Shown: piece after piece, positions 1-64,000 of the stretch | How positions within the stretch are numbered: the first letter of the stretch is position 1 | How the letters are laid out: the number at the start of each line of letters is the position of its first letter | Virus record (IMG/VR): IMGVR_UViG_3300008116_003012 | Span: 1 to 64,000 of that record | Length of the DNA stretch: 64,000 bases | Reading direction: 5' to 3' (one strand) | Source: a virus | Notes under the pieces: generated by a model | The model's input: the letters and a program-made list of their open reading frames with translations, nothing else | Databases searched by the model: none | What the model was told of the DNA's origin: nothing | Program-made: the position numbers and the translations under genes

Positions 1-882
1 GTCATTAGTCCTTCTTTTAAGTTTGATATTTATTTTAGTCATGACAATGAATATGATCGTAAAATGAATCATGTATTTCTTAACGGGGATCATTATGATG
101 GTATTATGTTAATGAGTAAGCATCGACCAGTTAGTGAAAGAGAATTTAATAGTAGATTCTTGATTACCCGCAAAGAATGGAACATACAAGCAAGCACCCC
201 AAAATCTAAAATTTATGATATTGTCTTTATAAGCTATAACGAACCTAATGCAGACAGTAATTTCCAAGCACTAAAAGATAAACAACCTACTGCTAAAAGA
301 GTACACGGAGTTAAAGGTATTCATAATGCTCATATAAAAGCAGCTGAAATATCTGATACTCCGTTATTCTGGGTAGTTGACGGTGATGCTTTAATATTAG
401 ACAGTTTCAACTTTGACTATCACGTACCTACATGGGACGCTGAAACAGTTCATGTATGGAGAAGTAAAAATCCTATTAATAATTTAGAATACGGATATGG
501 AGGAGTTAAACTCTTACCTAGACAACTAACACTAGGTATGGACACTAGTTCAACTGATATGACAACTAGTATCAGTAACAATTTTAAAATAATGGATAAC
601 GCCAGCAACATTACAGCGTTTAATACAGATCCTTTTAACACATGGAAAAGTGCATTTAGAGAATGTGTTAAATTAGCCAGCAAATCTATTAATAGACAAG
701 TAACGGAAGAAACAGAACAGCGCCTTGATACATGGTGTACACAAGGCGCTGATAAATTGTTTGGGGAATATGCTATTGCAGGAGCAGTAGCAGGTAAACT
801 ATTTGCCGAAACACAACCAACCGAAACTCATAGGATTAATGATTTCGATTGGTTGTATAAAACATTTAAATTAAATTTCTAA
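1..882 (+). CDS. glycosyltransferase-like protein, 5'-partial
   Basis: The frame is open from base 1, so the true start lies outside the window; the first internal ATG at 64 is probably not the start. The protein has a segment reading DIVFISYNEP, followed about 60 residues later by FWVVDGDA, a DxD-type acidic motif as in nucleotide-sugar-dependent glycosyltransferases. It ends in a tryptophan and tyrosine-rich tail. Similar large proteins occur in aquatic T4-like phages, where the acceptor is unknown. It is convergent with thyX and overlaps its 3' end by 12 bases. The assignment as a glycosyltransferase is inference from the DxD context only. Confidence 0.55.
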   Translation, partial: VISPSFKFDIYFSHDNEYDRKMNHVFLNGDHYDGIMLMSKHRPVSEREFNSRFLITRKEWNIQASTPKSKIYDIVFISYNEPNADSNFQALKDKQPTAKRVHGVKGIHNAHIKAAEISDTPLFWVVDGDALILDSFNFDYHVPTWDAETVHVWRSKNPINNLEYGYGGVKLLPRQLTLGMDTSSTDMTTSISNNFKIMDNASNITAFNTDPFNTWKSAFRECVKLASKSINRQVTEETEQRLDTWCTQGADKLFGEYAIAGAVAGKLFAETQPTETHRINDFDWLYKTFKLNF

Positions 883-1545
883 AGGAAATACTTCGGAAAT
901 AATCTTAGCACATGCTTGAGCAATCTCCATGTGCTCTTTTTGCGTTCCGTTTTCCTTACGCAAGTTAATGTAATGAATCCAACTACGGATAGTTCCGTTC
1001 ATATACATGCGACTTACTGTAAGTCCTTCAGGAAGAACGGCTCGAGCTTGTTCTTTAGCAATGCCATTTGCAATAGCCCATTTGTATTCTTTTTCTACTG
1101 CAAATAGCACACGCTTTTGAGCACGTTCCCATTCAATAGCCAGTAAACGTTGGCTTTCGTCGTTCATATCAAACTCAACACTGTTCTGTCTATTCTTTGT
1201 GTCCTGAAAACGTGCTTCACGGACTACAAACGCTTCTCCTAATTCTGCTGTAGGATCAGCATAGCGTTGACTAAACTCTTGAAAACTAAATGAACGATGA
1301 CGTAGAATTTGTCGAGCAATATCTCTAGTAGTTTCAATTTCAATACAAGCTGAAACCATTTCGAGAGGTGACCAATGTTGATGTTTGATCAAATACTTAA
1401 TTAGTTTTTCACTAGTTTCTGTATTGAACTGATTAGCAGGATTACTTACACGAGCACAGTATGCAACAAGATCAAGAGCATCTTCAATGTCTTGATTTTG
1501 AAATTCCTCTGTGGGCTTGCTATAAGATACTAATTTAACTTTCAT
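871..1545 (-). CDS. thyX: flavin-dependent thymidylate synthase ThyX
   Basis: Makes dTMP from dUMP using methylene-tetrahydrofolate and FADH2/NADPH, so supplying thymidine for phage DNA. The ThyX signature RHRSFS (residues 82-87) followed by QEFSQRYA is present, and the length of 224 aa is normal for the family. The start ATG overlaps the stop of the gene upstream (1542-1862) by four bases. It works with the dUTPase (41451-41885) and dCMP deaminase (38774-39292) in this window, which both feed dUMP. It is the last gene of the leftmost minus-strand operon and runs tail-to-tail into the partial plus-strand gene. Confidence 0.95.
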   Translation of the reverse strand: MKVKLVSYSKPTEEFQNQDIEDALDLVAYCARVSNPANQFNTETSEKLIKYLIKHQHWSPLEMVSACIEIETTRDIARQILRHRSFSFQEFSQRYADPTAELGEAFVVREARFQDTKNRQNSVEFDMNDESQRLLAIEWERAQKRVLFAVEKEYKWAIANGIAKEQARAVLPEGLTVSRMYMNGTIRSWIHYINLRKENGTQKEHMEIAQACAKIISEVFPLEI

Positions 1546-1862
1546 TTTAGCTTTCTATTGTTTAAGAATTTTTTAGTGTGTTTGATCATGTCTTTTTTAA
1601 TACGATCTGTGTCTAACTTGAAATCAATTTTATCAATGTCATCTTCGTATTGGCGAATAATTTCTTTGATTTCTTTTTCAAAGACATCCCAGCTCTGAGC
1701 CTTTAAGTTTTTTTTAAAATCTATTTCCCAAACTTTGGTGTTTTTAAATGTAATTTCAATAGTGTGTACATAAACAAGGGGAACTACATTTAATGTAACT
1801 TCCCCGAATATCTCAGGCCATAAATCTACTACATCTTTGGGAAGAGTCTTCCCATTATTCAC
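1542..1862 (-). CDS. conserved phage protein, function unknown
   Basis: A 106-aa soluble protein with no signal peptide or membrane segment. The N-terminal part contains LPKDVVDLWPEIFG and the C-terminal half is rich in Lys, Asp and Glu and probably helical. I recognise it only as a type of small protein conserved in aquatic T4-like phages. It overlaps both neighbours by 4 to 8 bases, so it is co-translated with thyX. No catalytic motif is visible and no function is proposed. Confidence 0.75.
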   Translation of the reverse strand: MNNGKTLPKDVVDLWPEIFGEVTLNVVPLVYVHTIEITFKNTKVWEIDFKKNLKAQSWDVFEKEIKEIIRQYEDDIDKIDFKLDTDRIKKDMIKHTKKFLNNRKLK

Positions 1863-2499
1863 TTACTGCTTCTTTTTTCTTTTTAGTAGTTGGAACTAGT
1901 GCTTCTGCCTGGCGTCTTAGTTCTGCCGCTTCTTTGCTTAGACGATCTGCATCACTGCGGAATTTCTTAGCTTGATCTTCAACAGACAATGGAGCAGAAA
2001 CAACAGGCTGTACATCTTCATTAACAGATCCTGAGGTTGTTTTACCTGCATTACTAATGTCTTTTACAGTGGCAACTTCTTGAACTTCTACGTTCGGAGG
2101 CACAGCATTTGGATCCTTGACTGAAAGGTCATCAACGGCTGTTCCTCTTTGTTCAGCGATCAATTGATTAAGCTCTGCCAAAGAAATCGATGCTTGAAAG
2201 TTAGGAGTCATTTCTACTTTATCAGTGCCTACTTTAATTAGCTTTCCTTGAACATGTAGTGTAGGAAGCATAGTACTACCATCTGGAAACTTTGCTCTTG
2301 CAAGTACTTCGTGAAACTCAAATGCTTGCTGAGCCGCAGGACTTTCAACAAGTTGAATAAGAGAATTATGTTGGTCGTCTAGTAGATTCTCTGTAGGAAC
2401 TACTAAACAATTATACGCATCACCTGGAAGTGTTCTAAATGCTACTAGTACTTTTTTTCCTGTAGCTTTAATTTTTCCTACATGTTTTAGATCTGCCAT
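1855..2499 (-). CDS. conserved phage protein with charged C-terminal tail
   Basis: A 214-aa protein. The N-terminal 120 residues look like a compact mixed alpha/beta domain (KIKATGKKVLVAFRTLPGD near the start). Residues from about 120 are low-complexity, and the C-terminus is a predicted helix rich in Ala, Lys and Glu that ends in a KKKK run. Similar N-terminal domains occur in T4-like phages of aquatic bacteria without assigned function. It sits one base from the paralogous pair 2501-2934, suggesting one transcript from the promoter at 2951-2979. Confidence 0.75.
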   Translation of the reverse strand: MADLKHVGKIKATGKKVLVAFRTLPGDAYNCLVVPTENLLDDQHNSLIQLVESPAAQQAFEFHEVLARAKFPDGSTMLPTLHVQGKLIKVGTDKVEMTPNFQASISLAELNQLIAEQRGTAVDDLSVKDPNAVPPNVEVQEVATVKDISNAGKTTSGSVNEDVQPVVSAPLSVEDQAKKFRSDADRLSKEAAELRRQAEALVPTTKKKKEAVSE

Positions 2500-2500
2500 G

Positions 2501-2728
2501 TTATTCTCCTTGTGGTGCTTGTGTTGACTGTGCTTTTGCAGCCTCTAAGAATGCATTGACCTTGTCGAATAGCACTCCAACGGATGATAATTCGTTAGCT
2601 TTAAAGGCACCCCTCTGAGTTACTACTTCGATTAAATTTCGAATAGCAGCCAAATCATTTAAGTTAAGTTCAGGTTTCGGTGCATCTGTTACTTGTTCTT
2701 GAGTAACTTCGTTTACTTGTTCAGTCAT
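2501..2728 (-). CDS. small conserved phage protein, paralogue of 2725-2934
   Basis: A 75-aa protein whose core (LNDLAAIRNLIEVVTQRGAF, then a helix ending in FLEAAK) is clearly related to the product of the adjacent gene 2725-2934. The two overlap by four bases (ATGA). This arrangement indicates a tandem duplication. It is predicted to be all-helical with an acidic, Gln-rich N-terminal tail. No function is known to me. Confidence 0.75.
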   Translation of the reverse strand: MTEQVNEVTQEQVTDAPKPELNLNDLAAIRNLIEVVTQRGAFKANELSSVGVLFDKVNAFLEAAKAQSTQAPQGE

Positions 2729-2934
2729 TTAGACTCTCCTTGTTGTTTTACTGATTCTAAAAATGCCATCAGCTTATTATAAGTCTGTCCTACAACCATC
2801 ATTTCAGTTGGTTTAAACGCACCTCTTTGACTAGCAATATCGATAATGCTTTTTATAGCTACTAAGTCATTGATCGTTAGTTGAGTCTGATCTTGTGCAG
2901 TTTCTTGTGATTGGGTATTTTCATTTTCACTCAT
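2725..2934 (-). CDS. small conserved phage protein, paralogue of 2501-2728
   Basis: A 69-aa protein with core LTINDLVAIKSIIDIASQRG and a C-terminal helix with FLESVKQQ, matching 2501-2728 across the whole core. The Shine-Dalgarno sequence AGGAG is about 9 bases upstream of the ATG. It is the first gene after the promoter-like sequence at 2951-2979, so it probably leads the transcript that continues through thyX. Function unknown. Confidence 0.75.
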   Translation of the reverse strand: MSENENTQSQETAQDQTQLTINDLVAIKSIIDIASQRGAFKPTEMMVVGQTYNKLMAFLESVKQQGESK

Positions 2935-2950
2935 GTGAGTACTCCTTTCT

Positions 2951-2979
2951 ATTATATATGCTTATAATTTATCTATCAG
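2951..2979 (-). promoter_or_regulatory. sigma70-type promoter, moderate match
   Basis: On the minus strand, CTGATA (4 of 6 to TTGACA) is followed after 17 bases by an exact TATAAT. It lies 17 bases upstream of the start of 2725-2934 and overlaps the last codons of 2976-3254. The spacer also holds AGATAAATTATAAG, which resembles the late motif. Confidence 0.45.
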
Positions 2980-3254
2980 ATAAGATCTGGACAAGCAAGT
3001 TTGAAAAAACTAAGTTCTTTCTCTTGTTCAAATCCAATCCGAGTAGTGAACACAATAGTATTGTCAATAATACCTATATACTGACCTATGTAATATCTAC
3101 CGTTTAAATTTTGACTAATCCAATTGTCTAGTTTATTAACAAACGAAGGATTAAATTTTGGAATTTCTGTATAGACAAAATGATGTGCTGGGAATTCCAC
3201 TTTACGGATACCCAGCACATTTAGCGGATTTACTTTACCGTTTTTAAGAGCCAT
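2976..3254 (-). CDS. small conserved phage protein, function unknown
   Basis: A 92-aa protein starting MALKNGKVNPLNVLGIRKVE, with several aromatic residues and predicted beta strands (GQYIGIIDNTIVFTTRIGFE). No membrane segment or metal-binding motif. It follows the VWA gene with no spacer (stop at 3255-3257), so it is probably translated from the same mRNA and may be functionally tied to the MoxR/VWA pair. That link is inference from position. Confidence 0.7.
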   Translation of the reverse strand: MALKNGKVNPLNVLGIRKVEFPAHHFVYTEIPKFNPSFVNKLDNWISQNLNGRYYIGQYIGIIDNTIVFTTRIGFEQEKELSFFKLACPDLI

Positions 3255-4466
3255 TTAACTTCTTGCTTCTTCTTGATAATATGCATAAGTACCGAAAGGA
3301 GGTACAATAGTATTATTGCCGTGAATGATGAATACTGTATCACAGTAGTTCTCATCACCCCAAGATCCCCAAGGATATCCGTCTGTGAACATGATAAACT
3401 TTTTAGGGTTGATATCATTGTGCTTCATGTATTCCCAGTTGGCGTCAAATTCAGTACCACCGCCGCCCATAGGCTCGTATTCGGTAATGTCGTTGCCGCC
3501 ATAACCATCAAAGTCTTGTTCATTATAAACCTTAGTGTCAAAGCACCAGATTTTGATGTTATAGTCTTTGTATTCGTCCATGATGCCTTTGATTTCTGTT
3601 AAGAAGTCTTTGGCCTGTTCATCGCTGATAGAACCTGACATGTCAATACTAATACAAATATCAATAGTCTCATCAAAGTTCATGCCAGGCAAAATAGCAC
3701 CAGTATGCCAACCTTTGCGGCTAGGACGAGCAAAAGTATAGTCGTTGCGGATAGTACTTTGGATTTGCTGACGCAAAATCTGACGCCAGTTCATTTTAGG
3801 CTCAGTCAATTCACGGATCAAACGTTGAATTTCTGCCGGAGTGTTACCTGCACCAGCAGCCTGCGCCGCCGCAATGCTGGCTTCGCGAATCTCGTCACGG
3901 ATTTGTTTTAACTCTTCTTTAGTGTACTGCGGCTTGCCTCCTTGTCCAGGTTGCTTGCCCTGTCCGTTGCCTTGTCCATCGCCTTCCCAATCAATGTGCT
4001 GATCCAGCAATTGGCCTAATGCATCTAAATCTTTGCCGTCTTCTTCTTCATAGATTTCGTCATACACTTGTTCTGCACTCTTGCCGTAGTGCTTTGGATC
4101 GTGATAGATTTTAATGTCTTTAAAATTGCCATCACCGATTTTATCACGAACTAACTGACCGTTTACACAATAGTCGATAGCGGCGTTCCAAATTTTCTTA
4201 TTACGATTTTCGGTACGTGCAATATGATCGAATACGTTGTGTAGAATTTCATGAGCTACAACAAACTCTACCTGTTTAGCTGTGAGCTTCTCAAAAAACG
4301 GACGGCTATAAAACAAATGGCGTCCGTCAGTTGCCGCAGTAGTACACCAATCACTGGCATCTACAATTTTCAAACGGGTTGCCATGTTACCAAAGAATGG
4401 ATGGCGCAGTAGCAGGCCAATACGAGCTACAATAATCTTATCTACAACAGGGTCTAAATGTGTCAT
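3255..4466 (-). CDS. VWA-like protein with N-terminal metallopeptidase-like domain (DUF2201 type)
   Basis: A 403-aa protein with two recognisable parts. The N-terminal domain carries HEILH at residues 72-76, a zincin-type HExxH motif. A Gly/Gln-rich linker (about 160-180) and a helical part lead to a C-terminal VWA-like domain with the MIDAS motif DMSGS at 275-279, and a later FTDGYPWG segment. This architecture is known in bacteria as a partner of MoxR-type AAA ATPases, and the adjacent upstream gene is such an ATPase. Such pairs act as metal-dependent chaperone or remodelling machines; the target here is unknown. It has its own exact sigma70 promoter (4497-4525). Confidence 0.85.
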   Translation of the reverse strand: MTHLDPVVDKIIVARIGLLLRHPFFGNMATRLKIVDASDWCTTAATDGRHLFYSRPFFEKLTAKQVEFVVAHEILHNVFDHIARTENRNKKIWNAAIDYCVNGQLVRDKIGDGNFKDIKIYHDPKHYGKSAEQVYDEIYEEEDGKDLDALGQLLDQHIDWEGDGQGNGQGKQPGQGGKPQYTKEELKQIRDEIREASIAAAQAAGAGNTPAEIQRLIRELTEPKMNWRQILRQQIQSTIRNDYTFARPSRKGWHTGAILPGMNFDETIDICISIDMSGSISDEQAKDFLTEIKGIMDEYKDYNIKIWCFDTKVYNEQDFDGYGGNDITEYEPMGGGGTEFDANWEYMKHNDINPKKFIMFTDGYPWGSWGDENYCDTVFIIHGNNTIVPPFGTYAYYQEEARS

Positions 4467-4496
4467 TAATTGCTCCGAATAATACTGTATGTATAT

Positions 4497-4525
4497 ATTA
4501 TAACAGGACCCGTAGGTCCTGTCAA
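4497..4525 (-). promoter_or_regulatory. exact consensus sigma70 promoter
   Basis: TTGACA (4525-4520), 17-base spacer, TATAAT (4502-4497) on the minus strand; both hexamers are perfect. It lies 31 bases upstream of the VWA start. The spacer and the end of the -35 are formed by an inverted repeat (4503-4522), so the element could also be an operator or the terminator of the moxR-like gene. Confidence 0.85.
4503..4522 (-). terminator. 8-bp inverted repeat between -35 and -10, terminator or operator
   Basis: ACAGGACC pairs with GGTCCTGT around a four-base loop. It lies 21 bases beyond the stop of the ATPase gene, but it is followed by TATAATATAT rather than a T run, so as a terminator it would be weak. 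Its position inside the promoter spacer makes an operator equally plausible. Confidence 0.5.
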
Positions 4526-4542
4526 TTGATTTTGGCTAGCGA

Positions 4543-5634
4543 TCAACGCTTTTCTGTAGCTGCCGCAATATACTTGCCAAATTTGGAGTGGAAATCATCG
4601 AAACATTTGATTTCGTCTGGATCCAAAGGCAGTTGATATTGTGTCAATGCCAGTTTAGTACCCATAACAACCAATTCGGTTTCGAAATTGTCCATCATAA
4701 ATTGGAAGAAGTTACTGGCCTGATCGTTCCAATCTTTGGCTTTCTTTTCGCAAGCATCTTTGAGCTCATAACACAGGCTAACAGTCAACGAATACATAGC
4801 GGAGATTTCCTTAGTATCCATTTTCTTAACCTTACCAGAAAGGATGTCTGTAGGGTTAGGCAGCTTAGATGCCACTTTACGGTGTGCCATAAACTTGATA
4901 GCAAGACCTTCGCCTACTGCACCGCTAGCCAAATCAGTCAATGTGCTTTCGTCCTCGTCTTCATCAAACAACAGTTCGGATACAAAACTCCAGCTACGAG
5001 GAGTAGCGAATGCTTTGGAGCCACTCTTTGGATCAAAGTCATACAAATCCTTCTTGCTAAAAGTCAAGAAGCCAACAACGTCCTTATGGATACGGTTGTC
5101 AGTAGCCCAAGAGAACCAGTCATCCCAATCAACGCTCATTTCCAAGTGAACGAAGCGGTTAGCCAACGGAGCAGGCATACGATAAGTAACACCTTTATCT
5201 GCTTCACGGTTACCAGCCGCCACAATAAACACATTATCGGGCAGTGTATAAGTACCAACCTTACGGTTCAGTACCAATTGGTATGCCGCAGCCTGTACAG
5301 CAGGAGCAGCCGAGTTCATTTCATCCATAAACAGAATGATCTGATCATGCTTTGCAGCCATTTCTGCATCTGGAAGTTCAATAGGAGGAGCCCAATTCAT
5401 GCGACCTGCATTGGCATCAAAGTAAGGGATACCTTTAATGTCGGTAGGTTCCCAAAGGCTCAAACGGATATCAATAACATGAGCATCCAATTCAGCACCA
5501 ATTTGTTTGATGATATCGGACTTACCAATTCCTGGAGGACCCCACAGGAAGATTGGACGCTGTGCCTTAAATGCACGACGAATTGCTTTTTTGCCAGTTT
5601 TCGGGCCAACGGTGCGTGAAATAATCTCGCTCAT
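4543..5634 (-). CDS. MoxR-family AAA ATPase
   Basis: A 363-aa AAA+ ATPase. Walker A is GPPGIGKS (32-39) and Walker B ends in LFMDEMN (about 101-107), typical of the MoxR branch, followed by a sensor-like AAGNREAD segment. MoxR ATPases work with VWA-domain proteins, and the next gene downstream (3255-4466) encodes one. A phage-encoded pair could remodel a host or virion complex; the substrate is not evident. It has a good promoter at 5684-5712. The 343-aa open frame on the opposite strand is a shadow. Confidence 0.9.
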   Translation of the reverse strand: MSEIISRTVGPKTGKKAIRRAFKAQRPIFLWGPPGIGKSDIIKQIGAELDAHVIDIRLSLWEPTDIKGIPYFDANAGRMNWAPPIELPDAEMAAKHDQIILFMDEMNSAAPAVQAAAYQLVLNRKVGTYTLPDNVFIVAAGNREADKGVTYRMPAPLANRFVHLEMSVDWDDWFSWATDNRIHKDVVGFLTFSKKDLYDFDPKSGSKAFATPRSWSFVSELLFDEDEDESTLTDLASGAVGEGLAIKFMAHRKVASKLPNPTDILSGKVKKMDTKEISAMYSLTVSLCYELKDACEKKAKDWNDQASNFFQFMMDNFETELVVMGTKLALTQYQLPLDPDEIKCFDDFHSKFGKYIAAATEKR

Positions 5635-5683
5635 AAATACTCCAGGGTTAAAAAATTGTTAAGAACTAACTGTCTATGTATCT

Positions 5684-5712
5684 ATTATAACGCCATAAGC
5701 AGTCTACGTCAA
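5684..5712 (-). promoter_or_regulatory. near-consensus sigma70 promoter
   Basis: TTGACG (5712-5707, 5 of 6), 17 bases, exact TATAAT (5689-5684), on the minus strand, 50 bases upstream of the MoxR-like ATPase start. No hairpin overlaps it. Confidence 0.75.
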
Positions 5713-5728
5713 CAATTTTTTAGGAGTT

Positions 5729-6127
5729 TTAGTCCGTTTGGCTGTCTTTATTTCGGGCGTTCATTGCTTTGACTAGCCCATATTTTCGAATATCGTCCGA
5801 AAACATGTGTAGCTCAAAGGCTTTTTTTTCGCTAAAAACGGTTAAACTTTGAAAAGTTAAGTAATAAGGACAGTCCAAATATCTATCAAAAAATATAATA
5901 ACCTGCGGACTAATTTCTATCTTATCAGTAAATGGAATTTCGTGTTCTTGTAGAGAAAGATCTTTTACTAAAAACTCATATCCTTCATCGCTCAACCTTA
6001 AGCCGCCATCTTTTTTAGTTCGATGATTTTGCCACCACTTTTGCAGATGAAGTTTGACATTGGCTTCATCTGTGCTTTTACCTAGTTCATTTAAGAAAAT
6101 TTTGGTATATGTCTCTTTTGAGATCAT
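5729..6127 (-). CDS. conserved phage protein, function unknown
   Basis: A 132-aa protein with a KKDGGLRLSDEGYEFL segment (about 38-53) that I associate with conserved hypothetical proteins of aquatic T4-like phages. The rest is mixed alpha/beta with an aromatic-rich middle (IIFFDRYLDCPYYLTF). It overlaps the upstream gene by four bases. No enzyme motif is visible. Confidence 0.7.
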   Translation of the reverse strand: MISKETYTKIFLNELGKSTDEANVKLHLQKWWQNHRTKKDGGLRLSDEGYEFLVKDLSLQEHEIPFTDKIEISPQVIIFFDRYLDCPYYLTFQSLTVFSEKKAFELHMFSDDIRKYGLVKAMNARNKDSQTD

Positions 6128-6408
6128 TTTAATGTTTCACCCGAAGTTAATCTAACTACTTGAAAGTCTTCGCAATTAAATGTTTTATTCAATTTTTTAG
6201 CCAAATTAACAGCGTGTCCGGGATTACTAAATGAAACTTTTTTGTATTTAGGACCAGGATAACTAGTTAAACTATTAAAACTCTTAAGGTTAAAGGGCTG
6301 ATTCTTATAGAATACAGCCCATATTGCGTCAGATTCTAAAATCTGTTCACTCTTATAGTTTTTCTTATTAGTATATTCCAATAACACTTTAGGTTTTGGT
6401 CTACTCAT
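6124..6408 (-). CDS. conserved phage protein, function unknown
   Basis: A 94-aa basic protein with SYPGPKYKKVSFSNPGHAVN in the middle. Preceded by a late-type promoter motif 26 bases upstream of its ATG, so it may be expressed late together with 5729-6127. No known domain recognised. Confidence 0.7.
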   Translation of the reverse strand: MSRPKPKVLLEYTNKKNYKSEQILESDAIWAVFYKNQPFNLKSFNSLTSYPGPKYKKVSFSNPGHAVNLAKKLNKTFNCEDFQVVRLTSGETLK

Positions 6409-6433
6409 GTATGCGTCCTTTTTAATGTACGCA

Positions 6434-6443
6434 TATATTTATC
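6434..6443 (-). promoter_or_regulatory. T4-like late promoter motif
   Basis: GATAAATATA on the minus strand, 26 bases upstream of the start of 6124-6408 and next to the stop of 6444-6689. One of eleven similar sites in the window. Confidence 0.55.
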
Positions 6444-6689
6444 TTAATTATTAGAAAAGCCGCCGCCATCCATTTGTACAGAAACTGTGCCAGTTCCTTG
6501 TGCTTCTTTAAGTTCCATAAGAAGTTTGTCATAGTCCATAAGAAGTTTAGAACTAACTTCACCTAAACAAAAAGCAAGATTTTTTGCAGATTTTATATCT
6601 ATCTTAACTTCTTTTTGTTGGCTTAATTCAGCAGCCTTTACTTGTTGTAAAAACTGCTGGATAGGAATAGTATTAATCGGATTTGGCAT
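6444..6689 (-). CDS. small conserved phage protein
   Basis: An 81-aa protein, mostly helical, with a Gly-rich end (MDGGGFSNN). The middle (KIDIKSAKNLAFCLGEVSSK) resembles small conserved proteins of aquatic T4-like phages. It overlaps the upstream gene by 17 bases. Function unknown. Confidence 0.65.
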   Translation of the reverse strand: MPNPINTIPIQQFLQQVKAAELSQQKEVKIDIKSAKNLAFCLGEVSSKLLMDYDKLLMELKEAQGTGTVSVQMDGGGFSNN

Positions 6690-7152
6690 TTGATAGAACC
6701 TGCTTCATTTCTAATTCTGTTTTGAACGGTCCTTTACTTTCATAACGTTCAATAGTAATTAGCTTAGGACAAAGGCTTTTAACCCATCCTTTATCGAATT
6801 TAATGATGTAATAGCCAGCACAATAGATGCTTTTACTTTCTGGACTCTTTGTAAACAATGGCAATCGCTTCTGTACATTAAACATAGGATTGTGCGGATA
6901 ACAACTAGTTGGATATCCATGAACATCTCTAACTTCTTGATGACTAATAGTTGTTTTGATCTTGCTACCAAAGAAATTTTTACCAAATGCCTTTGTAAGT
7001 TCTTCTTTTTTGTTAAACCAACTCTCACCAGTTTTAGAACTTAGAATAAATTTGTTGTTTTCTTTCTTATGTAGCGTTCCGACTTTTTCGCCGTCTTGTT
7101 CTACAATCCAAAATTTACCATCAACAATAGGTTTTGCGTGAATTTCTGTCAT
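6673..7152 (-). CDS. conserved phage protein, function unknown
   Basis: A 159-aa protein with an N-terminal beta-rich part (DGKFWIVEQDGEKVGTLHKK), a central Pro/Cys-containing loop (YPTSCYPHNPMFN) and a basic C-terminal half. It overlaps the 5'-nuclease gene stop by one base and is probably co-transcribed with it. I know homologues only as hypothetical proteins of T4-like phages. Confidence 0.7.
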   Translation of the reverse strand: MTEIHAKPIVDGKFWIVEQDGEKVGTLHKKENNKFILSSKTGESWFNKKEELTKAFGKNFFGSKIKTTISHQEVRDVHGYPTSCYPHNPMFNVQKRLPLFTKSPESKSIYCAGYYIIKFDKGWVKSLCPKLITIERYESKGPFKTELEMKQVLSNAKSD

Positions 7153-8171
7153 TAGTTAGTCTCTGTTAGTTTGCGCCAAGTTACATCTCGTTCAGGAAAT
7201 TTAGCTTGGAAAGGTTCTGCGTATTGTTGGATACTATCCATGATACGTTTCATGTCATACAATTGACAAAATTTTAATAGTCTAATACCGACTTGAGTTA
7301 CTTCTTTAGGAACAGCACCTGCATCAATTGTTTCTTTAATAAGAGTTTTAATCTCAGGGGGTTGTGCTGTAAGGTCAATGAGTACACGATTACGATTGTA
7401 GTCATCTATTACACGATGTTCTTGACCTTCGTGATCTACCCAACGTTGCAACATGAGATTGTTCCACGAAAATCCTTTACTGTTACGATCTTCAAATGCT
7501 TCAGTTAATCCCACTTTGTTCTTACTGCCTTTAGTACGCACACCGGGATATGCTGAAAAGACGTTGTCGCTAGTATCACCTCGAACACACTTTTCAAATA
7601 ACAACCATTCGGGATTAGGAACAGCTTTAGGTTCGCCTGTCTTTTTATCTTTAACTGGCTTGCCTTTTTTATCAAAGATGCCTTCTAGTGTATATGTTTC
7701 TTCTGCAACACCATTGTATTGTTTGACGTTAGAAGCCAGCAACTGGTGAAAGTCACTGTCTGTCGAAATGATAACATGATCACTGTTAGGATGAGCTTGG
7801 ATGAAGCCTGCAATTAAATCATCTGCTTCTAGTTGCGGATGACGTAGTACAGTACAATTAGTCTTCTCTCCTACAAAATCTTTAAACGCATCAAAAGTTT
7901 CCCAGAACAATTTATCTTCTTCTTGTTCTTTAACAGTCATTGCGGCACGAGTTTCGGCACGATTTGCTTTGTAGGGTTTATAAAAGTCTTTGCGCCAGCT
8001 ACGACCTTCGAGGCAGAATACAACATGAGCTCCGTTAAAATCTTGCCATGCCTTTTTAACACTATTAAGCATAATGTGTAGAGCCATGCCTACTTTAATG
8101 TCAGCATCTCCGCGGACAGTATGTCTAGCTCGAAAGAATGTGTTAGCAGTGTCAACTAAAATATATGTCAT
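7152..8171 (-). CDS. rnh: 5'-3' exonuclease / RNase H (T4 Rnh, FEN-like)
   Basis: A 339-aa member of the 5'-nuclease (FEN/PIN-like) family that in T4 removes RNA primers from Okazaki fragments. Visible acidic active-site motifs are LVDTAN at the N-terminus, QLEADDLI, ISTDSDFHQL and CVRGDTSDNV followed by a GV motif (helix-hairpin-helix region). The length is close to T4 RNase H (305 aa), with a Lys-rich insert (DKKGKPVKDKKTGEPK) before the last metal motif. It would act at the fork with the polymerase and clamp encoded at 18920-22258. Confidence 0.88.
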   Translation of the reverse strand: MTYILVDTANTFFRARHTVRGDADIKVGMALHIMLNSVKKAWQDFNGAHVVFCLEGRSWRKDFYKPYKANRAETRAAMTVKEQEEDKLFWETFDAFKDFVGEKTNCTVLRHPQLEADDLIAGFIQAHPNSDHVIISTDSDFHQLLASNVKQYNGVAEETYTLEGIFDKKGKPVKDKKTGEPKAVPNPEWLLFEKCVRGDTSDNVFSAYPGVRTKGSKNKVGLTEAFEDRNSKGFSWNNLMLQRWVDHEGQEHRVIDDYNRNRVLIDLTAQPPEIKTLIKETIDAGAVPKEVTQVGIRLLKFCQLYDMKRIMDSIQQYAEPFQAKFPERDVTWRKLTETN

Positions 8172-8653
8172 GAAACCTCTGATTTACCTTTAGTAATTGG
8201 AACAACATTGATATAACCAGCACCGCGTGTAGTATCCATGCCTTCTTCGGCTAGCATGCCTCTTACAATATCGCGAAACCAACGATCAACAATTTCTTCT
8301 TCTGGATCACCATCAAACCCGTATCCAGTTTGTTTCAATTGTAACACAAACTCTGCATTCCAGTCAAGCTCAAAAAAGCCGTTTCTAATATTATCTTTAT
8401 TGACGTGCGTATCTAAAACAGCTACATAAGGAATCCCTTGGGCAGAGGCACGTTCTTTTGGGCTAAGTTTCGCAGCCTCCTCTTGTTTTTTTGCTTGTTC
8501 AATTTCAGCATTTGCGGCAGCAATGGCCGCATCTGATTCAGCTTTAGCCATTGCCGCTGCCTTAACTGCTTCAACTGCTGCCGCGTCTGCTTCTTTTTTC
8601 AAGTCTTCAATTGCTTGAATACCTGTGATCTTTTTAAATAATTGTTTAATCAT
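8168..8653 (-). CDS. conserved phage protein with coiled-coil N-terminus
   Basis: A 161-aa protein. The start ATG at 8653 overlaps the queE stop (TAATG); a GTG 12 bases further up is possible but less likely. Residues 15-70 are an Ala, Glu and Lys-rich coiled coil. The C-terminal half (PYVAVLDTHVNKDNIRNGFF onward, with a GYGFDGDPEEEIVDRWFRDI motif) is the conserved part seen in aquatic T4-like phages. Function unknown; placed between queE and the 5'-nuclease. Confidence 0.75.
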   Translation of the reverse strand: MIKQLFKKITGIQAIEDLKKEADAAAVEAVKAAAMAKAESDAAIAAANAEIEQAKKQEEAAKLSPKERASAQGIPYVAVLDTHVNKDNIRNGFFELDWNAEFVLQLKQTGYGFDGDPEEEIVDRWFRDIVRGMLAEEGMDTTRGAGYINVVPITKGKSEVS

Positions 8654-9516
8654 TAGGTTCCCCACTCATTTTTAAATAACGGCACTTGTAATCTATCACT
8701 ATATCGCAATCCGTGTTTCATAGCTAAGTCTGCTACTGTGCGATTGTTTAGTGCATAAACACTTTCAACACCGCCTACTGGCATTAGATAAACATGTCCT
8801 TTAAAGCCTGCTTTACGGAATTCGAGTGTAGCAGTTACTGCGTCATCAAAATCATCTTCGGTAGCAATAACAAACTTCAAGTATGCTGTGCCAACTTGTT
8901 CATATTCACAAACTACTTCTGGACAGATAGCATCTTCCCACTTTTCGCCTGAACATGGAAGTTTGGCACTTACTGAGAATGTAATTTCTTTTACTGGCCC
9001 GCCGTTATGCCAATTTCTTATTTGCCATTGTTTTAAATACTTTTTAAATTCTGGCGATAACTGTTGAGTACCATTTGTTTCAAATGTAATCTCTGTTAAG
9101 CCTGCCATATTAGGGTGATCTAACAAATCAGGATATGCCCGTTGCCAACCTAGTAATGGTTCGCCACCTGTGATAACTAGATGCTCGTCTTTCCACTCAT
9201 TGAAGGGCAGTATCTCCATGATTCTGTCTGCAATGGCATCACTTTCCAACATTGGACTTAGATCTTTAAAACGAGGATCCCAACTTGCGTAACTATCACA
9301 ACCAGTTGACACAAGCGGGAGCTCTTTATAATCTTTAAATTCTGTAATACGTGCCGCAATAGCTTCGACTTCTTGGCTTGCTTCTCCTCGAGGCATACCA
9401 AATCCTTGACATTTAAAGTTACAACCAAATGTGCGTAGAAACACAGAAGGTACACCCATATAGCGTCCTTCACCCTGTATGCTGTAAAACAGCTCTGCAA
9501 TTTTAATTTTACTCAT
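8653..9516 (-). CDS. queE: 7-carboxy-7-deazaguanine synthase QueE (radical SAM)
   Basis: A 287-aa radical SAM protein that would convert 6-carboxy-tetrahydropterin to 7-carboxy-7-deazaguanine. Family features: YSIQGEGRYMGVPSVFLRT near the N-terminus, the cluster motif GCNFKC (Cys32, Cys36), LVITGGEPLL and ITFETNGTQ. The third cluster Cys is displaced: instead of a close CxxC, the next candidate is TGCDSYASWD (Cys73), after an insert of about 36 residues. With folE, the QueD-like gene and the DpdA-like gene it forms most of a 7-deazaguanine pathway. The stop overlaps the next gene as TAATG. Confidence 0.9.
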   Translation of the reverse strand: MSKIKIAELFYSIQGEGRYMGVPSVFLRTFGCNFKCQGFGMPRGEASQEVEAIAARITEFKDYKELPLVSTGCDSYASWDPRFKDLSPMLESDAIADRIMEILPFNEWKDEHLVITGGEPLLGWQRAYPDLLDHPNMAGLTEITFETNGTQQLSPEFKKYLKQWQIRNWHNGGPVKEITFSVSAKLPCSGEKWEDAICPEVVCEYEQVGTAYLKFVIATEDDFDDAVTATLEFRKAGFKGHVYLMPVGGVESVYALNNRTVADLAMKHGLRYSDRLQVPLFKNEWGT

Positions 9517-9824
9517 TGTTTAAACATCTCTAAATTGATAATCTTTGCTACACGTTCGCCAATGTCTTCACCGGTAGGAATAACATAAGTTTGATGATCG
9601 TGACGATCTCTGCGTTCATCATAATGCCGCACATTAAGAATCTTGCCACCTACTGCTGTGCTTAACTCAAAAGTAATTCGACCTTCACCTTCAGGTCGGC
9701 CACGTTCTACTGCTATCGTTCCCATACCTATTGCCATTTGTTTAGCTCCAATTATTTCATCTCTATCTTTGTTTTCCCACGCTTGCTTGCATTTTTTAGC
9801 AACCCATTTGTCAAACCAGTTCAT
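9513..9824 (-). CDS. small conserved phage protein next to queE
   Basis: A 103-aa protein with GAKQMAIGMGTIAVERGRPE in the N-terminal half and a predicted beta hairpin (ITFELSTAVGGKILNVRHYD). It overlaps the queE start by four bases. The pairing with queE recurs, to my recollection, in other aquatic T4-like phages. No function is assigned. Confidence 0.7.
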   Translation of the reverse strand: MNWFDKWVAKKCKQAWENKDRDEIIGAKQMAIGMGTIAVERGRPEGEGRITFELSTAVGGKILNVRHYDERRDRHDHQTYVIPTGEDIGERVAKIINLEMFKQ

Positions 9825-10042
9825 TCTTTTGCCTTTCGAGTACGTTTAGGTTTTGTTTCCGATGCAGGAATCGTACTTTCTGCTTTTAGTATAGCAGCTC
9901 TAACTTCACTTAGCAAGGCTTCGTCATCCCAAAGTAGTTCTGTTTTTCCGTCAGGATGTGTAATAACTGTTAGATGTGAACCAACTACTACAGTAGGTTC
10001 ATCTTTTTCTTTTAATTCTGCAATCTGTTTTTTACGTGCCAT
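9821..10042 (-). CDS. small conserved phage protein, basic C-terminal tail
   Basis: A 73-aa protein; I chose the ATG at 10042 (MARKKQ) because GGAG lies nine bases upstream, rather than the TTG five codons earlier. The middle reads VVVGSHLTVITHPDGKTELL, then a helix and a basic tail (KPKRTRKAKE). The tail could contact nucleic acid. Function unknown. Confidence 0.65.
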   Translation of the reverse strand: MARKKQIAELKEKDEPTVVVGSHLTVITHPDGKTELLWDDEALLSEVRAAILKAESTIPASETKPKRTRKAKE

Positions 10043-10046
10043 AGCA

Positions 10047-10250
10047 TTATTCTCCAAAATAAGAGTTCATTATTTCTAACTTGTCCTGATACTCTGCCAT
10101 GAGTGCTACTTCTTTTTCGATAGCACTCATTAGGTCTGTGTGATCATGAATGGCTGTAGGATTACTAAGCATAATATCTACATTCATTTTATGCTTGAGA
10201 ATGTGTGCTTCAAAGTGTTGTTTTAATACGCTAATAATTTCTTGTCTCAT
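10047..10250 (-). CDS. small conserved helical phage protein
   Basis: A 67-aa protein, predicted all-helical, with two segments ending in EKEVALMAEYQDKLE. Similar short proteins are found in aquatic T4-like phages. Function unknown. It follows the next gene with a one-base gap. Confidence 0.65.
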   Translation of the reverse strand: MRQEIISVLKQHFEAHILKHKMNVDIMLSNPTAIHDHTDLMSAIEKEVALMAEYQDKLEIMNSYFGE

Positions 10251-10251
10251 T

Positions 10252-10785
10252 TTATTCGTCCTCAGGTTTAGGGTTATCTACGCTCCAGGGCCAGCTTGTC
10301 TTTGGATCTGAGCGAGACTGTAGTTTAACATTTTCTTCAATAACTGTGCCATCGTCTTCGCATAGGCTAACCTGATACGGAGCATCAATAACTAAATATT
10401 CATCTTCTAATTGCCAATAGTGTTCAGCATCGAATAACCAAGCGGCACCACTACGTTCCCATTCTTCGTTACCATCGCCTTCTAAGTAGCAACGTTTAAT
10501 TTCTTCTTGTTCTTCTTCGCTGATATCATCACTAAAATCAAACCAACAAGCATGTTGGTCATCTAGTTCAGCGCCCCAGCCGCAGTCTGTTTTAGCATGG
10601 GCCTGTTCGTCACCTTCGTAGGGTAAATTGCAGTCAAGGTCTTCTTCAACAAAACCTTGTCCCCAACGATAGTGATCATCAATATTGAACCAACTGATAC
10701 TACCGTCCGCATTTTCGCGGAACATTTCAATGTGCCAGCAAATGCTTTTCTTATGTAACGGTTTAATTAAGTATACTTTACTCAT
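10252..10785 (-). CDS. acidic, Trp-rich conserved protein
   Basis: A 177-aa strongly acidic protein with many Trp residues (CGWGAELDDQHACWFDF, and SWPWSVDNP near the end). High negative charge with exposed aromatics is seen in DNA-mimic proteins, but no such family is recognised here. It shares its acidic, aromatic style with the next gene 10785-11288 and overlaps its stop by one base. Confidence 0.65.
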   Translation of the reverse strand: MSKVYLIKPLHKKSICWHIEMFRENADGSISWFNIDDHYRWGQGFVEEDLDCNLPYEGDEQAHAKTDCGWGAELDDQHACWFDFSDDISEEEQEEIKRCYLEGDGNEEWERSGAAWLFDAEHYWQLEDEYLVIDAPYQVSLCEDDGTVIEENVKLQSRSDPKTSWPWSVDNPKPEDE

Positions 10786-11288
10786 TAGTCTTCCTCAAAA
10801 TCACTTACATTGCCATCTTCGTCTGCAATGATAATACGAGTATTAGTTTCGTCGTCTTCGTTAGTAACTTCAATTGGACCCCAGATATAAACTTCAGTAT
10901 CTTCCAAGTACCAATCGCCTTCATCTTCTAACGCATAGGCACCGTTTTCGTCAATGAACTCTTGTAACTCTTCAACTTCGTTGTCATCTTCAATGCCTTC
11001 AATTTCTGTATCACCCCAGCAACCTCCATCAAACATATCGATCATTTCTGAACTGATAATGTTGTTAGCTTCGCATGAATACATATCTAAGCTGTCAGTT
11101 TTACCATCACCGCCAGGTACTTGAACAAACTCAAACTCTGGAAAATTATCGTCGTCAGTTTCTACCCTGAATGTACAAAAACGATATCCATCTTTAACTG
11201 TGATTCGTCCTGTGCCGTTGCGTTGAACATAGTGTTCATGCTGTTCGCATGATTTTTTATAGTGTGTTTTAACAATCCAAAATGCCAT
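10785..11288 (-). CDS. highly acidic conserved protein
   Basis: A 167-aa protein starting MAFWIVKTHYKKSCEQHEHY; this start has a GAGGT Shine-Dalgarno, and the 50 codons upstream overlap folE and are not needed. The C-terminal two thirds are dense in Asp and Glu (EGIEDDNEVEELQEFIDENG) and end in DFEED. It lies directly downstream of folE. Its strong negative charge leaves a DNA-mimic or nucleic-acid-competitor role open, without direct support. Confidence 0.65.
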   Translation of the reverse strand: MAFWIVKTHYKKSCEQHEHYVQRNGTGRITVKDGYRFCTFRVETDDDNFPEFEFVQVPGGDGKTDSLDMYSCEANNIISSEMIDMFDGGCWGDTEIEGIEDDNEVEELQEFIDENGAYALEDEGDWYLEDTEVYIWGPIEVTNEDDETNTRIIIADEDGNVSDFEED

Positions 11289-11292
11289 AATA

Positions 11293-11991
11293 TTACCTCG
11301 GTGCAAACTCTTGTTGCAGTTTAATGTTATCAAAGAATTCTTTCTTTGTATGAGGATCATCTTTGAACGTACCTTTGAGCACTGTAGTCTGTGTAAGACT
11401 AGAGTGTGCCATAATGCCACGATTCTCACAGCAGCCATGCACTGCTTGAACGTAGACTGCTACGTTCTCTGACTCTGTTGCTTTTGAGATTTCCCTAGCA
11501 ATGTCATTACAAAGTTCCTCCTGGAGAGTACCTCTACGGGCACACCACTGAGCGATCCTCGTATACTTGCTAAGTCCGATGAGTTTCTGAGCCGCAATAA
11601 TACCAATATAAGCAACGCCACTAACGGGTTGATGATGATGGCTACACATACTGCGAAGCTCGCTACGAACAACAAGCATACCTTCGTAACGGTCCGCTGA
11701 ATCATTTGGAAACGCTGTTGCATCCGGTGCTGGTTCATATCTTCCTGCCATTATTTCGTTGAAGTACATTTTTGCAAGACGTCTCGCTGTACCATGCGAG
11801 TTGGGATCAGTCTCACGATCAATAAGCAAAGAATCTAGCACTTGCTCAAATGCTTCTGTTGCTTCGTCGATTAATTCTGGCAATACATTATCGTCAACAT
11901 AGTCGCTAATATTGTCTCCTGCCCAGAAACGTTTGTTGTCGCTACGCATTCTATTACGAATTACTTGCGACAGGTTTTTACTTGTATCCAT
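11293..11991 (-). CDS. folE: GTP cyclohydrolase I
   Basis: A 232-aa FolE that opens GTP to dihydroneopterin triphosphate, the first step of both folate and 7-deazaguanine synthesis. The zinc and active-site motifs are SMCSHHHQPV (Cys116, His118-120) and HGCCENRG (185-192); GLSKYTRIAQWCARRGTLQE matches the family core. The canonical CEHH is CSHH here. In this phage it most likely supplies the QueD-like and QueE enzymes. A plausible sigma70 promoter lies at 12032-12060. Confidence 0.92.
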   Translation of the reverse strand: MDTSKNLSQVIRNRMRSDNKRFWAGDNISDYVDDNVLPELIDEATEAFEQVLDSLLIDRETDPNSHGTARRLAKMYFNEIMAGRYEPAPDATAFPNDSADRYEGMLVVRSELRSMCSHHHQPVSGVAYIGIIAAQKLIGLSKYTRIAQWCARRGTLQEELCNDIAREISKATESENVAVYVQAVHGCCENRGIMAHSSLTQTTVLKGTFKDDPHTKKEFFDNIKLQQEFAPR

Positions 11992-12031
11992 TATAATTTC
12001 TCCGAGTTATTGTCGTGGATGACTGTTGTAC

Positions 12032-12060
12032 ATTGTACTATATTATTTAGGTTTTTGCAA
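12032..12060 (-). promoter_or_regulatory. sigma70-type promoter for folE
   Basis: TTGCAA (12060-12055), 17 bases, TACAAT (12037-12032) on the minus strand, about 40 bases upstream of folE. The -35 matches 4 of 6 and the -10 5 of 6. The -35 overlaps the end of the dehydrogenase gene. Confidence 0.45.
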
Positions 12061-12852
12061 CCTAAGTAGCGTATTTTTCTTAACTGCTTCTTTCAAAACA
12101 TTTAAGTGAATGTCTATTGTGTTTGCGTAATACAATAAGGCACTAGTATCTTTTGGAAAACACATGCCTCCAAATCCATATTGGCCATCCGGCCCTGGTA
12201 CTTGTGTATGACTGATGCCAATTCTATTGTCCATAGAAATCATTCGACGTACCTTATTCCAATTATATCCGTTATGCTCTGCAATAGCTGCCAACTCATT
12301 CATAAACACTACTTTAGTAGATAAGAAACTATTAATAGCATATTTTACCAAACTGGCTTCTCCGATAGAACAGTGAACAATATCAGCTTGAGCTTTAGTA
12401 TATCGAATGATACGTTCAGCTTCATGCTGATATGCTAATACATTACCGCCTATAATAGCCCAGTTTTCTTTTGCATAATCTGCACTGGCATTGGCAGCAG
12501 TTAAAAACTCCGGAATGTGTACTAAGTTAGGATACTGATTACCTAATCGTTCATATACGTCGGGTGTTGCAGTTACTTTACTGATAATAACCCCTTTGTA
12601 GTCTTTAAGATTAGCTAATACACTTTCTAGGATATCTGTGTTACAAGATCCATCAAGACTTTGCGGACTAGGAACGCAGACAAAGATGCCCTCAGCATCC
12701 ATTATTTCTTTGTAAGTTCCGATATATCCTTTTGACGGATCATTGTCGATACATATTCTTTCAAATCCAGCGTAGTGTTCTCGAATAGCTTCGCCTACAA
12801 ATCCTAAGCCTATAAATCCAAGTTTAGGCATATCAATATCTAATGTCATCAT
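12043..12852 (-). CDS. UDP-glucose/GDP-mannose dehydrogenase family protein
   Basis: A 269-aa NAD-dependent nucleotide-sugar dehydrogenase. It shows the N-terminal Rossmann motif GFIGLGFVGEA, the conserved EFL segment (HIPEFLTAANA) and the catalytic Cys motif GFGGMCFPKD. It is shorter than full-length family members (about 390-450 aa): the C-terminal UDP-binding domain is largely missing, so it may be a minimal phage form. It is placed with the cupin and glycosyltransferase genes and so likely acts on a sugar nucleotide for capsule, glycan or virion glycosylation. Confidence 0.85.
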   Translation of the reverse strand: MMTLDIDMPKLGFIGLGFVGEAIREHYAGFERICIDNDPSKGYIGTYKEIMDAEGIFVCVPSPQSLDGSCNTDILESVLANLKDYKGVIISKVTATPDVYERLGNQYPNLVHIPEFLTAANASADYAKENWAIIGGNVLAYQHEAERIIRYTKAQADIVHCSIGEASLVKYAINSFLSTKVVFMNELAAIAEHNGYNWNKVRRMISMDNRIGISHTQVPGPDGQYGFGGMCFPKDTSALLYYANTIDIHLNVLKEAVKKNTLLRLQKPK

Positions 12853-13037
12853 ACAGTTATAATATCTTTCTTATGTTGCATTCTCTGTTTTCTGCATTCC
12901 TCTTTTACTTTAGGAGGAATATCAGGATGCCACTCAGCCATTCCACAATCGTAGATTCTACCCTCAGGAAAAGGAATAAGAAAAAGCAACAGTACCCAAA
13001 TTACTGTTGCCGCAAATGCGCCCAGTGCATATTTCAT
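12849..13037 (-). CDS. small membrane-anchored protein
   Basis: A 62-aa protein with one hydrophobic N-terminal segment (ALGAFAATVIWVLLLFLIPF) and a charged C-terminal part. Probably an inner-membrane peptide with the C-terminus outside. It overlaps the sugar dehydrogenase start (ATGATGA). Function unknown. Confidence 0.6.
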   Translation of the reverse strand: MKYALGAFAATVIWVLLLFLIPFPEGRIYDCGMAEWHPDIPPKVKEECRKQRMQHKKDIITV

Positions 13038-13282
13038 TGCAATGTTCTTTTTCCTTGACCGTTAATATTGTCTAAGCCAGTTATTAATTTTTCAGCAAAT
13101 TCTGGGTCTTCTTCAGTTAACTCGTCAAGATCAAGAGCTTTAGCGTTTTCAAATAATTCTCCAGATTCTGCCATTCTCTGAATTTCAGACATAAGTTCAT
13201 TAAGTTCTTCTTGAGTGCCTTCAAAACTATCGAAACAGCCAGGTGCAAAGATAATTTCAGGAGTTTTCTTTTCGTCAGTCAT
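13034..13282 (-). CDS. small acidic conserved protein
   Basis: An 82-aa acidic helical protein starting MTDEKKTPEIIFAPGCFDSF followed by EGTQEELNELMSEIQRMAES. I recognise the motif from conserved hypothetical proteins of T4-like phages. Overlaps both neighbours by four to eight bases. Confidence 0.7.
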   Translation of the reverse strand: MTDEKKTPEIIFAPGCFDSFEGTQEELNELMSEIQRMAESGELFENAKALDLDELTEEDPEFAEKLITGLDNINGQGKRTLQ

Positions 13283-13643
13283 AAGTGCCTTTTACACGTT
13301 CAAACGTTTTATATTTTTCCAAAGCATTGATATAATCATCAAACTTTTTCTTTAAGCTAGGATACTTAGCTTCTAGTGTAACATCTCTTTCTGGAATTGC
13401 CAAGACTTTTTCAATTGTTTTTAGCCGTTCTTCTAAGTCTTGTCCGTTAAGCACCATTTTACCTTTAACTTCTAGCGTAGCAGGGTCCCCGCTTACCTTC
13501 ATTATTCCGTCGCCTATGGTATAGTTAGGTGACGTAGCCCAAGTAGTGCCGTTTGATCCGCTCGTTAAAAATTGTCCAGCTGTACCACTGGTAGTATATG
13601 TATAATTAGTTGATGGGTTTACGACTTTGTAGGTATTGGTCAT
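13275..13643 (-). CDS. conserved phage protein, possibly virion-associated
   Basis: A 122-aa protein with a Thr, Ser and Gly-rich N-terminus of tail-fibre style (TSGTAGQFLTSGSNGTTW) and a conserved C-terminal part (LEVKGKMVLNGQDLEERLKT, then a helix with YPSLKKKFDDYINALEKYK). The two halves suggest a virion-attached N-terminus and a helical tail. Function unknown. Confidence 0.65.
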   Translation of the reverse strand: MTNTYKVVNPSTNYTYTTSGTAGQFLTSGSNGTTWATSPNYTIGDGIMKVSGDPATLEVKGKMVLNGQDLEERLKTIEKVLAIPERDVTLEAKYPSLKKKFDDYINALEKYKTFERVKGTYD

Positions 13644-14070
13644 TGTGTATCCATTTATTCTTTACGAGAAATCCCCACTCTCGTTTTTGAGGACCTGGCA
13701 TAAACAGTGTCCAACATTCTACGTTAGGATCTAACTCAATCCTGTGATAACTATTAGCACTACAAATACGAAAATGACCAGGAGCTCTCCACACTGCAAT
13801 CTCGCCAATTTTTTCGCTTTTGTTGTTAAATTGAGGAAGCCATTCATAATATCCGCCTTTTAGTATTAGAGTAGCGTAAGGCCATGGATGATCATGCACA
13901 TCATCGGGATCTGATTTAAGGAACTTGTGCAAAAAGATATTAAAGGGGAAGTGCTTTCTATCTTTAAGAAACAGGTAATAACGTTCGAGGTAAGGCTCAT
14001 TTGATTCTCTATCTAATACAATTCGTTTTCTGCCTAGTCTTTCCATTAACTGAAAAAACTTATTTTTCAT
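13606..14070 (-). CDS. cupin-like protein
   Basis: A protein of about 154 aa with a double-stranded beta-helix (cupin) pattern: DPDDVHDHPWPYATLILKGG carries the His pair, and YHRIELDPN gives a later His. Such phage proteins resemble cysteine-dioxygenase or sugar-epimerase cupins. I prefer the ATG at 14070 (MKNKFF), which overlaps the upstream stop; an ATG at 14091 in the same frame is possible. Lying beside the glycosyltransferase it may act on a sugar or other small molecule. Confidence 0.65.
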   Translation of the reverse strand: MKNKFFQLMERLGRKRIVLDRESNEPYLERYYLFLKDRKHFPFNIFLHKFLKSDPDDVHDHPWPYATLILKGGYYEWLPQFNNKSEKIGEIAVWRAPGHFRICSANSYHRIELDPNVECWTLFMPGPQKREWGFLVKNKWIHNDQYLQSRKPIN

Positions 14071-14470
14071 CTTTTGGATTATCATAATCATCCTTTACAA
14101 GTGTATATACAGTTTGAAAGTTACGCAGTGCAATTTCTAATCCGGGATATTTTTTACACATGTCCTGCACACGTTGCCAATCTGGAAACGAATCAATCCA
14201 TTCTTCTGCATCACCCCAGTTAAACTGATAATCAGTGTTAAGCGTAATAGTATCGTTTATTGAATAAGATGATCCTACAGCACCACCGCTTGTCAGTGTT
14301 ATAGTATTCATACTATTCATACTATTCATCGATGATGCTGTAGTATACGATCCTATTCCACTGTATGTAGGAATAGTAATATCTCCTACTACAACATCAT
14401 CTGATAATATTATAGTAACATCATTAAACAAATCGTTTGATGAGGTTGGTTGCTGAGAAGAATTGCTCAT
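14060..14470 (-). CDS. conserved phage protein with repeat-rich N-terminus
   Basis: A 136-aa protein. The N-terminus is Ser/Thr-rich and contains the short repeat MNSMNSMN. The C-terminal 60 residues (WGDAEEWIDSFPDWQRVQDM, then YPGLEIALRNFQTVYTLVKD) are a well conserved module in aquatic T4-like phages. Like 13275-13643 it joins a fibre-like N-terminus to a conserved helical C-terminus. Function unknown. Confidence 0.7.
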   Translation of the reverse strand: MSNSSQQPTSSNDLFNDVTIILSDDVVVGDITIPTYSGIGSYTTASSMNSMNSMNTITLTSGGAVGSSYSINDTITLNTDYQFNWGDAEEWIDSFPDWQRVQDMCKKYPGLEIALRNFQTVYTLVKDDYDNPKDEK

Positions 14471-15479
14471 GTAATGATTCCACTTGTTTTTGTATTTGCG
14501 GCAATCTAGTATTGTAGTAATCCATATGTGTCATAATAGCACGACAAATGTCAGGACGATATACTGTATATGCATCATAACTTTCAGTCCATTTACTTGG
14601 ATATTTGAATGTGTCAAATGCCATTTCACTGTAGCTGAGTCTATCAGGCACCATAGGAATAGCATCTACAATAGCACCTTCATACCAGCTAATACCTAAT
14701 GTTTCTTGCAAGTTAGCACTAAACACCATTTTAGCTTCACCTAACAGTGTATGATACTCATGCTTAGTAAGTTGTTTATCTTGACAAACAACAAACTCGT
14801 ATTGTGGCAGATGTTTAGCTAAGTCTCTAAAAATTTCAACTTGCTTCTCTGGAGCAATACGGTGCGGAAACAAGATCATGTCTCGTTTCTTCATGCCTTT
14901 ATAAGGTGCAAGAGTATCTTGCATATATTCCATAGGCCAGCCTGTACGCACAACTTTGTTGCCAAAATATGCTAAGTTCTCGTCACTAAACAAGTTCTTA
15001 AAGAACATGTCAATGTGAAAATCTGTAGCAAAGTAGTTATGATCAAACGCATGATAAAAACTCTTCTCAGCGTGTCTAACCCAAGGCTTGTCTCCTACTA
15101 GTCGTCCTAAAAAGTCTTGAGGATCATAACTGCCAGCATGCCATAAGCCGTGTGTAACGACTGGAATGCCCAGCAGTTCGCTCATGTACTTGAGATTGAT
15201 GATGCCAGGATGCCAAGCATCAGTAAATATGAAGTGATCATTGGCGCAAATGCTTCCGTTGCAAAATAAGCGACCGATCTGCTCCACCTGTGCTGACTTA
15301 TATATGTTGGTACCACCAAAATTAAGGAAAGCGCCAGGAGTAGTGGCAGAAGGAATATCTTCAGGGCCAGAAATAACTTGAACATTGTGTCCTGCTTTCT
15401 TAAGTAGATCAGGTACATGAATCTTCCATTGACCCGTGTACCTTGATTCCACCGCCTCTAAGTCGACGATGTAGATCAT
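14424..15479 (-). CDS. GT-B fold glycosyltransferase (group 1-like)
   Basis: A 351-aa protein. I chose the ATG at 15479 (MIYIVDLEAV), two bases after the stop of 15481-15747; the frame upstream overlaps that gene. The C-terminal half has a GT4-like pattern: ILFPHRIAPEKQVEIFRDLA, FVVCQDK, then ETLGISWYEGAIVDAIPMVP, with the acidic residue expected for sugar-nucleotide binding. The acceptor could be DNA, a virion protein or a host glycan. The nearby UDP-sugar dehydrogenase may provide its donor. Confidence 0.8.
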   Translation of the reverse strand: MIYIVDLEAVESRYTGQWKIHVPDLLKKAGHNVQVISGPEDIPSATTPGAFLNFGGTNIYKSAQVEQIGRLFCNGSICANDHFIFTDAWHPGIINLKYMSELLGIPVVTHGLWHAGSYDPQDFLGRLVGDKPWVRHAEKSFYHAFDHNYFATDFHIDMFFKNLFSDENLAYFGNKVVRTGWPMEYMQDTLAPYKGMKKRDMILFPHRIAPEKQVEIFRDLAKHLPQYEFVVCQDKQLTKHEYHTLLGEAKMVFSANLQETLGISWYEGAIVDAIPMVPDRLSYSEMAFDTFKYPSKWTESYDAYTVYRPDICRAIMTHMDYYNTRLPQIQKQVESLHEQFFSATNLIKRFV

Positions 15480-15480
15480 A

Positions 15481-15747
15481 TTAACGCTGATAGTTTCGAT
15501 TTTGTCCGTTGCCGCTGCGATTGTATTCGCCTCTTGGCTTGCGATCACCATTCCATGGACGCTTTGGACGATTGGCGTGATAGAAGTTGTTCCAAACTTG
15601 GCTGTCTCTGTTGTAGAGATTGGCCTCGTTAAACTCGCAAAGTTCAAAGCGACAGAAGTCTTTAAACTTTTCCAAATCGTCAAAGATCTTAACGATGTCG
15701 GGACGATTTTCAAAGTAGTTAACGTCTTTGTAATTATTCTTAGCCAT
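15481..15747 (-). CDS. small conserved phage protein with Arg/Asn-rich tail
   Basis: An 88-aa protein starting MAKNNYKDVNYFENRPD; AAAGGAAA eight bases upstream supports this start over one 38 codons earlier. The conserved core is FCRFELCEFNEANLYNR. The C-terminal 30 residues are rich in Arg, Asn and Gly (RKPRGEYNRSGNGQNR), an RGG-like tail that suggests RNA or DNA binding (inference). Confidence 0.65.
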   Translation of the reverse strand: MAKNNYKDVNYFENRPDIVKIFDDLEKFKDFCRFELCEFNEANLYNRDSQVWNNFYHANRPKRPWNGDRKPRGEYNRSGNGQNRNYQR

Positions 15748-15760
15748 TATAGCTTTCCTT

Positions 15761-16156
15761 TTAATACTTAATAAATGAACCATTTTCTCCGTCTTCGGAG
15801 ACCTCAATCCAAACCTCACGGTCTGGATACCTTGCTGAGATTTGAGCGTGTAAGTCATCACTCATCATCTCGCAACTTTTATAATCTAACGACAATACAC
15901 CTTGGTCGCTAGAATACAATTTTTCAAGCCACCGCTTGAATTGAATGAACTCCACGTCTCTGTCGTTATGCGTAACAGATAGCCACACCCTAAAGTGAAA
16001 GATATGGCGATGGGGAGTAGCCAAAAACGAAACGTCATATTCATCTCCTGTTGCTAAATTGGGATCAGTTGCCGCTGCCGGATATTTGTGAATGCCTTCT
16101 TTACGAAAGGTCACCCAGATCATTTTATTAGGTCGAATATCTTGTTTGATAATCAT
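15761..16156 (-). CDS. queD: QueD / 6-pyruvoyl-tetrahydropterin synthase-like protein
   Basis: A 131-aa protein of QueD size. HRHIFHFRVWLSV matches the HxH-x-hydrophobic strand that binds zinc in the family, followed by EFIQFKRWLEKL (usual DFxxLK) and a terminal WIEVSEDGENG carrying the conserved Glu. The catalytic Cys normally four residues before HxH is not there; a Cys occurs later in LDYKSCEMM. Expected role: convert dihydroneopterin triphosphate to 6-carboxy-tetrahydropterin between FolE and QueE. Context strongly supports this; the missing Cys makes exact activity uncertain. Confidence 0.65.
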   Translation of the reverse strand: MIIKQDIRPNKMIWVTFRKEGIHKYPAAATDPNLATGDEYDVSFLATPHRHIFHFRVWLSVTHNDRDVEFIQFKRWLEKLYSSDQGVLSLDYKSCEMMSDDLHAQISARYPDREVWIEVSEDGENGSFIKY

Positions 16157-16356
16157 TTAAGTAAGCCTTCGCATAATACTGCAATTTCTTTATCAGTCAT
16201 AAAAAACTGATAGGTTGAAGTTAAGTCTGCTTCCCCATCTTTGTTTTTAGATTCTTGAATAAATTCAATAGCGTTCAAGTCTGCTGGAGTTTTACATTTC
16301 CAGCTTTTTACTTTTAGTTTAAATCCGGCATTATCTTTAACAACAAATTCTTTCAT
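16153..16356 (-). CDS. small hypothetical protein in the 7-deazaguanine region
   Basis: A 67-aa protein with beta-rich N-terminal half (FVVKDNAGFKLKVKSWKCKT). Overlaps both neighbours by four bases. No motif; its constant contact with the QueD-like gene is the only clue. Confidence 0.6.
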   Translation of the reverse strand: MKEFVVKDNAGFKLKVKSWKCKTPADLNAIEFIQESKNKDGEADLTSTYQFFMTDKEIAVLCEGLLK

Positions 16357-16865
16357 TTGATAATCTCATCATTCTTATATTGTGACCAGTCTGTGAACTT
16401 ACTACGATCCATTAGTGTATGTAGACTGTGGGACCACACACCGGGATTAGTTGCCTTAAAATCTTTATCATCGATTTTAAGCATTGTATTATAATTCCAT
16501 AATTTTACATAAGGAATTGGCACTCTTATTTGCGGAATAAAATTATCGTGTTCGCAAAGACCGCTTTCATGAAATTCTTCTACTTGATTGATAGGAATAT
16601 CTAATGAACAGAGATAATCTTTGTCTAAGAAGAAACGTATCATTTCTTCCCAAGCCTTGTGCTCTTCATAAGTTTGCGGATTGTAACTGTGATTAGCACC
16701 AAAAAAGATATGTTCACATCCTTGCAAATTTAATGCAATGTGTTCAACAGGTTGTACACCTGTAACAAAGAGAGTTTTCTTCCCGTATGCAGGAGTGTGC
16801 TCAATTTCAATGCCAGTGAAAAAGATAATATTGTCGGCTCGGCCTGTGCCGTAATCACGCTTCAT
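16353..16865 (-). CDS. conserved protein in the 7-deazaguanine cluster, function unknown
   Basis: A 170-aa protein beginning MKRDYGTGRADNIIFFTGIE, with EHTPAYGKKTLFVTGVQPV and Cys/His residues spread through the chain (GCEHIFFGANHS, ESGLCEHDNF). It lies between the DpdA-like and QueD-like genes in an unbroken overlap chain, as I recall for other aquatic T4-like phages. QueC is the one pathway step not seen, but this protein has none of the QueC SGGxDS PP-loop, so it is not QueC. Its role is open. Confidence 0.65.
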   Translation of the reverse strand: MKRDYGTGRADNIIFFTGIEIEHTPAYGKKTLFVTGVQPVEHIALNLQGCEHIFFGANHSYNPQTYEEHKAWEEMIRFFLDKDYLCSLDIPINQVEEFHESGLCEHDNFIPQIRVPIPYVKLWNYNTMLKIDDKDFKATNPGVWSHSLHTLMDRSKFTDWSQYKNDEIIK

Positions 16866-17112
16866 TCTTCTTACCTTCTTCGTATTGTTTAATTAAACGA
16901 ATTACTGGTTCCATACGTTCTTGAAATACATCAGGAGCAGCTTCAGAAACTCTAGTCATATCCCAAGTACTAGGAAAATGACGTAGAATACTGTGAGCTT
17001 CCCCTCGTACTGCTTTAGAAATACGAGGGTAAGCTTTTTTATCATAGGCAATAGATTCTAAGAATCTCTTAGCCCACATCACAGCACGATATCTTTCGTC
17101 AGGTAGCGTCAT
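16855..17112 (-). CDS. BPSL0761-like protein
   Basis: An 85-aa protein beginning MTLPDERYRAVMWAKRFLES, followed by RGEAHSILRHFPSTWDM. This pattern (PDER..A, then VR.EA...LRHFP) matches the BPSL0761 family of small proteobacterial proteins, known mainly from Burkholderiales. Function unknown. It overlaps the DpdA-like gene by 14 bases. It is one of the few hints to the host group. Confidence 0.65.
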   Translation of the reverse strand: MTLPDERYRAVMWAKRFLESIAYDKKAYPRISKAVRGEAHSILRHFPSTWDMTRVSEAAPDVFQERMEPVIRLIKQYEEGKKNEA

Positions 17113-18724
17113 TCTTTACAGCTTCTTCAAGTTCGTCAAGTTTGGATTCTTCTGCTTCAGTAAATTCTTCAGCATGTTCTAATTGTACAGGATCTTGTTC
17201 TACTATGTCAAACAGATTGGTAAAATTGGCAGATGCATTAGTCATCTTTTTACCAGTGTTTCCTCTTGTGCCAATAATAGTATCAAAATATCTACGATAG
17301 TCTTCTACAATAGCCAATGCCGAACCTTTGTCGTTGGCAGCAAAAATACTGTCAACAACATCCTTAAAGTAGATTCGACTGAACTTTTCTTGAACTAACA
17401 TGCTAGGAATAATGCCGGCATCGTATTGACGATTGGCTTCTTGCACAGCATTGATGTGACTCCAAACATTGTGACCCATTTGAATAGCATAGCTAAATGA
17501 ATCCCAACTTGTTCGGTTACTGACCTTGCCCAATTTGTTAACATCGGGCATCACAATCCAATCTGCAGGATTGTAAGGATCAGGATTCGTAACACCTGGC
17601 TTGACAGTGCCTGCACCGTAGATGCAAACGTCTTTCATCAGTACACCGTCCATTAAAGGACTTGTTTCAAAGTTTTTAAAGATACCGTCTTGTACTACTG
17701 CGTCTTGGAATAGTCTTGTGTCTGAGGCGTATTTTTTGTCATCAGCAGACGGCACCATTCGGTAGACCCATTTTTTACGATCTTCTGTTTCTGTTTGGAT
17801 GTAGATCTGTCCGTTTGCTGTTGCCAAAAACGGTGAGGCGCAGTCAAAAGATATGGTAAAGTTTTCATTATGGTACTTTCTTACAGCTCGTTGAATATCA
17901 GTTAATAAAGTTGCCCACTCTAACTTAGAGGTGCCCAGGAAGTGCATCCAATCTTGATGACCTTTTTCTAATAGGCCATCATATCGTAATTCCACAAGGC
18001 GTCTAAGCACCAAGTGTACATCGCACATATTTTGTCCGCCCATTGACCAGCCATTGAAAGCACGGTCTCCGTAGATTTTAGTATCACAGTATTTTTTCAT
18101 ACGGTCATACCAATCATCGGCATCGGGATGATTCTCACCTTGCAGAACGTTTAAGAACTTGCAGTTGCCATTGCGATTGTTAATGAACCAATCGTTATTG
18201 ATGTAAGTTCCTTGCACTGCTTCTGCGTAAGTAGTAATGCCGGTTGCTGCACGACCTGCCGGACTACGAGCAACCCATGCTGGAATATCCAACACCATGC
18301 CGTAGTCCATTAGTGTGTCCATCCAAGTAAGAACTTGTTCACGTTTCTTTTGTGCTTTAGGGCAATTAGGATCTTTCCAATCAGCAGGCCAAACACCTTT
18401 ACCAATTTGGAAACCTCCTGAGTCACCTAATACCCAACTTGTTGAACGATCACGATTACGGAACATGTCTTCGCTATCGTCTTGTTTAGTAAGATCTAAG
18501 TTAGCATGTCCTGCTGAATACAAACAATGATCGTAATAAAACGCACCCTTGTCTGGTTCTAAATAGTTTAACGATTCTACGCCACTTTTAAAGCTTGCCG
18601 GTATACGTGCAGGATCTACATAATTACCATATCGTTGTTTTCCGATAAAGGTACTGTAGAAACCTGACGTTGCTGGCAAGAAGTATGCGTAGTCGTTCTG
18701 TGCCGCTGTTAAATTACGATTCAA
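17099..18724 (-). CDS. dpdA: TGT-like transglycosylase, DpdA family (7-deazaguanine insertion)
   Basis: A 541-aa protein with tRNA-guanine transglycosylase motifs: DSGGFQ at 101-106 (catalytic Asp and base pocket), NVLQG at 192-196, and FDCASP at 293-298, which aligns with the nucleophile Asp motif FDCVxP of TGT. The usual TGT zinc site is not seen and the protein is longer, as for phage DpdA, which exchanges guanine for a 7-deazaguanine in DNA. The genes folE, queE and the QueD-like gene would make the base. Acidic C-terminal tail. A tRNA substrate cannot be excluded from sequence. Confidence 0.8.
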   Translation of the reverse strand: MNRNLTAAQNDYAYFLPATSGFYSTFIGKQRYGNYVDPARIPASFKSGVESLNYLEPDKGAFYYDHCLYSAGHANLDLTKQDDSEDMFRNRDRSTSWVLGDSGGFQIGKGVWPADWKDPNCPKAQKKREQVLTWMDTLMDYGMVLDIPAWVARSPAGRAATGITTYAEAVQGTYINNDWFINNRNGNCKFLNVLQGENHPDADDWYDRMKKYCDTKIYGDRAFNGWSMGGQNMCDVHLVLRRLVELRYDGLLEKGHQDWMHFLGTSKLEWATLLTDIQRAVRKYHNENFTISFDCASPFLATANGQIYIQTETEDRKKWVYRMVPSADDKKYASDTRLFQDAVVQDGIFKNFETSPLMDGVLMKDVCIYGAGTVKPGVTNPDPYNPADWIVMPDVNKLGKVSNRTSWDSFSYAIQMGHNVWSHINAVQEANRQYDAGIIPSMLVQEKFSRIYFKDVVDSIFAANDKGSALAIVEDYRRYFDTIIGTRGNTGKKMTNASANFTNLFDIVEQDPVQLEHAEEFTEAEESKLDELEEAVKNDAT

Positions 18725-18920
18725 TTCGACCCCACTTTATTTTTAACCAAATTCTTTCGTGTATGTAATAATCAATACTCAAAAGGACATGCAATGCAGT
18801 GGCAAATCCAGTAGCACTGCTGATATCACCAGTGAACATATATGTCCAAAGAATAGTAAACAGCCAGGCAGTAATCCTGTACGTTACCATTCTTGTTATT
18901 GTTCTCTTTTTAGTTTCCAT
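18714..18920 (-). CDS. DUF2061-like small membrane protein
   Basis: A 68-aa protein with the DUF2061 pattern: KKRTITRMVTYRITAWLFTI, a second hydrophobic stretch (about 35-50) and HERIWLKIKWGR at the end. Two membrane segments are likely. Homologues are common in bacteria and T4-like phages, function unknown. It overlaps the DpdA-like start by 11 bases. Confidence 0.8.
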   Translation of the reverse strand: METKKRTITRMVTYRITAWLFTILWTYMFTGDISSATGFATALHVLLSIDYYIHERIWLKIKWGRIES

Positions 18921-19651
18921 TACTTGCTCTGTGCTGGAAGAATGTAGTTGTATTCAGCAAGGCCAGAATCAACTGTAATTTGCATAGCGCCTGCATCAGC
19001 AATACGCATAGTCTTGTCACCGTCAAGATTTAAAATACTCATAACAGTAACAACAGGCCATGCCCAAGTTTGTTTTAATTTTCCAGTAATGCCAGCTTGG
19101 AATGTAAAGCTACCTGCGTGTGTACTTGCATCTCCAAAGAAAAATACCAAGTTACCGTTTTCAACTTTGACTTGGAATACGTTTTCTTCACTGTGTGCTT
19201 GAGCTTGTAGTTTCAAACGCCCGATACTTGCAATGTTAGGTGAAAATTCGATATCCCAAGTAGCACCTTTGAACTTAACGCTTTTAAGCTTTTCGTTAAT
19301 GATATCACTGTTCATAAAGCGATAATCGTTGACGAAGTCTTTTGCTGCATTTTCAAAGTGTAGACTAACAGGAATATCAACTCCGTTACGTTGTGCAATA
19401 ACAACTTCAATTTTAGCATTTTCTTTGTACTCGGGATTCTTTAAATGCAAATTTAATTTATCCAAGTTAGGCATACCGAAAACACCTTGAAACTCTGCAA
19501 CAGGAGTTTTTGTTTTGGCATTAAGAATAACGCTACGATCTTCGGCCATAGACTCGATAGAGGTAGTTCCGTTTTCGCCTGTAACTTTGACTAAAGGCAA
19601 AATACCTAAGTTGTGTGTATGTGCTACGATGTCTGTAAGAATATCTTTCAT
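18920..19651 (-). CDS. 45: DNA polymerase sliding clamp (gp45-like)
   Basis: A 243-aa processivity clamp. The start ATG at 19651 (MKDILTDIVAHTHNLG) follows AAAGGAAA; upstream codons run into the promoter region and are rejected. The C-terminus (MRIADAGAMQITVDSGLAEY, then NYILPAQSK) fits the gp45 pattern of aquatic T4-like phages. It tethers the polymerase and, in T4, also activates late transcription with gp33/gp55-type factors, relevant to the late promoters here. Two sigma70-type promoters overlap upstream. Confidence 0.85.
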   Translation of the reverse strand: MKDILTDIVAHTHNLGILPLVKVTGENGTTSIESMAEDRSVILNAKTKTPVAEFQGVFGMPNLDKLNLHLKNPEYKENAKIEVVIAQRNGVDIPVSLHFENAAKDFVNDYRFMNSDIINEKLKSVKFKGATWDIEFSPNIASIGRLKLQAQAHSEENVFQVKVENGNLVFFFGDASTHAGSFTFQAGITGKLKQTWAWPVVTVMSILNLDGDKTMRIADAGAMQITVDSGLAEYNYILPAQSK

Positions 19652-19669
19652 TTTAATTTCCTTTAAGTG

Positions 19670-19698
19670 ATTATATTTAGATTTAGTATAAAAGTCAA
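19670..19698 (-). promoter_or_regulatory. sigma70 promoter for the sliding clamp
   Basis: TTGACT (19698-19693), 17 bases, exact TATAAT (19675-19670) on the minus strand, 18 bases upstream of the clamp ATG. Confidence 0.75.
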
Positions 19699-19714
19699 CA
19701 ATTTTTATTGTCAA
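19685..19714 (-). promoter_or_regulatory. second, overlapping sigma70 promoter for the clamp
   Basis: Exact TTGACA (19714-19709), 18 bases, TATACT (19690-19685). It overlaps the stop codon of the polymerase C-terminal gene and the -35 of the promoter at 19670-19698. Confidence 0.5.
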
Positions 19715-21405
19715 AAGTCAAATAAATTATTGAATGTGTTTTTAGTTTCTGTACTGCGGATGTCCCAACTTAGTACACCGATAAGGTTGTCTAACTTGTT
19801 GTCAATGATGGCGCTTTCCATTTCGTCGTGATTGAACGGTAAGTCTTTAAACCATTGAGGTAATCGCAACTCATCAACAGGATATGCTACTGATGTAAAG
19901 CCCAATGGGTTGTCTTTGACTTTACAAACAATAACTTTCATGCCGTCAACAATACCCATTGAATATTTGTCGCCCATCATGCGTTTGAGTGTATTCCAAT
20001 TAATACTTGCACGAACGTGTCCGGGCATATTGGCTTTACCAGCCTTTTCTTCTTTGCGTTGATATTCCGCAATGTTGTTGGCACGTTTAGGTGATCCTTT
20101 TTCCCATCCGGGACGAGCTTTGAATTGGCTTCGGAACACAGTAATCATGTCAAGTACTTCTTGTTCTTCTGCACCAGTTAATACCTTTTCAAGTACTTTG
20201 CTTAAGAAGTCTTGCATAAACTCTGGAGTATCACTACGCTTAAGGTCAAGACCCATAGCTTTGATATCACCTGGCTTGCCATCTACGTCTTTACGCTTGC
20301 CTTCTTTGTCATAAACAAGTACAGCATAACGCTTCTTGGTAATAAACAAGCTCTTTGAGCCAACAACTTCACGACCGGCTTTGATAACTTCGCCACGTGA
20401 CTTTGGACAGTGGAATGCTTGTTCCATAAAACCTACAAACGTACTGTTAACTTCTTCTGCAATTTGATCATAAAGTTGAACAACAGTTTCTTTTGTCCAA
20501 GGAATAAGTCCTTTGTCAATGTCTTTTTGTAAGGTTTTGTAAGCAGAAAAGTAACAACTGTCAGTATCGCCATAGATAATGGATTTGCCTACGTGATTGT
20601 ATTCGCCTGTGACAATTTCATTTACCTTTGCAGCCATGTGCTTGGCAATCTGACGACCAGTTAATGTAGTTGACTGTCCAAGACGCTTGTCAAAGAATCT
20701 GCATCCGCTTTGTAACAACGCACCATACAAACTGTTCAAGTTAATCTTTTTAACTAATTGTCGCTTGTCCCAATAATCTTCTTCAATCTTGTTACCTGCT
20801 TTAATAGCTTCTTTAAGTTTGGCCTGCATTTCTTTACGTTCACTGTACCAACGTTTTAGCAAGCCTGGAATAACAGCTTCTTTCTCATAACTAAAGATAG
20901 TACCGTTAGCACTAAGCATAAAAGGATTGTTACTTTCAAAAATTAGCCTGTAAACTTCGGCAGCACTAAGAACACTGCTGTCTCCGCCTTCCCAGTCAAT
21001 AGTGATTTCTGTACCAATCTCTTGTTTCATTACAGCTTCGTACTCTAATGATCCAAACATACCTTCCCATGCAGCCGCAAAGCTTTTACCTTTGGCCATA
21101 AGTCCTTGAATATAAGCATCTGTCTTTGTTTGACGTAATTGTCCAACAATACTTTCTGGACCCATGTTCAGAGCACGAATGACGGAAGGATACAAACTGT
21201 TAATATCCAAAGAGCCAATCCAGTCGTGTACACCTTCTTTAGGATAAGCAACATACGCACCTGCGGCCTGTGTATCTTCGCTGTCATCACGAGCCTTACG
21301 ATTAGGAATTTGGAATCCTCTACGATGAGCTTCGTTAATAATAGCCTGCTCAGTAACTGCAACAGCACCCAAACTCTTTAAAGTCATTGTTGTATAACTG
21401 GTCAA
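19711..21405 (-). CDS. 43: family B DNA polymerase, C-terminal fragment (gp43-like, palm/fingers/thumb)
   Basis: 564 codons holding the polymerase domain: DINSLYPSVIRAL (motif A), KKINLNSLYGALL (motif B) and IIYGDTDSCYFS (motif C, with DTD). The N-terminal exonuclease part is in a different frame (21350-22258) that overlaps this one by 56 bases. The frame here is +1 relative to it. No ATG fits; a TTG at 21405 has GAAGG five bases upstream, so separate translation is conceivable. Conserved sequence starts at LGAVAVTEQAIINEAH; the segment before it that should carry Exo III is absent from both fragments. Confidence 0.85.
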   Translation of the reverse strand: MTSYTTMTLKSLGAVAVTEQAIINEAHRRGFQIPNRKARDDSEDTQAAGAYVAYPKEGVHDWIGSLDINSLYPSVIRALNMGPESIVGQLRQTKTDAYIQGLMAKGKSFAAAWEGMFGSLEYEAVMKQEIGTEITIDWEGGDSSVLSAAEVYRLIFESNNPFMLSANGTIFSYEKEAVIPGLLKRWYSERKEMQAKLKEAIKAGNKIEEDYWDKRQLVKKINLNSLYGALLQSGCRFFDKRLGQSTTLTGRQIAKHMAAKVNEIVTGEYNHVGKSIIYGDTDSCYFSAYKTLQKDIDKGLIPWTKETVVQLYDQIAEEVNSTFVGFMEQAFHCPKSRGEVIKAGREVVGSKSLFITKKRYAVLVYDKEGKRKDVDGKPGDIKAMGLDLKRSDTPEFMQDFLSKVLEKVLTGAEEQEVLDMITVFRSQFKARPGWEKGSPKRANNIAEYQRKEEKAGKANMPGHVRASINWNTLKRMMGDKYSMGIVDGMKVIVCKVKDNPLGFTSVAYPVDELRLPQWFKDLPFNHDEMESAIIDNKLDNLIGVLSWDIRSTETKNTFNNLFDF

Positions 21406-22258
21406 GTGTGCCTTCGTATTGAACTTTAGTTTCGCCTACTTCAAGTTCACCGATAGCGTCCAGTCGATAAGTGTGTCGTTCTTCATAGTTGTATTTGCGG
21501 TACAGCTCGAGACTGTCCAAATGAACACGACCAACCAAGTCATAAGTAGTAGCTGCTTTTCCAAACTTTTCGTACTCCCGCTTTTTAGGAAACTGATTCC
21601 ATAAACATAATCTGCGTGTGTCTTCTTTGCTTAGTGTTTTAATAATGCGGTTAACAGTATAAGGCATATCGAAACCTTCACTGTTCCATCCACTTAGAAC
21701 ATCTGCATCTTGTATTAAGTTTAAGAACGTGTCCAACATGTCTGCTTCACTATCAAACAGATAAGTGTTGGGAAAGTCTTTAATTGCTTCTTGTGCCTGC
21801 TCCATAGTCATAGTCTTTGGAGGAATAGCAAGACAGATCAGTGTGTCAATCCATTGTAGGTGAACAGCGATGGCAGTAATGGGCATAAATGCGTCTTCAG
21901 GCGAAGCATAGCCGCGTTCTGGATCAAAGTCCACCTCAATGTCCCAAAAAGCTACATTAAGCTTGGGAGGTTCAGCATTGAGATAATTTTCACTAAGCGT
22001 AACGAATGTAGGTTTAAAATCCGATTCGTATAACTTCTTGTTGCTGTTGATTGCAAGTTCCTTACGGAAATCTTTTGAATTCTTACAAACAATTTTTTGA
22101 AGGGTTTCACCATGTGTACTGGTATACTTGCCTCGGGGATCGGGTACGTAAAATGTGTATTTTACCGGAAAGTCTCTAAACACCCTTTTTCCGTCTTTAG
22201 CTCTCTCAACGACTTTGACAATGTCATTGTCGCGATCAAACATCGCATCGACATACAT
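21350..22258 (-). CDS. 43: family B DNA polymerase, N-terminal exonuclease fragment (gp43-like)
   Basis: 302 aa from the ATG at 22258 (MYVDAMFDRD), which has AAGGAGA upstream. It has Exo I (AFWDIEVDFD) and Exo II (SGWNSEGFDMPYTVNR) but ends at NNDFKEF followed by a frame-shifted GCCCSY and stop. In gp43 homologues a YNxxD-type Exo III block of roughly 35-40 residues should follow. A deletion of that block with a change of frame explains the data. The break could be a real split polymerase or an assembly collapse at a short repeat. Confidence 0.85.
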   Translation of the reverse strand: MYVDAMFDRDNDIVKVVERAKDGKRVFRDFPVKYTFYVPDPRGKYTSTHGETLQKIVCKNSKDFRKELAINSNKKLYESDFKPTFVTLSENYLNAEPPKLNVAFWDIEVDFDPERGYASPEDAFMPITAIAVHLQWIDTLICLAIPPKTMTMEQAQEAIKDFPNTYLFDSEADMLDTFLNLIQDADVLSGWNSEGFDMPYTVNRIIKTLSKEDTRRLCLWNQFPKKREYEKFGKAATTYDLVGRVHLDSLELYRKYNYEERHTYRLDAIGELEVGETKVQYEGTLDQLYNNDFKEFGCCCSY

Positions 22259-22329
22259 ATATTTTTCTCCTTGAGATTTTCGGCTCTCAAATACCAACAA
22301 GATCATTTATAGCTGATCAAACTTTACTC

Positions 22330-22617
22330 TTACATATTTAGTAGTCTAACGTAGCCAATGACATCAATAGTGACCAACAGTAGATAGTTAGCCACCATGC
22401 CTGTGCTCTTTCGAGTCCAAGATGCCCATGCAAATATTGCACATTGCAAAATGAATATTGGATACAGATAGAAAAACAACGGATCAGTTGCGCCAGCTGC
22501 TAATGTTAGAGAGCAGCCCAGGCTCATAAGCCATGCTGTAATCTCTAATGAAAACCGGGTAGGCCACTCCCGGTAATCAGTCCTTGCCCAAACGTAAATG
22601 CCTTTTAGAAAGTTCAT
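22330..22617 (-). CDS. conserved phage membrane protein
   Basis: A 95-aa protein starting MNFLKGIYVWARTDYREWPT; the ATG overlaps the dsbA-like stop (TAATG). Three hydrophobic segments follow (about 21-36, 41-60 and 72-90), so it is probably an integral membrane protein. I recognise the N-terminal motif from T4-like aquatic phages, function unknown. It lies between dsbA-like and polymerase genes. Confidence 0.7.
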   Translation of the reverse strand: MNFLKGIYVWARTDYREWPTRFSLEITAWLMSLGCSLTLAAGATDPLFFYLYPIFILQCAIFAWASWTRKSTGMVANYLLLVTIDVIGYVRLLNM

Positions 22618-22883
22618 TAGTCTTTCGGCAAACGTCCAGTAACACCAAGAATCATTTCTACATCTTCCCAAGCTGATTCGTGTTCTTTCCAATTGTCTTT
22701 GTGTGCAATAGTAATTGCTTTATTAATAACGCTTGGTTTAATTTCCAATTCTTCTGCTACTGCTTTAACAGTTTCTTTCAAACCTTCTTTTAAATCTTCA
22801 ATTTCTCGCAAAACGGTTGAGCCTTCGTTAATAAGACGTTCCAATTTGGCTTTTTCTTCTGGCCCATACATACGTGTTGACAT
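22617..22883 (-). CDS. dsbA: dsDNA-binding protein, DsbA-like
   Basis: An 88-aa helical protein with ETVKAVAEELEIKPSVINKA, similar in length and pattern to T4 DsbA, which binds double-stranded DNA and modulates late transcription. The segment ELEIKPSVINKAITIA looks like a helix-turn-helix. A good sigma70 promoter lies just upstream (22903-22931), making this the first gene of the replication transcript. The family call is from pattern memory and should be treated as likely, not certain. Confidence 0.65.
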   Translation of the reverse strand: MSTRMYGPEEKAKLERLINEGSTVLREIEDLKEGLKETVKAVAEELEIKPSVINKAITIAHKDNWKEHESAWEDVEMILGVTGRLPKD

Positions 22884-22902
22884 AACTACTCCTTAAAATA
22901 CT

Positions 22903-22931
22903 AGTATACATTAGTTATCATTAGAAGTCAA
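22903..22931 (-). promoter_or_regulatory. sigma70 promoter, leftward
   Basis: TTGACT (22931-22926), 17 bases, TATACT (22908-22903) on the minus strand, 20 bases upstream of the dsbA-like ATG. Divergent from the promoter at 22944-22972. Confidence 0.7.
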
Positions 22932-22943
22932 TAGCCAAATGAT

Positions 22944-22972
22944 TTGCTAAAAAGCTCAAACGATGTTATAAT
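22944..22972 (+). promoter_or_regulatory. sigma70 promoter, rightward
   Basis: TTGCTA, 17 bases, exact TATAAT. The expected transcription start, seven bases after the -10, coincides with the ATG at 22979, predicting a leaderless mRNA. No Shine-Dalgarno is present. Confidence 0.65.
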
Positions 22973-22978
22973 TAATTT

Positions 22979-23272
22979 ATGAAAACACTAGCTTTTATCA
23001 CTTTATTGGCATTCGCAGGATCTACAGTAGCTCAAACATATGATGCTACAAAGAACCTACGTAAATCTGTAACCATTACCTGGGAGGTAGTTGATGATGT
23101 AAATAAAGCCTGCGCCGCAGAGTACGCCAAGTATGGACACAAGCTTCCTTACAAAATGGATGCATGTGCCGTATGGCAAGGTAAGACCTGCAGAATCATT
23201 ACTAAGAAACGTCCAACCGAAGCTGATGTTGGACACGAAGTAATGCACTGTTTCCAAGAACACTTTCATTAA
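22979..23272 (+). CDS. secreted small HExxH protein (putative metalloprotease-like), autonomous unit
   Basis: A 97-aa protein with a clear signal peptide (MKTLAFITLLAFAGSTVAQ) and a C-terminal GHEVMHCFQEHFH, an HExxH zinc motif followed by more His. Three further Cys could form disulfides in the periplasm. It is the only plus-strand gene in the left half besides the edge gene, and has its own promoter and terminator, as expected of a moron. Catalysis is unproven because the protein is very short and no third ligand is assured. Confidence 0.75.
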   Translation: MKTLAFITLLAFAGSTVAQTYDATKNLRKSVTITWEVVDDVNKACAAEYAKYGHKLPYKMDACAVWQGKTCRIITKKRPTEADVGHEVMHCFQEHFH

Positions 23273-23295
23273 AAAAGCGCCCTAGGGCGCTTTTT
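23272..23295. terminator. bidirectional intrinsic terminator
   Basis: AAAAAGCGCC and GGCGCTTTTT pair around CTAG, with A and T tracts on both sides. It ends the 22979-23272 gene rightward and 23313-24452 leftward. Confidence 0.9.
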
Positions 23296-23312
23296 ATTTG
23301 GTTTAAAACTTT

Positions 23313-24452
23313 TTAAACACCTGCGTCTTTTAGATCTGCACTTGCGGCAATCTCACCTTGTGTACGCTTGTCGTCGGCTGCACGATTATTGATAGCATTG
23401 ATAATACCGTTGTATTGTTTCATCAACTCAATATCTATAGGATCTTGACTATCTTGTAATTCATTAGCCATTGCATTTAATGCTTCTACATCTTTAGGAT
23501 CTGGTGCCGCGTTTGCTTCTGGCTTACCACTAACCGGAGGAGGTGTAGTAGTAGCTGTATTCGGACCTGGTACAGGAGGTGTTGGTTTCTTCTGCATAGC
23601 TGACATACCTGCTACGCCTGCTGCCGCACCAGCCGCTGCCATTGCAGGTTTACTTCCTAACGCTGATCCTGTTTTTGCGCCTGCTGAAGCTGTTTTATTT
23701 ACTACTTGTCCTTTATTTGCACCAGTAGTTGCCTTTCCTGCTACTTGGGCAAATTTAGGATTTTTAAAACCAGCAGCTACATTTTTTCCAAAAGTAGCAA
23801 GAGCACCTAATGGATTTTCGTTAATTTGAGGATTATCAATTTGTTCTAAACGGGCTCTTAAAGCTGCGATTTTTTCTGATTCTGACATAATTTTTCCTTT
23901 GGGATTATTTATTTTGCTTGAAAGCTGAACATCTGGAAACTGTTTCATGGCCGCTGTAGTTGCTGGTCCCATTTTTCCATCTGCTTTAATTTTTGCACCT
24001 TTAGCAATCAACTGTTGTTGTAATGCAAATACTTTAGGATCTCCACCTGGAGGAACTTGTACTTTTGGCTGTGCAGGTGCTGCCGGTGTCGCTGCTGCTT
24101 GAGCAGGTTGATCTTTAGCTGCGGCTGCTGCAACTTGCTCGTCGTCTGGTAACCAACTTCCAGTACGCATCTTATCTCTAACGGCTTGGATGCCTGTTCC
24201 AAGAAGGGCTGCACCAGTTCCTATTCCCGGAATCATACTTGCAGCTCCTGTCATACCCGCAATGGCAGCACCTGTCTTATCACCAGCTTTTAATCTGTTA
24301 TTTGCATCATATGCACCTAGTGCTGCACCTGCGCCTGGTATAACTTTTCCTAGTAATTTACCGCCCGCTTTGGCAGCAACCGGTGCCGCCGTAGCGGTAG
24401 GCGATTCGATCAATCGAATTTTATTTAACGAATCGCTTATACCGTTGTTCAT
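23313..24452 (-). CDS. Ala/Gly-rich protein with glycine-zipper and peptidoglycan-binding-like segments
   Basis: A 379-aa low-complexity protein. Residues about 28-110 are glycine-zipper-like (GKLLGKVIPGAGAALGAYDA), a pattern found in membrane-inserting or ejection proteins. Residues about 140-175 (KVFALQQQLIAKGAKIKADG, then KMGPATTAAMKQF) look like a PG_binding_1 repeat. The C-terminal part is Pro/Gly-rich then helical. These features suit a virion or DNA-delivery protein that contacts the envelope; this is inference. Start overlaps the upstream stop by four bases. Confidence 0.65.
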   Translation of the reverse strand: MNNGISDSLNKIRLIESPTATAAPVAAKAGGKLLGKVIPGAGAALGAYDANNRLKAGDKTGAAIAGMTGAASMIPGIGTGAALLGTGIQAVRDKMRTGSWLPDDEQVAAAAAKDQPAQAAATPAAPAQPKVQVPPGGDPKVFALQQQLIAKGAKIKADGKMGPATTAAMKQFPDVQLSSKINNPKGKIMSESEKIAALRARLEQIDNPQINENPLGALATFGKNVAAGFKNPKFAQVAGKATTGANKGQVVNKTASAGAKTGSALGSKPAMAAAGAAAGVAGMSAMQKKPTPPVPGPNTATTTPPPVSGKPEANAAPDPKDVEALNAMANELQDSQDPIDIELMKQYNGIINAINNRAADDKRTQGEIAASADLKDAGV

Positions 24453-25339
24453 TGTCCTGCAACACCTTGTTTAGCCATGTTAGGATTTCCTACTGCTGCG
24501 CCACCGCCTGTATTAGCAAACCCTGCTGGTTTACCGCCTACTGGAGGTTTAGGAGCAGGAGCAATGTGTTTAACCTTTGCAGGAGCAGCTGGTGTTGCTG
24601 CCGCACCTGTTACTCCGCCAGTCTTAGCTAACTTATCCATTAATGCCTTAAACTTTTCACGTGTAGCTGCCACTGCCGGATCAACTGCTGCTGGTGCTGT
24701 TGGTTTAGCTGTGCCATCCGCTGCCGCTTGTGCAGCCGCTTCTTCACCTGGATTACCTACGCCAGTTGCGGCACTTGTTGAATTGCCGCCAGCGGCCATA
24801 GCTCTTCCGGCTGCGCCCATTTCTGCATCATCTCTATCTGCTTGATTAGGATCCATTGTTTGTGTTGCCGGTGCTGCCGGCTTTGCAACTGCCTTACCTT
24901 TGTTAGGAGCACGAGCAAGAATAAATTGATCGTTAATGTCAGGAACGCCTCCTCCTTTAGTCAACCATGCTTGATCTGCTGGACTCATTGCTGCAAACTT
25001 TTCAGCATCTGCACCTTGGTAAGGATTAGCAACAGGTGCTTCTTCTAAGTTAAATTCTCTTAGTAATTCCTGTGCAATAGAGCTTCTAAAAACAATGCCT
25101 TCGTTCTTCTTTTTCTTCTCAGCTTTCTTTTGATCAGAATCTTTGCCGCCATCGTCAAATGTACTTGATTTACGAGTATACTGTGTAACACCTGGCTTGA
25201 TTTCTTTTTTGTCAAACTTACCAGTTGTTTTTTCCTTATCAGCACGAGCCTTGGCATCTGCTACAGTTGGAAAACCTTCATTAAGAAGTTGCTTGCTTTC
25301 GATTTGATCCATCTTGGCAATGAGTGCTTTTAAGTCCAT
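24449..25339 (-). CDS. low-complexity Ala/Pro-rich phage protein
   Basis: A 296-aa protein. N-terminus MDLKALIAKMDQIESKQLLN, then a module with QYTRKSSTFDDGGKDSDQKK that is shared with 26337-27476, then long Ala, Pro and Gly-rich stretches. The N-terminal helix plus LNEG resembles an interaction or cleavage tag. Probably virion-associated. A late-type promoter lies 21 bases upstream of its ATG. Confidence 0.65.
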   Translation of the reverse strand: MDLKALIAKMDQIESKQLLNEGFPTVADAKARADKEKTTGKFDKKEIKPGVTQYTRKSSTFDDGGKDSDQKKAEKKKKNEGIVFRSSIAQELLREFNLEEAPVANPYQGADAEKFAAMSPADQAWLTKGGGVPDINDQFILARAPNKGKAVAKPAAPATQTMDPNQADRDDAEMGAAGRAMAAGGNSTSAATGVGNPGEEAAAQAAADGTAKPTAPAAVDPAVAATREKFKALMDKLAKTGGVTGAAATPAAPAKVKHIAPAPKPPVGGKPAGFANTGGGAAVGNPNMAKQGVAGQ

Positions 25340-25359
25340 TTTATAATCCTATATCTATA

Positions 25360-25369
25360 ATATATTTAT
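25360..25369 (-). promoter_or_regulatory. T4-like late promoter motif
   Basis: AATAAATATA on the minus strand, 21 bases upstream of the 24449-25339 start; flanked by the small repeat TAATA/TATTA. Confidence 0.55.
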
Positions 25370-25390
25370 TATTTGTGCTCACTTTAAAGT

Positions 25391-25465
25391 CCACGGTAGC
25401 GAATCGCTTTCCTTGCCCAGCAGCCGGGCCACACTTATATAACGCAAAGGTCCTAAGGTAGTGTG
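25391..25465. other. structured non-coding element resembling 23S rRNA helix 68-71 sequence
   Basis: No ORF. On the plus strand it holds TATAACG, a 4-base gap, then GGTCCTAAGGTAG (25449-25461), near-identical to the most conserved stretch of 23S rRNA domain IV (the I-CeuI site region), and GGTAGCGAA with TTCCTTG (25395-25415), the sequence that in 23S follows it. The order is permuted. Hairpins: AGCG/CGCT (25398-25408), GCCC/GGGC (25415-25429) and CACACT/AGTGTG (25430-25465). Role unknown. Confidence 0.5.
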
Positions 25466-26185
25466 TTATTTTGGCACACAGTTAGGAACTGTGCGACCGC
25501 CTTTCTTTTTAGTTCCTACTGGTTTATAACCTTTCCAGCAGGGATTATCTGTACGTAAGCTTTCATCAACATTTCCGGACACAATGGCATCATAATGACT
25601 CATGTCAATTACATCTACTTTTTTACTTAGTTCAATAAGTCTTTGTGTAACATCATGTAGAGCCATATCGTCTTGTGCATCTTCTTTAGAGTATTCCATT
25701 ATTCTTAACAACAGAGGAATATCTAAAGTAACAGTATCTACAGGATCAGTTTCTTCATTTTTATATCTACGGTTGTTATCGACTCTTGCACCTTTTTTTG
25801 CCATTTGAATAATGTTTTCAGGAGGAGTCTGAGATTGTGAAATATGCTTTTTAAATGTTGATTGATGTCCAAAATTTCCAACTTTGTTTGACACCCGCTC
25901 TGCAAGTTGCTTAACTTTTTCAGTTTTAGCATTTTGACTTTCAGCAAATTCTTGCTCAGCCTGTTTAAAGTATTTGTCTATTAAACTTGGCTTGCTTTTT
26001 GTTTCTTCAGATGGAGTTTTGTATTCAGTGTAATGATTAACAGCAATGCTTTCCGCCGCTGTTAATCGATTTAATTTGCCGGCACCTTCTGCAATAATGG
26101 ATACAAATCGTGCCATGTCTCCTACTTCGGCTTGAGGCTTTGTAGTCTGTCCATCAATAGCCTGCAATATTTTCTTCATATCCAT
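25466..26185 (-). CDS. conserved phage protein, possibly virion-associated
   Basis: A 239-aa helical protein. A Lys/Glu/Gln-rich middle is followed by a conserved block TLDIPLLLRIMEYSKEDAQD and VTQRLIELSKKVDVIDMSHY. The C-terminus ends with NPCWKGYKPVGTKKKGGR, a short basic Cys-containing motif recurring in aquatic T4-like phages. The start overlaps the stop of the Cys-rich gene (TAATG). Function unknown. Confidence 0.7.
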   Translation of the reverse strand: MDMKKILQAIDGQTTKPQAEVGDMARFVSIIAEGAGKLNRLTAAESIAVNHYTEYKTPSEETKSKPSLIDKYFKQAEQEFAESQNAKTEKVKQLAERVSNKVGNFGHQSTFKKHISQSQTPPENIIQMAKKGARVDNNRRYKNEETDPVDTVTLDIPLLLRIMEYSKEDAQDDMALHDVTQRLIELSKKVDVIDMSHYDAIVSGNVDESLRTDNPCWKGYKPVGTKKKGGRTVPNCVPK

Positions 26186-26337
26186 TAGTTAAGTCCTTTA
26201 AACTCTTCTATACGACGACAGTCTTCACATTCACATTCTGTGCAGTAGTCACAACTTAAACAACTGTGACCGCAATGTGGTAAACAGTGACAAGGGCAGT
26301 TAGCCCTTAGTCTCTTATACGTGTCGTCTTGTTCCAT
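26185..26337 (-). CDS. 50-aa cysteine-rich metal-binding-like miniprotein
   Basis: A short gene linked to both neighbours by TAATG overlaps, which supports translation. It has 10 Cys and several His in 50 residues, in patterns such as NCPCHCLPHCGHSC and CDYCTECECEDC. This suggests a metallothionein-like or zinc-binding peptide. No annotated family recognised. It lies inside the block of virion-like genes. Confidence 0.7.
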   Translation of the reverse strand: MEQDDTYKRLRANCPCHCLPHCGHSCLSCDYCTECECEDCRRIEEFKGLN

Positions 26338-27476
26338 TACTTTTTAGCAAACGGATTTTTCTTTTTATCAGCAACTGCCTTTTTCATTGGTTCTTTTTTG
26401 TTGCCATCTTTATCCATGTCTAAGAAGTCCGGCTTTGATGCTTCTTTTAAACGACCATCTTTTTCTGCTGAACGTAACATAGCTGCACGATCTGCATAGC
26501 TACCACGCTTGACATCTTTAGCAGCATCTTTTTCACCCTTAGTAGGATTCTTAACATGCTTTAGTGGATCGAATTTTTCAGATTTGGCTTCTTTAACATC
26601 TTTGCCAGCACGTAGTTTAGCAAAGTCGCTCTTTTCTAGTTTGCCGTCTTTATCAACATCTAACTTTCTTTGACCGCCTTTTAATGCTTCGGTAGTCTTC
26701 TTGTCAGCAACTGCCTTTTTCATTGGCTCTTTTTTGTTGCCATCTTTGTCCATGTCTAAGAAATCTGGCTTGCTACCTTCTTTAACTGGTTTAGTTGCTC
26801 CTGGTTTAGGTGGAACACCTTCTGGATCGCTAACTGCTGTAGTTGTTTTAGCAGGAGTCTTGATGCCCTTCATTTTGTTATAGGCATTAGGATCTTTACT
26901 CTTCATTAAAGCGGCACCTTGTGCAGGCGTTAACGGAGCATTTTCATTTGCTTTGATTTTCTTTTTAGCTTTCTTTGTATCACTGTCATCACCACCGTCT
27001 GTAAATGTACTTGATTTACGAGTATACTGTGTACCAGTGCTAGTTTTCTTTACATCAAACTTGCCAGTGCCTTTTTCGCTAGCAGCTTTTTTATTTGCTG
27101 CCATCATGTCTTCCCAGCCTTCGTCAAGATCCTTTTGATTCTTTTCTTTAAGTTTTTCTAGCTTGACTTTTGCTTCAGTTAATTTGCGTTTGAATTCACG
27201 TTTGACTGATTCACTATACATGTCTGCTGTTTCTAATCTTTCTCCGTATTCACTAAACTTCATTTCATATTCCATGAAGTGATATACTGATGCAATGTAA
27301 TCAGCAGATTTAGTAATTTTAGCCTGTACCCAACCTTCTAGTTGATCACCATCTTGGATCATTTTAAATAGTTTTGTACTGTAATTGGCCAACTTGTACA
27401 AGTCAGCGCGAGCCATTGCGGCTTCTCTATCATCCGGGTTTGGACGGGGTGTGTTCATCATATTCATGTCTGGCAT
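26337..27476 (-). CDS. helical protein with EF-hand-like repeats
   Basis: 379 aa from the ATG at 27476 (MPDMNMMNTP), with GGAG eight bases upstream. The N-terminal 130 residues are helical and conserved. A module QYTRKSSTFTDGGDDSDTKK is shared with 24449-25339. Then come FLDMDKDGNKKEPMKKA (twice) and LDVDKDGKLEKSDFAKL, with DxDxDG loops typical of EF-hand or dockerin calcium sites. The two copies are encoded by 68-bp near-identical DNA repeats (26368-26435, 26704-26771). Likely a virion protein; calcium binding is inference. Confidence 0.7.
   Translation of the reverse strand: MPDMNMMNTPRPNPDDREAAMARADLYKLANYSTKLFKMIQDGDQLEGWVQAKITKSADYIASVYHFMEYEMKFSEYGERLETADMYSESVKREFKRKLTEAKVKLEKLKEKNQKDLDEGWEDMMAANKKAASEKGTGKFDVKKTSTGTQYTRKSSTFTDGGDDSDTKKAKKKIKANENAPLTPAQGAALMKSKDPNAYNKMKGIKTPAKTTTAVSDPEGVPPKPGATKPVKEGSKPDFLDMDKDGNKKEPMKKAVADKKTTEALKGGQRKLDVDKDGKLEKSDFAKLRAGKDVKEAKSEKFDPLKHVKNPTKGEKDAAKDVKRGSYADRAAMLRSAEKDGRLKEASKPDFLDMDKDGNKKEPMKKAVADKKKNPFAKK
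26368..26435 (-). repeat. 68-bp internal direct repeat, copy 1
   Basis: Near-identical to 26704-26771 in the same gene; encodes the C-terminal DMDKDG-containing module. Confidence 0.8.
26704..26771 (-). repeat. 68-bp internal direct repeat, copy 2
   Basis: Near-identical to 26368-26435; differs at only a few positions, mostly synonymous. Confidence 0.8.
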
Positions 27477-27495
27477 GGTTAACTCCAATGTTTAG

Positions 27496-27505
27496 TATAT
27501 TTATC
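27496..27505 (-). promoter_or_regulatory. T4-like late promoter motif
   Basis: GATAAATATA on the minus strand, 20 bases upstream of the 26337-27476 ATG, overlapping the stop of 27501-27770. Confidence 0.6.
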
Positions 27506-27770
27506 GTTTTGCTACTGGGCCGCCGAAAAGACTAGCACCTTTAATATCATGTGCAGATTTAGCAGTTCCGTCTGAGTTTTTAGGCTGTACTACTTTAGGC
27601 TGCGGAGGTGCTTTAGTACCGCTTTTTCCGCCCCAAGGATCGCCTAAATAGCTTTTTTTACCACGTGCTTTACCTGGGCTAATATGCGGATTTACTACAG
27701 TACCTATATTAGCTGTACTTGTAGCACCTGCTGTGGCGCTTTCTGCCATTGTTATTTCTCGTATTCTCAT
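27501..27770 (-). CDS. small conserved phage protein
   Basis: An 89-aa protein starting MRIREITMAESATAGATSTA, then PGKARGKKSYLGDPWGGKSG TKAPPQPK. The N-terminal MRIREI tag and the GKKSY.G.PW pattern are features I know from T4-like aquatic phages. Probably a minor virion or assembly protein (inference). ATGA overlap with the upstream gene. Confidence 0.65.
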   Translation of the reverse strand: MRIREITMAESATAGATSTANIGTVVNPHISPGKARGKKSYLGDPWGGKSGTKAPPQPKVVQPKNSDGTAKSAHDIKGASLFGGPVAKR

Positions 27771-27961
27771 TTTTTCTTAGCCCTTCCTGCCTTCATATTT
27801 GCTAACCAGTGTGCAAGTTGACCTTTGCGTCCTCCCTGTTTAGCAGTCTTACGTAAACTGCTTACACTTGCCTTGGTATTAATACCGTGACGCTTGCTAT
27901 CGCCCTTATCTTGAGGGTTTCGACCATCAGCAAAGTTTTCTAAAATTTCACTTACTTTCAT
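27767..27961 (-). CDS. small basic conserved protein
   Basis: A 64-aa basic protein: MKVSEILENFADGRNPQDKG, then SVSSLRKTAKQGGRKGQLAHW and a KAGRAKKK tail. The same pattern (KVSEIL..FADG...SLRK.AK...HW..NMK.G) is widespread in T4-like aquatic phages as a hypothetical protein. Charge suggests nucleic-acid contact. Confidence 0.75.
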   Translation of the reverse strand: MKVSEILENFADGRNPQDKGDSKRHGINTKASVSSLRKTAKQGGRKGQLAHWLANMKAGRAKKK

Positions 27962-28253
27962 GGGATTTCTCTCCAGTCATGTAAGGAAGGCTGAACCACA
28001 GTTTAAACCATTCAGGGTCTCCGGCACGAATATTATTCTTACGCATAATTTTGGCTTTTTCTTGACCTGATTGTCCAAACGTTTCTCCGTAGCTTGTTTG
28101 ACTTGCTCTATATTCATGTAATCTAGCAACGCCCCCTAATCCGCCTAGTCCCGCTAATGCTTTTATCTCGTGAATAGGATCATCAGGGGACAAATAGGCA
28201 TCGTCTGGACTGTCTTGATTTAAATCTGCTGCGGTGATTTTATATTGTTTCAT
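27948..28253 (-). CDS. conserved phage protein, function unknown
   Basis: A 101-aa protein with a Gly/Leu/Ala segment (IKALAGLGGLGGVARLHEYR) and an aromatic C-terminal part (PEWFKLWFSLPYMTGE). Overlaps neighbours by 6 and 14 bases. No function. Confidence 0.65.
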   Translation of the reverse strand: MKQYKITAADLNQDSPDDAYLSPDDPIHEIKALAGLGGLGGVARLHEYRASQTSYGETFGQSGQEKAKIMRKNNIRAGDPEWFKLWFSLPYMTGEKSHESK

Positions 28254-29320
28254 TTAGACTTCTTTGTGTCGTTAGCAAACTGTTTGTTAGTAGCTTTTAC
28301 AATACCACTGAATCTTTTATCACCGCGTTTAAAGTCACCTGATGCATCTGCTTTCTTAGCATCTGCTCCTGCTGCTTTTTTATACTTTCCTAACATATCA
28401 TTAGATAGTTCTTGCAGACTTGTTTTTAAATCAATATCTTCCGCTACACCTTGGCCTTCTGCCTGTTTAATTATTGCATCTAACTCAGACATCATTTGCT
28501 GAATCTTAGGAAGTTGTGATTGGAATGCTGCTATTATTTTCTGAAATGTCTTTTGAACATCAACTTCTTGATTTGGTGCAAGCACCATCATCTTTTTAAC
28601 TGCTTCGGGATTAGGAGCTTCTGATCCGTATTCTGCTGCTAAACTATAAATGCCTTTGACGAACTCAGTTGTAGGAATAGTTTCGTCTGCGGCTGCAACT
28701 TCTGTTACTTCAGGTTGCTTTTTCTTAGCAACTTTTTTTGGCTTTTCTGGATTCGCGCCTACCGCAGCAACTACAGTGTCAAAATAAGTTTGACCGTTAA
28801 CTGTTAACTTAGGATCTGTTCCGCTGGCTGCATAAAAAGCAGCTTCGTCATTAGCTCGAGCTGCGGTTCGAAGTGCAGTTGCTGAACTTACACGAGGGCT
28901 TTCTACGTGCTTGATTGCTCTAAATTTATAGTAACCGTGAGGACCTTCTTTACCGTTGTAGTCATTTAACAGCTTGCCAGCCCATGCCCAATCGTTACCG
29001 TCTGTTACATAGGCAATAGTTTTGTCATCGCCTAAGAGTTCATATAGTTTACTTGCTAATGTAACAACACTTTGCTCCGGAAGAATGTGTCCTTTAATAG
29101 GAGGATATATAGCCTGCATCCATGCCGACTTTTCTTTAAACGTTAATGGGTCGTTAGGTCCATGTGTACTGGGATTTGTTCCAATGAACCATTTGTTACC
29201 CGCTGCTTGTACAGCTTTGTATACTTCTATGTGTCCTTGATGAGCAGGGTTGAATCGACCGAATGCAAATGCTGCATCAGCACTTGGCATTTTTACTTCA
29301 AACAAATTTCTAAGTAACAT
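28250..29320 (-). CDS. cytidylyltransferase-like nucleotidyltransferase with long C-terminal extension
   Basis: A 356-aa protein. The N-terminal domain has the HxGH nucleotidyltransferase motif in AFGRFNPAHQGHIEVYK and later residues HVESPRVSSATALR that resemble the second nucleotide-binding motif. From about residue 190 there is a Lys/Ala/Pro-rich linker and a helical C-terminal domain. Such enzymes activate phosphorylated small molecules with CTP or ATP; here the substrate is unknown. It sits in a block of virion-like genes. Confidence 0.75.
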   Translation of the reverse strand: MLLRNLFEVKMPSADAAFAFGRFNPAHQGHIEVYKAVQAAGNKWFIGTNPSTHGPNDPLTFKEKSAWMQAIYPPIKGHILPEQSVVTLASKLYELLGDDKTIAYVTDGNDWAWAGKLLNDYNGKEGPHGYYKFRAIKHVESPRVSSATALRTAARANDEAAFYAASGTDPKLTVNGQTYFDTVVAAVGANPEKPKKVAKKKQPEVTEVAAADETIPTTEFVKGIYSLAAEYGSEAPNPEAVKKMMVLAPNQEVDVQKTFQKIIAAFQSQLPKIQQMMSELDAIIKQAEGQGVAEDIDLKTSLQELSNDMLGKYKKAAGADAKKADASGDFKRGDKRFSGIVKATNKQFANDTKKSK

Positions 29321-29321
29321 G

Positions 29322-29669
29322 TCAATCCTCTAAATCGTATGCGCCATCTTCGCAATTTTTAATTTCGCGTTTGTGAATTTCTTCGCAGATTTCTTTGCAC
29401 ATGTCATCTTTTAAGGTTTTTTCTAGTCCTTCTACAGGAAACTTGTTTTGATAGATAGCATAAGCTTCTCTAACCAATCGTTCAAATCCTTTTGGAGAAA
29501 TGTTTTTTCCTTCTTTGCAATACTCGTCAAATTTAAGCATTGCAGGAAAATAGCGTTTTCGATAAAATTCTGGATCGTTATTCATAAAAAAGATCACATC
29601 ATCTTTAAGATCATATCCTAAATCTTTTTTCTTATCATCCTCGTTTCCGAATAATTCATTAACATTCAT
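29322..29669 (-). CDS. conserved acidic phage protein
   Basis: A 115-aa acidic protein: MNVNELFGNEDDKKKDLGYD, then DDVIFFMNNDPEFYRKRYFP and a C-terminal part with Cys residues (DDMCKEICEEIHKREIKNCE). Known to me as a conserved hypothetical protein of T4-like aquatic phages. A late-type promoter sits in a hairpin just upstream. Confidence 0.7.
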   Translation of the reverse strand: MNVNELFGNEDDKKKDLGYDLKDDVIFFMNNDPEFYRKRYFPAMLKFDEYCKEGKNISPKGFERLVREAYAIYQNKFPVEGLEKTLKDDMCKEICEEIHKREIKNCEDGAYDLED

Positions 29670-29690
29670 AATTTAAGTCCTGTCGTAAGA

Positions 29691-29728
29691 AATCCCTTAC
29701 TTCGTTATATTTATCGAAATAAGGGATT
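29691..29728 (-). terminator. long hairpin with late promoter in its loop
   Basis: AATCCCTTA pairs with TAAGGGATT and, inside, TTCG with CGAA (one mismatch). Leftward it is followed by TTTCTT. It follows the 29734-30363 stop by a few bases and so likely ends the clpA operon. Confidence 0.75.
29706..29715 (-). promoter_or_regulatory. T4-like late promoter motif in hairpin loop
   Basis: GATAAATATA on the minus strand, 37 bases upstream of the 29322-29669 start, located in the loop of the hairpin 29691-29728. Confidence 0.6.
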
Positions 29729-29733
29729 CGTTA

Positions 29734-30363
29734 TTAAGCTTTGATTACAGTTTCTATCCTACTAATAACACTACCTAAAAACATACGTACCATTGTAAGT
29801 GTTTTATCGTCTTTAACATAGAAATAACCGCCGCCCCAACTAAATCCCTTACCTAAGTCTTTTTTAATACGTTTAGTTAATCTTAACTTGTCATTACCAT
29901 CACTCCAATTTAAAAAGCTTTGATAATCTTGTCTAGTAGCGCCTATATGTATTTTGTACTTATAGTCTAGTGTTTTAACAATAACATTGTCTTTTTCTAG
30001 AACAGGACTAGTTCTATTAGGCAAACATATAAACTTGACTCTTTGATCATCTAATGATGCTAATTTTTCAATGGTTGTGCTGTCATTTGTATAAAGATTG
30101 ATTCTAGGACTTTCGATACGCAGTTCGTAATCTCCTAGAGTAGACATTAAATCTCTAAGTTTAAAACAATATTCTAAATCTTCTTTTGTTTTTATCTTAA
30201 CCCAAGAAGGAAAATGTCCTTCATTGAGTTTTTCTAAAACATAATCTAACTTATTGCCTCTAAACCAACCAGCAATAGGACAAACAAGTACAATTTTATA
30301 CTTGTACTTGTTTGCAAACAGACTTACTGTTTCTTTAATCAGAACTGATTTCGGTAGTTTCAT
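29734..30363 (-). CDS. conserved phage protein, function unknown
   Basis: A 209-aa protein with alternating beta strands and helices (YKIVLVCPIAGWFRGNKLDY near the start) and a C-terminal WSDGNDKLRLTKRIKKDLGK GFSW segment. It overlaps the clpA 3' end by 29 bases. Homologues exist in aquatic T4-like phages without function. Confidence 0.7.
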   Translation of the reverse strand: MKLPKSVLIKETVSLFANKYKYKIVLVCPIAGWFRGNKLDYVLEKLNEGHFPSWVKIKTKEDLEYCFKLRDLMSTLGDYELRIESPRINLYTNDSTTIEKLASLDDQRVKFICLPNRTSPVLEKDNVIVKTLDYKYKIHIGATRQDYQSFLNWSDGNDKLRLTKRIKKDLGKGFSWGGGYFYVKDDKTLTMVRMFLGSVISRIETVIKA

Positions 30364-32599
30364 TCTGTACTATTGGTTTTGTAGCTTTAGTAACAGCAAC
30401 AATCATCAACTGATCTTTATCTAGTGTAATGTTAGCAGTGCCGCCATTCTTTAACTCACCAAACAACATCATTTTAGCAAGACTGCGTTTAATGTCTTTG
30501 TCAATAACACGTTGTAACGGACGAGCACCCATTTTAGGATCAAAGCCTTTGTCAATCAAGTAGTTAAGAGCTTCTTTGTTGATCTTGATCTTAACGCCTT
30601 TTTCTTTAACTTGGGCACGTAACTCATCAATAAACTTATCAACAACCTTAGTCATTGTTTCTTTAGTCAACTTGCTGAATGTAACAACAGCATCTAGTCG
30701 ATTACGGAACTCAGGAGCAAAGAATTTCTTTAATGCTGTGTCACTATAAGTAACTTCTTGTGTACCAAAACCGATCTTGTTCTTTTCAGCATCACTTGCA
30801 CCAGCATTGGTAGTAATGATTAAGATAATGTTACGGCAATCTGCTTGCTTTCCGTTTGAACCAGTGATAAAACCATTGTCCATCATTTGCAACAAGATAG
30901 TTGAAACGTCAGGATGGCTCTTTTCAATCTCGTCTAACAGCAATACACAATTCGGATGCTCTTGAATCTTAGTAATCAGTAAGCCTGCATTTTCTTCAAA
31001 GCCTACATAACCAGGAGGGCTACCGATTAGCTTGCTAACACTATGCTTCTCTTGATACTCACTCATATCAAAGCGCACAAGTTTAACACCCAAGTTCTTT
31101 GCCAAGCTCTTGGCAGTTTCAGTTTTACCTGTACCTGTTGGACCCATGAACACAAACGCACCAACTGGACGATTGTCAGGTTTCAATCCAGCACGGCTAA
31201 CAAGGATTTTGTCAACTACTTCTGTAATGGCAGCTTCTTGTCCATAAACTTCTGCCTTTAGCTGTGATTCAAGATTGTTTAATGTAGAACTTTCTTGTTC
31301 AGCAATAGTTTCTGCAGGCATGTTAACAACTTTAGCCAATTCATATTGAATCTCGCTTTCGCCTACTGTACGAGTTTCTACAATCTTTAAATTGAATCGA
31401 CTGCAAGCCAAGTCAATTAAGTCAATTGCTTTGTCAGGAAGCTTTTTATCGTTCTGATACTTAACGCTCAAGTCAATAGCTGCCTTAATAGCTTCGTCTT
31501 TAATCTTAACCTTATGATGTTCTTCGTAGTATTTCTTAATACCTTTAAGGATCTGGAAGCTCATTTCTTTGCTAGGCTCGTCAACAGTAATGCGTTGGAA
31601 CCTACGCATCAATGCACGATCTTTTTCAAAGTGTTTGCGATATTCTTCCCAGGTAGTTGAAGCAACTACTTTAATGTTGCCTTTGCTCAATGCAGGCTTC
31701 ATCATGTTAGCAAGGTCGTTAGCATTATTGTTAGCTGAACCAGCACCGCTAATCATATGTGCTTCGTCAATGAACAAGATAGTCTTACCTTTCTTGCCTA
31801 ATGCTTTCAACACCAACTTAAAACGTTCTTCGAAATCGCCGCGGTACTTAGATCCTGCAAGCATTGCACTAATGTCCAAGTTGAATACAGTGTAGTCTTT
31901 AAGGAAGTCCGGAACTGCACCTTGCACAATATTGTAAGCCAGACCTTCTGCAATTGCAGTCTTACCTACACCTGGATCACCTACAAGAATAACGTTGCTC
32001 TTGCTACGACGGCCCATTGCCAATGCTACATTCTCAAGTTCTTCTACACGACCGATAACTGGATCAATCTTGTTTTTCTTAACAGCTTCGTTAAGGTTAG
32101 TTGTAAAACTCTTTAGAGCACGATCACTTTGATTGTCACGCGGCTCTTCTTCTTGTTCTACAGTAGAGTCCATCTCGTTGTTGAGATAGTCTGCAAATTT
32201 GTCTTTATCAATGTTAGCTTGCTGAATGTAGTAAGCTGCAAAGCTACGTTTCTCACTCATCATAGCAAGGAATACATCAGTACTTTCAATACGTTGACGG
32301 CCATTAAACAGAACCTGTGTAAACGCACGATTGAGTACACGTTCTACAGTTTGTGTTTTACGAGGTTTAGCATCAGACTCACTAATAATATCGTCACATT
32401 TATTTTTTAAATAATGTTCTAGATTTTTCTTAATAAATTCCGGATCACTTCCGTACCCTTGAACGCATTTGGTAAAAGTTTCTTCGCATAGCATAGCAAA
32501 AAGCAAATGCTCCAAAGTCAAGTATTCGTGTTTAAGTTTCTTAGCAACATCGATTGCTTTTTCAAATACTAGTTGCAGTTCGTTACTTGGTTCTACCAT
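30335..32599 (-). CDS. clpA: ClpA-like AAA+ unfoldase
   Basis: A 754-aa Hsp100 protein of ClpA length (758 in E. coli). Clp_N repeats cover residues 1-140. AAA1 has GDPGVGKT (207-214) and LFIDEAH; AAA2 has GPTGTGKT (486-493) and LLLDEIEK. The ClpP-docking loop tripeptide is IGF at 609-611 (IGL in ClpA, IGF in ClpX), so it could hand substrates to host ClpP. No clpP or clpS is seen here. With the adjacent DnaJ it could redirect host proteolysis or refolding. Consensus promoter at 32624-32651. Confidence 0.92.
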   Translation of the reverse strand: MVEPSNELQLVFEKAIDVAKKLKHEYLTLEHLLFAMLCEETFTKCVQGYGSDPEFIKKNLEHYLKNKCDDIISESDAKPRKTQTVERVLNRAFTQVLFNGRQRIESTDVFLAMMSEKRSFAAYYIQQANIDKDKFADYLNNEMDSTVEQEEEPRDNQSDRALKSFTTNLNEAVKKNKIDPVIGRVEELENVALAMGRRSKSNVILVGDPGVGKTAIAEGLAYNIVQGAVPDFLKDYTVFNLDISAMLAGSKYRGDFEERFKLVLKALGKKGKTILFIDEAHMISGAGSANNNANDLANMMKPALSKGNIKVVASTTWEEYRKHFEKDRALMRRFQRITVDEPSKEMSFQILKGIKKYYEEHHKVKIKDEAIKAAIDLSVKYQNDKKLPDKAIDLIDLACSRFNLKIVETRTVGESEIQYELAKVVNMPAETIAEQESSTLNNLESQLKAEVYGQEAAITEVVDKILVSRAGLKPDNRPVGAFVFMGPTGTGKTETAKSLAKNLGVKLVRFDMSEYQEKHSVSKLIGSPPGYVGFEENAGLLITKIQEHPNCVLLLDEIEKSHPDVSTILLQMMDNGFITGSNGKQADCRNIILIITTNAGASDAEKNKIGFGTQEVTYSDTALKKFFAPEFRNRLDAVVTFSKLTKETMTKVVDKFIDELRAQVKEKGVKIKINKEALNYLIDKGFDPKMGARPLQRVIDKDIKRSLAKMMLFGELKNGGTANITLDKDQLMIVAVTKATKPIVQNETTEISSD

Positions 32600-32623
32600 A
32601 AATTTCCTCGTTGTAATTAATTT

Positions 32624-32651
32624 ATTATACAGTATTATTTTGATTTGTCAA
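32624..32651 (-). promoter_or_regulatory. consensus sigma70 promoter for clpA
   Basis: Exact TTGACA (32651-32646), 16 bases, exact TATAAT (32629-32624), minus strand. It overlaps the end of dnaJ. An AGGAAA ribosome binding site lies before the clpA ATG. Confidence 0.8.
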
Positions 32652-33474
32652 TTAGTTCGGCGTAGAGTTCTTCAAATTTAATTTTAAGATCTGGATCAGT
32701 TAAAACAGGAATATCAATACCCACTATAATAATAAGATTTCCAGACTGTCCTCTTAGGTTAGTAAATCCTAAATTGCTACTGACATATTCGGTACCATGT
32801 TGAACACCGGGCCGAATATTAAATCTAATCCCAGTGCCATTTAAATGATTAACAATTTTAGTACATCCAGTCATTGCTTCAATTGGATTAATAACACAAT
32901 AGGCAATTAAATCATTTCCTCTACGGTCAAACTCTTGACTACGTTGTACCATAACAGTTACATTAAGATCTCCCCGCGGCAAATTAGGTGAACTGTCGTC
33001 CCCCATGCCTTGATATCTAATAACTTGTCCTGATTCTACTCCTGCAGGAACTTGTATTATAACTGTTTGTTTTTTACCATTAGGCAATTGATAGCTTGCT
33101 TCTAAATCCGCTCCGAGATAACTTTGTTTAAAGTTAACGTTTACTCTAATGTTTAGATCTCTATTTTTTCTTCTGTTAGGTTGTTGTGTTTGCCTAAAGA
33201 ATTGTTCAAACGGATTTCCGCCGAACATAGAACTTACATCATGCCATCCTTGTCCGCTACCTTGTGTAAATGGATCAAAGCTGTGTTGCGGAGAATCGTA
33301 TTGTGCTCTTTTAACAGGATCACTTAGTGTGTCATATGCCTGTGCAATGGACTGAAAAGTTGCAGTATCTCCTCCTTTGTCAGGATGATGCTTTGTTGCT
33401 AACTTTCTATAGGCCTTTTTGATTTCGTCCTGACTTGCAGTTTTTGAAACACCTAACGTTTGATAATGATCCAT
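32635..33474 (-). CDS. dnaJ: DnaJ/CbpA-type co-chaperone
   Basis: A 279-aa J-domain protein. Residues 1-65 form the J domain with HPD at 30-32 (KHHPDKGGD). A short Gly/Phe-containing part follows, then C-terminal substrate-binding domains ([33 protein letters not shown]). There is no CxxCxGxG zinc region, so it is of type II (CbpA-like). It would recruit host DnaK, a common need for phage replication or assembly. No clear Shine-Dalgarno; own consensus promoter 23 bases upstream. Confidence 0.9.
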
Positions 33475-33486
33475 ATTGATAAAAAA

Positions 33487-33509
33487 AGGTATAGTGTATT
33501 ATACTATAC
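33487..33509 (-). terminator. inverted repeat overlapping the dnaJ -10, followed by seven T
   Basis: GGTATAGT pairs with ACTATACC; leftward it runs into TTTTTTT. It likely ends the lysis-cassette transcript and also overlaps the promoter 33497-33525. Confidence 0.65.
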
Positions 33510-33525
33510 CTTCTTATATATGTCA
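33497..33525 (-). promoter_or_regulatory. exact consensus sigma70 promoter for dnaJ
   Basis: TTGACA (33525-33520), 17 bases, TATAAT (33502-33497), minus strand. The -10 lies in the centre of an inverted repeat. Confidence 0.85.
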
Positions 33526-33538
33526 AGTAAAAAAATGT

Positions 33539-33769
33539 TTATTTTTTCTTGGCGTCTTCGACTTTAGTACCTTCAAACTTTTTGTGAACTTTAACAGTTT
33601 TACAATCTTGTTTTGGTTGTTTAGTTTTTGGATCGATAACTGGCTTGCCGTCTTTGCCCTGAATATCAACACAAACTTTTTTAGTTTCTGGTGCTGCTTT
33701 ATCATCGGCTGCATAAGCAGAACCTGCTGCTAAAAATCCTGCTACGAATAATGTTGTTAAAAATTTCAT
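33539..33769 (-). CDS. small secreted protein
   Basis: A 76-aa protein with a signal peptide (MKFLTTLFVAGFLAAGSAYA) and a short Lys-rich mature part with two Cys (KVCVDIQGKDGKPVIDPKTK). It looks like a host-type periplasmic peptide. It ends the lysis cassette, so a role in envelope disruption is possible but not shown. Its ATG has AAAGGAA just upstream. Confidence 0.65.
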   Translation of the reverse strand: MKFLTTLFVAGFLAAGSAYAADDKAAPETKKVCVDIQGKDGKPVIDPKTKQPKQDCKTVKVHKKFEGTKVEDAKKK

Positions 33770-33780
33770 TTTATATTCCT

Positions 33781-34311
33781 TTATAGTTCTGGGAAATTTG
33801 GTTGTTGTGGGCCAATCTTTCCGCTTCTTGATGTGAGTATGGTTGCTGGAGGTACTGCGCCGTAGCCTGGGTGACTTGTGCCAAATGAGCCTCCATTGTT
33901 AAATCCGCTTCCCATTGATTGGAGTTGTTCGAATGATTGTGTAAAGGTCGTTGCCATTGGTGTACCAATGTTGCCGCCGGGTTGCTGTCCAACTGTCGCC
34001 GGAGGTGTATATGTTGTATTGACATTTGATGGTAGGGCGGGTCCGCCATTGTTTGCTCCTCCTAGTTTCTCTTGTGTTCGACCATATGCAGCAACTCCTA
34101 GTACTGCACCCATTGCAATATGGTACAAACCTGCGCCTTGTAGTGTAATAGGTTGCCATTGTATAGTAACGCTTCCCTTATCTAAAGCCTGCAACAGACT
34201 CCACAATATTGGAAAAATAACAAAGTCTGCAATACAAGTTAACATGTAACTCCAACCCATAGCTGGACGCCATTTAGAATTCATCCAATCTTCTTTACTA
34301 TGGGCTTTCAT
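33781..34311 (-). CDS. holin-like membrane protein 1
   Basis: A 176-aa protein with WRPAMGWSYMLTCIADFVIF near the N-terminus, a pattern of 3TM holins, hydrophobic segments at about 17-42 and 59-78, then a long Gly/Pro/Asn-rich tail ending PNFPEL. In the cassette with endolysin and spanins it is the best holin candidate along with 34318-34902. Overlapping frames in the same region are shadows. Confidence 0.7.
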   Translation of the reverse strand: MKAHSKEDWMNSKWRPAMGWSYMLTCIADFVIFPILWSLLQALDKGSVTIQWQPITLQGAGLYHIAMGAVLGVAAYGRTQEKLGGANNGGPALPSNVNTTYTPPATVGQQPGGNIGTPMATTFTQSFEQLQSMGSGFNNGGSFGTSHPGYGAVPPATILTSRSGKIGPQQPNFPEL

Positions 34312-34317
34312 AATATA

Positions 34318-34902
34318 TTACAGTTCGGGATGATCTGGTTGCATCGGCATTGGTTTACCTGTGCTAGACATCATTGGCGCACTTGGAGGATTGAAGCTTT
34401 GCGCTGGCGCTGCTCCAAATCCAATAGGTGCTCCGAAGCCTGTTGATACATTATTTCCAAAACTGCTAGTTGGTGTAGCACCAAACGCAGGTCCTGCTCC
34501 AAATCCCGATGACATAGATCCAAAGCCACCGTTGTTTGTTGAAGAAATAGTCTGAGCACCGAATGGTCCACTAATTGTTGTTGATGAGCTTTTTGGTCCT
34601 CTATCCCATCCAGAATTTGCCGCCTTTAATGCTTCTTTCTGTGCTTCTTTGTCACCTGGACTAGCTAACATGATACCACTTAGTGTACCAGTTAAGAATG
34701 TAGCAATAGGAATGATCAGTTCAAAGAACTTTTGATCAATTGGGCTAATAGCGTTCAGCGGTTGTGTAACAAATATCAATGAATATAGCACAACAAATAC
34801 AATACCGAACAATGTCAATGATAGGCAAATTCCGATGAAAAATTTCAATCGGGCCATTAATTCTTCTTCAGTATAAATGTGTTCAGGTTGATTATTTTCC
34901 AC
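34318..34902 (-). CDS. holin-like membrane protein 2
   Basis: 194 aa from a GTG at 34902, chosen because AAGGAG lies six bases upstream; a frame-open ATG at 34962 would overlap the previous gene by 71 bases. Two membrane segments (KFFIGICLSLTLFGIVFVVL, and about 60-80) precede a Gly/Ser/Phe-rich tail ending PDHPEL, similar to the end of 33781-34311. The shared tail type suggests that the two membrane proteins act together. Confidence 0.65.
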   Translation of the reverse strand: MENNQPEHIYTEEELMARLKFFIGICLSLTLFGIVFVVLYSLIFVTQPLNAISPIDQKFFELIIPIATFLTGTLSGIMLASPGDKEAQKEALKAANSGWDRGPKSSSTTISGPFGAQTISSTNNGGFGSMSSGFGAGPAFGATPTSSFGNNVSTGFGAPIGFGAAPAQSFNPPSAPMMSSTGKPMPMQPDHPEL

Positions 34903-35179
34903 AACTGACTCCTTGTGTGTTAGGCGCCATAGCCGGCGCAGAAATTGTTTTAGCTGGTTCATCTTTTGGAGGTCCTAATCTTGGGTCACGTTGACCTTTA
35001 AAAATATGCTCGGGACATGTGCGAGTTACATCACATGTTGGCAACTTGCATATTTGTTTATCCCAGTTATCTGGATTTTGGCAAGGGTAACGAAAACTGT
35101 CACCGTTACTAAAATATGCTAACGCAAGAGGTGCTAATAGTAATACAAACACCCACTTGAGTAATTTTTTATCTTGCAT
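34892..35179 (-). CDS. membrane-anchored Cys-containing protein of the lysis cassette
   Basis: A 95-aa protein with one N-terminal hydrophobic segment (LLKWVFVLLLAPLALAYFSN) and a Cys-rich outer part (PCQNPDNWDKQICKLPTCDV, TRTCPEH). The Cys pattern suggests disulfides in the periplasm. Conserved next to holin genes in aquatic T4-like phages, as far as I recall. Confidence 0.65.
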   Translation of the reverse strand: MQDKKLLKWVFVLLLAPLALAYFSNGDSFRYPCQNPDNWDKQICKLPTCDVTRTCPEHIFKGQRDPRLGPPKDEPAKTISAPAMAPNTQGVSCGK

Positions 35180-35201
35180 TACTCAGCTCCTTTATATACT
35201 A

Positions 35202-35468
35202 TTATTTAACAGTTTCAAACTGTTTTTTCTGCTTGTCGTACCACTCATTCCATCCATCTACTTTGTTAGCACATTCATAGTATAAGCCGTAATTTTTAAC
35301 TACAGTTTTTAACAAATCTGTTATTGGTACGTTTGTACCTTCAATAGTGTTTAATGTTGGACATTTTTCTTGTAGAGTAGGTACTGCATCTGGAAAGTTT
35401 CTTTTAACTGGAGTAGGTGTGCTACATCCTGCTAATAACACAACAACGCCTAAAATAATTGCTTTCAT
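35202..35468 (-). CDS. small lipoprotein, o-spanin-like
   Basis: An 88-aa lipoprotein: signal peptide with lipobox LLAGCS (Cys15) and a Pro-rich start of the mature part (TPTPVKRNFPD). It overlaps the start of the downstream membrane protein pair by four bases (35465). This is the usual position and form of an outer-membrane spanin; no biochemical evidence is visible. Confidence 0.65.
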   Translation of the reverse strand: MKAIILGVVVLLAGCSTPTPVKRNFPDAVPTLQEKCPTLNTIEGTNVPITDLLKTVVKNYGLYYECANKVDGWNEWYDKQKKQFETVK

Positions 35469-35959
35469 TTCTTAGGCCCCTCCGCTGCTTTGTTCATAAC
35501 TGCCGCTGCATTATGTGCATCAATAATAGGTTGAGGTACAGGACAACGTTCTACATACTTGATAACTTCTTCTTTTTTAACAACTTCTTTATCTATGTAT
35601 TGAGTAATGTATTCAGTTTTGCCTTTGATAAACTCTTTTTGTTTTACAATTTTTTCTTGTATAACAACATTTTCTTTCTTAGACTCAGCTTCTGCCGCCG
35701 CTACTTTAGCTTCTAACTCTTTAACTCGATCACGCCACATCATTTCTGTAGTGTAACCACCTTTGAAATAGATTCCCGCAGTTAATAGTACAGCACTACC
35801 AATTTGAATTACTGTTACATATTTTGATAGGCCGGGAATTTTGTTTAAGATTTTGTGAAGTACAAAAAATGCTAGAATGAAACTGACCACTCCTGCAATC
35901 AACACTATGTTGACTATGTACATTAACAAAGTGTCAGGTAAGAATGACAGTAACCACAT
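35465..35959 (-). CDS. membrane protein with periplasmic coiled coil, i-spanin-like
   Basis: A 164-aa protein: two or three N-terminal hydrophobic segments (about 1-75) followed by a coiled coil (KELEAKVAAAEAESKKENVV and onward). The topology suits an inner-membrane spanin that spans the periplasm and binds the lipoprotein encoded next to it. The extra membrane segments are unusual for an i-spanin. Confidence 0.6.
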   Translation of the reverse strand: MWLLSFLPDTLLMYIVNIVLIAGVVSFILAFFVLHKILNKIPGLSKYVTVIQIGSAVLLTAGIYFKGGYTTEMMWRDRVKELEAKVAAAEAESKKENVVIQEKIVKQKEFIKGKTEYITQYIDKEVVKKEEVIKYVERCPVPQPIIDAHNAAAVMNKAAEGPKK

Positions 35960-35960
35960 A

Positions 35961-36593
35961 TTAATGTACTCCGAGAACGTGCAGAGCGTGATTGTAGTGT
36001 TTAATACGATCTTCTAAGCCAATAGTACCACCGTTAATACGCTTGGTTAGTGTAAGGATATCACCTGCATCTGCCCATTGATTTAGATTATTTTGTTCCC
36101 AGAAGAAACATGCACTTTGTACGGCACCTTCGAATGTTCCTAAGTACTCTACACATTCTTCCATGTTTTCAATACCTACACTGGCTGCAAAGAATGTATA
36201 ATTATTCTTACCAGTTAATTGAATTAGTCCACGTCCTAGGTAGCGATATCCGTCACCTGACGCTTCGTCACCGTTGCCCATACGATTGGCATAGACCTTG
36301 TTGGCAATCATTTGAGGATTTTTAGCATAAGGCTGTGCAGACTCTAGTGTAGGAAAGTATTTCTTAAAAGTTTTAGTTAAACTTTCTGCTTTGTAATTTA
36401 AATTCTCTTGTAGGAATTTAAAATTGCCACTTTCGTGAGCGCACTGAGCAATAAACGCTGCTACTCTTTCAGGAGTATTAATTTTATACTCTGGAAGAAT
36501 TTGATTCAATGCATCGTACCAATAGTCTAGATAAGGGTTCTTACCTATCATTTCCGCTAAATGTGCTTTTTTAAATTCAAATGTAAAACTCAT
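35961..36593 (-). CDS. endolysin, GH19 chitinase-like
   Basis: A 210-aa GH19-type muramidase/chitinase. AAFIAQCAHESGNFKFLQEN contains the catalytic Glu (HESG), and YRYLGRGLIQLTGKNNY is the family signature. No signal peptide, so release depends on a holin such as those at 33781-34902. Length is normal for a single-domain enzyme. Confidence 0.9.
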   Translation of the reverse strand: MSFTFEFKKAHLAEMIGKNPYLDYWYDALNQILPEYKINTPERVAAFIAQCAHESGNFKFLQENLNYKAESLTKTFKKYFPTLESAQPYAKNPQMIANKVYANRMGNGDEASGDGYRYLGRGLIQLTGKNNYTFFAASVGIENMEECVEYLGTFEGAVQSACFFWEQNNLNQWADAGDILTLTKRINGGTIGLEDRIKHYNHALHVLGVH

Positions 36594-37309
36594 AGTTTCT
36601 CCAATGCTACGGCATAACCGCTGTTTTCAAATACATACACTCCGTTTACTTTAGTAATATTATAGTTACCGAGATATTTACTTAAAAATAGAACTTCTGC
36701 CATGTCTTTACTTTCTAGCATGATTCTTCCCGGCAAACTTTCATATACTGCCTGTGTTGTTCCAAATCCTTTTATACGCATTCTTAACGGATCAGAATAC
36801 ATTTTTTGAAAAATTAAATCTTCGTTGTCTGCACTAACTGCTTCAATAAAACTACGATTAAAAAAATTACTAAAGTTGTTTAGTGAATTTTCTTTAATTG
36901 TTACTTCGTAATCTTGTTTGCTAGTAGGAATATTCTCTGAAAGAGTTTCTTCACTAACTGGTATACTAGTAAAACTCTTATAGTATCGAAATTTAAAATC
37001 GTCAATACCAGTTAGTCTTTGTACACCGCTTAAAATCTCCATGATTTGTTCAGGTACATGCTTGTTACGTTCCATTTCAACAAACACTTTATAACGGCCA
37101 TCCTTTAATTCACCCGGAGTTGAATCAGCGTCAAGTACAAATTCATATCCTCTTTCGATAAAGTTAACAAGATCAGTTGCTGGTTCGTGATCTTCTACAG
37201 TAAAGCTCAATACAACAACATCGTTATCAGAGCCCATCTTACTAGCATAACTGTCTATTTCAAAAATATTACTAACAAGATGTACTAGATCATTTGAATG
37301 TAACGCCAT
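36590..37309 (-). CDS. conserved phage protein, function unknown
   Basis: A 239-aa protein of mixed alpha/beta content (VVVLSFTVEDHEPATDLVNF, then YEFVLDADSTPGELKDGRYK). It overlaps the endolysin gene by four bases. Homologues in aquatic T4-like phages are unannotated, to my knowledge. Its position between a virion-like gene and endolysin gives no clear clue. Confidence 0.7.
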   Translation of the reverse strand: MALHSNDLVHLVSNIFEIDSYASKMGSDNDVVVLSFTVEDHEPATDLVNFIERGYEFVLDADSTPGELKDGRYKVFVEMERNKHVPEQIMEILSGVQRLTGIDDFKFRYYKSFTSIPVSEETLSENIPTSKQDYEVTIKENSLNNFSNFFNRSFIEAVSADNEDLIFQKMYSDPLRMRIKGFGTTQAVYESLPGRIMLESKDMAEVLFLSKYLGNYNITKVNGVYVFENSGYAVALEKL

Positions 37310-37310
37310 G

Positions 37311-37877
37311 TTATGCTGCTCCTGGTGTTACAGCAGGTGCTGCTGCTGGTGCAGCCGCTGTTGGTGCTGCTGGTGCGGCAGCAGCCGCAGTATCAGCTGG
37401 CTCGCTTGGTGCTGCTTGTGTTCCTTCAGTACGGCCAATACCCATATTTTCTTTCATCTTTGACATATAACCATTATAAATGTCAGCCGCTAGCTTCTTA
37501 GGCATATTAATTTCTACAACCCATACTGGTTTTCTATCCAGTTTTCCTTTTTGTGTGTTTGGTCTCAAATCGTCATGTGTTTCTACTTTTCGAGGTTCTA
37601 CTAAAAAGGTCTTTTCATATTTGACTTTACATCCGTAATCTAATAGGCGTTTACCTCCCATCGGATTCGGCATTTTATCTTGGGGCCACATGAAACTAGC
37701 CTTGATCCAATGACGATCTATATGAGGACCACTACATAGTTCCCCATCTTCCCAGTTTTCGTAGACATACATATCCATCTCGTCCAACACTCTTTCAAAG
37801 TCTTTTAACACTGAAAGATTGCTGTTTGTGTTGTATATTGACTCTACGTTTTTGATAACTTCTAAAATATCTAGCAT
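37311..37877 (-). CDS. conserved protein with Ala/Pro-rich tail
   Basis: 188 aa from the ATG at 37877 (MLDILEVIKN), with GGAAG upstream; a GTG four codons earlier is less likely. The N-terminal 140 residues are a conserved domain (DEMDMYVYENWEDGELCSGP, SFMWPQDKMPNPMGGKRLLD). The tail is Ala/Pro-rich. Precedes the late-type motif at 37900-37909. Function unknown. Confidence 0.7.
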   Translation of the reverse strand: MLDILEVIKNVESIYNTNSNLSVLKDFERVLDEMDMYVYENWEDGELCSGPHIDRHWIKASFMWPQDKMPNPMGGKRLLDYGCKVKYEKTFLVEPRKVETHDDLRPNTQKGKLDRKPVWVVEINMPKKLAADIYNGYMSKMKENMGIGRTEGTQAAPSEPADTAAAAAPAAPTAAAPAAAPAVTPGAA

Positions 37878-37891
37878 AATGACTTCCACAA

Positions 37892-37920
37892 TTGTTACAG
37901 TTATTTATCTAGCCTAAAAT
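37892..37920 (+). promoter_or_regulatory. sigma70-type promoter for phoH
   Basis: TTGTTA, 17 bases, TAAAAT on the plus strand, about 115 bases before the phoH ATG, giving a leader of about 109 bases. Confidence 0.45.
37900..37909 (-). promoter_or_regulatory. T4-like late promoter motif
   Basis: GATAAATAAC on the minus strand, 23 bases upstream of the 37311-37877 ATG. Overlaps the rightward phoH promoter. Confidence 0.45.
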
Positions 37921-37965
37921 GATATCTTATGTTATTACTTTAGCCCAAAAGAACTAAGTAATAGT

Positions 37966-38030
37966 GTAGGACCTCTGTAGTTACTGGGCGGTCACTACAT
38001 TGTCCTACTTTACTTTTAAAAAGTGGGAGA
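37966..38030 (+). promoter_or_regulatory. structured phoH leader, possible RNA switch
   Basis: Structure A: GTAGGAC (37966-37972) pairs with GTCCTAC (38002-38008), with an inner stem TGTAGT/ACTACA (37976-37981, 37994-37999) and a 12-base loop. Structure B: CCTACTTT (38004-38011) pairs with AAAGTGGG (38020-38027), covering the ribosome binding site GGGAG. CCTAC is shared, so A and B exclude each other. A would free translation, B would block it. Ligand or trigger unknown. Confidence 0.55.
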
Positions 38031-38035
38031 ACTGA

Positions 38036-38755
38036 ATGAGTAAAAACCGCGTAAAAAAACGTTTTACTTCAAATGTCAATGTAATTGACTTTCAAAACTA
38101 TGCACCTCAAAAGAAGCATAAAGTAACACTATTGCCTCGCAATAAAAACCAAGAAACTTACCTACAAAAACTACAAGATGATAAAAAAAGCATTGTCTTT
38201 GCTATCGGCCCTGCTGGTACGGGTAAAACAATCATGGCTGTTATGCATGGCATTAAATTACTTCAAGAAGGCATTATTGAAAAAATTATAGTGACAAGAC
38301 CCGCCGTTTCCGTTGATGAAGATTTAGGATTCTTGCCAGGTACGCTTAATGAAAAGATGGCACCTTGGACAAGACCTATTTTTGATGTTTTAGGAGAATA
38401 CTATCAAACTAAAGAGATAGCAGCCATGCTAGAAGATGGAATTATCGAAATAAGCCCACTTGCATATATGCGCGGCCGTACGTTTAAAAATGCGTACATT
38501 ATTGCAGACGAAATGCAAAACGCCACGCAGAATCAAATGAAAATGTTATTAACCCGTCTTGGAGAAAATTCTAAGATGGTAGTTACAGGAGATTTAGCTC
38601 AAGCAGATAGATTAAAAGACAATGGTTTGATTGATTTTATTACTCGAGTCGAAGACAGGAGATATCAACATATTGATGTTGCTAGATTTGATCATAAAGA
38701 TATTGAACGACACAAAGCAGTTGCCGAAGTTTTAAAAATTTACGGCGATGAATAA
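38036..38755 (+). CDS. phoH: PhoH-like ATPase
   Basis: A 239-aa PhoH family P-loop protein. Walker A is GPAGTGKT (58-65), Walker B region IIADEMQN (155-162), and the segment TRPAVSVDEDLGFLPG is diagnostic. phoH is frequent in aquatic phages; it is a putative ATPase/helicase of RNA or stress metabolism. Unlike its neighbours it lies on the plus strand with its own promoter, structured leader and terminator. GGGAG lies six bases upstream of the ATG. Confidence 0.93.
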   Translation: MSKNRVKKRFTSNVNVIDFQNYAPQKKHKVTLLPRNKNQETYLQKLQDDKKSIVFAIGPAGTGKTIMAVMHGIKLLQEGIIEKIIVTRPAVSVDEDLGFLPGTLNEKMAPWTRPIFDVLGEYYQTKEIAAMLEDGIIEISPLAYMRGRTFKNAYIIADEMQNATQNQMKMLLTRLGENSKMVVTGDLAQADRLKDNGLIDFITRVEDRRYQHIDVARFDHKDIERHKAVAEVLKIYGDE

Positions 38756-38762
38756 GAGATAA

Positions 38763-38787
38763 AAAAGGGCGCTTTATGCGCCCTTTT
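38763..38787. terminator. bidirectional intrinsic terminator
   Basis: AAAAGGGCGC and GCGCCCTTTT pair around TTTAT. It ends phoH rightward; leftward it covers the stop codon and last codons of the dCMP deaminase gene, which lie in the loop and right arm. Confidence 0.9.
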
Positions 38788-39292
38788 GTATTTGTGTAAC
38801 TGTGATTCCTGATTTTTCTAGGAACTCTATTCCTGCGGTGTCTCTATAACTATTTCTATAATATACGCTAGATATGCCGCTTTGATATATAAGTTTGGCG
38901 CAATCCAAACAAGGAGCATGAGTAATAAAAATATCAGCATTACTGCCGCTTTGGCTTGAGCGGGCTAGCTTGGCAATGGCATTAGATTCGGCATGTAATA
39001 CCTCAGGTTTCGTTTTTAATCCGTAACGAACATTTCGTTGAGCACCTTCGTGCCATCCTTCGTAAGGATACTTAGCCTCAATCTCTTCAGGATCTAGCCA
39101 GCCACCTGCACCGTTATCCCATACCTTGTCTTCGCAAGTGTTGTCCCATCCAGCAGGCATACCATTGTAGCCGTAGCTAATAACTGAATCGTCTTTAACA
39201 ATCACAGCACCGACTTGTAGTCTAACGGCATGACTGAGATCTGATGCACGACTCGCCCAGTCCATATATAAATCTATATATTTTTGTTTCAT
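38774..39292 (-). CDS. cd: dCMP deaminase
   Basis: A 172-aa deaminase converting dCMP to dUMP for ThyX. Zinc motifs: HAES (100-103) and APCLDC (126-131); N-terminal VGAVIVKDDSVISYGYNGMP is family-typical. There is an inserted segment of about 50 residues (CEDKVWDNGAGGWLDPEEIE onward) between strands, as in T4-like dCMP deaminases. The start overlaps the clamp-loader stop by four bases. Confidence 0.9.
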   Translation of the reverse strand: MKQKYIDLYMDWASRASDLSHAVRLQVGAVIVKDDSVISYGYNGMPAGWDNTCEDKVWDNGAGGWLDPEEIEAKYPYEGWHEGAQRNVRYGLKTKPEVLHAESNAIAKLARSSQSGSNADIFITHAPCLDCAKLIYQSGISSVYYRNSYRDTAGIEFLEKSGITVTQIQKGA

Positions 39293-40209
39293 ACGTTAGC
39301 AAGACGAATTAATGTAGCAGCCAAGTTAATTTCAGGATCAATAACCAATGTATGATCAACAAGACCTTGTTTAATAATCAACACAGCTTTGTCTTGGCTT
39401 GCTTCATCACCGAAGATTTCAATGTTATCATATAACCAACGATAAATTTCATCCATCTCTTCAGGGCGAGCCTGTCCGCAAACAAGTTTACGAGCCTCTT
39501 GAATCTTGCCCTTCTTAAACAGTTCAACCATTTCAATCTTATAGTCAGCACCGCCGCTGTCTCCTTTTTCAGGAGTATGAAGGGCACCTTCCATACTGTT
39601 CATCTGTACCATATTAATACACTTACGAAGATCTGGGTAAGTTGCTTTGACAAAGGTATCTAGAGTGTCAAGATCAAACTGTACGTTTTCTTCCATAAGG
39701 ATAGTTGCCATACGAGCAGTGAACTCTGTTTGATCAACTTTTGCAATGTGAAAGCCTTGGCAGCGACTGTGAATAGCTGGAATGATCTTGTTAGGATAGT
39801 TGCAAGTTAGGATGAACCTTGCAGTAGTATGATACTCCTCCATCACACCACGAAGTGCTGCCTGTGCGTTTGGACTCAAATAGTCTGCTTCGTCTAGAAG
39901 TACAACCTTGAAGTCTCCGAATGGAATCATCTGTACAAAGTTAACAATCTTATCACGAACATCATCAACTGAGTTAGTACGACTTGCGTTAATCTCTAAG
40001 ATGTCAAACTCTTGAACTTTGAGTTCGTTAAACAAAATCTTAGCAAGTGTAGTTTTGCCGATACCAGCATTACCGCTTAACAGCAAGTGAGGAATACTTC
40101 CGTCTTTAATCCATTGTTGGATCTGTGCTTTTTGATGTTCATCTCTAAATACATATCCTTCGACAGTTTTAGGACGATACTTTTCTACCCATAATTCTTT
40201 CATTTTCAT
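39289..40209 (-). CDS. 44: clamp loader ATPase subunit (gp44-like)
   Basis: A 306-aa AAA+ protein that loads the gp45 clamp. EKYRPKTVEGYVF at the N-terminus, Walker A GNAGIGKT (46-53), DEAD box DEADYLS (106-112) and sensor/SRC motif SRC at 148-150 identify the RFC-small/gp44 family. The partner gp62 is not recognised in this window. Starts at the first of two close ATGs after AAGG. Confidence 0.92.
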   Translation of the reverse strand: MKMKELWVEKYRPKTVEGYVFRDEHQKAQIQQWIKDGSIPHLLLSGNAGIGKTTLAKILFNELKVQEFDILEINASRTNSVDDVRDKIVNFVQMIPFGDFKVVLLDEADYLSPNAQAALRGVMEEYHTTARFILTCNYPNKIIPAIHSRCQGFHIAKVDQTEFTARMATILMEENVQFDLDTLDTFVKATYPDLRKCINMVQMNSMEGALHTPEKGDSGGADYKIEMVELFKKGKIQEARKLVCGQARPEEMDEIYRWLYDNIEIFGDEASQDKAVLIIKQGLVDHTLVIDPEINLAATLIRLANV

Positions 40210-40351
40210 TTACCTTATAAAGTTCGTGTGTCTGCATAAATCCGACCCTATACACGCTGTATGTCACAGCTTCATGTAAGGTTAGAAATGTTTTACTTAC
40301 CAGTGTTCCGCCAGTTAAAAAATATCTAAGCTTATACAATTTCTTCAACAA
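40169..40351 (-). CDS. small conserved protein, non-ATG start
   Basis: A 60-aa frame that overlaps the clamp-loader start by 41 bases and the upstream stop by 20. No ATG fits; a TTG start is assumed. The pattern YFLTGGTLVSKTFLTLHEAV, then GFMQTHELYKVN looks like a real folded mini-protein conserved in aquatic T4-like phages. Moderate confidence because of the start and overlap. Confidence 0.5.
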   Translation of the reverse strand: MLKKLYKLRYFLTGGTLVSKTFLTLHEAVTYSVYRVGFMQTHELYKVNENERIMGRKVSS

Positions 40352-40583
40352 TGCCTAATATTTCTGCCATAATAAGGCAAACGCCTGCCATTAGAATATT
40401 GCCTGTAATTAAGCAACCTCCTGCAACAATTCGAATACCGCTTTTTACAAGGCTCACATAAAAGTGACCTTTACTTGTGTCTTTTGGTTGTATATTAATC
40501 ATAGGTGGATGGTGAGGACAACGTCCTTGGTTATAATCACAGTTTGCGCTGTATTGTTTATTGCAAGTTTTACAATGGTCCAT
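40332..40583 (-). CDS. zinc-ribbon plus membrane-segment small protein
   Basis: An 83-aa protein: CKTCNKQYSANCDYNQGRCP is a four-Cys zinc-ribbon-like motif followed by HHPPM; the C-terminal part has two hydrophobic segments (about 47-62, 63-80). A cytoplasmic zinc module tethered to the membrane is implied. Seen in other aquatic T4-like phages, function unknown. Confidence 0.65.
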   Translation of the reverse strand: MDHCKTCNKQYSANCDYNQGRCPHHPPMINIQPKDTSKGHFYVSLVKSGIRIVAGGCLITGNILMAGVCLIMAEILGIVEEIV

Positions 40584-41016
40584 TATGAGCTTTCATCATT
40601 TTATTTGCTTCTGCTTCTACTACTCGGTGTCTTAATTCAGTTGTAGAAAAGCTGTGTTCTCGAGTGTTGAAATAAAACTTAATACCATGCTGTATGCATT
40701 CTGCCCTACCGGTAAAGTCTCTATCTTCATACTCTCCTCCTAGTATTCTAACATCAATAGGATAACTAAGCAAGATGTCAACTAGCTCTTTTTCGGTTGC
40801 ATATACTACAATTTCGTCAATATACTTACATGCTTGTAGTTGTGCAAAGCGTTCAAACACTGATTGTACAGGTTTGTTTTTTTCTTTTCTATCAATAGTC
40901 GGGTCAGTTTGCAATCCAACAATAAGATAATCACATTGAGTTTTTGCTTCTTTCAACATGATAACGTGTCCTGCATGAAACAAGTCAAAGGTTGAACAGG
41001 TAAAACCTACTGTCAT
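40570..41016 (-). CDS. glycerol-3-phosphate cytidylyltransferase-like (TagD family)
   Basis: A 148-aa nucleotidyltransferase: TVGFTCSTFDLFHAGHVIML with the HxGH motif, and HSFSTTELRHRV in place of the RTxGISTT motif. Size and motifs match TagD/RfaE C-terminal types, which make CDP-glycerol or ADP-heptose. Substrate not determined. ATGA overlap with the small gene upstream. Confidence 0.8.
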   Translation of the reverse strand: MTVGFTCSTFDLFHAGHVIMLKEAKTQCDYLIVGLQTDPTIDRKEKNKPVQSVFERFAQLQACKYIDEIVVYATEKELVDILLSYPIDVRILGGEYEDRDFTGRAECIQHGIKFYFNTREHSFSTTELRHRVVEAEANKMMKAHNGPL

Positions 41017-41156
41017 TTGTTTAATTCTTTCTTCATTCTATCTCGCCACATTATTGCATCTTCTTCGTAATCAAAGTGAGGGCTTAACTCTAAGTCTTCG
41101 TTATGGTCTTCAACCCAGACCCAACAGTCGTTATACTCATCGTTAATTAATCTCAT
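41013..41156 (-). CDS. 47-aa small acidic protein
   Basis: A short gene of 47 codons between two genes with a TAATG overlap upstream and an ATGA overlap downstream, which is strong evidence for coding. The protein starts MRLINDEYNDCWVWVEDHNE and is acidic then basic at the C-terminus (WRDRMKKELNK). No known function. Confidence 0.65.
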   Translation of the reverse strand: MRLINDEYNDCWVWVEDHNEDLELSPHFDYEEDAIMWRDRMKKELNK

Positions 41157-41404
41157 TAGTTGTCCTCTGGTAACATCTCATCAACAATAACATTCTCTCC
41201 AGGAAACGTTGTTAGGTGATATTCTGTTTGACCTATCATGTAGTACTCTGTAAAACTGTGCTGATTGTTAGTAGCCTTAAACGGTTCTGTCATTGCTAGC
41301 AGTAATAGAATATCATCTCGTTCTTTACCTTCTAACGTTTTAATAGGAGGACCCATAACTTTACGTATAAAGGCACGAGCTTCTTCTTTGGTCATTTCCT
41401 TCAT
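41156..41404 (-). CDS. small conserved phage protein
   Basis: An 82-aa protein with EARAFIRKVMGPPIKTLEGK and YYMIGQTEYHLTTFPGE. Known type of hypothetical protein in aquatic T4-like phages. The exact sigma70 promoter upstream predicts transcription to begin at or next to its ATG, so the mRNA may be leaderless; a second ATG three codons in has GAAGGA too close to be ideal. Confidence 0.65.
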   Translation of the reverse strand: MKEMTKEEARAFIRKVMGPPIKTLEGKERDDILLLLAMTEPFKATNNQHSFTEYYMIGQTEYHLTTFPGENVIVDEMLPEDN

Positions 41405-41409
41405 ATCTT

Positions 41410-41438
41410 ATTATAAAGGTAAAAAAAGGGTCTGTCAA
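41410..41438 (-). promoter_or_regulatory. exact consensus sigma70 promoter inside a terminator
   Basis: TTGACA (41438-41433), 17 bases, TATAAT (41415-41410), minus strand. The -35 is formed by the loop and right arm of the dUTPase terminator, and the spacer contains its T run. Confidence 0.85.
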
Positions 41439-41446
41439 GACCCTTT
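41425..41446 (-). terminator. intrinsic terminator of dUTPase operon
   Basis: AAAGGGTCT and AGACCCTTT pair around a four-base loop, followed leftward by four more T. It lies just after the dUTPase stop. Confidence 0.9.
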
Positions 41447-41450
41447 GGCA

Positions 41451-41885
41451 TTACTTAGTACCAGTACTGCCCATACCACCACTGCCCCGGGCAGTATCAG
41501 ATAGTTCATCTGCTAGAATGAGTTGAACTTGAGGAACTGGAACGATCATTGCTTGTGCAATGCGCTCGCCTGCGGAAACATGCACAGCTGACGATCCGTC
41601 GTTGTGCATCTTAACCATTACTTCGCCGCGATAGTCACTGTCAATGACTCCAGTACCATTGGCTAAACGAATACCATTTTTAAAGCCGTGTCCACTTCGG
41701 CTGTAAACCATCATTACATAGCCTTCTGGGATTTCAAAAGCTAATCCTGTTCGAAGAGCAACGTGCTCGCGTCCAGGAGTGATTGTTACATCATTAACAC
41801 ACACTAGATCAAAACAGGCCGCGCCTGCGGTTGCGTACTGCGGCAATACCGCATTATCATTTAATTTCTTAACTCTAACTTGCAT
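41451..41885 (-). CDS. dut: dUTPase
   Basis: A 144-aa trimeric-type dUTP pyrophosphatase that makes dUMP for ThyX and keeps uracil out of DNA. All five motifs are visible: AGAACFDL, YSRSGHG, GTGVIDSDYRGE, RIAQAMIVP and the C-terminal RGSGGMGSTG. Normal length. Last gene before a strong terminator. Confidence 0.95.
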   Translation of the reverse strand: MQVRVKKLNDNAVLPQYATAGAACFDLVCVNDVTITPGREHVALRTGLAFEIPEGYVMMVYSRSGHGFKNGIRLANGTGVIDSDYRGEVMVKMHNDGSSAVHVSAGERIAQAMIVPVPQVQLILADELSDTARGSGGMGSTGTK

Positions 41886-42268
41886 TACATGAAGTCCTCT
41901 GGTCTGGATGTTATTGGTTTACTAGTGTCGTGTTCTTGTCCAATGTAAAAATCATTAGGCCTTTCGGCTGCGGTACACATGACGCTAATATTTTCTACTC
42001 GACGGATAAGAATTTCTTTACCATCTTCTCTCACAGTAACACCTCTAGTCCATCGACCGTGTTCTACAAGAATCCATTCGCCTACTTTAACATCTTTTTG
42101 TGTAGGGCCAACAGCCCAAACACGGCACCAACGAGGTTTAACTCCGTGTGCCTTGCCATCATCACTTTGAACAATGATTCCTGAAGCAGTCTTCATTTCA
42201 TCAAAGCTCATGTCAGTAACTAAGATATTATCGTTTAAAGGCCTAATTTTTCCTTCAACTATATTCAT
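41885..42268 (-). CDS. 31: GroES/gp31-like co-chaperonin
   Basis: A 127-aa protein with the Cpn10 fold pattern: KIRPLNDNILVTDM at the start, an apical mobile-loop region (FDEMKTASGIIVQ), then WCRVWAVGPTQKDVKVGEWI LVEHG and IRRVENISVM. GroES has about 97 aa; the extra C-terminal tail of about 25 residues (RPNDFYIGQEHD onward) is phage-specific. T4 gp31 replaces GroES for capsid protein folding; the same role is likely here with host GroEL. Confidence 0.8.
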   Translation of the reverse strand: MNIVEGKIRPLNDNILVTDMSFDEMKTASGIIVQSDDGKAHGVKPRWCRVWAVGPTQKDVKVGEWILVEHGRWTRGVTVREDGKEILIRRVENISVMCTAAERPNDFYIGQEHDTSKPITSRPEDFM

Positions 42269-42277
42269 TTATTCCTC

Positions 42278-42493
42278 TTATTGGTTTTCTTGACGACCAG
42301 TATAGTACTCAGAAACAATGTCTTCACGCTTTTTGACAATCTTGCCACCTGGGCCTAGTTCATCACCTCTAGCGTTCATACGAACATTTCCTACTGCTAA
42401 GGTCATTTCATTTTTTTGACGTAGTTGATCAATGTCAATTTCTCGTCCTTGCATACTTTTATGTACGACTTTTGCTTGCGGTTTCATTGCCAT
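42278..42493 (-). CDS. small conserved phage protein
   Basis: A 71-aa protein: MAMKPQAKVVHKSMQGREID, then NVRMNARGDELGPGGKIV. I recognise this highly conserved pattern from T4-like aquatic phages, where it is unannotated. A late-type promoter motif lies 23 bases upstream, suggesting that this gene, co-chaperonin and dUTPase are also transcribed late. Confidence 0.75.
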   Translation of the reverse strand: MAMKPQAKVVHKSMQGREIDIDQLRQKNEMTLAVGNVRMNARGDELGPGGKIVKKREDIVSEYYTGRQENQ

Positions 42494-42515
42494 GATAGCA
42501 TCTCCTTTATGTGCG

Positions 42516-42525
42516 TATATTTATC
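42516..42525 (-). promoter_or_regulatory. T4-like late promoter motif
   Basis: GATAAATATA on the minus strand, 23 bases upstream of the 42278-42493 ATG, at the end of the DnaE-like gene. Confidence 0.6.
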
Positions 42526-43024
42526 TTAAAAATTCCTGCCAATCTAAGTTATATTTTATGCTATCTATTTTATGAACACCTAGTAAAAATAAAACATAAC
42601 TGGCAACACTACTTCCTCTGCCGACACCCCAGACAATATTATTTTGTCTTAATGTGTCTACCAAATATTTAAGAGATTGTAGTAACGGCAACATATTTCT
42701 TGCTCGAAACTCTTGTAACTCATCTATAAGACGTTGATAATTTTCTTTAGGGCATTCATTTACAAGAAACCCTTCAATATCCATATTTTTATACTCGTCA
42801 GGAACTAACCAATCTGACTGCATTGCAGAATCAAAATCTTTGATCGAAATGTCATAAATGGTAGGATCGAGCTTTTTTAAAGTTGTGTTTGTAGAATCCT
42901 CAAACTTTTTAATGTCATCTGAAGGTTCTACAAATATATTGTTGAAATCTAATTGACCCTTGTAGAAAAGATCAAGCAAATCTTTAGATTGATAAATTAC
43001 ATTGCCAAATTTGTCGTAGATCAT
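42521..43024 (-). CDS. DNA polymerase III alpha (DnaE)-like small protein
   Basis: A 167-aa protein whose C-terminal part, VGRGSSVASYVLFLLGVHKI, then DSIKYNLDWQEFLR, matches the GxGRGSxxxSLVxYxLGIxxIDP..Y.L..ERFL block of bacterial Pol III alpha. That block lies at the start of the DnaE polymerase core, but the palm Asp residues and the rest of DnaE are absent, so it cannot polymerise on its own. Stand-alone versions occur in aquatic T4-like phages, function unknown. Confidence 0.7.
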   Translation of the reverse strand: MIYDKFGNVIYQSKDLLDLFYKGQLDFNNIFVEPSDDIKKFEDSTNTTLKKLDPTIYDISIKDFDSAMQSDWLVPDEYKNMDIEGFLVNECPKENYQRLIDELQEFRARNMLPLLQSLKYLVDTLRQNNIVWGVGRGSSVASYVLFLLGVHKIDSIKYNLDWQEFLR

Positions 43025-43033
43025 TCATTGATT

Positions 43034-43267
43034 TTAACTGACTTTAATAAGTTTGTCAAGATCTTTATCACGCTTTTGGTACTGTTGCTCAATTGCTTTT
43101 GCCCTACGAGCAGATAACTCAGTTCGATATATATCGATAAAAATAGCTATCTGCTGTTTAACGGCAGGATTATGAGTTTGAAAATATTTTTTGCTGAGGT
43201 CTTGAAGTCTAGTTTCAATCTCAGCGTCTTTAAGTTTGCTGTAATCCTCAGCTAAAGGGTGCATCAT
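43034..43267 (-). CDS. small helical coiled-coil protein
   Basis: A 77-aa highly charged helical protein (DYSKLKDAEIETRLQDLSKK, then YRTELSARRAKAIEQQYQKR). It overlaps the tail fibre gene stop/start by four bases. Function unknown; small proteins of this style near tail genes may be assembly factors (inference). Confidence 0.65.
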   Translation of the reverse strand: MMHPLAEDYSKLKDAEIETRLQDLSKKYFQTHNPAVKQQIAIFIDIYRTELSARRAKAIEQQYQKRDKDLDKLIKVS

Positions 43268-45063
43268 GCGAAGGTTGCTCCGTTGTTACCAATGCAGTAC
43301 CATTTGCTGTTTATGTAATGCAAAGTACACGCTTGTCCAATTGTATCAAATGTAACAGTTCCGGAACCGCTAGCTTTCCATCCAGCATTAGCTACAGTAA
43401 TAACCATATCGCCGTTGTCAGCTGCCATAGCAAATACTTTAACTTGTCCTGGTGAACCTGCAGCAAGCGTTGCAGTTTCAGCAGCACCTGTTGAAAAATA
43501 AGATGTACTTAATATAGCACTTGCTTCTGCTGCATTTGCTAAGTCTTCACTACCAGTATAGAAACCGTCCTTAATAACTGCAATAGGAACATTTTGACCT
43601 AGAGGGAACGGTCCAGCACCTTCAGTTCCTGGTCCTCCGTATATGTATAACGGAGTAGGTGTATCTTTAGTTATTTCAATTTCAATATAACTTCCCACAG
43701 TACCTTCAGTTCCTGATGTTCTAACATTAGTAGTATAAGGTTGTGTTCCAGCAGCGTCAGTTGAAAACTTTAATGTAGACTGTGCATTTAGCGGATTATC
43801 TAAATTAAATCTGTATATATTGCCTACATGGAAGGTTAGTAACCCTTCTTCAATGACAGTGCCATCTATTTCATATCCGTCATTTCCGTCAAAGTTAGGA
43901 GGTAAGTCAACAGCATAAACATAGATGTTAGGATCGGACTCATTCCTCCAAGCTTGAGAAATAGGATTATATCTTACAACATCTCCTACCGCAGGTGTTG
44001 CAATAGAAACATTTTTTAATTCGCCTAATTCTAATTTGATATTAACCCAGTTAGTTCCATCGTATTTTAATACTTGAGCAGTATTAAGTGTATTAAGTGG
44101 ATCACCGCCGATAACTACATCACTTAAATCATTTATTGGAAGTGCTCCTGAAATCCAGTTAGTTCCGTCATACTTTAACAAATTACCAGTAACAGCTAAA
44201 CTAACATTAACATTAGGAATATCGTCAAGAGCAGAAATAGTAGGATCGTTTGCAAATGACCATTTAGTTCCATTCCATTTTAGAATATCACCGTTAGTTA
44301 AACTGCCAGCAGTATAATCAGTGACATCGCCTACATTTTCTAAACTGGCAATTGCACCTACAGTAACAGTTCCGTTAACCCATTTAGTTCCGTCGTATTT
44401 TAATACTTGGTTAGTTGTTAGTGATGTAAGTGTAACATCTGACAAAGTATCTAAGTCTAGTGATGTATCAAAACCGCCAACAGATCCAACAAAGAAATTT
44501 TGTCCGTCAGTTGTCCATACTTCAACAACAGTACTTAAAGTAGGATTGTTTCCGATATTAATTGCAGGATTTTCTCCTACTTGAGTAAATCCCACAGTTC
44601 CGATTACTGAACCTCCGTTACCTGATATAAAACTTACAATATATCCTATAGATGGAACTCCTACGTTAGGTTTAAGTTCAATTCTAATTTTTGAATATTT
44701 TCCGTCAGTTGGATTTCCAGCAGGGAATTCTAATAGTCTTAGAGAATGATTTCCGCCTACAATAAATTTTTGGTATTCTCCATTTTCGTATACTACAGAT
44801 GTAACACCTGTAGTCGGACTTGTGCTTGAATAAACTGTACCGTAAAGTCTATTAGTTTGTGCGTTATCAATTAATGTGCCGTTAAAGTTGTTTGCAACAT
44901 TTAATCTTGCAGAATTGGTTTGAAGATCAGTAACTTCACTAGTTGCTGTAGCTAGTGCTGTTTTAATAATTGCAAAATTATCTCTGAATCCTTGGCTGTC
45001 ATTATCTTGCCCAGCAACTGGAAAATTTTCGTCGATGGTCGTTGATACAATTTGGCTTGTCAT
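43264..45063 (-). CDS. tail fibre-like protein with LSDV-type repeats
   Basis: A 599-aa protein. The N-terminal part has the attachment pattern FPVAGQDNDSQGFRDNFAII shared with 54111-55505 and 56646-63806. The middle has four repeats of the form L.DV...TNQVLKYDGTKWVNG. The C-terminus is beta-rich and ends SKWYCIGNNGATFA. All this suits a trimeric fibre or tail-tip protein. Start overlaps the upstream stop (ATGA); late-type promoter inside the upstream gene. Confidence 0.75.
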   Translation of the reverse strand: MTSQIVSTTIDENFPVAGQDNDSQGFRDNFAIIKTALATATSEVTDLQTNSARLNVANNFNGTLIDNAQTNRLYGTVYSSTSPTTGVTSVVYENGEYQKFIVGGNHSLRLLEFPAGNPTDGKYSKIRIELKPNVGVPSIGYIVSFISGNGGSVIGTVGFTQVGENPAINIGNNPTLSTVVEVWTTDGQNFFVGSVGGFDTSLDLDTLSDVTLTSLTTNQVLKYDGTKWVNGTVTVGAIASLENVGDVTDYTAGSLTNGDILKWNGTKWSFANDPTISALDDIPNVNVSLAVTGNLLKYDGTNWISGALPINDLSDVVIGGDPLNTLNTAQVLKYDGTNWVNIKLELGELKNVSIATPAVGDVVRYNPISQAWRNESDPNIYVYAVDLPPNFDGNDGYEIDGTVIEEGLLTFHVGNIYRFNLDNPLNAQSTLKFSTDAAGTQPYTTNVRTSGTEGTVGSYIEIEITKDTPTPLYIYGGPGTEGAGPFPLGQNVPIAVIKDGFYTGSEDLANAAEASAILSTSYFSTGAAETATLAAGSPGQVKVFAMAADNGDMVITVANAGWKASGSGTVTFDTIGQACTLHYINSKWYCIGNNGATFA

Positions 45064-48000
45064 ACTATAGTTGTCCTATCATTTCTAAATACGAGATATT
45101 TATCCTCGTAATAACCGTCTACAGAATCTATTATGTAGCGATCTATGGTGTAATCTAGCAGTTTAAAATCAAAACTGCTGTTTTTAATATTTAAAATAAT
45201 CTCGTCTGCGCTGCCGGGTTTGCAGAAACAAATTGGAATTGCAGGTACCCAGTCTAATTCAGTGTAGCTGTTTTCTTGTATACTACGCATCCAAAGAGGC
45301 AAATAGTTTCTTTCTCTTCGAGCAGTTTCTATTCCTCGTAATCTTTTCCTCCAGATACTAATACTTGATGGAAATTTAACTCCTGTACCAGGATCTCCAG
45401 CAATAACATCAGTTCTGTCCACAGTAGAATTAAAAGGAATTGGTCTGTTCCAGAAAGGGTTGTCTAAGCTAAAGTTAGGTCCTTCATAGAACTGATTATT
45501 ATTATCAGCAGTTACATTTAATCTAGTAGGAGTGTGTATTACTTTAAATGGTAGATATTCCTTGCCTTTTTCTAAAGGATCTATCAAATCAACATACACT
45601 ACTTCGTAAAGAACATTATTTGTACCTGGTTCTTTTGCCACTGCTTTTTTAACTTGCCCTAATTTAAATCTTTTTGGCTTATGATTTAGACCCATTGCGC
45701 TGACATATTCTACAGCTCTTTTTGTTTCTATTCCTGCATAAACTAAAGTAGTTAAATTTCTTTGAACTCCAAAGTTAGAATCTCCTAATCTATAGATATA
45801 TCTAGGATCGAATACATCGTTGTTATCTATAAACTCTTTCCAATGCTGTCGCTGACTTTGTTTCATAAACGGTCTAGCTGTTATATTGCTATAGTAAGTG
45901 TTACTTGGAATATTGATTCTTAAATTAAATGTTTTAGTAACAGCACTATAACCTATTTGATCTCTAGCTTTTACAGTAAAAGTATAAACTTTGTCTATTG
46001 TAGTATCGTCACCGTCTATAAGAGTTGTGTTTTTATCTAATACAGCGAGTGACTCGTCTGTTTCTGGAAAGGTATATTCTCTCCAATTATCATCTGTAAA
46101 CTCAATATCACTTATATGATCAGCGGTAGCAATGTAGAATATAGGACTTCCTATTAAAGATCCTGATGCAGCTTTCATACTTACCGTAGGTTTTGCAATA
46201 GGATAATCGAAAGAGTTTGTAGGAGTTAGTTGAGTTTGTCCTTCAACTACCCCAGCGTTTGTAAGAACACTAATTAGTCCTGTTCCAAATGTTCCAGGAA
46301 TCTGAGGGAACGTCAACGTAATAGTATTGGATGTTGAATTAGTTGCAAAAAATCTTCCGTTGAATTTAGAATTTGAATTCCCGTTAATTCTATAATAAAA
46401 TTCTAATCCGCTTGAAGTTATAAATGTTAAATCGTTAACTCCGTCAACACCTCCCAAATTACTTCCTGAGATGGTAATTCTATCACCAGGTAGATATCCT
46501 GTTCCAGGATCTATTAACACAATAGAAGTAACACCTACATAGGTAGCAGGAAATCCTGTACCGTTAAATCCTTTAACAACTTTAAATCTAGCACCTGTTC
46601 CATTACCTGATGTACTTTTAACTCCTACGTTAATATATGTAGCATCGCTTGTAGAAACTGCTGCGCCTTCTATTAATGTGAAAACAGGAGCCAATGGAGC
46701 CGTCTTTTGATTAGGTATTGAAAACTTAACTCTATAAGGTCCTGATCCTTCTACTTCTAATACGCTATTAAGCTTAAGATTATTAATTTTTATTTCAATA
46801 CCGTTGTAAAAATTAAAGTCTAGTGCTGTTGAATTTATTTTAACAATATCGTTATTTTTAAAATTATGATCTGATTGAGTAACAACAGTTGCAATATTTC
46901 TTCTTCTTATAACAGACTTCACTTGATTAACTACATCAGTTTTAATAATGTCTTTAACTTTATAATCTGTTACAGGTTTCCAATAACTTCTATATCTATT
47001 TTGATCTCTAAATTGATTTACTTTACCAATTATTTCTCCGTCTAGATTTAAATCTAAGCCAGGAGGTAAACTTCCTTCTTCAATTGTATAAAGTATAGAC
47101 GCATTTTGAAAAGTTGAGTTAGCTGACACAAAGTAGGTACTAGGAAATCCTACGTCAATAGTTCCGAGGTCACTAGGACTAATCCAAGTCATTACACTAT
47201 CTACTTCTCCAAGTATGTCAACAGTGAACACTCTCCTACTAATAGAAGTTTCGCTTCCTTGACCTACTCTAGTTGCTTTAATTGTAAAACTGTAGGATTT
47301 TGTAATAGCAGGTTGGTAGGGCACAGTACCAAATATTTCTCCTGTAGTAGAATCAAATAACATTCCAGGAGGAAGAACACTGTCTGTACCTAGGTAAACT
47401 ACTTGATCTAAAGGAACATTAACATCTAAAGTATTGTTTAGGGTTAATCTATAAGAGTCTCCTCCTAGTACATCAATATCTTCTACAGTGTAAATTGTTC
47501 CAGTTGCTCCTAAAAATTCATTATTAAAAGTTAACTTCTGTCCTACTTCTGGAACTGCGGTAGTTTTTTCTAATCTAAGTTTATTAGATCCTATTCTGTT
47601 GTCTGAAGACAATTCTTTTTTAGCTATGCCATTTACTATTGCGTTAACTGTGCTTAGTTCGTAAACTACTCCGCCAAGTTCACTTGCACCTTCGTAGATA
47701 TCAATCTTAAATGTTTGATAATTATTGGCTCTTCTTAATCCTAAATATTTAGGTGTTGTAAAGATAGGAGCTCTAACATAAGTTACATCAGCAGTATATG
47801 CTCCAGTTCCTGCTTGCATAATAACATTATCAGAACGGAAGAAATCATCACCTACTACAAATATTCTAAACTTACGCTTAGTAACAGTATCACCATCAGT
47901 AATAGTTGCAATAAATTCGTAGTTCCTATTTAATTTTCTAGGCTTTAATGTTCCTACACTAAAATCATAAGTAAAAAGATCATAAACAAATGTATCATAC

Positions 48001-48599
48001 CCGTTTGTAGGTCTGTATCCAAAATCATATGATACGCTATCATATAATCCGCTGTCATAAAATCCTTGATCTTGATTTTTAGGAACAGCTAGTAAGGGTT
48101 GAACAAACCCAGTTATTCTTCCATTTGGTAACAATACTAGTCCTGGAGGAAGCTCTCCTTCTTGACTAGCTATAAAAAAGTTTAGTTTTTGGCCGGCAGC
48201 AGTATCTATATCACTAGCTGCTAATTGAAAATCTATAAAACTACTGTCAATTATAAAGTAAGCATCGTTTGCACCTACAGGAAGAAGACCAGCAGGAGTA
48301 AGCCAATTAGGCTCATCACTTCCTTCTATAGTCATTAAGAAAGTTCTATCTGAAATTTGTCCGTTTGCACTGGCTCTTATAACAAATTTATATTCAGTTG
48401 TTCTAGTAACTTCAAAAGGAGTACCTAGAATAGTTGAACTTATAAGTTTTAGGCCAGGAGGTAATGTACCAGAAATCACTTTGTAACTAACTACAACACC
48501 AGGAGGTGGGGTTACTGGCAGTTGTAAAGTTACTGTATTTCTTTCATTAAAAAATCCTAGATGATATCCGGATGCTAAATTCCATACTGATAACGCCAT
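45060..48599 (-). CDS. large tail protein with Ig-like (He_PIG) domains
   Basis: A 1179-aa protein. Repeated units with SGTLPPGLKL, EGELPPGLVLLPNGRITGFV, SVLPPGMLFDSTTGEIFGTV and EGSLPPGLDLNLDGEIIGKV are putative Ig (He_PIG) domains. A module RRRNIATVVTQSDHNFKNND resembles the beta modules in the subtilase gene and the giant tail protein. The C-terminal 300 residues are globular with aromatic-rich strands. Probably a tail fibre or baseplate spike that binds carbohydrate or protein on the host. Confidence 0.8.
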   Translation of the reverse strand: MALSVWNLASGYHLGFFNERNTVTLQLPVTPPPGVVVSYKVISGTLPPGLKLISSTILGTPFEVTRTTEYKFVIRASANGQISDRTFLMTIEGSDEPNWLTPAGLLPVGANDAYFIIDSSFIDFQLAASDIDTAAGQKLNFFIASQEGELPPGLVLLPNGRITGFVQPLLAVPKNQDQGFYDSGLYDSVSYDFGYRPTNGYDTFVYDLFTYDFSVGTLKPRKLNRNYEFIATITDGDTVTKRKFRIFVVGDDFFRSDNVIMQAGTGAYTADVTYVRAPIFTTPKYLGLRRANNYQTFKIDIYEGASELGGVVYELSTVNAIVNGIAKKELSSDNRIGSNKLRLEKTTAVPEVGQKLTFNNEFLGATGTIYTVEDIDVLGGDSYRLTLNNTLDVNVPLDQVVYLGTDSVLPPGMLFDSTTGEIFGTVPYQPAITKSYSFTIKATRVGQGSETSISRRVFTVDILGEVDSVMTWISPSDLGTIDVGFPSTYFVSANSTFQNASILYTIEEGSLPPGLDLNLDGEIIGKVNQFRDQNRYRSYWKPVTDYKVKDIIKTDVVNQVKSVIRRRNIATVVTQSDHNFKNNDIVKINSTALDFNFYNGIEIKINNLKLNSVLEVEGSGPYRVKFSIPNQKTAPLAPVFTLIEGAAVSTSDATYINVGVKSTSGNGTGARFKVVKGFNGTGFPATYVGVTSIVLIDPGTGYLPGDRITISGSNLGGVDGVNDLTFITSSGLEFYYRINGNSNSKFNGRFFATNSTSNTITLTFPQIPGTFGTGLISVLTNAGVVEGQTQLTPTNSFDYPIAKPTVSMKAASGSLIGSPIFYIATADHISDIEFTDDNWREYTFPETDESLAVLDKNTTLIDGDDTTIDKVYTFTVKARDQIGYSAVTKTFNLRINIPSNTYYSNITARPFMKQSQRQHWKEFIDNNDVFDPRYIYRLGDSNFGVQRNLTTLVYAGIETKRAVEYVSAMGLNHKPKRFKLGQVKKAVAKEPGTNNVLYEVVYVDLIDPLEKGKEYLPFKVIHTPTRLNVTADNNNQFYEGPNFSLDNPFWNRPIPFNSTVDRTDVIAGDPGTGVKFPSSISIWRKRLRGIETARRERNYLPLWMRSIQENSYTELDWVPAIPICFCKPGSADEIILNIKNSSFDFKLLDYTIDRYIIDSVDGYYEDKYLVFRNDRTTIV
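45095..45104 (-). promoter_or_regulatory. T4-like late promoter motif in a 6-bp hairpin
   Basis: GATAAATATC on the minus strand; TACGAG/CTCGTA flank it as a stem (45090-45110). It lies in the last codons of 45060-48599, 32 bases upstream of the 43264-45063 start. Confidence 0.5.
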
Positions 48600-48616
48600 T
48601 GTATCTCCATTTACAG

Positions 48617-48631
48617 TATTTACCGTAAATA
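48617..48631 (-). promoter_or_regulatory. late-type motif within a palindrome
   Basis: TATTTAC and GTAAATA form a perfect palindrome around one base; the minus strand reads GGTAAATACTG. It lies 17 bases upstream of the 45060-48599 start. Confidence 0.45.
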
Positions 48632-48638
48632 GCCTAAG

Positions 48639-50285
48639 TTATCTTCTACCAAAAGTTCTTTTTCTTGGCCATAGAATACCTGAACTAGGCCTAGTTTTAT
48701 AGTTTAATTTTGGATATACACTACCTTGACTTCTTCTTTCTTGATTGTAATAAAGAAATAAATTAGGAGCTCCCTGCAAACTAGTAATATCATCATACGT
48801 TCCGTTTGTATCTGTAATTTGATTTACTTTAGCATATTTTGTAACATATTCTAACGCTTCTGCAGGAGTCATGTCAGGATAAATTTCTAATATACACGCA
48901 AGAACTCCGCAGACTTGCGGGCTTGCCATACTAGTTCCGCTGTATTTGTTTAAAAATCCAACGCCTCTAGGGTCGTTAATTCCGCCACTATTAGTTGAAC
49001 TAATAATATCTGTACCGGGCGCCCATATATCTATTCTAGGACCAGTATTGCTGTAGTCTGCTTTTAAATCTGTAGATTGAGAATCTATACTTCCTACACA
49101 AATGCTTCCTATTGCGTTACCTGGGCTGCTTCCTCTATGGTAATAGTCGATGTAGGGGGCTCCTGAAAAAATTATTGTAAAAGTATTATCATAATCTAAT
49201 CCGCCTGGTACATCTACTTTTGTAAAATCATTTGCAGCAGCAGAAACCATTATAATACCATCAGCAATAGCATCCTCTGCATCTGCATTTAGTGCAGGAT
49301 AATCTGCCGGCATATAAACCGTAGTATTAACAGCATCTATGCCATAGCTTTTTAATTCAGCATTTGTAAAAGGTCCATTAATAGTTGCACCCCTATAATT
49401 TATACTTGTTATAGGAAGTGATGTTTGATCAAGCGTGTATCCATATCCCCAACTGTGATTCATAATAGTTGGGTTACGTCTTCCTGTAGCTAAGTTTATA
49501 GGTTTAGAAGCATGAAATGCTCTAATGTAATCAAATAGAACTAACTCATCGAGTCCGTTAGGATTATTACTATAAGGGTTAATATTATAAATGTTTGCTT
49601 TTCTAGCCCATCCTTGGGTAATACCTGCAACAGTTCCTGCAACATGGCATCCGTGATTATTGTTGTTACCATCATAGGGGCTATAAACATATGATGTTGT
49701 TAACAATTGAGCAACGTCGTCATCAATTCCGGCAACAGTCGGTGTAAGAGTATGCCAATCTAATTGTATTACTCTGCTGCCTCCAGTTCCGTCAGGATTA
49801 ACTGCAAACTCAGAATGGTCTGGATTTATATGACCGTCAACAATTATTACATCAACATTTCGTCCTTCTTCGTTTACTGTAATAGTTGCTGTTTGATTTA
49901 CAACGTTATCGCTACCCCAATTTTCGATTTGCTGCCCTTCTAATACTCTAAGCAGTCCCCAGTTGATGTGTGTAGCACTAGTAACACTAGATTTATTCCA
50001 TTCTGCACTAGTTTGGGTCCAGTAAGGTCGGACTGTTAATCCTAATTCTTTAGGAAGTAAAGACACTGCTACGATTCTAGGATCTTTTCTTAATGATTCA
50101 GCTTCTTCTGCAGTCAACAAGTAATGAGTATTTCTACTTAAAGGTCTTCGCAGTTGACAATCAACTGCACGTTCTGGCATGCAGTTATAAAGAGTAGAAC
50201 GCAGAGTTTCCATATCTTTATAAAATTCAGATAGATCATCTCTATTTTTTAGAGTTATAATATACTCTTTTAGCTGATCATCCAT
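48639..50285 (-). CDS. subtilisin-like serine protease, tail-associated
   Basis: A 548-aa S8 protease with an intact triad: Asp150 (DVIIVDGHINPDHSEF), His211 (NNHGCHVAGTVAG) and Ser452 (SGTSMASPQVCG); oxyanion Asn352 in AAND. Residues 1-80 resemble a propeptide-like domain (EYIITLKNRDDLSEFYKDME). The C-terminus ends RPSSGILWPRKR. No signal peptide, so delivery by the virion tail is likely. It is paralogous to 50287-52995 directly upstream. Role could be processing of tail proteins or attack on host surface proteins. Confidence 0.85.
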   Translation of the reverse strand: MDDQLKEYIITLKNRDDLSEFYKDMETLRSTLYNCMPERAVDCQLRRPLSRNTHYLLTAEEAESLRKDPRIVAVSLLPKELGLTVRPYWTQTSAEWNKSSVTSATHINWGLLRVLEGQQIENWGSDNVVNQTATITVNEEGRNVDVIIVDGHINPDHSEFAVNPDGTGGSRVIQLDWHTLTPTVAGIDDDVAQLLTTSYVYSPYDGNNNNHGCHVAGTVAGITQGWARKANIYNINPYSNNPNGLDELVLFDYIRAFHASKPINLATGRRNPTIMNHSWGYGYTLDQTSLPITSINYRGATINGPFTNAELKSYGIDAVNTTVYMPADYPALNADAEDAIADGIIMVSAAANDFTKVDVPGGLDYDNTFTIIFSGAPYIDYYHRGSSPGNAIGSICVGSIDSQSTDLKADYSNTGPRIDIWAPGTDIISSTNSGGINDPRGVGFLNKYSGTSMASPQVCGVLACILEIYPDMTPAEALEYVTKYAKVNQITDTNGTYDDITSLQGAPNLFLYYNQERRSQGSVYPKLNYKTRPSSGILWPRKRTFGRR

Positions 50286-50286
50286 A

Positions 50287-52995
50287 TTATTTCTTTTTAA
50301 TCAGTGGACGAGGATACATTAAGCCAGAATCTGGTCTAATATAACGAACATTTTTCGGAATTAACACTCCGTTATCTGGTCTCTCTTTTCTATAGTAAGC
50401 AAATCTGTTGGCACTTCCTTGCAAGCTAGTGTTATCATCGTAACTTCCTCCAGTGTCAAGTAAGTTTGATCTTGCAAATTTAGTTACAAATGCTTTTGCT
50501 TCAGCTGGTGTCATATTAGGATAAGCTTCTAACGCTAGGGCAAGTATTCCTGTAACTTGAGCACAGGCCATACTAGTACCACTACGTTTTTGATATAAGT
50601 ATCCTTTATGGATTTCTCCAGTTACTGAAGTTGTTGTTACATCAGTACCAGTTTGTGCATAGCTGAACGTTGTTTGATCTACTACAGTAACCTGTACATT
50701 GCTAACATTAAATTGTGTAATTACATTAAATTCCGTAGTAACAATATCGCCAGTTGTTAAATTATGATCTGCAGATGTTACTATTGTAACAACACCGCTA
50801 GATCTAGCAGCAGATTGAGCAGTAGTTATCAATGCATCCCCAACAATGTCAGCAGCTATTCCAGTATTATCATATACTGCTGAAGTAATATTTCTTCCAG
50901 GAGCATAGATATCTACTCTAGGACCAGTATTACTAGTTTGCGCTTTAGTTTCAGTGCTGGCACTGTCTATTGAACCTACACAAATTGCATCAGGATGACT
51001 CGCTGCTGGACTACTACCTCTTTGGTAATAAAGAGGCAATCCATTATCAATAACATAATTGTCGTAATCTAACCCGCCTTGGTTATCAATTTTAAGACCT
51101 GCATTACCTGCACTACCTACAAATATAACTCCTGCATCTATGGTATCTGAAATGTCAGCATCTATAGCAGTGCTTCTAATAGGACTAGGTCCTAATTCGT
51201 TTATACTTAATCCTCTACTGAGAATTTCAAAATCTGTAAACTCTCCTCTGTAGTTAGCATTTGATACAATTTGTAATTCAAAAGTATTAGGAGTAGCTTC
51301 AAAGAATTTCATTTCCCAAACGGTTGTAGGAGTAGTTTCGTAGGTAGTGCTGTAAGCACCTTCGTATCCTTCCCAACGTACTATAAATGTTCTACTACCT
51401 GTAGTACCAAAAGTTCCAGTCCATAAATTTTCGCAACTTCTATCGCCTGTAGAAACAAATATTTTTCTAATAGCAGGATTAGTAGCACCAAACGAAAGTG
51501 CATTACTTGGGCCGCCGAATGTAATGTGACTGTTAGAACTTACATAAACTGATCCAGTATTATATGTCTGGGTGCAGTAACTAATACCGAACGGTATTGA
51601 AAGTTGCCAGTATGCTTCATCATTTTCACTAACACTAACTCCGGAATTAACAAATGTAGGGGCAACTTGTGTAAGGCCAGTTCTTCCATTAGGAGAATAA
51701 GTAGTAGTTGTTACAGTTCCAGTTTCAATACCCGTTGTCTGGATCGTACAAGCTGTACCAGGTGCAACACTAGACAATCCGGCAATTAATGCATTTGATG
51801 TAAAAATTCCACTAATGCCTGTATCTACAGGACTAGTTGTAGGAGTAATGTCAGCTCCTCTGTAATTAATTTTTGGAAAATCGTAACTGGATGTTCCTGT
51901 ATAGGGATTTCTCCTAGTGTATAAAGTTATACCTAAGCCCCAACTGTTATTAACAATTGTTGGATTTTTTCTTCCAGTCTCTGGATTGATCGATTTGTTA
52001 TTATGAAATTCTTTTATATAGTTAAAAATTAAATCATTAGGTATAGACGTTTCTGCATCTACTCCTATTGCATTATGTTTTAAGTTATATATGTTTGCAT
52101 CTCTAGCCCAACCTTGTGTGTTGCCCGCAGCAATAGCTGCTACGTGAGTTGCGTGATTATTTTCTTGAGTGAACTCAGTGTATTGGTAAACACCTCTCCA
52201 AAATCCTTCTCCGGTAGTTCTTGTTACGTTACCTGAAGTGACACTGATATAACTTATGGTGTTGACAGTAAGACCGTCTCCGCCGTTTCCTATTGATGTT
52301 ACTCCAACCGCAGTAACAGTTACACCTGTTGCTGTAAATGAGCTGTCTGTTGTGCATACAACATTGATAACAGCGCCAGGATTTATATTGTGTGCAGTTT
52401 GAGTTGTTATAGTTGCTGTAGTTCCTGATCTTGAAATGTGCGTTATCACACAGCCAGTTCCTCTTACAGCAGCATCATGCTGACCAAACCAATCATACTG
52501 TACAAATCTTTCTCCAAATTCTGCATGATCTGGCCAAACAGTATCGTCAACTATAATTATGTCAACATTTTTACCAGTTGCATCTAAGGTTATATCTCTA
52601 GTTATAGTGCTGTTAAGAATTACATCAGAACCCCATTGAGCTTCGTTTTCAGTTACAAGGCTGCGATACAATCCCCAGTTTTTATTTCCTACTGAAATAT
52701 TGTCGCCCCTACTCCAATCACCAGTTTGGGTTGCATGTGGTTCTATTTTAATTGATGGGTCTTTTAATCTTAGTTCAACTGATTGAACTCTTTCGTCTTT
52801 AATTAATTCTCTAGCTTCATGCCTTGTGAGCAAATAATGCGTATTTCTACTTACAGGTCGCCTGTCAACACAAGGAATTGCCGCAGAAGGAATGAACGAT
52901 TTTGTTGTTCCTTCTGTTTCCATGTCTAGATAAAAATTTTCTAATTCATTGTAATTTTTTAATGTTACAATAAATTCTTGACGAAAGTCTGACAT
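50287..52995 (-). CDS. subtilisin-like serine protease with inserted beta domains
   Basis: A 902-aa S8 protease. Triad: Asp150 (DIIIVDDTVWPDHAEF), His281 (ENNHATHVAAIAAG), Ser808 (SGTSMACAQVTG). Compared with 48639-50285 it has three insertions: about 178-265 and 727-798, both of the module type (TATITTQTAHNINPGAVINV; VTIVTSADHNLTTGDIVTTE), and a larger central beta domain after His (YWQLSIPFGISYCTQTYNTG). Shares the N-terminal domain and the end RPDSGLMYPRP. Insertions leave the catalytic core intact. Confidence 0.85.
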   Translation of the reverse strand: MSDFRQEFIVTLKNYNELENFYLDMETEGTTKSFIPSAAIPCVDRRPVSRNTHYLLTRHEARELIKDERVQSVELRLKDPSIKIEPHATQTGDWSRGDNISVGNKNWGLYRSLVTENEAQWGSDVILNSTITRDITLDATGKNVDIIIVDDTVWPDHAEFGERFVQYDWFGQHDAAVRGTGCVITHISRSGTTATITTQTAHNINPGAVINVVCTTDSSFTATGVTVTAVGVTSIGNGGDGLTVNTISYISVTSGNVTRTTGEGFWRGVYQYTEFTQENNHATHVAAIAAGNTQGWARDANIYNLKHNAIGVDAETSIPNDLIFNYIKEFHNNKSINPETGRKNPTIVNNSWGLGITLYTRRNPYTGTSSYDFPKINYRGADITPTTSPVDTGISGIFTSNALIAGLSSVAPGTACTIQTTGIETGTVTTTTYSPNGRTGLTQVAPTFVNSGVSVSENDEAYWQLSIPFGISYCTQTYNTGSVYVSSNSHITFGGPSNALSFGATNPAIRKIFVSTGDRSCENLWTGTFGTTGSRTFIVRWEGYEGAYSTTYETTPTTVWEMKFFEATPNTFELQIVSNANYRGEFTDFEILSRGLSINELGPSPIRSTAIDADISDTIDAGVIFVGSAGNAGLKIDNQGGLDYDNYVIDNGLPLYYQRGSSPAASHPDAICVGSIDSASTETKAQTSNTGPRVDIYAPGRNITSAVYDNTGIAADIVGDALITTAQSAARSSGVVTIVTSADHNLTTGDIVTTEFNVITQFNVSNVQVTVVDQTTFSYAQTGTDVTTTSVTGEIHKGYLYQKRSGTSMACAQVTGILALALEAYPNMTPAEAKAFVTKFARSNLLDTGGSYDDNTSLQGSANRFAYYRKERPDNGVLIPKNVRYIRPDSGLMYPRPLIKKK

Positions 52996-52998
52996 AAA

Positions 52999-54078
52999 TT
53001 AAGCCTCTAGTTGAATTGCAGTGAGTGTAACAGTAATTGATGCAGTAGCACCGCTTTTGTTTGTTACTCTTACAGGTATATTAGTTGTTACAGGGCTTTC
53101 GTTATTAAATCCAATTGTTGCTGGACTAATTAAAACTGTTTCTGCTCCAGTAGTAATAACTTCAGCAATAACTCCACTTCCTGGTGTTGGATCAACACCT
53201 TCAAGTCTGCTAGCGTCAGCAATTCTTGCTGCTTCACTAACATAAATTCTTACCCATGCTGCTGCACTAGTTTCTAATTTAAGTAAAGTATAAGACTTAT
53301 ATCCTACTATATTAATAGGGCCAGTTGCAGCATCTGCTAAAGAACTAGTAGATCCTGATACCGTTTGTCTAGTAAAAATAGTAGAAGAAAGATCTTGTCC
53401 GTTAACCCAAGAACTAGTTCCGCTATCATATTTTAATACTTGCCCGTCAGTCGGTGTACCAGTAATAACAACATCACTTAGTTCGTCTAGTGCAGCAGCA
53501 CCACCGCCAGTACCAACAGCATCAGTTCCGTTAACCCAATTAGTACCATCAAACTTTATAACTTGACCAGTAGTTGGTGTGCCAGTAATGACAACATCGC
53601 TTAGTCCATCTAACGTAGTTGCACCACTAGTAGCAGTTGATGCAATAGTAATTGTATCAGCGTCAGTTCTAGTAATAGTTACGTTAGATCCTGCTGCTAG
53701 TTTAACACTGTCTGTAGAACTATCACTACCTGTTAGTGTTAAATTAGCACCTCCTGATACAGTTTCTGCACTAATAGCATATGTTGCACCAGTACCACCG
53801 CCGCCTGTTGCGTCAGCAGCAGGTGCCCAGGCAGTACCGTTCCACTTTAGTACCTGCCCAGTAGAAGGTGCAGTACCTGCAACATCTAATAAATCTTGTA
53901 ATCTTAGACTTTCGGGGCCTGCAACATACGCAGTAATAGAATTCCAAGCTGTAGTTCCATCACCAATTTTAAACTTTTTAGTATCTGTTTCGAACCCTAA
54001 TTCGCCTGCGCCCAATGTAGGATTAGCACTTGTCCAGTCTGCTGCTAGTCCTCTTCTTAATAAAATCTGCACGGCCAT
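52999..54078 (-). CDS. tail fibre-like protein with repeats
   Basis: A 359-aa protein. The N-terminus (QILLRRGLAADWTSANPTLG, AGELGFETDTKKFKIGDG) is the classic start of phage fibre/tropism proteins. Then come three repeats of the type LSDVVITGTPTTGQVIKFDG, TNWVNG, also found in 43264-45063. The C-terminus is a beta domain. Preceded by a late-type promoter 19 bases upstream of the ATG. Confidence 0.8.
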   Translation of the reverse strand: MAVQILLRRGLAADWTSANPTLGAGELGFETDTKKFKIGDGTTAWNSITAYVAGPESLRLQDLLDVAGTAPSTGQVLKWNGTAWAPAADATGGGGTGATYAISAETVSGGANLTLTGSDSSTDSVKLAAGSNVTITRTDADTITIASTATSGATTLDGLSDVVITGTPTTGQVIKFDGTNWVNGTDAVGTGGGAAALDELSDVVITGTPTDGQVLKYDSGTSSWVNGQDLSSTIFTRQTVSGSTSSLADAATGPINIVGYKSYTLLKLETSAAAWVRIYVSEAARIADASRLEGVDPTPGSGVIAEVITTGAETVLISPATIGFNNESPVTTNIPVRVTNKSGATASITVTLTAIQLEA

Positions 54079-54096
54079 AAAAAACTCCTTTGATAA

Positions 54097-54106
54097 TATA
54101 TTTATT
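54097..54106 (-). promoter_or_regulatory. T4-like late promoter motif
   Basis: AATAAATATA on the minus strand, 19 bases upstream of the 52999-54078 start. Confidence 0.6.
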
Positions 54107-54110
54107 TGTT

Positions 54111-55505
54111 TTAAGTAACTATTCCGCCGTCATAAACTTCAGTAGGACTGCTAGAAGGGTTACCACCTTCTAAACTTTCTAAGAACACTGTTCCAGGTGC
54201 ACCACCGTCTGTAATAGTAGCAGTAAATTCTGGGCCGCCACCTTCTACAATCACTGTAACAGCAGAACCAGGACCTTCTCCGTCTACAGTTACCGTCATA
54301 GTAGAACTAGGTGTACCCCCGTCTATACTTGCATCAATTAATGGATTACTTGGATTTAAAATTGTAACTGATACCGAAACAACAGGTACTATTCCATCTA
54401 AAGTCAATACAAATGTTTCAGTTTCAATAAATTCATCTAATGTTGCAGTAAATGTAAAACTTGCAAATCCGTTGTTTACAACAAATGTTCCGTTTAAATT
54501 TGCTTCGTTAATATCATCTGAGCTAACGCCTGTGATAGTGTACGGAATAGAAGTGCCATTTGCAACATTGATTGTTGTTAACGATATAGTAAATGTATTT
54601 CCTTCAACTACACTAGATGTTGACGCTTCTAAAGCATAAAGCGATGCATTAGCATCTATAGATCCTAAATCAAGTTTAATAGAAGTTCCGTCGTATATAG
54701 GACCAAAGTCTACGTTAGTAAACTGCATTACTAGGTCAAACGGATCTCTTACTCCAGATAATAGTCCAAAGTCGTAGTTAGTTATTGTAAATCCACTACT
54801 CCCAGTAGCATTAATAGTAACTTCGCCTGTTCCATTTTCTGGCGTTATTGTTACATTATTGCCTGCAATAATCTTAGTAACACCGTTGGTTGCTATAATA
54901 TTTCCAGGAGCCCAAGAATTGCCAGTCCATATTAGTGCTTGACCGTTACTAGGAATACTTGCAGTGACATCTGCTAAATCTGATAAAGTATGATTGCTTA
55001 TATCACTTACTTGACCAATCACATTTCCAGTTAGATTACCAATAACGTTTCCAGTTAAGTTACCAGTAATATTTCCTGAGATATCTCCGCTAAAGTTTCC
55101 TTCAAAAGTTCCTGTGATTATATTAGCAGTGATATCACCGTTAATAACAATATCTCCAACACCTTCAATATTGTAACCATTTAAAGTTAAATCGCCGCCA
55201 AGCCTAGGATTAGGATCTTCTATTAAACTGTTGATAGAATCTTGTACATTAAAAGTTACACTGTTAGAATCATAACTTAGAGACAGATTGTTGTTAGCAC
55301 TTGCTATACTTCTAAATCTTAGAGTATTAAGAACTTTATCAAGAAAAATAGGGCTGCCGTTGCCTAAATTTTCTGCATATAAAACAACATTGTTTTTTAT
55401 ATTTTGAAAATTTTGATTTGATTTTTCAAAAGCAGTTCGTAAGTCATCACCCGTGCCGTCATTAGGGTAACTGCCTAAATCAACTAGATTAATCTGCAGC
55501 GTCAT
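54111..55505 (-). CDS. tail fibre-like protein with attachment motif and Ig-like domain
   Basis: A 464-aa protein. N-terminus: NLVDLGSYPNDGTGDDLRTA FEKSNQNFQNI, the attachment motif shared with the giant tail protein. A run of GN(L/I)TGNV repeats (FSGDISGNITGNLTGNVIGN) in the middle suggests a beta-helix or stalk. One LADVTASIPSNGQALIWTG repeat follows, then a Calx-beta-like domain and a Gly-rich repetitive C-terminus. Late-type promoter 19 bases upstream. Confidence 0.75.
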   Translation of the reverse strand: MTLQINLVDLGSYPNDGTGDDLRTAFEKSNQNFQNIKNNVVLYAENLGNGSPIFLDKVLNTLRFRSIASANNNLSLSYDSNSVTFNVQDSINSLIEDPNPRLGGDLTLNGYNIEGVGDIVINGDITANIITGTFEGNFSGDISGNITGNLTGNVIGNLTGNVIGQVSDISNHTLSDLADVTASIPSNGQALIWTGNSWAPGNIIATNGVTKIIAGNNVTITPENGTGEVTINATGSSGFTITNYDFGLLSGVRDPFDLVMQFTNVDFGPIYDGTSIKLDLGSIDANASLYALEASTSSVVEGNTFTISLTTINVANGTSIPYTITGVSSDDINEANLNGTFVVNNGFASFTFTATLDEFIETETFVLTLDGIVPVVSVSVTILNPSNPLIDASIDGGTPSSTMTVTVDGEGPGSAVTVIVEGGGPEFTATITDGGAPGTVFLESLEGGNPSSSPTEVYDGGIVT

Positions 55506-55523
55506 ATGTTTCCTTAGTTGTAC

Positions 55524-55533
55524 TATATTTATG
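55524..55533 (-). promoter_or_regulatory. T4-like late promoter motif
   Basis: CATAAATATA on the minus strand, 19 bases upstream of the 54111-55505 start. Confidence 0.6.
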
Positions 55534-55552
55534 CACCATTTTTAAATATCCT

Positions 55553-56668
55553 TTAAGCGAATGTAGCATTTAGAGTGTACCATTTGCCGCTTTGAACACC
55601 AGGAATAGAGTCTCTAGTGCAAACAAATTCTAGTGAAGTTTGACTGCTTAGTCTAAATCCAATATTTTCTCCTAGAGTGTTAATTTCATATCCGTCATTA
55701 GGATAAACACTTACATTTAAAAGACTATCATTTCTAACGATAATTCTATACCCCTTTGGAGCACCGTTAGGTAAAATTACTCCTGGAGCAGGATTTCCCG
55801 GAGCAGGAGCACTTACATTAGTAATTACACTAACACTCTTTGTTAGTTGATAGGCTCCTGCTTGAGTAGCTCCTGATGCTGTAATATTGTCTTCTACACT
55901 GTATGTTATTAATCCAGAGACTTCTAATTCTCCTAGAATTCCTACACTAGTTAAGCTAGAATTTAGTACATTAGCAGCTAATGTATTACCGGTTAGAGTG
56001 TTTGCGGCTGCGGTAAATGTTCCTGAGCCGCCTAGCGTTATAACTTGGCCGTTAACTGTAATACTACTGTTAGCCAGCATTGTGTTAGTCACTGTGCCAG
56101 TGTCAGTTGTATAAACACCGTTTGTAACAGTTGCAGCATTTCCTGTTAAGTTACCGTTAAAAATATTTGCAAATATTTTATTAAATCTAGTTCCGCCTGT
56201 GCCTAAGTTACTTTCAATGTCAGTCTTAACAATAGTATTAGGTTGAGCAGTTATACTAGTTTTTTGTAGGCCAACAGAGACATTGTTATCTATGTTGTTG
56301 CCTGTTGTTTGAATAGTGAATTTAATGTCATTAGTTGGACTAACTCCGCTGGCTCCAAGCTGAGTTCCGTAAACTATTAACTGATCTCCTTCAGTGTATC
56401 CATTGCCGCCATTAACTACTACGACTCCCGTGTACCTAGGAACGTTAGGACCGCCGCTGAACAACGGAACATCTGTGTAAGACACATTAACTACAGCACC
56501 GTAACCATTTCCTGTTACTGTAGTAACAGCAGCTTGAACCGTTCCAACACCAGCAACTGGAACACCGCTGTCTATTGTAAATGTAGTTGATAATTTTAAA
56601 GCATTTTGTCTTCTTGAAAGAACAGTTGCGCCATCTTCAAAATCTTCAAATAATTGATTGACACCTGC
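55553..56668 (-). pseudogene. C-terminal part of the giant tail protein, out of frame
   Basis: The minus-strand frame is open from about 56668 down to 55553 and reads GVNQLFEDFEDGATVLSRRQ at its upstream end, directly continuing the protein of 56646-63806 after its IAS. No promoter or ribosome binding site supports an independent start, and the first ATG (56485) falls within a continuous domain. About 370 residues, beta-rich, ending SGKWYTLNATFA. It is best read as the missing C-terminus of the upstream gene. Confidence 0.7.
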
Positions 56669-59600
56669 TAGCTATTTGTGCCGGTGCCGCTGCACCTGTT
56701 CCTAAATTACCTACAAAACTGTTAGCATTGATGTTTTGAATTTCTGCTAGAGATACACCTGCATTTTTAATGCCTACCCAACCGTCAGTAACTTCAAAGT
56801 TTGCACTGTCAAAACTTGCTAGGCCACTTAATGCTTGTTTTTGTGCTGCTGTACCTGTAGGAGCAGCGCCAGCAGTTGCAGACAGTTGCATTGAAAGTTT
56901 GGATTGAACTATTCCTGCTGTTGCACTAATGTCATCATTGACAATGCTGTTATTGGCTATTTGGAAATCAATATAAGAATTGTTTAGACTTTCAACAGTT
57001 GCACCAGTAGAATGTACAGCGCCAGCAGTTTCAAATTTAGCTCTTGTAACATTATCAAATCTATTAGCAACAGTAGTAATAGCTCCATAAGAAAATATTT
57101 CATTTCCTATTCTTAAGAATCCATTGTTAGGGAATCCTGTAACATCGTCTACTACAATACCTCCGCTTACACTAGATTGAGTAGTTCCTATTATTCCAGA
57201 ATCTATAACAGGCAATACTGTAATACCTCCTACAAGTAAAGCTGTTACAGTAGTGTCAACAGTTGCACTAAGCACACCTCCGACTGTGCTACTAATAATT
57301 GCAGGACCAGCTCCAGTAAACACTGGTAACTGACCTTTGTTAGTAGATATTACAGCAACATCTTTTAATTCTGCAAAAGTATCAGACTGTTCAACTAAAT
57401 TGTCAACATATCCTTTTGTTGCAGCATCGGTGTCTGATGAAGGTAATGCTAGGTTAATAATTCTATGAGGAGTAGGAGGATCACCGCCTCCCATATTTAG
57501 ATCCCCGCCCATTGGTAAAGTACCTTGTAGATCTAAGAATCCGCTACCAGCAGGTATTCTTTGACTGTCAGTAACAACACCTCCGTTGTGTGTAATACCT
57601 AAACGTCGATCAATATAACCCCTAACTGCACTTTCTGTTGGAACAGTATCTTCAGCATTGTCAGTCATAGTGACATCTGTAGAGAATTCTTTTACAGTAG
57701 TACCTCTCTTAAATCCAATACCGTCTAAGTTACTTAGAGCAATACTTGCAGCAAAAGTAACAGTGCCTGTTCCTTGGTCTACGCTAAAGAATCGTCCTAC
57801 ACGGAATATACCGTCTTGGTCTGTACTTACATAGAATACGCGACCTTGTGTTTCTTCTCTAACTTCTTGTGTAGGTTCCGGAGGTGAAGCAGGAGAACCA
57901 AACACGTTGTTAGGATAGTTACTACTGTTGTAACCGCCAGTACCAATATCTAAAAAGTCATGTCCTGTTGCACGGCAAGTACTAATATTAACAGTAATTT
58001 CTGCAGGAGATTCTGCTTTTACACCTGCTCTTAAAACAGTTGATTGTACTGTTGGCAAACTTTGATAGAGGCCGGTGCCAGTAACAACACTTCCGGATCC
58101 GTATGCTATATCTTCTAAATCAACATATGCAGACTCTGCTCCGCTTTCGTCAGTGTAACCTGTAATTCTAAATGTTTTTCCAGCATGTGCTAAAATAAGA
58201 TTTCCTGAATTTAATCTTCCTTTGGTAAAATCGCTCTGTATAGTTTTTATAGCAATTCTAGTATCGCCTACTTTTGAGCCCATAGTTTTTAAACCACCGT
58301 CTACATAGTCAACGTCGTTTAATTTTAATTCATTAGATTGTAATATGGCATAATTATAACTTGTATCAAAAGTTAATATTGCTGTGTCACCGTAAGAAAC
58401 AGTACCTGTTCCTGGAGTTGCAGCAAGAACATTATCACCGGGATTGTTGTATGTAAAACTGTTAGGAGTCGGAACAGAAATAATAGTTATAGAAACATCA
58501 TTAAACGTATCATCTGTTGTACATCTAACTTCGTCAATAGAATCTCCAGGATTTAATCCATGGGGTTCTGAAACTGTTACTGTTGCAGTATTACTAGCAC
58601 GTGAAACAGTTGAAATTGCCTTTTGGATTAATAAATTTCCTTCAATTGGGCTATTTCTAGTATAAGCAAGTGTTCTATATACTGTTCCTTCTTCAGCAGG
58701 GTCAGTAAATTCTAATGCTGTCGAAGGTCGTGTAGGTCTAATTACATTTATTCCGGTAAATTTAAAATTCTGTAAACTTCTTATAATTACCAATTGTCCG
58801 TCAGTTAATGGAGCACTTATTCCGCCTGTTACCGCATCAGCATTTAAATTTAATTTAAGCACAGGTCTAGTACCTAATACACCACCTGTGTCAACACCTT
58901 CTCCTACAGAAGTAGTAAGTTCAACATTACTTACTTCATATCTAACAATGTCGCCTAAGTATGTTATGTCAAACGTTGCACCAGTTCCGGTTCCGCCATC
59001 GGAAAGAGTAGTTACTGTTCCTTTGACAGTCGGGTATCCACCAACGGGATTTATGCTGTAATCTCCAACTTCAATAATTTCAAATCTAGTAATTATACCG
59101 TCGCTAGGTCCTGTAGGTGCTAGTTTTACAGGATCATTATCAATTTCTATTACCCTGATTCTAGTAGTTTTTCCATTAGGATATAATGTGCCGCCTACTA
59201 CATCTATAAATTCTTCCTTAGAATATCCTAAACCTCCGCTAACAATAGTTACATTGTTTGGATTAGTTGGAGTATTAACAACTGCACCTGATCTAGTATT
59301 TGAAGTATCTATTTCAATTTCAGATACATTCTGAGGTGCAAAACTATAATTGTCAACATATATACTAATTTCTCCTGCTACGTTTTTAGCAGCAAAACTT
59401 CCTCTTCTATATATCTTAGCAACTTGTTGAGTGTCATTGGCTAATGCTACTGGATCAGGAACCTCATTAGGATCACGTCCTGCTGCCCTCATTCCGTACT
59501 TACCGTATGAGCTATTACCTGCAACACTTCGAATTTGAGAACCGTTTAATGCATAGTAACTAGTCCAGTTATAGTAGGTAAACACAGATACAAGTTCTGC

Positions 59601-62600
59601 AATACCGTTGTTGGTACAAATTACTCCGTAGCCTAAATCGTTAACCTGTGTATAGTCGTTAGCCAACATACTTCTGTTTCCAGGAGTTTCGATAATTATA
59701 TCAATTCCTTTTATATCAAAAGTAATAGAACCTGTTGTTGTATGAGCTTTGTCTAGTGTAATAAAATCTTCTGTAACAGAAACAATTTTTGCTCCGGCTG
59801 CAAGAACACCTGTTCCGCTAACTTTAGTTAATCGCATTCCTTTAACTAGCCCAAGCGTACTGTCCATAGGAATGGTAAATTGACCAACAGTAATGTTTGC
59901 ATTAGATGTTAAATTAGTTGCATCTGGAGTTATTTCAGAACCTAAATAATCTATAAATGGAGTTGAATCATCTAAGATTACTTCAGCAGTAGCAGTGCCA
60001 GGATCGTAAGTAGATACGTTAATCTGATATCTTTCTCCATTTATGTAAAATGCATTAGGAACTTGAATCTCTCTAACATTAAGTCCGCCTATAGTTAGAT
60101 TGTATTGATCAGTAGTTGACAATACTTTGGCAGGAAGATTTCCACTGAATCCGTCAATAAACATTCCTCCCCTAAAGCTTTGTTCGTTAACGCTTCCGCT
60201 CAAGCTGGTTGCAGTTTGGCAGTATGGAGATTTAGTTTGAATTTGACCTTCTGGATCAAGAACCATCATAAAGCCGCCGTGACCTTGGCAAGTAATGTTA
60301 CGCAGGATAGTTCCGTCGTTCATTAAGAACACATCCATGTCTTTATTTTCTTTAGGAGGATTGTTAACTCCTATAATAATGTTCTGTATACCTGCAATTA
60401 AATCTGCTACAATAGCTGCAACTGTAGGGCTAGCAGAAAGCAATGGTTGTACCAAAGTATTGATGCGTCCGATGCCTGCAAGAGTTTCTGTTAGTTGAGC
60501 TGTTATTGCAATTCTAGAACTGGCGTTTCTCTTGTAGGAATAACCTGCTCCTAAAGATCGTTCAATACCTCCATCGGTTATATCGTCAGCTAATGCTTCT
60601 ACAATATAGCCTACATCTCTTGCACACAACACACTGTCATAATCTAAATCTGGATAAGTTGCGTTTATATAAGACACAACTTGATTGGAAATATTTGTTT
60701 TAGCAGCCAATAAGATTCCTGCCTCAACAGTATGGCCGCCAGTTTTTGCAATAGTATCATCGAAAATACCGCTGAGTCCAGTTGGGTCAGATAGATAGTG
60801 ATATCCAAATTTGTTGTCTTTTGGAGCTAGACCTGAACTGTTTAAACCTCTTATAGTTGCCCCAACTAATTTAGTTTGCGGAACTTTATCAATTTCAAAA
60901 CTAGTATCATCTCTAAATCTAGTCACTCTGGTTAAATTCTGGAATCGGCCTGTGCCTGACATTACTCTTAAGTACATGCCAACGGTTAACTTGTTTACTG
61001 TTCCAGTAGACAATGTTATTACATTTCCTTTAATTGTGCCAGGGGACGTTTGAGCATCAATCGCTTCACAACTAAAGCTGACAGAACTTGTTGTTCCAGT
61101 TATTACAGTGTATGTACCGTTGTATGCAGATGGCACTGCACCGCTAACGGTTATAGTAGTACCGTCCGGGAATGGAATACTAGCTTGCGGAGCAAATGAC
61201 AAAGTTGCAATGCTACCAGTACCAGTTGCACCTGTACTAACTAATTCGTTTGAAGATGCTGCTGCTGTTTGAGATAAGAATGTTCTTGACAAGCCGTCAA
61301 ACTCGTCATCTCTATAGAAGTAGATATTAGCCCATGGACTTAAACTTTGTCCTGCAGCCGGTCTAATAATTACACGTCTAAATTCATCGCCCTTGATAGA
61401 TACGTTAGTAGCTATTCTAATTGGCAATTGTTCGTAATACACTCCACTTTCTATTCTAATTGTCACTTGTTGTTCAGGAACAGGCTGACCGTACTCTAAT
61501 TCTTCGCCTGGAATAAATTCTAAAGGAGTTCCAGGTTGCGCTGTTCCGTTAGCTACAATGTCGCTTATCGATGCAAAAAATTTAGTTATTAAAGGTAATG
61601 TTCCTTCTTCTGCTTCGTTTCCAGCTGTAGATTGGCTAATAGTTCCCCTCTTTCCAAATGCTCCGGCAGTTGTAGTTGAACTGATTGTATTATTCACTAA
61701 TATTTGTTGCATTAACAATTTTATGTAATTAATACCATCTAATGTTTGAGAAAGTTGCTCTGTAGGTAATGCAGAAGCTGCGCCTCTTCTATAAGCTTTT
61801 GCAGCTTTGATAACATTTGAATTTCCGCCGTAAAGCACATCTTTTTTAACTGCTTCTACAATATAGCCTACATCTCTTGCACACTTAACTTGATCGTAAT
61901 CAACTGTAGTAAGTTTAGAATCTATGTACAAAACAACTTCGTTTTTTATAAATTCTAAATTACTTTCTAATTTTGAAGCAGCATCTATGTAGCCAGTTTG
62001 AAAATAAACTATATCTTTAGTATCATGTAGTAATTCTACAATATATTGATCGTTAACACCACTGACTCCTACATAGTTTATTACTTTACCTGTAGCTCCG
62101 CTTCCTAATCCTTTAATGATACTGCCTTCTCTTAAATCTCGGTTTTCAACATTTATACTTTGATCAACACCTTGACCGTCAGTAAACACGTTCAATGTTC
62201 TAATTGATCCAATACCTGAAGTTAAAGAATTAATATAAGCTTTATATGCGTTGCTTCCGTATGTTAGGGGTTGTCTATAAGGACCTGGTTCAGTCTCACT
62301 TATTCTTATCATTTCTTCTGCTTTTTCGCAAGCCTTGCTTAGGCTAGCATAAGCAGAAGAAAATGCTCTTCCTTGTCTTTCTTCTGGAATGTTTAGTTGT
62401 TCATCACTTCCTGTTGTAGAAACAAAAAGATTGTTAGGACTTACATAGCTTGAACTATCAACATAAAGTTTAGTTGCTGCTTGAAGGTCATCTAAGCCAA
62501 AAGGTGTTCCTACTCCTGAAAAACTTCCTGGGTGATCAAATAAAATTAAATCACCTTCCATGTTATCACCTTGTCGACGAACAGTGCTCTTACGAGGCAA

Positions 62601-63806
62601 GGATTCATCGCTTATCCAGTTTCCAGAAAGTGTAGGATCGTATGCAGCATCTACAAGTTGTTCATCTCCTCTAAATTGAGAAACTAAACTAAATGTTAGG
62701 TCTTGTCCTGGACTTACGCCGCCTAGACTTGTTCCAAGTATTTTAAGATCATCACCTTGAACATATTCATCATCCCCAAAATCAACAAAAGTAATAATAA
62801 TATTATTTTCAGAGTATATAGGATTGTTATTAGTTTTTTCTACTCGTACTGTTGCTCCAGATCCGATGCCAGTAACAGTTGTTACGTTTAATTCTTCATA
62901 GATAAACGGAACAGATAGCCCTGTTCCAGAAATACTAGTAGGATCAACATTGTATACAGTTTGACTAATCTCAGGATCAATGTTAACAACTATGCGAGTG
63001 TTGTTAAAATTAACATCATCAATGGCTTGCTCTCTAGAAGGATATACTGCTAATCTATCATCATCGTAATATCGAAGATAGTAAGTGTCTTCGGTGATTA
63101 GTCCAGTTGCCGGAGTGTTTCCTGTATTTACATAAACAAATGCTGCACCGTTAATTGAAGTATTAAATCCATGTCCAGGTATAACGGCATACCCGTCTTG
63201 ATCCCAATTATCAACTGTTAAAGAATATTCAGATACATCTTCAGGTTCAGAACGAACTCTGATGCGTCCACCTATACCTGTAAAACCTCCTGTTTGCACA
63301 TATCTACGATCAGCATATCCTCTAGTTATTACTAGGTCATCTTCACCTATAGATGTATTGTGTAACGTATTGAATAAGTTTCTAGCTTCTGCACTAGGGT
63401 TTGCAATATTGCCTATAGCAAATTGATTACCATTTAGGTGATTTCCTAAAACTGGTTCGTCGTCATTAACTAATCTTCCGCCGGTTGTAGTAATGACAAT
63501 TTCATTTTCGTCAGCATGATTAACCAGTATTCCTTCTCCGCCTACTAATTTCTTAGCAACTAATGCATCGGCAAATTCACTTGAAACAATAACTTTATCA
63601 GCATCAGAACCGAGGTCTCCTCTTGGTACTCCATTAGGGAATCCGTCCGGTGTATCATCCAAATCTCCGAAAGATATCGTATCGCCTGATCCAAATATTG
63701 CAAAAAGTTGTGTAAAATTATCGTTTACTTTTCGAAAAGATTCACGAATACTATCACCAGTTCCGTCGTTACCCTGTGTACCAATGTCGATAGTTTGTCT
63801 TGCCAT
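56646..63806 (-). CDS. giant tail fibre / tail-tip protein, frameshifted near its C-terminus
   Basis: A 2386-aa protein. N-terminus QTIDIGTQGNDGTGDSIRES FRKVNDNF is the attachment motif shared with other tail genes. The middle contains long beta-rich segments, repeated CARDVGYIVEA blocks (two, about 450 residues apart), and a module VSRASNTATVTVSEPHGLNP GDS. The reading frame ends at IASRCQSII, after a one-base shift at about 56661-56673; the other frame continues for about 370 residues. Full length would be about 2750. Likely the long host-binding fibre. Confidence 0.8.
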   Translation of the reverse strand: MARQTIDIGTQGNDGTGDSIRESFRKVNDNFTQLFAIFGSGDTISFGDLDDTPDGFPNGVPRGDLGSDADKVIVSSEFADALVAKKLVGGEGILVNHADENEIVITTTGGRLVNDDEPVLGNHLNGNQFAIGNIANPSAEARNLFNTLHNTSIGEDDLVITRGYADRRYVQTGGFTGIGGRIRVRSEPEDVSEYSLTVDNWDQDGYAVIPGHGFNTSINGAAFVYVNTGNTPATGLITEDTYYLRYYDDDRLAVYPSREQAIDDVNFNNTRIVVNIDPEISQTVYNVDPTSISGTGLSVPFIYEELNVTTVTGIGSGATVRVEKTNNNPIYSENNIIITFVDFGDDEYVQGDDLKILGTSLGGVSPGQDLTFSLVSQFRGDEQLVDAAYDPTLSGNWISDESLPRKSTVRRQGDNMEGDLILFDHPGSFSGVGTPFGLDDLQAATKLYVDSSSYVSPNNLFVSTTGSDEQLNIPEERQGRAFSSAYASLSKACEKAEEMIRISETEPGPYRQPLTYGSNAYKAYINSLTSGIGSIRTLNVFTDGQGVDQSINVENRDLREGSIIKGLGSGATGKVINYVGVSGVNDQYIVELLHDTKDIVYFQTGYIDAASKLESNLEFIKNEVVLYIDSKLTTVDYDQVKCARDVGYIVEAVKKDVLYGGNSNVIKAAKAYRRGAASALPTEQLSQTLDGINYIKLLMQQILVNNTISSTTTAGAFGKRGTISQSTAGNEAEEGTLPLITKFFASISDIVANGTAQPGTPLEFIPGEELEYGQPVPEQQVTIRIESGVYYEQLPIRIATNVSIKGDEFRRVIIRPAAGQSLSPWANIYFYRDDEFDGLSRTFLSQTAAASSNELVSTGATGTGSIATLSFAPQASIPFPDGTTITVSGAVPSAYNGTYTVITGTTSSVSFSCEAIDAQTSPGTIKGNVITLSTGTVNKLTVGMYLRVMSGTGRFQNLTRVTRFRDDTSFEIDKVPQTKLVGATIRGLNSSGLAPKDNKFGYHYLSDPTGLSGIFDDTIAKTGGHTVEAGILLAAKTNISNQVVSYINATYPDLDYDSVLCARDVGYIVEALADDITDGGIERSLGAGYSYKRNASSRIAITAQLTETLAGIGRINTLVQPLLSASPTVAAIVADLIAGIQNIIIGVNNPPKENKDMDVFLMNDGTILRNITCQGHGGFMMVLDPEGQIQTKSPYCQTATSLSGSVNEQSFRGGMFIDGFSGNLPAKVLSTTDQYNLTIGGLNVREIQVPNAFYINGERYQINVSTYDPGTATAEVILDDSTPFIDYLGSEITPDATNLTSNANITVGQFTIPMDSTLGLVKGMRLTKVSGTGVLAAGAKIVSVTEDFITLDKAHTTTGSITFDIKGIDIIIETPGNRSMLANDYTQVNDLGYGVICTNNGIAELVSVFTYYNWTSYYALNGSQIRSVAGNSSYGKYGMRAAGRDPNEVPDPVALANDTQQVAKIYRRGSFAAKNVAGEISIYVDNYSFAPQNVSEIEIDTSNTRSGAVVNTPTNPNNVTIVSGGLGYSKEEFIDVVGGTLYPNGKTTRIRVIEIDNDPVKLAPTGPSDGIITRFEIIEVGDYSINPVGGYPTVKGTVTTLSDGGTGTGATFDITYLGDIVRYEVSNVELTTSVGEGVDTGGVLGTRPVLKLNLNADAVTGGISAPLTDGQLVIIRSLQNFKFTGINVIRPTRPSTALEFTDPAEEGTVYRTLAYTRNSPIEGNLLIQKAISTVSRASNTATVTVSEPHGLNPGDSIDEVRCTTDDTFNDVSITIISVPTPNSFTYNNPGDNVLAATPGTGTVSYGDTAILTFDTSYNYAILQSNELKLNDVDYVDGGLKTMGSKVGDTRIAIKTIQSDFTKGRLNSGNLILAHAGKTFRITGYTDESGAESAYVDLEDIAYGSGSVVTGTGLYQSLPTVQSTVLRAGVKAESPAEITVNISTCRATGHDFLDIGTGGYNSSNYPNNVFGSPASPPEPTQEVREETQGRVFYVSTDQDGIFRVGRFFSVDQGTGTVTFAASIALSNLDGIGFKRGTTVKEFSTDVTMTDNAEDTVPTESAVRGYIDRRLGITHNGGVVTDSQRIPAGSGFLDLQGTLPMGGDLNMGGGDPPTPHRIINLALPSSDTDAATKGYVDNLVEQSDTFAELKDVAVISTNKGQLPVFTGAGPAIISSTVGGVLSATVDTTVTALLVGGITVLPVIDSGIIGTTQSSVSGGIVVDDVTGFPNNGFLRIGNEIFSYGAITTVANRFDNVTRAKFETAGAVHSTGATVESLNNSYIDFQIANNSIVNDDISATAGIVQSKLSMQLSATAGAAPTGTAAQKQALSGLASFDSANFEVTDGWVGIKNAGVSLAEIQNINANSFVGNLGTGAAAPAQIASRCQSII

Positions 63807-63840
63807 GTATTACTCCGTTAGAAGATTTTCATCTCTTTTC

Positions 63841-63850
63841 AATATTTACC
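63841..63850 (-). promoter_or_regulatory. late-type promoter motif
   Basis: GGTAAATATT on the minus strand, 35 bases upstream of the giant tail gene start; weaker than the other sites. Confidence 0.4.
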
Positions 63851-63882
63851 AAATTTTTTTGTAAACTTAATGTAAATAAACG

Positions 63883-64000
63883 ATGTATCTTAAAGAAGAA
63901 ATAGAAACTGTCTCGTATACTAGAAAAAGTAAATTAGGAATAGAACATGCGTATGTTCGATCTAAGAAAATATGTATTTTTCGTTGCGACAATTGCGGAT
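63883..64000 (+). CDS. zinc-finger-like protein, 3'-partial
   Basis: An open frame from the ATG at 63883 to the window end: MYLKEEIETVSYTRKSKLGI, then ICIFRCDNCG, the first half of a Cys4 zinc finger. The N-terminal pattern resembles small zinc-finger (HNH-like) proteins of aquatic T4-like phages. It is divergent from the giant tail gene. Too short to decide on function. Confidence 0.5.
   Translation, partial: MYLKEEIETVSYTRKSKLGIEHAYVRSKKICIFRCDNCG

Follow-up and report, generated by a model that had tools for sequence, protein, structure and literature searches.

The window analyzed here, a stretch of 64,000 nucleotides from the 119,006-base record of an uncultivated virus, carries a phoH gene that is flanked by minus-strand genes on both sides and is the lone plus-strand gene there. 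With this arrangement, the phoH message should start in the short upstream gap, in which we found a T4-late-promoter-like box followed by a leader that can adopt two alternative folds (states A and B), leaving the Shine-Dalgarno (SD) sequence free or hidden, respectively. The features of the region are:

37955..37963, plus strand: T4-late-promoter-like box TAAGTAATA, read from the sequence (TAAATA in most relatives)
37965..38038, plus strand: whole two-state element, the phoH leader RNA including the start codon (74 nt), from a covariance model match
37965..37973, plus strand: 5' arm TGTAGGACC, pairing through 37966-37972 with 38002-38008 in state A and with 37990-37999 in state B
37976..37981, plus strand: inner 5' arm TGTAGT, paired in state A
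37983..37985, plus strand: apical 5' strand ACT, with 37990-37992 as its partner in state A
37990..37999, plus strand: inner 3' arm GGTCACTACA, partner of the inner 5' arm in state A and of the 5' arm in state B
38002..38011, plus strand: switch strand GTCCTACTTT, partner of the 5' arm in state A and of the SD in state B
38020..38028, plus strand: SD strand AAAGTGGGA, free in state A and hidden in state B, with a UA/AU exchange in six relatives
38036..38755, plus strand: phoH coding sequence (239 aa), from the open reading frame list, matching Pfam PhoH (PF02562; E=9e-74)

The box, in the form TAAATA or TAAGTA, was present in 310 of 316 phoH leaders of relatives, a count that is slightly biased because the choice of start codon favored starts with a box. 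Its distance to the first G of the 5' arm was exactly 5 nt in 127 of 150 distinct scored leaders, and this constant spacing suggests a probable transcript start at the base of the hairpin. Further upstream, the gap at 37880-37955 contained a second block conserved in relatives (around AAATCATA..TAT.A..TTTA), and most relatives had in this gap a divergent late-type box (CTTATTTA) oriented toward the minus-strand gene; these elements may be further promoters.

In state A, GTAGGAC (37966-37972) and its perfect complement GTCCTAC (38002-38008) form an outer helix of 7 bp, with an inner stem (TGTAGT, 37976-37981, with ACTACA, 37994-37999) and a short apical stem (ACT, 37983-37985, with GGT, 37990-37992), and the SD is unpaired. 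State B replaces every one of these helices: TGTAGGACC (37965-37973) pairs with GGTC (37990-37993) and CTACA (37995-37999) around one bulged base, and this 5' hairpin frees TCCTACTTT (38003-38011) to pair with AAAGTGGGA (38020-38028), which covers the SD. Both pairings proposed in the first-pass annotation, the GTAGG/CCTAC helix with its inner stem and the SD-covering helix, were thus found where it had placed them. Its two-state description captured state A and the SD half of state B, but overlooked the upstream half of B, and its suggestion that the apical loop TACTGGGCGGTC is a possible ligand or protein site is not supported, since the loop is mostly paired in A or B. When the window sequence was considered alone, the fold of a 121-nt segment was not significant (z -1.66; 12 of 200 shuffles folded at least as well), so significance was decided by comparison with relatives.

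An IMG/VR scan with the window PhoH identified 80 close loci whose leaders carry the two-state layout, and a pattern scan added instances, of which those with promoter and leader context preceded phoH wherever the downstream sequence sufficed. The alignment of this freshwater clade comprised 95 leaders, 94 of them distinct. The first-pass annotation had named loss of both pairings in related phages as the outcome that would speak against it, and this check turned out in its favor: among the 94 distinct leaders, 98.9% of the cells of state A were paired, four of its pairs had both bases changed and its covariation score exceeded all 500 shuffles, and 97.1% of the cells of state B were paired, with both score and paired cells above 500 of 500 shuffles, the shuffle tests being inflated by the relatedness of the sequences. 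The SD helix of state B showed a UA to AU exchange in six leaders, and the pairing between switch strand and SD was kept as the SD flank changed (CATT/AATG, CTTT/AAAG). In one leader (L353), as read from the sequence, the bulge was shifted by one position and nine B pairs were still possible. The upstream helix of state B varied almost solely on one side, and was thus conserved rather than covarying within this clade.

The same region is an inverted repeat, as a DNA operator palindrome would be, and a terminator scan flagged 37986-38005 followed by TACTTTACTT, which would suit a transcription attenuator. However, the T-rich tail was not conserved among relatives (CATTCCCC in the L035 group), conservation reached into the SD, and RNA-type G-U pairs were tolerated in both folds. 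Hence, it appears very improbable that the element acts as an attenuator or operator instead of an RNA switch.

Outside the freshwater clade, the inner sequence was wholly replaced and the layout was retained. Distant PhoH loci differed in leader sequence (one example being TTGCAGG..CCTGCAA..CCCTGT..AGGAGG) but had the same promoter spacing and leaders of similar length. For 25 of these leaders, which make up a second, diverged clade, covariation above shuffles was seen in the state A helices; the state B pairs did not exceed shuffles. Thus, covariation in homologous leaders, which the annotation had proposed as a check, was observed for state A in both clades, but for state B it was limited to the one exchange in the SD helix.

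For alignment-free tests, 54 representatives of diverse phoH leaders were chosen. In the conditional randomization, hairpin A was fixed for each leader, its base pairs and unpaired bases were permuted, and the alternative fold was compared. The upstream hairpin beat dinucleotide shuffles (p<0.05) in 45 of 54 phoH leaders versus 4 of 25 control leaders, and given hairpin A, 25 of the 52 phoH leaders tested, but none of 22 other leaders, had an alternative fold better than chance (p<0.05); the contrast is indicative, as the controls (other leaders from the same contigs) were few and several were perhaps not real late leaders. An independent repeat of the conditional randomization gave 26 of 52 phoH leaders, and among mutually dissimilar leaders the result was 6 of 14 (Fisher 8e-7). 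In about half of the diverse phoH leaders the alternative fold was not individually significant, the closed pairing was weak in several marine leaders, and the layout was absent in the named phages vB_Pa-PAC2 (PA5oct group), Phosso and Atu_ph07, whose PhoH proteins were 52-56% identical.

The stronger signal of state A raises the question of whether hairpin A alone is functional, as a 5'-terminal stem-loop that shields the late phoH mRNA from 5'-end-dependent decay while keeping the SD clear, the closed fold being incidental. It would fit this explanation that only a few bases separate the hairpin from the probable transcript start, that support is strongest for A in every clade and that B covaries weakly. 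However, such a role would not account for the randomization result, in which roughly every second phoH leader, but not one of the 22 controls, had a better alternative fold than expected for a hairpin with its pairs and composition, nor for the survival of the switch strand/SD pairing through changes of the SD flank, and we regard it as unlikely. Judging from these comparisons, the leader is real and conserved, including in uncultivated lake and sea phages with changed sequence, and two folds that exclude each other and are similar in energy appear to have been kept in relatives, A strongly and B moderately.

With regard to energetics, all 85 evaluated leaders could form both folds, with close energies in most of them. 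The ensemble free energy of A minus that of B was on average +1.8 kcal/mol (sd 2.5) and reached +3.0 kcal/mol in the window, so the closed state is favored here, and the leader is presumably closed by default in this phage. Temperature had little predicted effect: in the thermodynamic model, the median probability of an unpaired SD core stayed at 0.00-0.03 from 5 to 45 C, and the energy difference between A and B was identical at 20 and 37 C. An RNA thermosensor opening as temperature rises or falls would have a precedent in phage lambda cIII mRNA, which has two conformations of similar energy and responds to temperature and RNase III. In both phage leaders two folds compete and one of them hides the ribosome site, but gene and sequence are unrelated. 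Thus, although an SD-hiding helix exists, the flat predicted response makes a thermosensor extremely improbable.

With increasing length of the window transcript, its minimum-energy fold changed from a B-type 5' hairpin (36-42 nt) to state A (44-64 nt) and then, once the SD had emerged at about 66 nt, to the closed state B. For refolding of the nascent hairpin into A, the rough barrier estimates had a median of 11.0 kcal/mol, and for the step from A to B a median of 14.2 kcal/mol. Such barriers would make both states long-lived and do not decide which state is entered first; by the same rough estimates, conversion of the nascent hairpin to A may lag behind synthesis of the SD. Metastable structures that time SD access have been described in the MS2 maturation-gene leader and in the type I toxin mRNAs aapA3 and hok (PMC6733600). 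As in those RNAs, successive alternative helices formed during transcription may decide SD exposure; unlike them, the phoH leader is short (about 75 nt), belongs to a late gene of a DNA phage, has near-degenerate folds and is not known to involve an antisense RNA or 3' processing. Structures of the initiation region are also found in T4 gene e, soc, 49 and I-TevI (PMC3014915), which share with the phoH leader a T4-type phage context and a late promoter adjoining an SD-hiding RNA structure. Late transcripts of gene e start from a promoter inside the structure and are therefore missing its 5' strand (PMC3014915), whereas the phoH box lies upstream of the whole structure and late transcripts would carry both folds.

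The layout also matches the expression platform of a translational riboswitch, in which a switch strand is common to an upstream helix and an anti-SD helix, and the inner domain, where a metabolite would bind to select A or B, was nearly invariant within the freshwater clade. However, no conserved aptamer was found: the invariant columns sit in A or B pairs, with the C of column 28 as the main exception, so the two pairings account for nearly all invariant bases and leave no separate conserved ligand domain. Other phages with the same layout have an entirely different inner sequence, a search of Rfam 15 at gathering and relaxed thresholds gave no useful family match for the window or nine relatives, and the motif occurs at one gene only. 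A metabolite riboswitch therefore seems quite improbable. Of the riboswitch or thermosensor layout put forward in the annotation, the SD-exposing versus SD-hiding architecture is supported, but ligand and temperature inputs are not supported by the use of the conserved bases in pairing, the Rfam result or the flat SD exposure. Nothing links the leader to the phosphate-related trigger that had also been suggested, and a role of PhoH in phosphate stress outside E. coli has been called controversial (PMC4360716).

Taken as a whole, the sequence evidence argues for the phoH leader being a bistable RNA of two-state architecture that gates translation, a reading to which we assign a probability of roughly 70%. 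Under this mechanism, transcription would start from the late promoter just upstream of the leader. When the leader is open (state A), the switch strand would be captured by the 5' arm and the SD left free, and the message would presumably be translated; in the closed state B, the inner segment would hold the 5' arm and the switch strand would cover the SD, presumably keeping the message silent. Switching might be brought about by folding kinetics or by a trans-acting factor; candidates for the latter are RNA-binding proteins or helicases of phage or host origin, perhaps including PhoH. Because the conserved bases are nearly all explained by the A and B pairings, there is little room for an aptamer, and in our judgement a trans-acting factor or folding kinetics is more likely than a small molecule.

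The distribution of the motif was also analyzed. Searching the 119 kb record with the covariance model, whose seed includes the window leader itself, returned this leader as the sole strong match (74.7 bits, E=1.1e-17). Each phage record carrying the motif had one strong copy, located at phoH, and other genes in the phage records searched had weak matches at most. A pattern search of bacterial genomes gave at least 117 stretches, none of those scanned lying upstream of phoH, and these matches were taken as chance. In the open-access literature, with subscription papers largely outside this search, we did not find a phoH leader RNA described, and phoH goes unmentioned in a 2010 catalog of candidate structured RNAs (PMC2864571).

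Many different phages carry phoH, which is used as a marker in studies of aquatic phage diversity, its role in phages being unsettled (PMC4360716). A dedicated and conserved translational switch, if true, would imply that the dose or timing of PhoH late in infection matters. A 2010 review of post-transcriptional control in T4 noted that no T4 riboswitch had been functionally characterized and hoped for candidates from T4-related genomes (PMC3014915); the phoH leaders form a family whose two alternative folds can be traced across heavily diverged sequences. A more far-reaching proposal, which we consider rather doubtful, is that they represent a phoH-specific family of bistable switches in uncultivated T4-related phages, in which the two-fold logic outlives sequence rewriting and which is autoregulatory, run by PhoH or another RNA-remodeling factor and not by a metabolite. 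In the Far-T4 group, phoH lies near structural genes (PMC4360716), and a resemblance of the leader-carrying phages to this group offers a lead.

Several other observations were made on PhoH and on the window. In three relatives (L184, L322 and L323), the PhoH reading frame contained a large, intein-like in-frame insertion after MRGR (591 aa in total in L323), and the leader switch was retained despite it; their close relatives L331 and L361 had an uninterrupted PhoH gene of 238-239 aa. Elsewhere in the window, all on the minus strand, chaperone genes (ClpB-like, DnaJ and the GroES-like Cpn10) were located at 30335-33474 and 41885-42268, and two adjacent open reading frames among tail-fiber-like genes (48639-52995) matched the subtilase family (Peptidase_S8). 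The regions 8653-9516 and 17099-18724 encode a radical-SAM protein (below the Pfam cut-off), which may be QueE-like, and a 541-aa open reading frame without a Pfam match, possibly a relative of tRNA-guanine transglycosylase. This pair raises the possibility of a 7-deazaguanine modification of the phage DNA.
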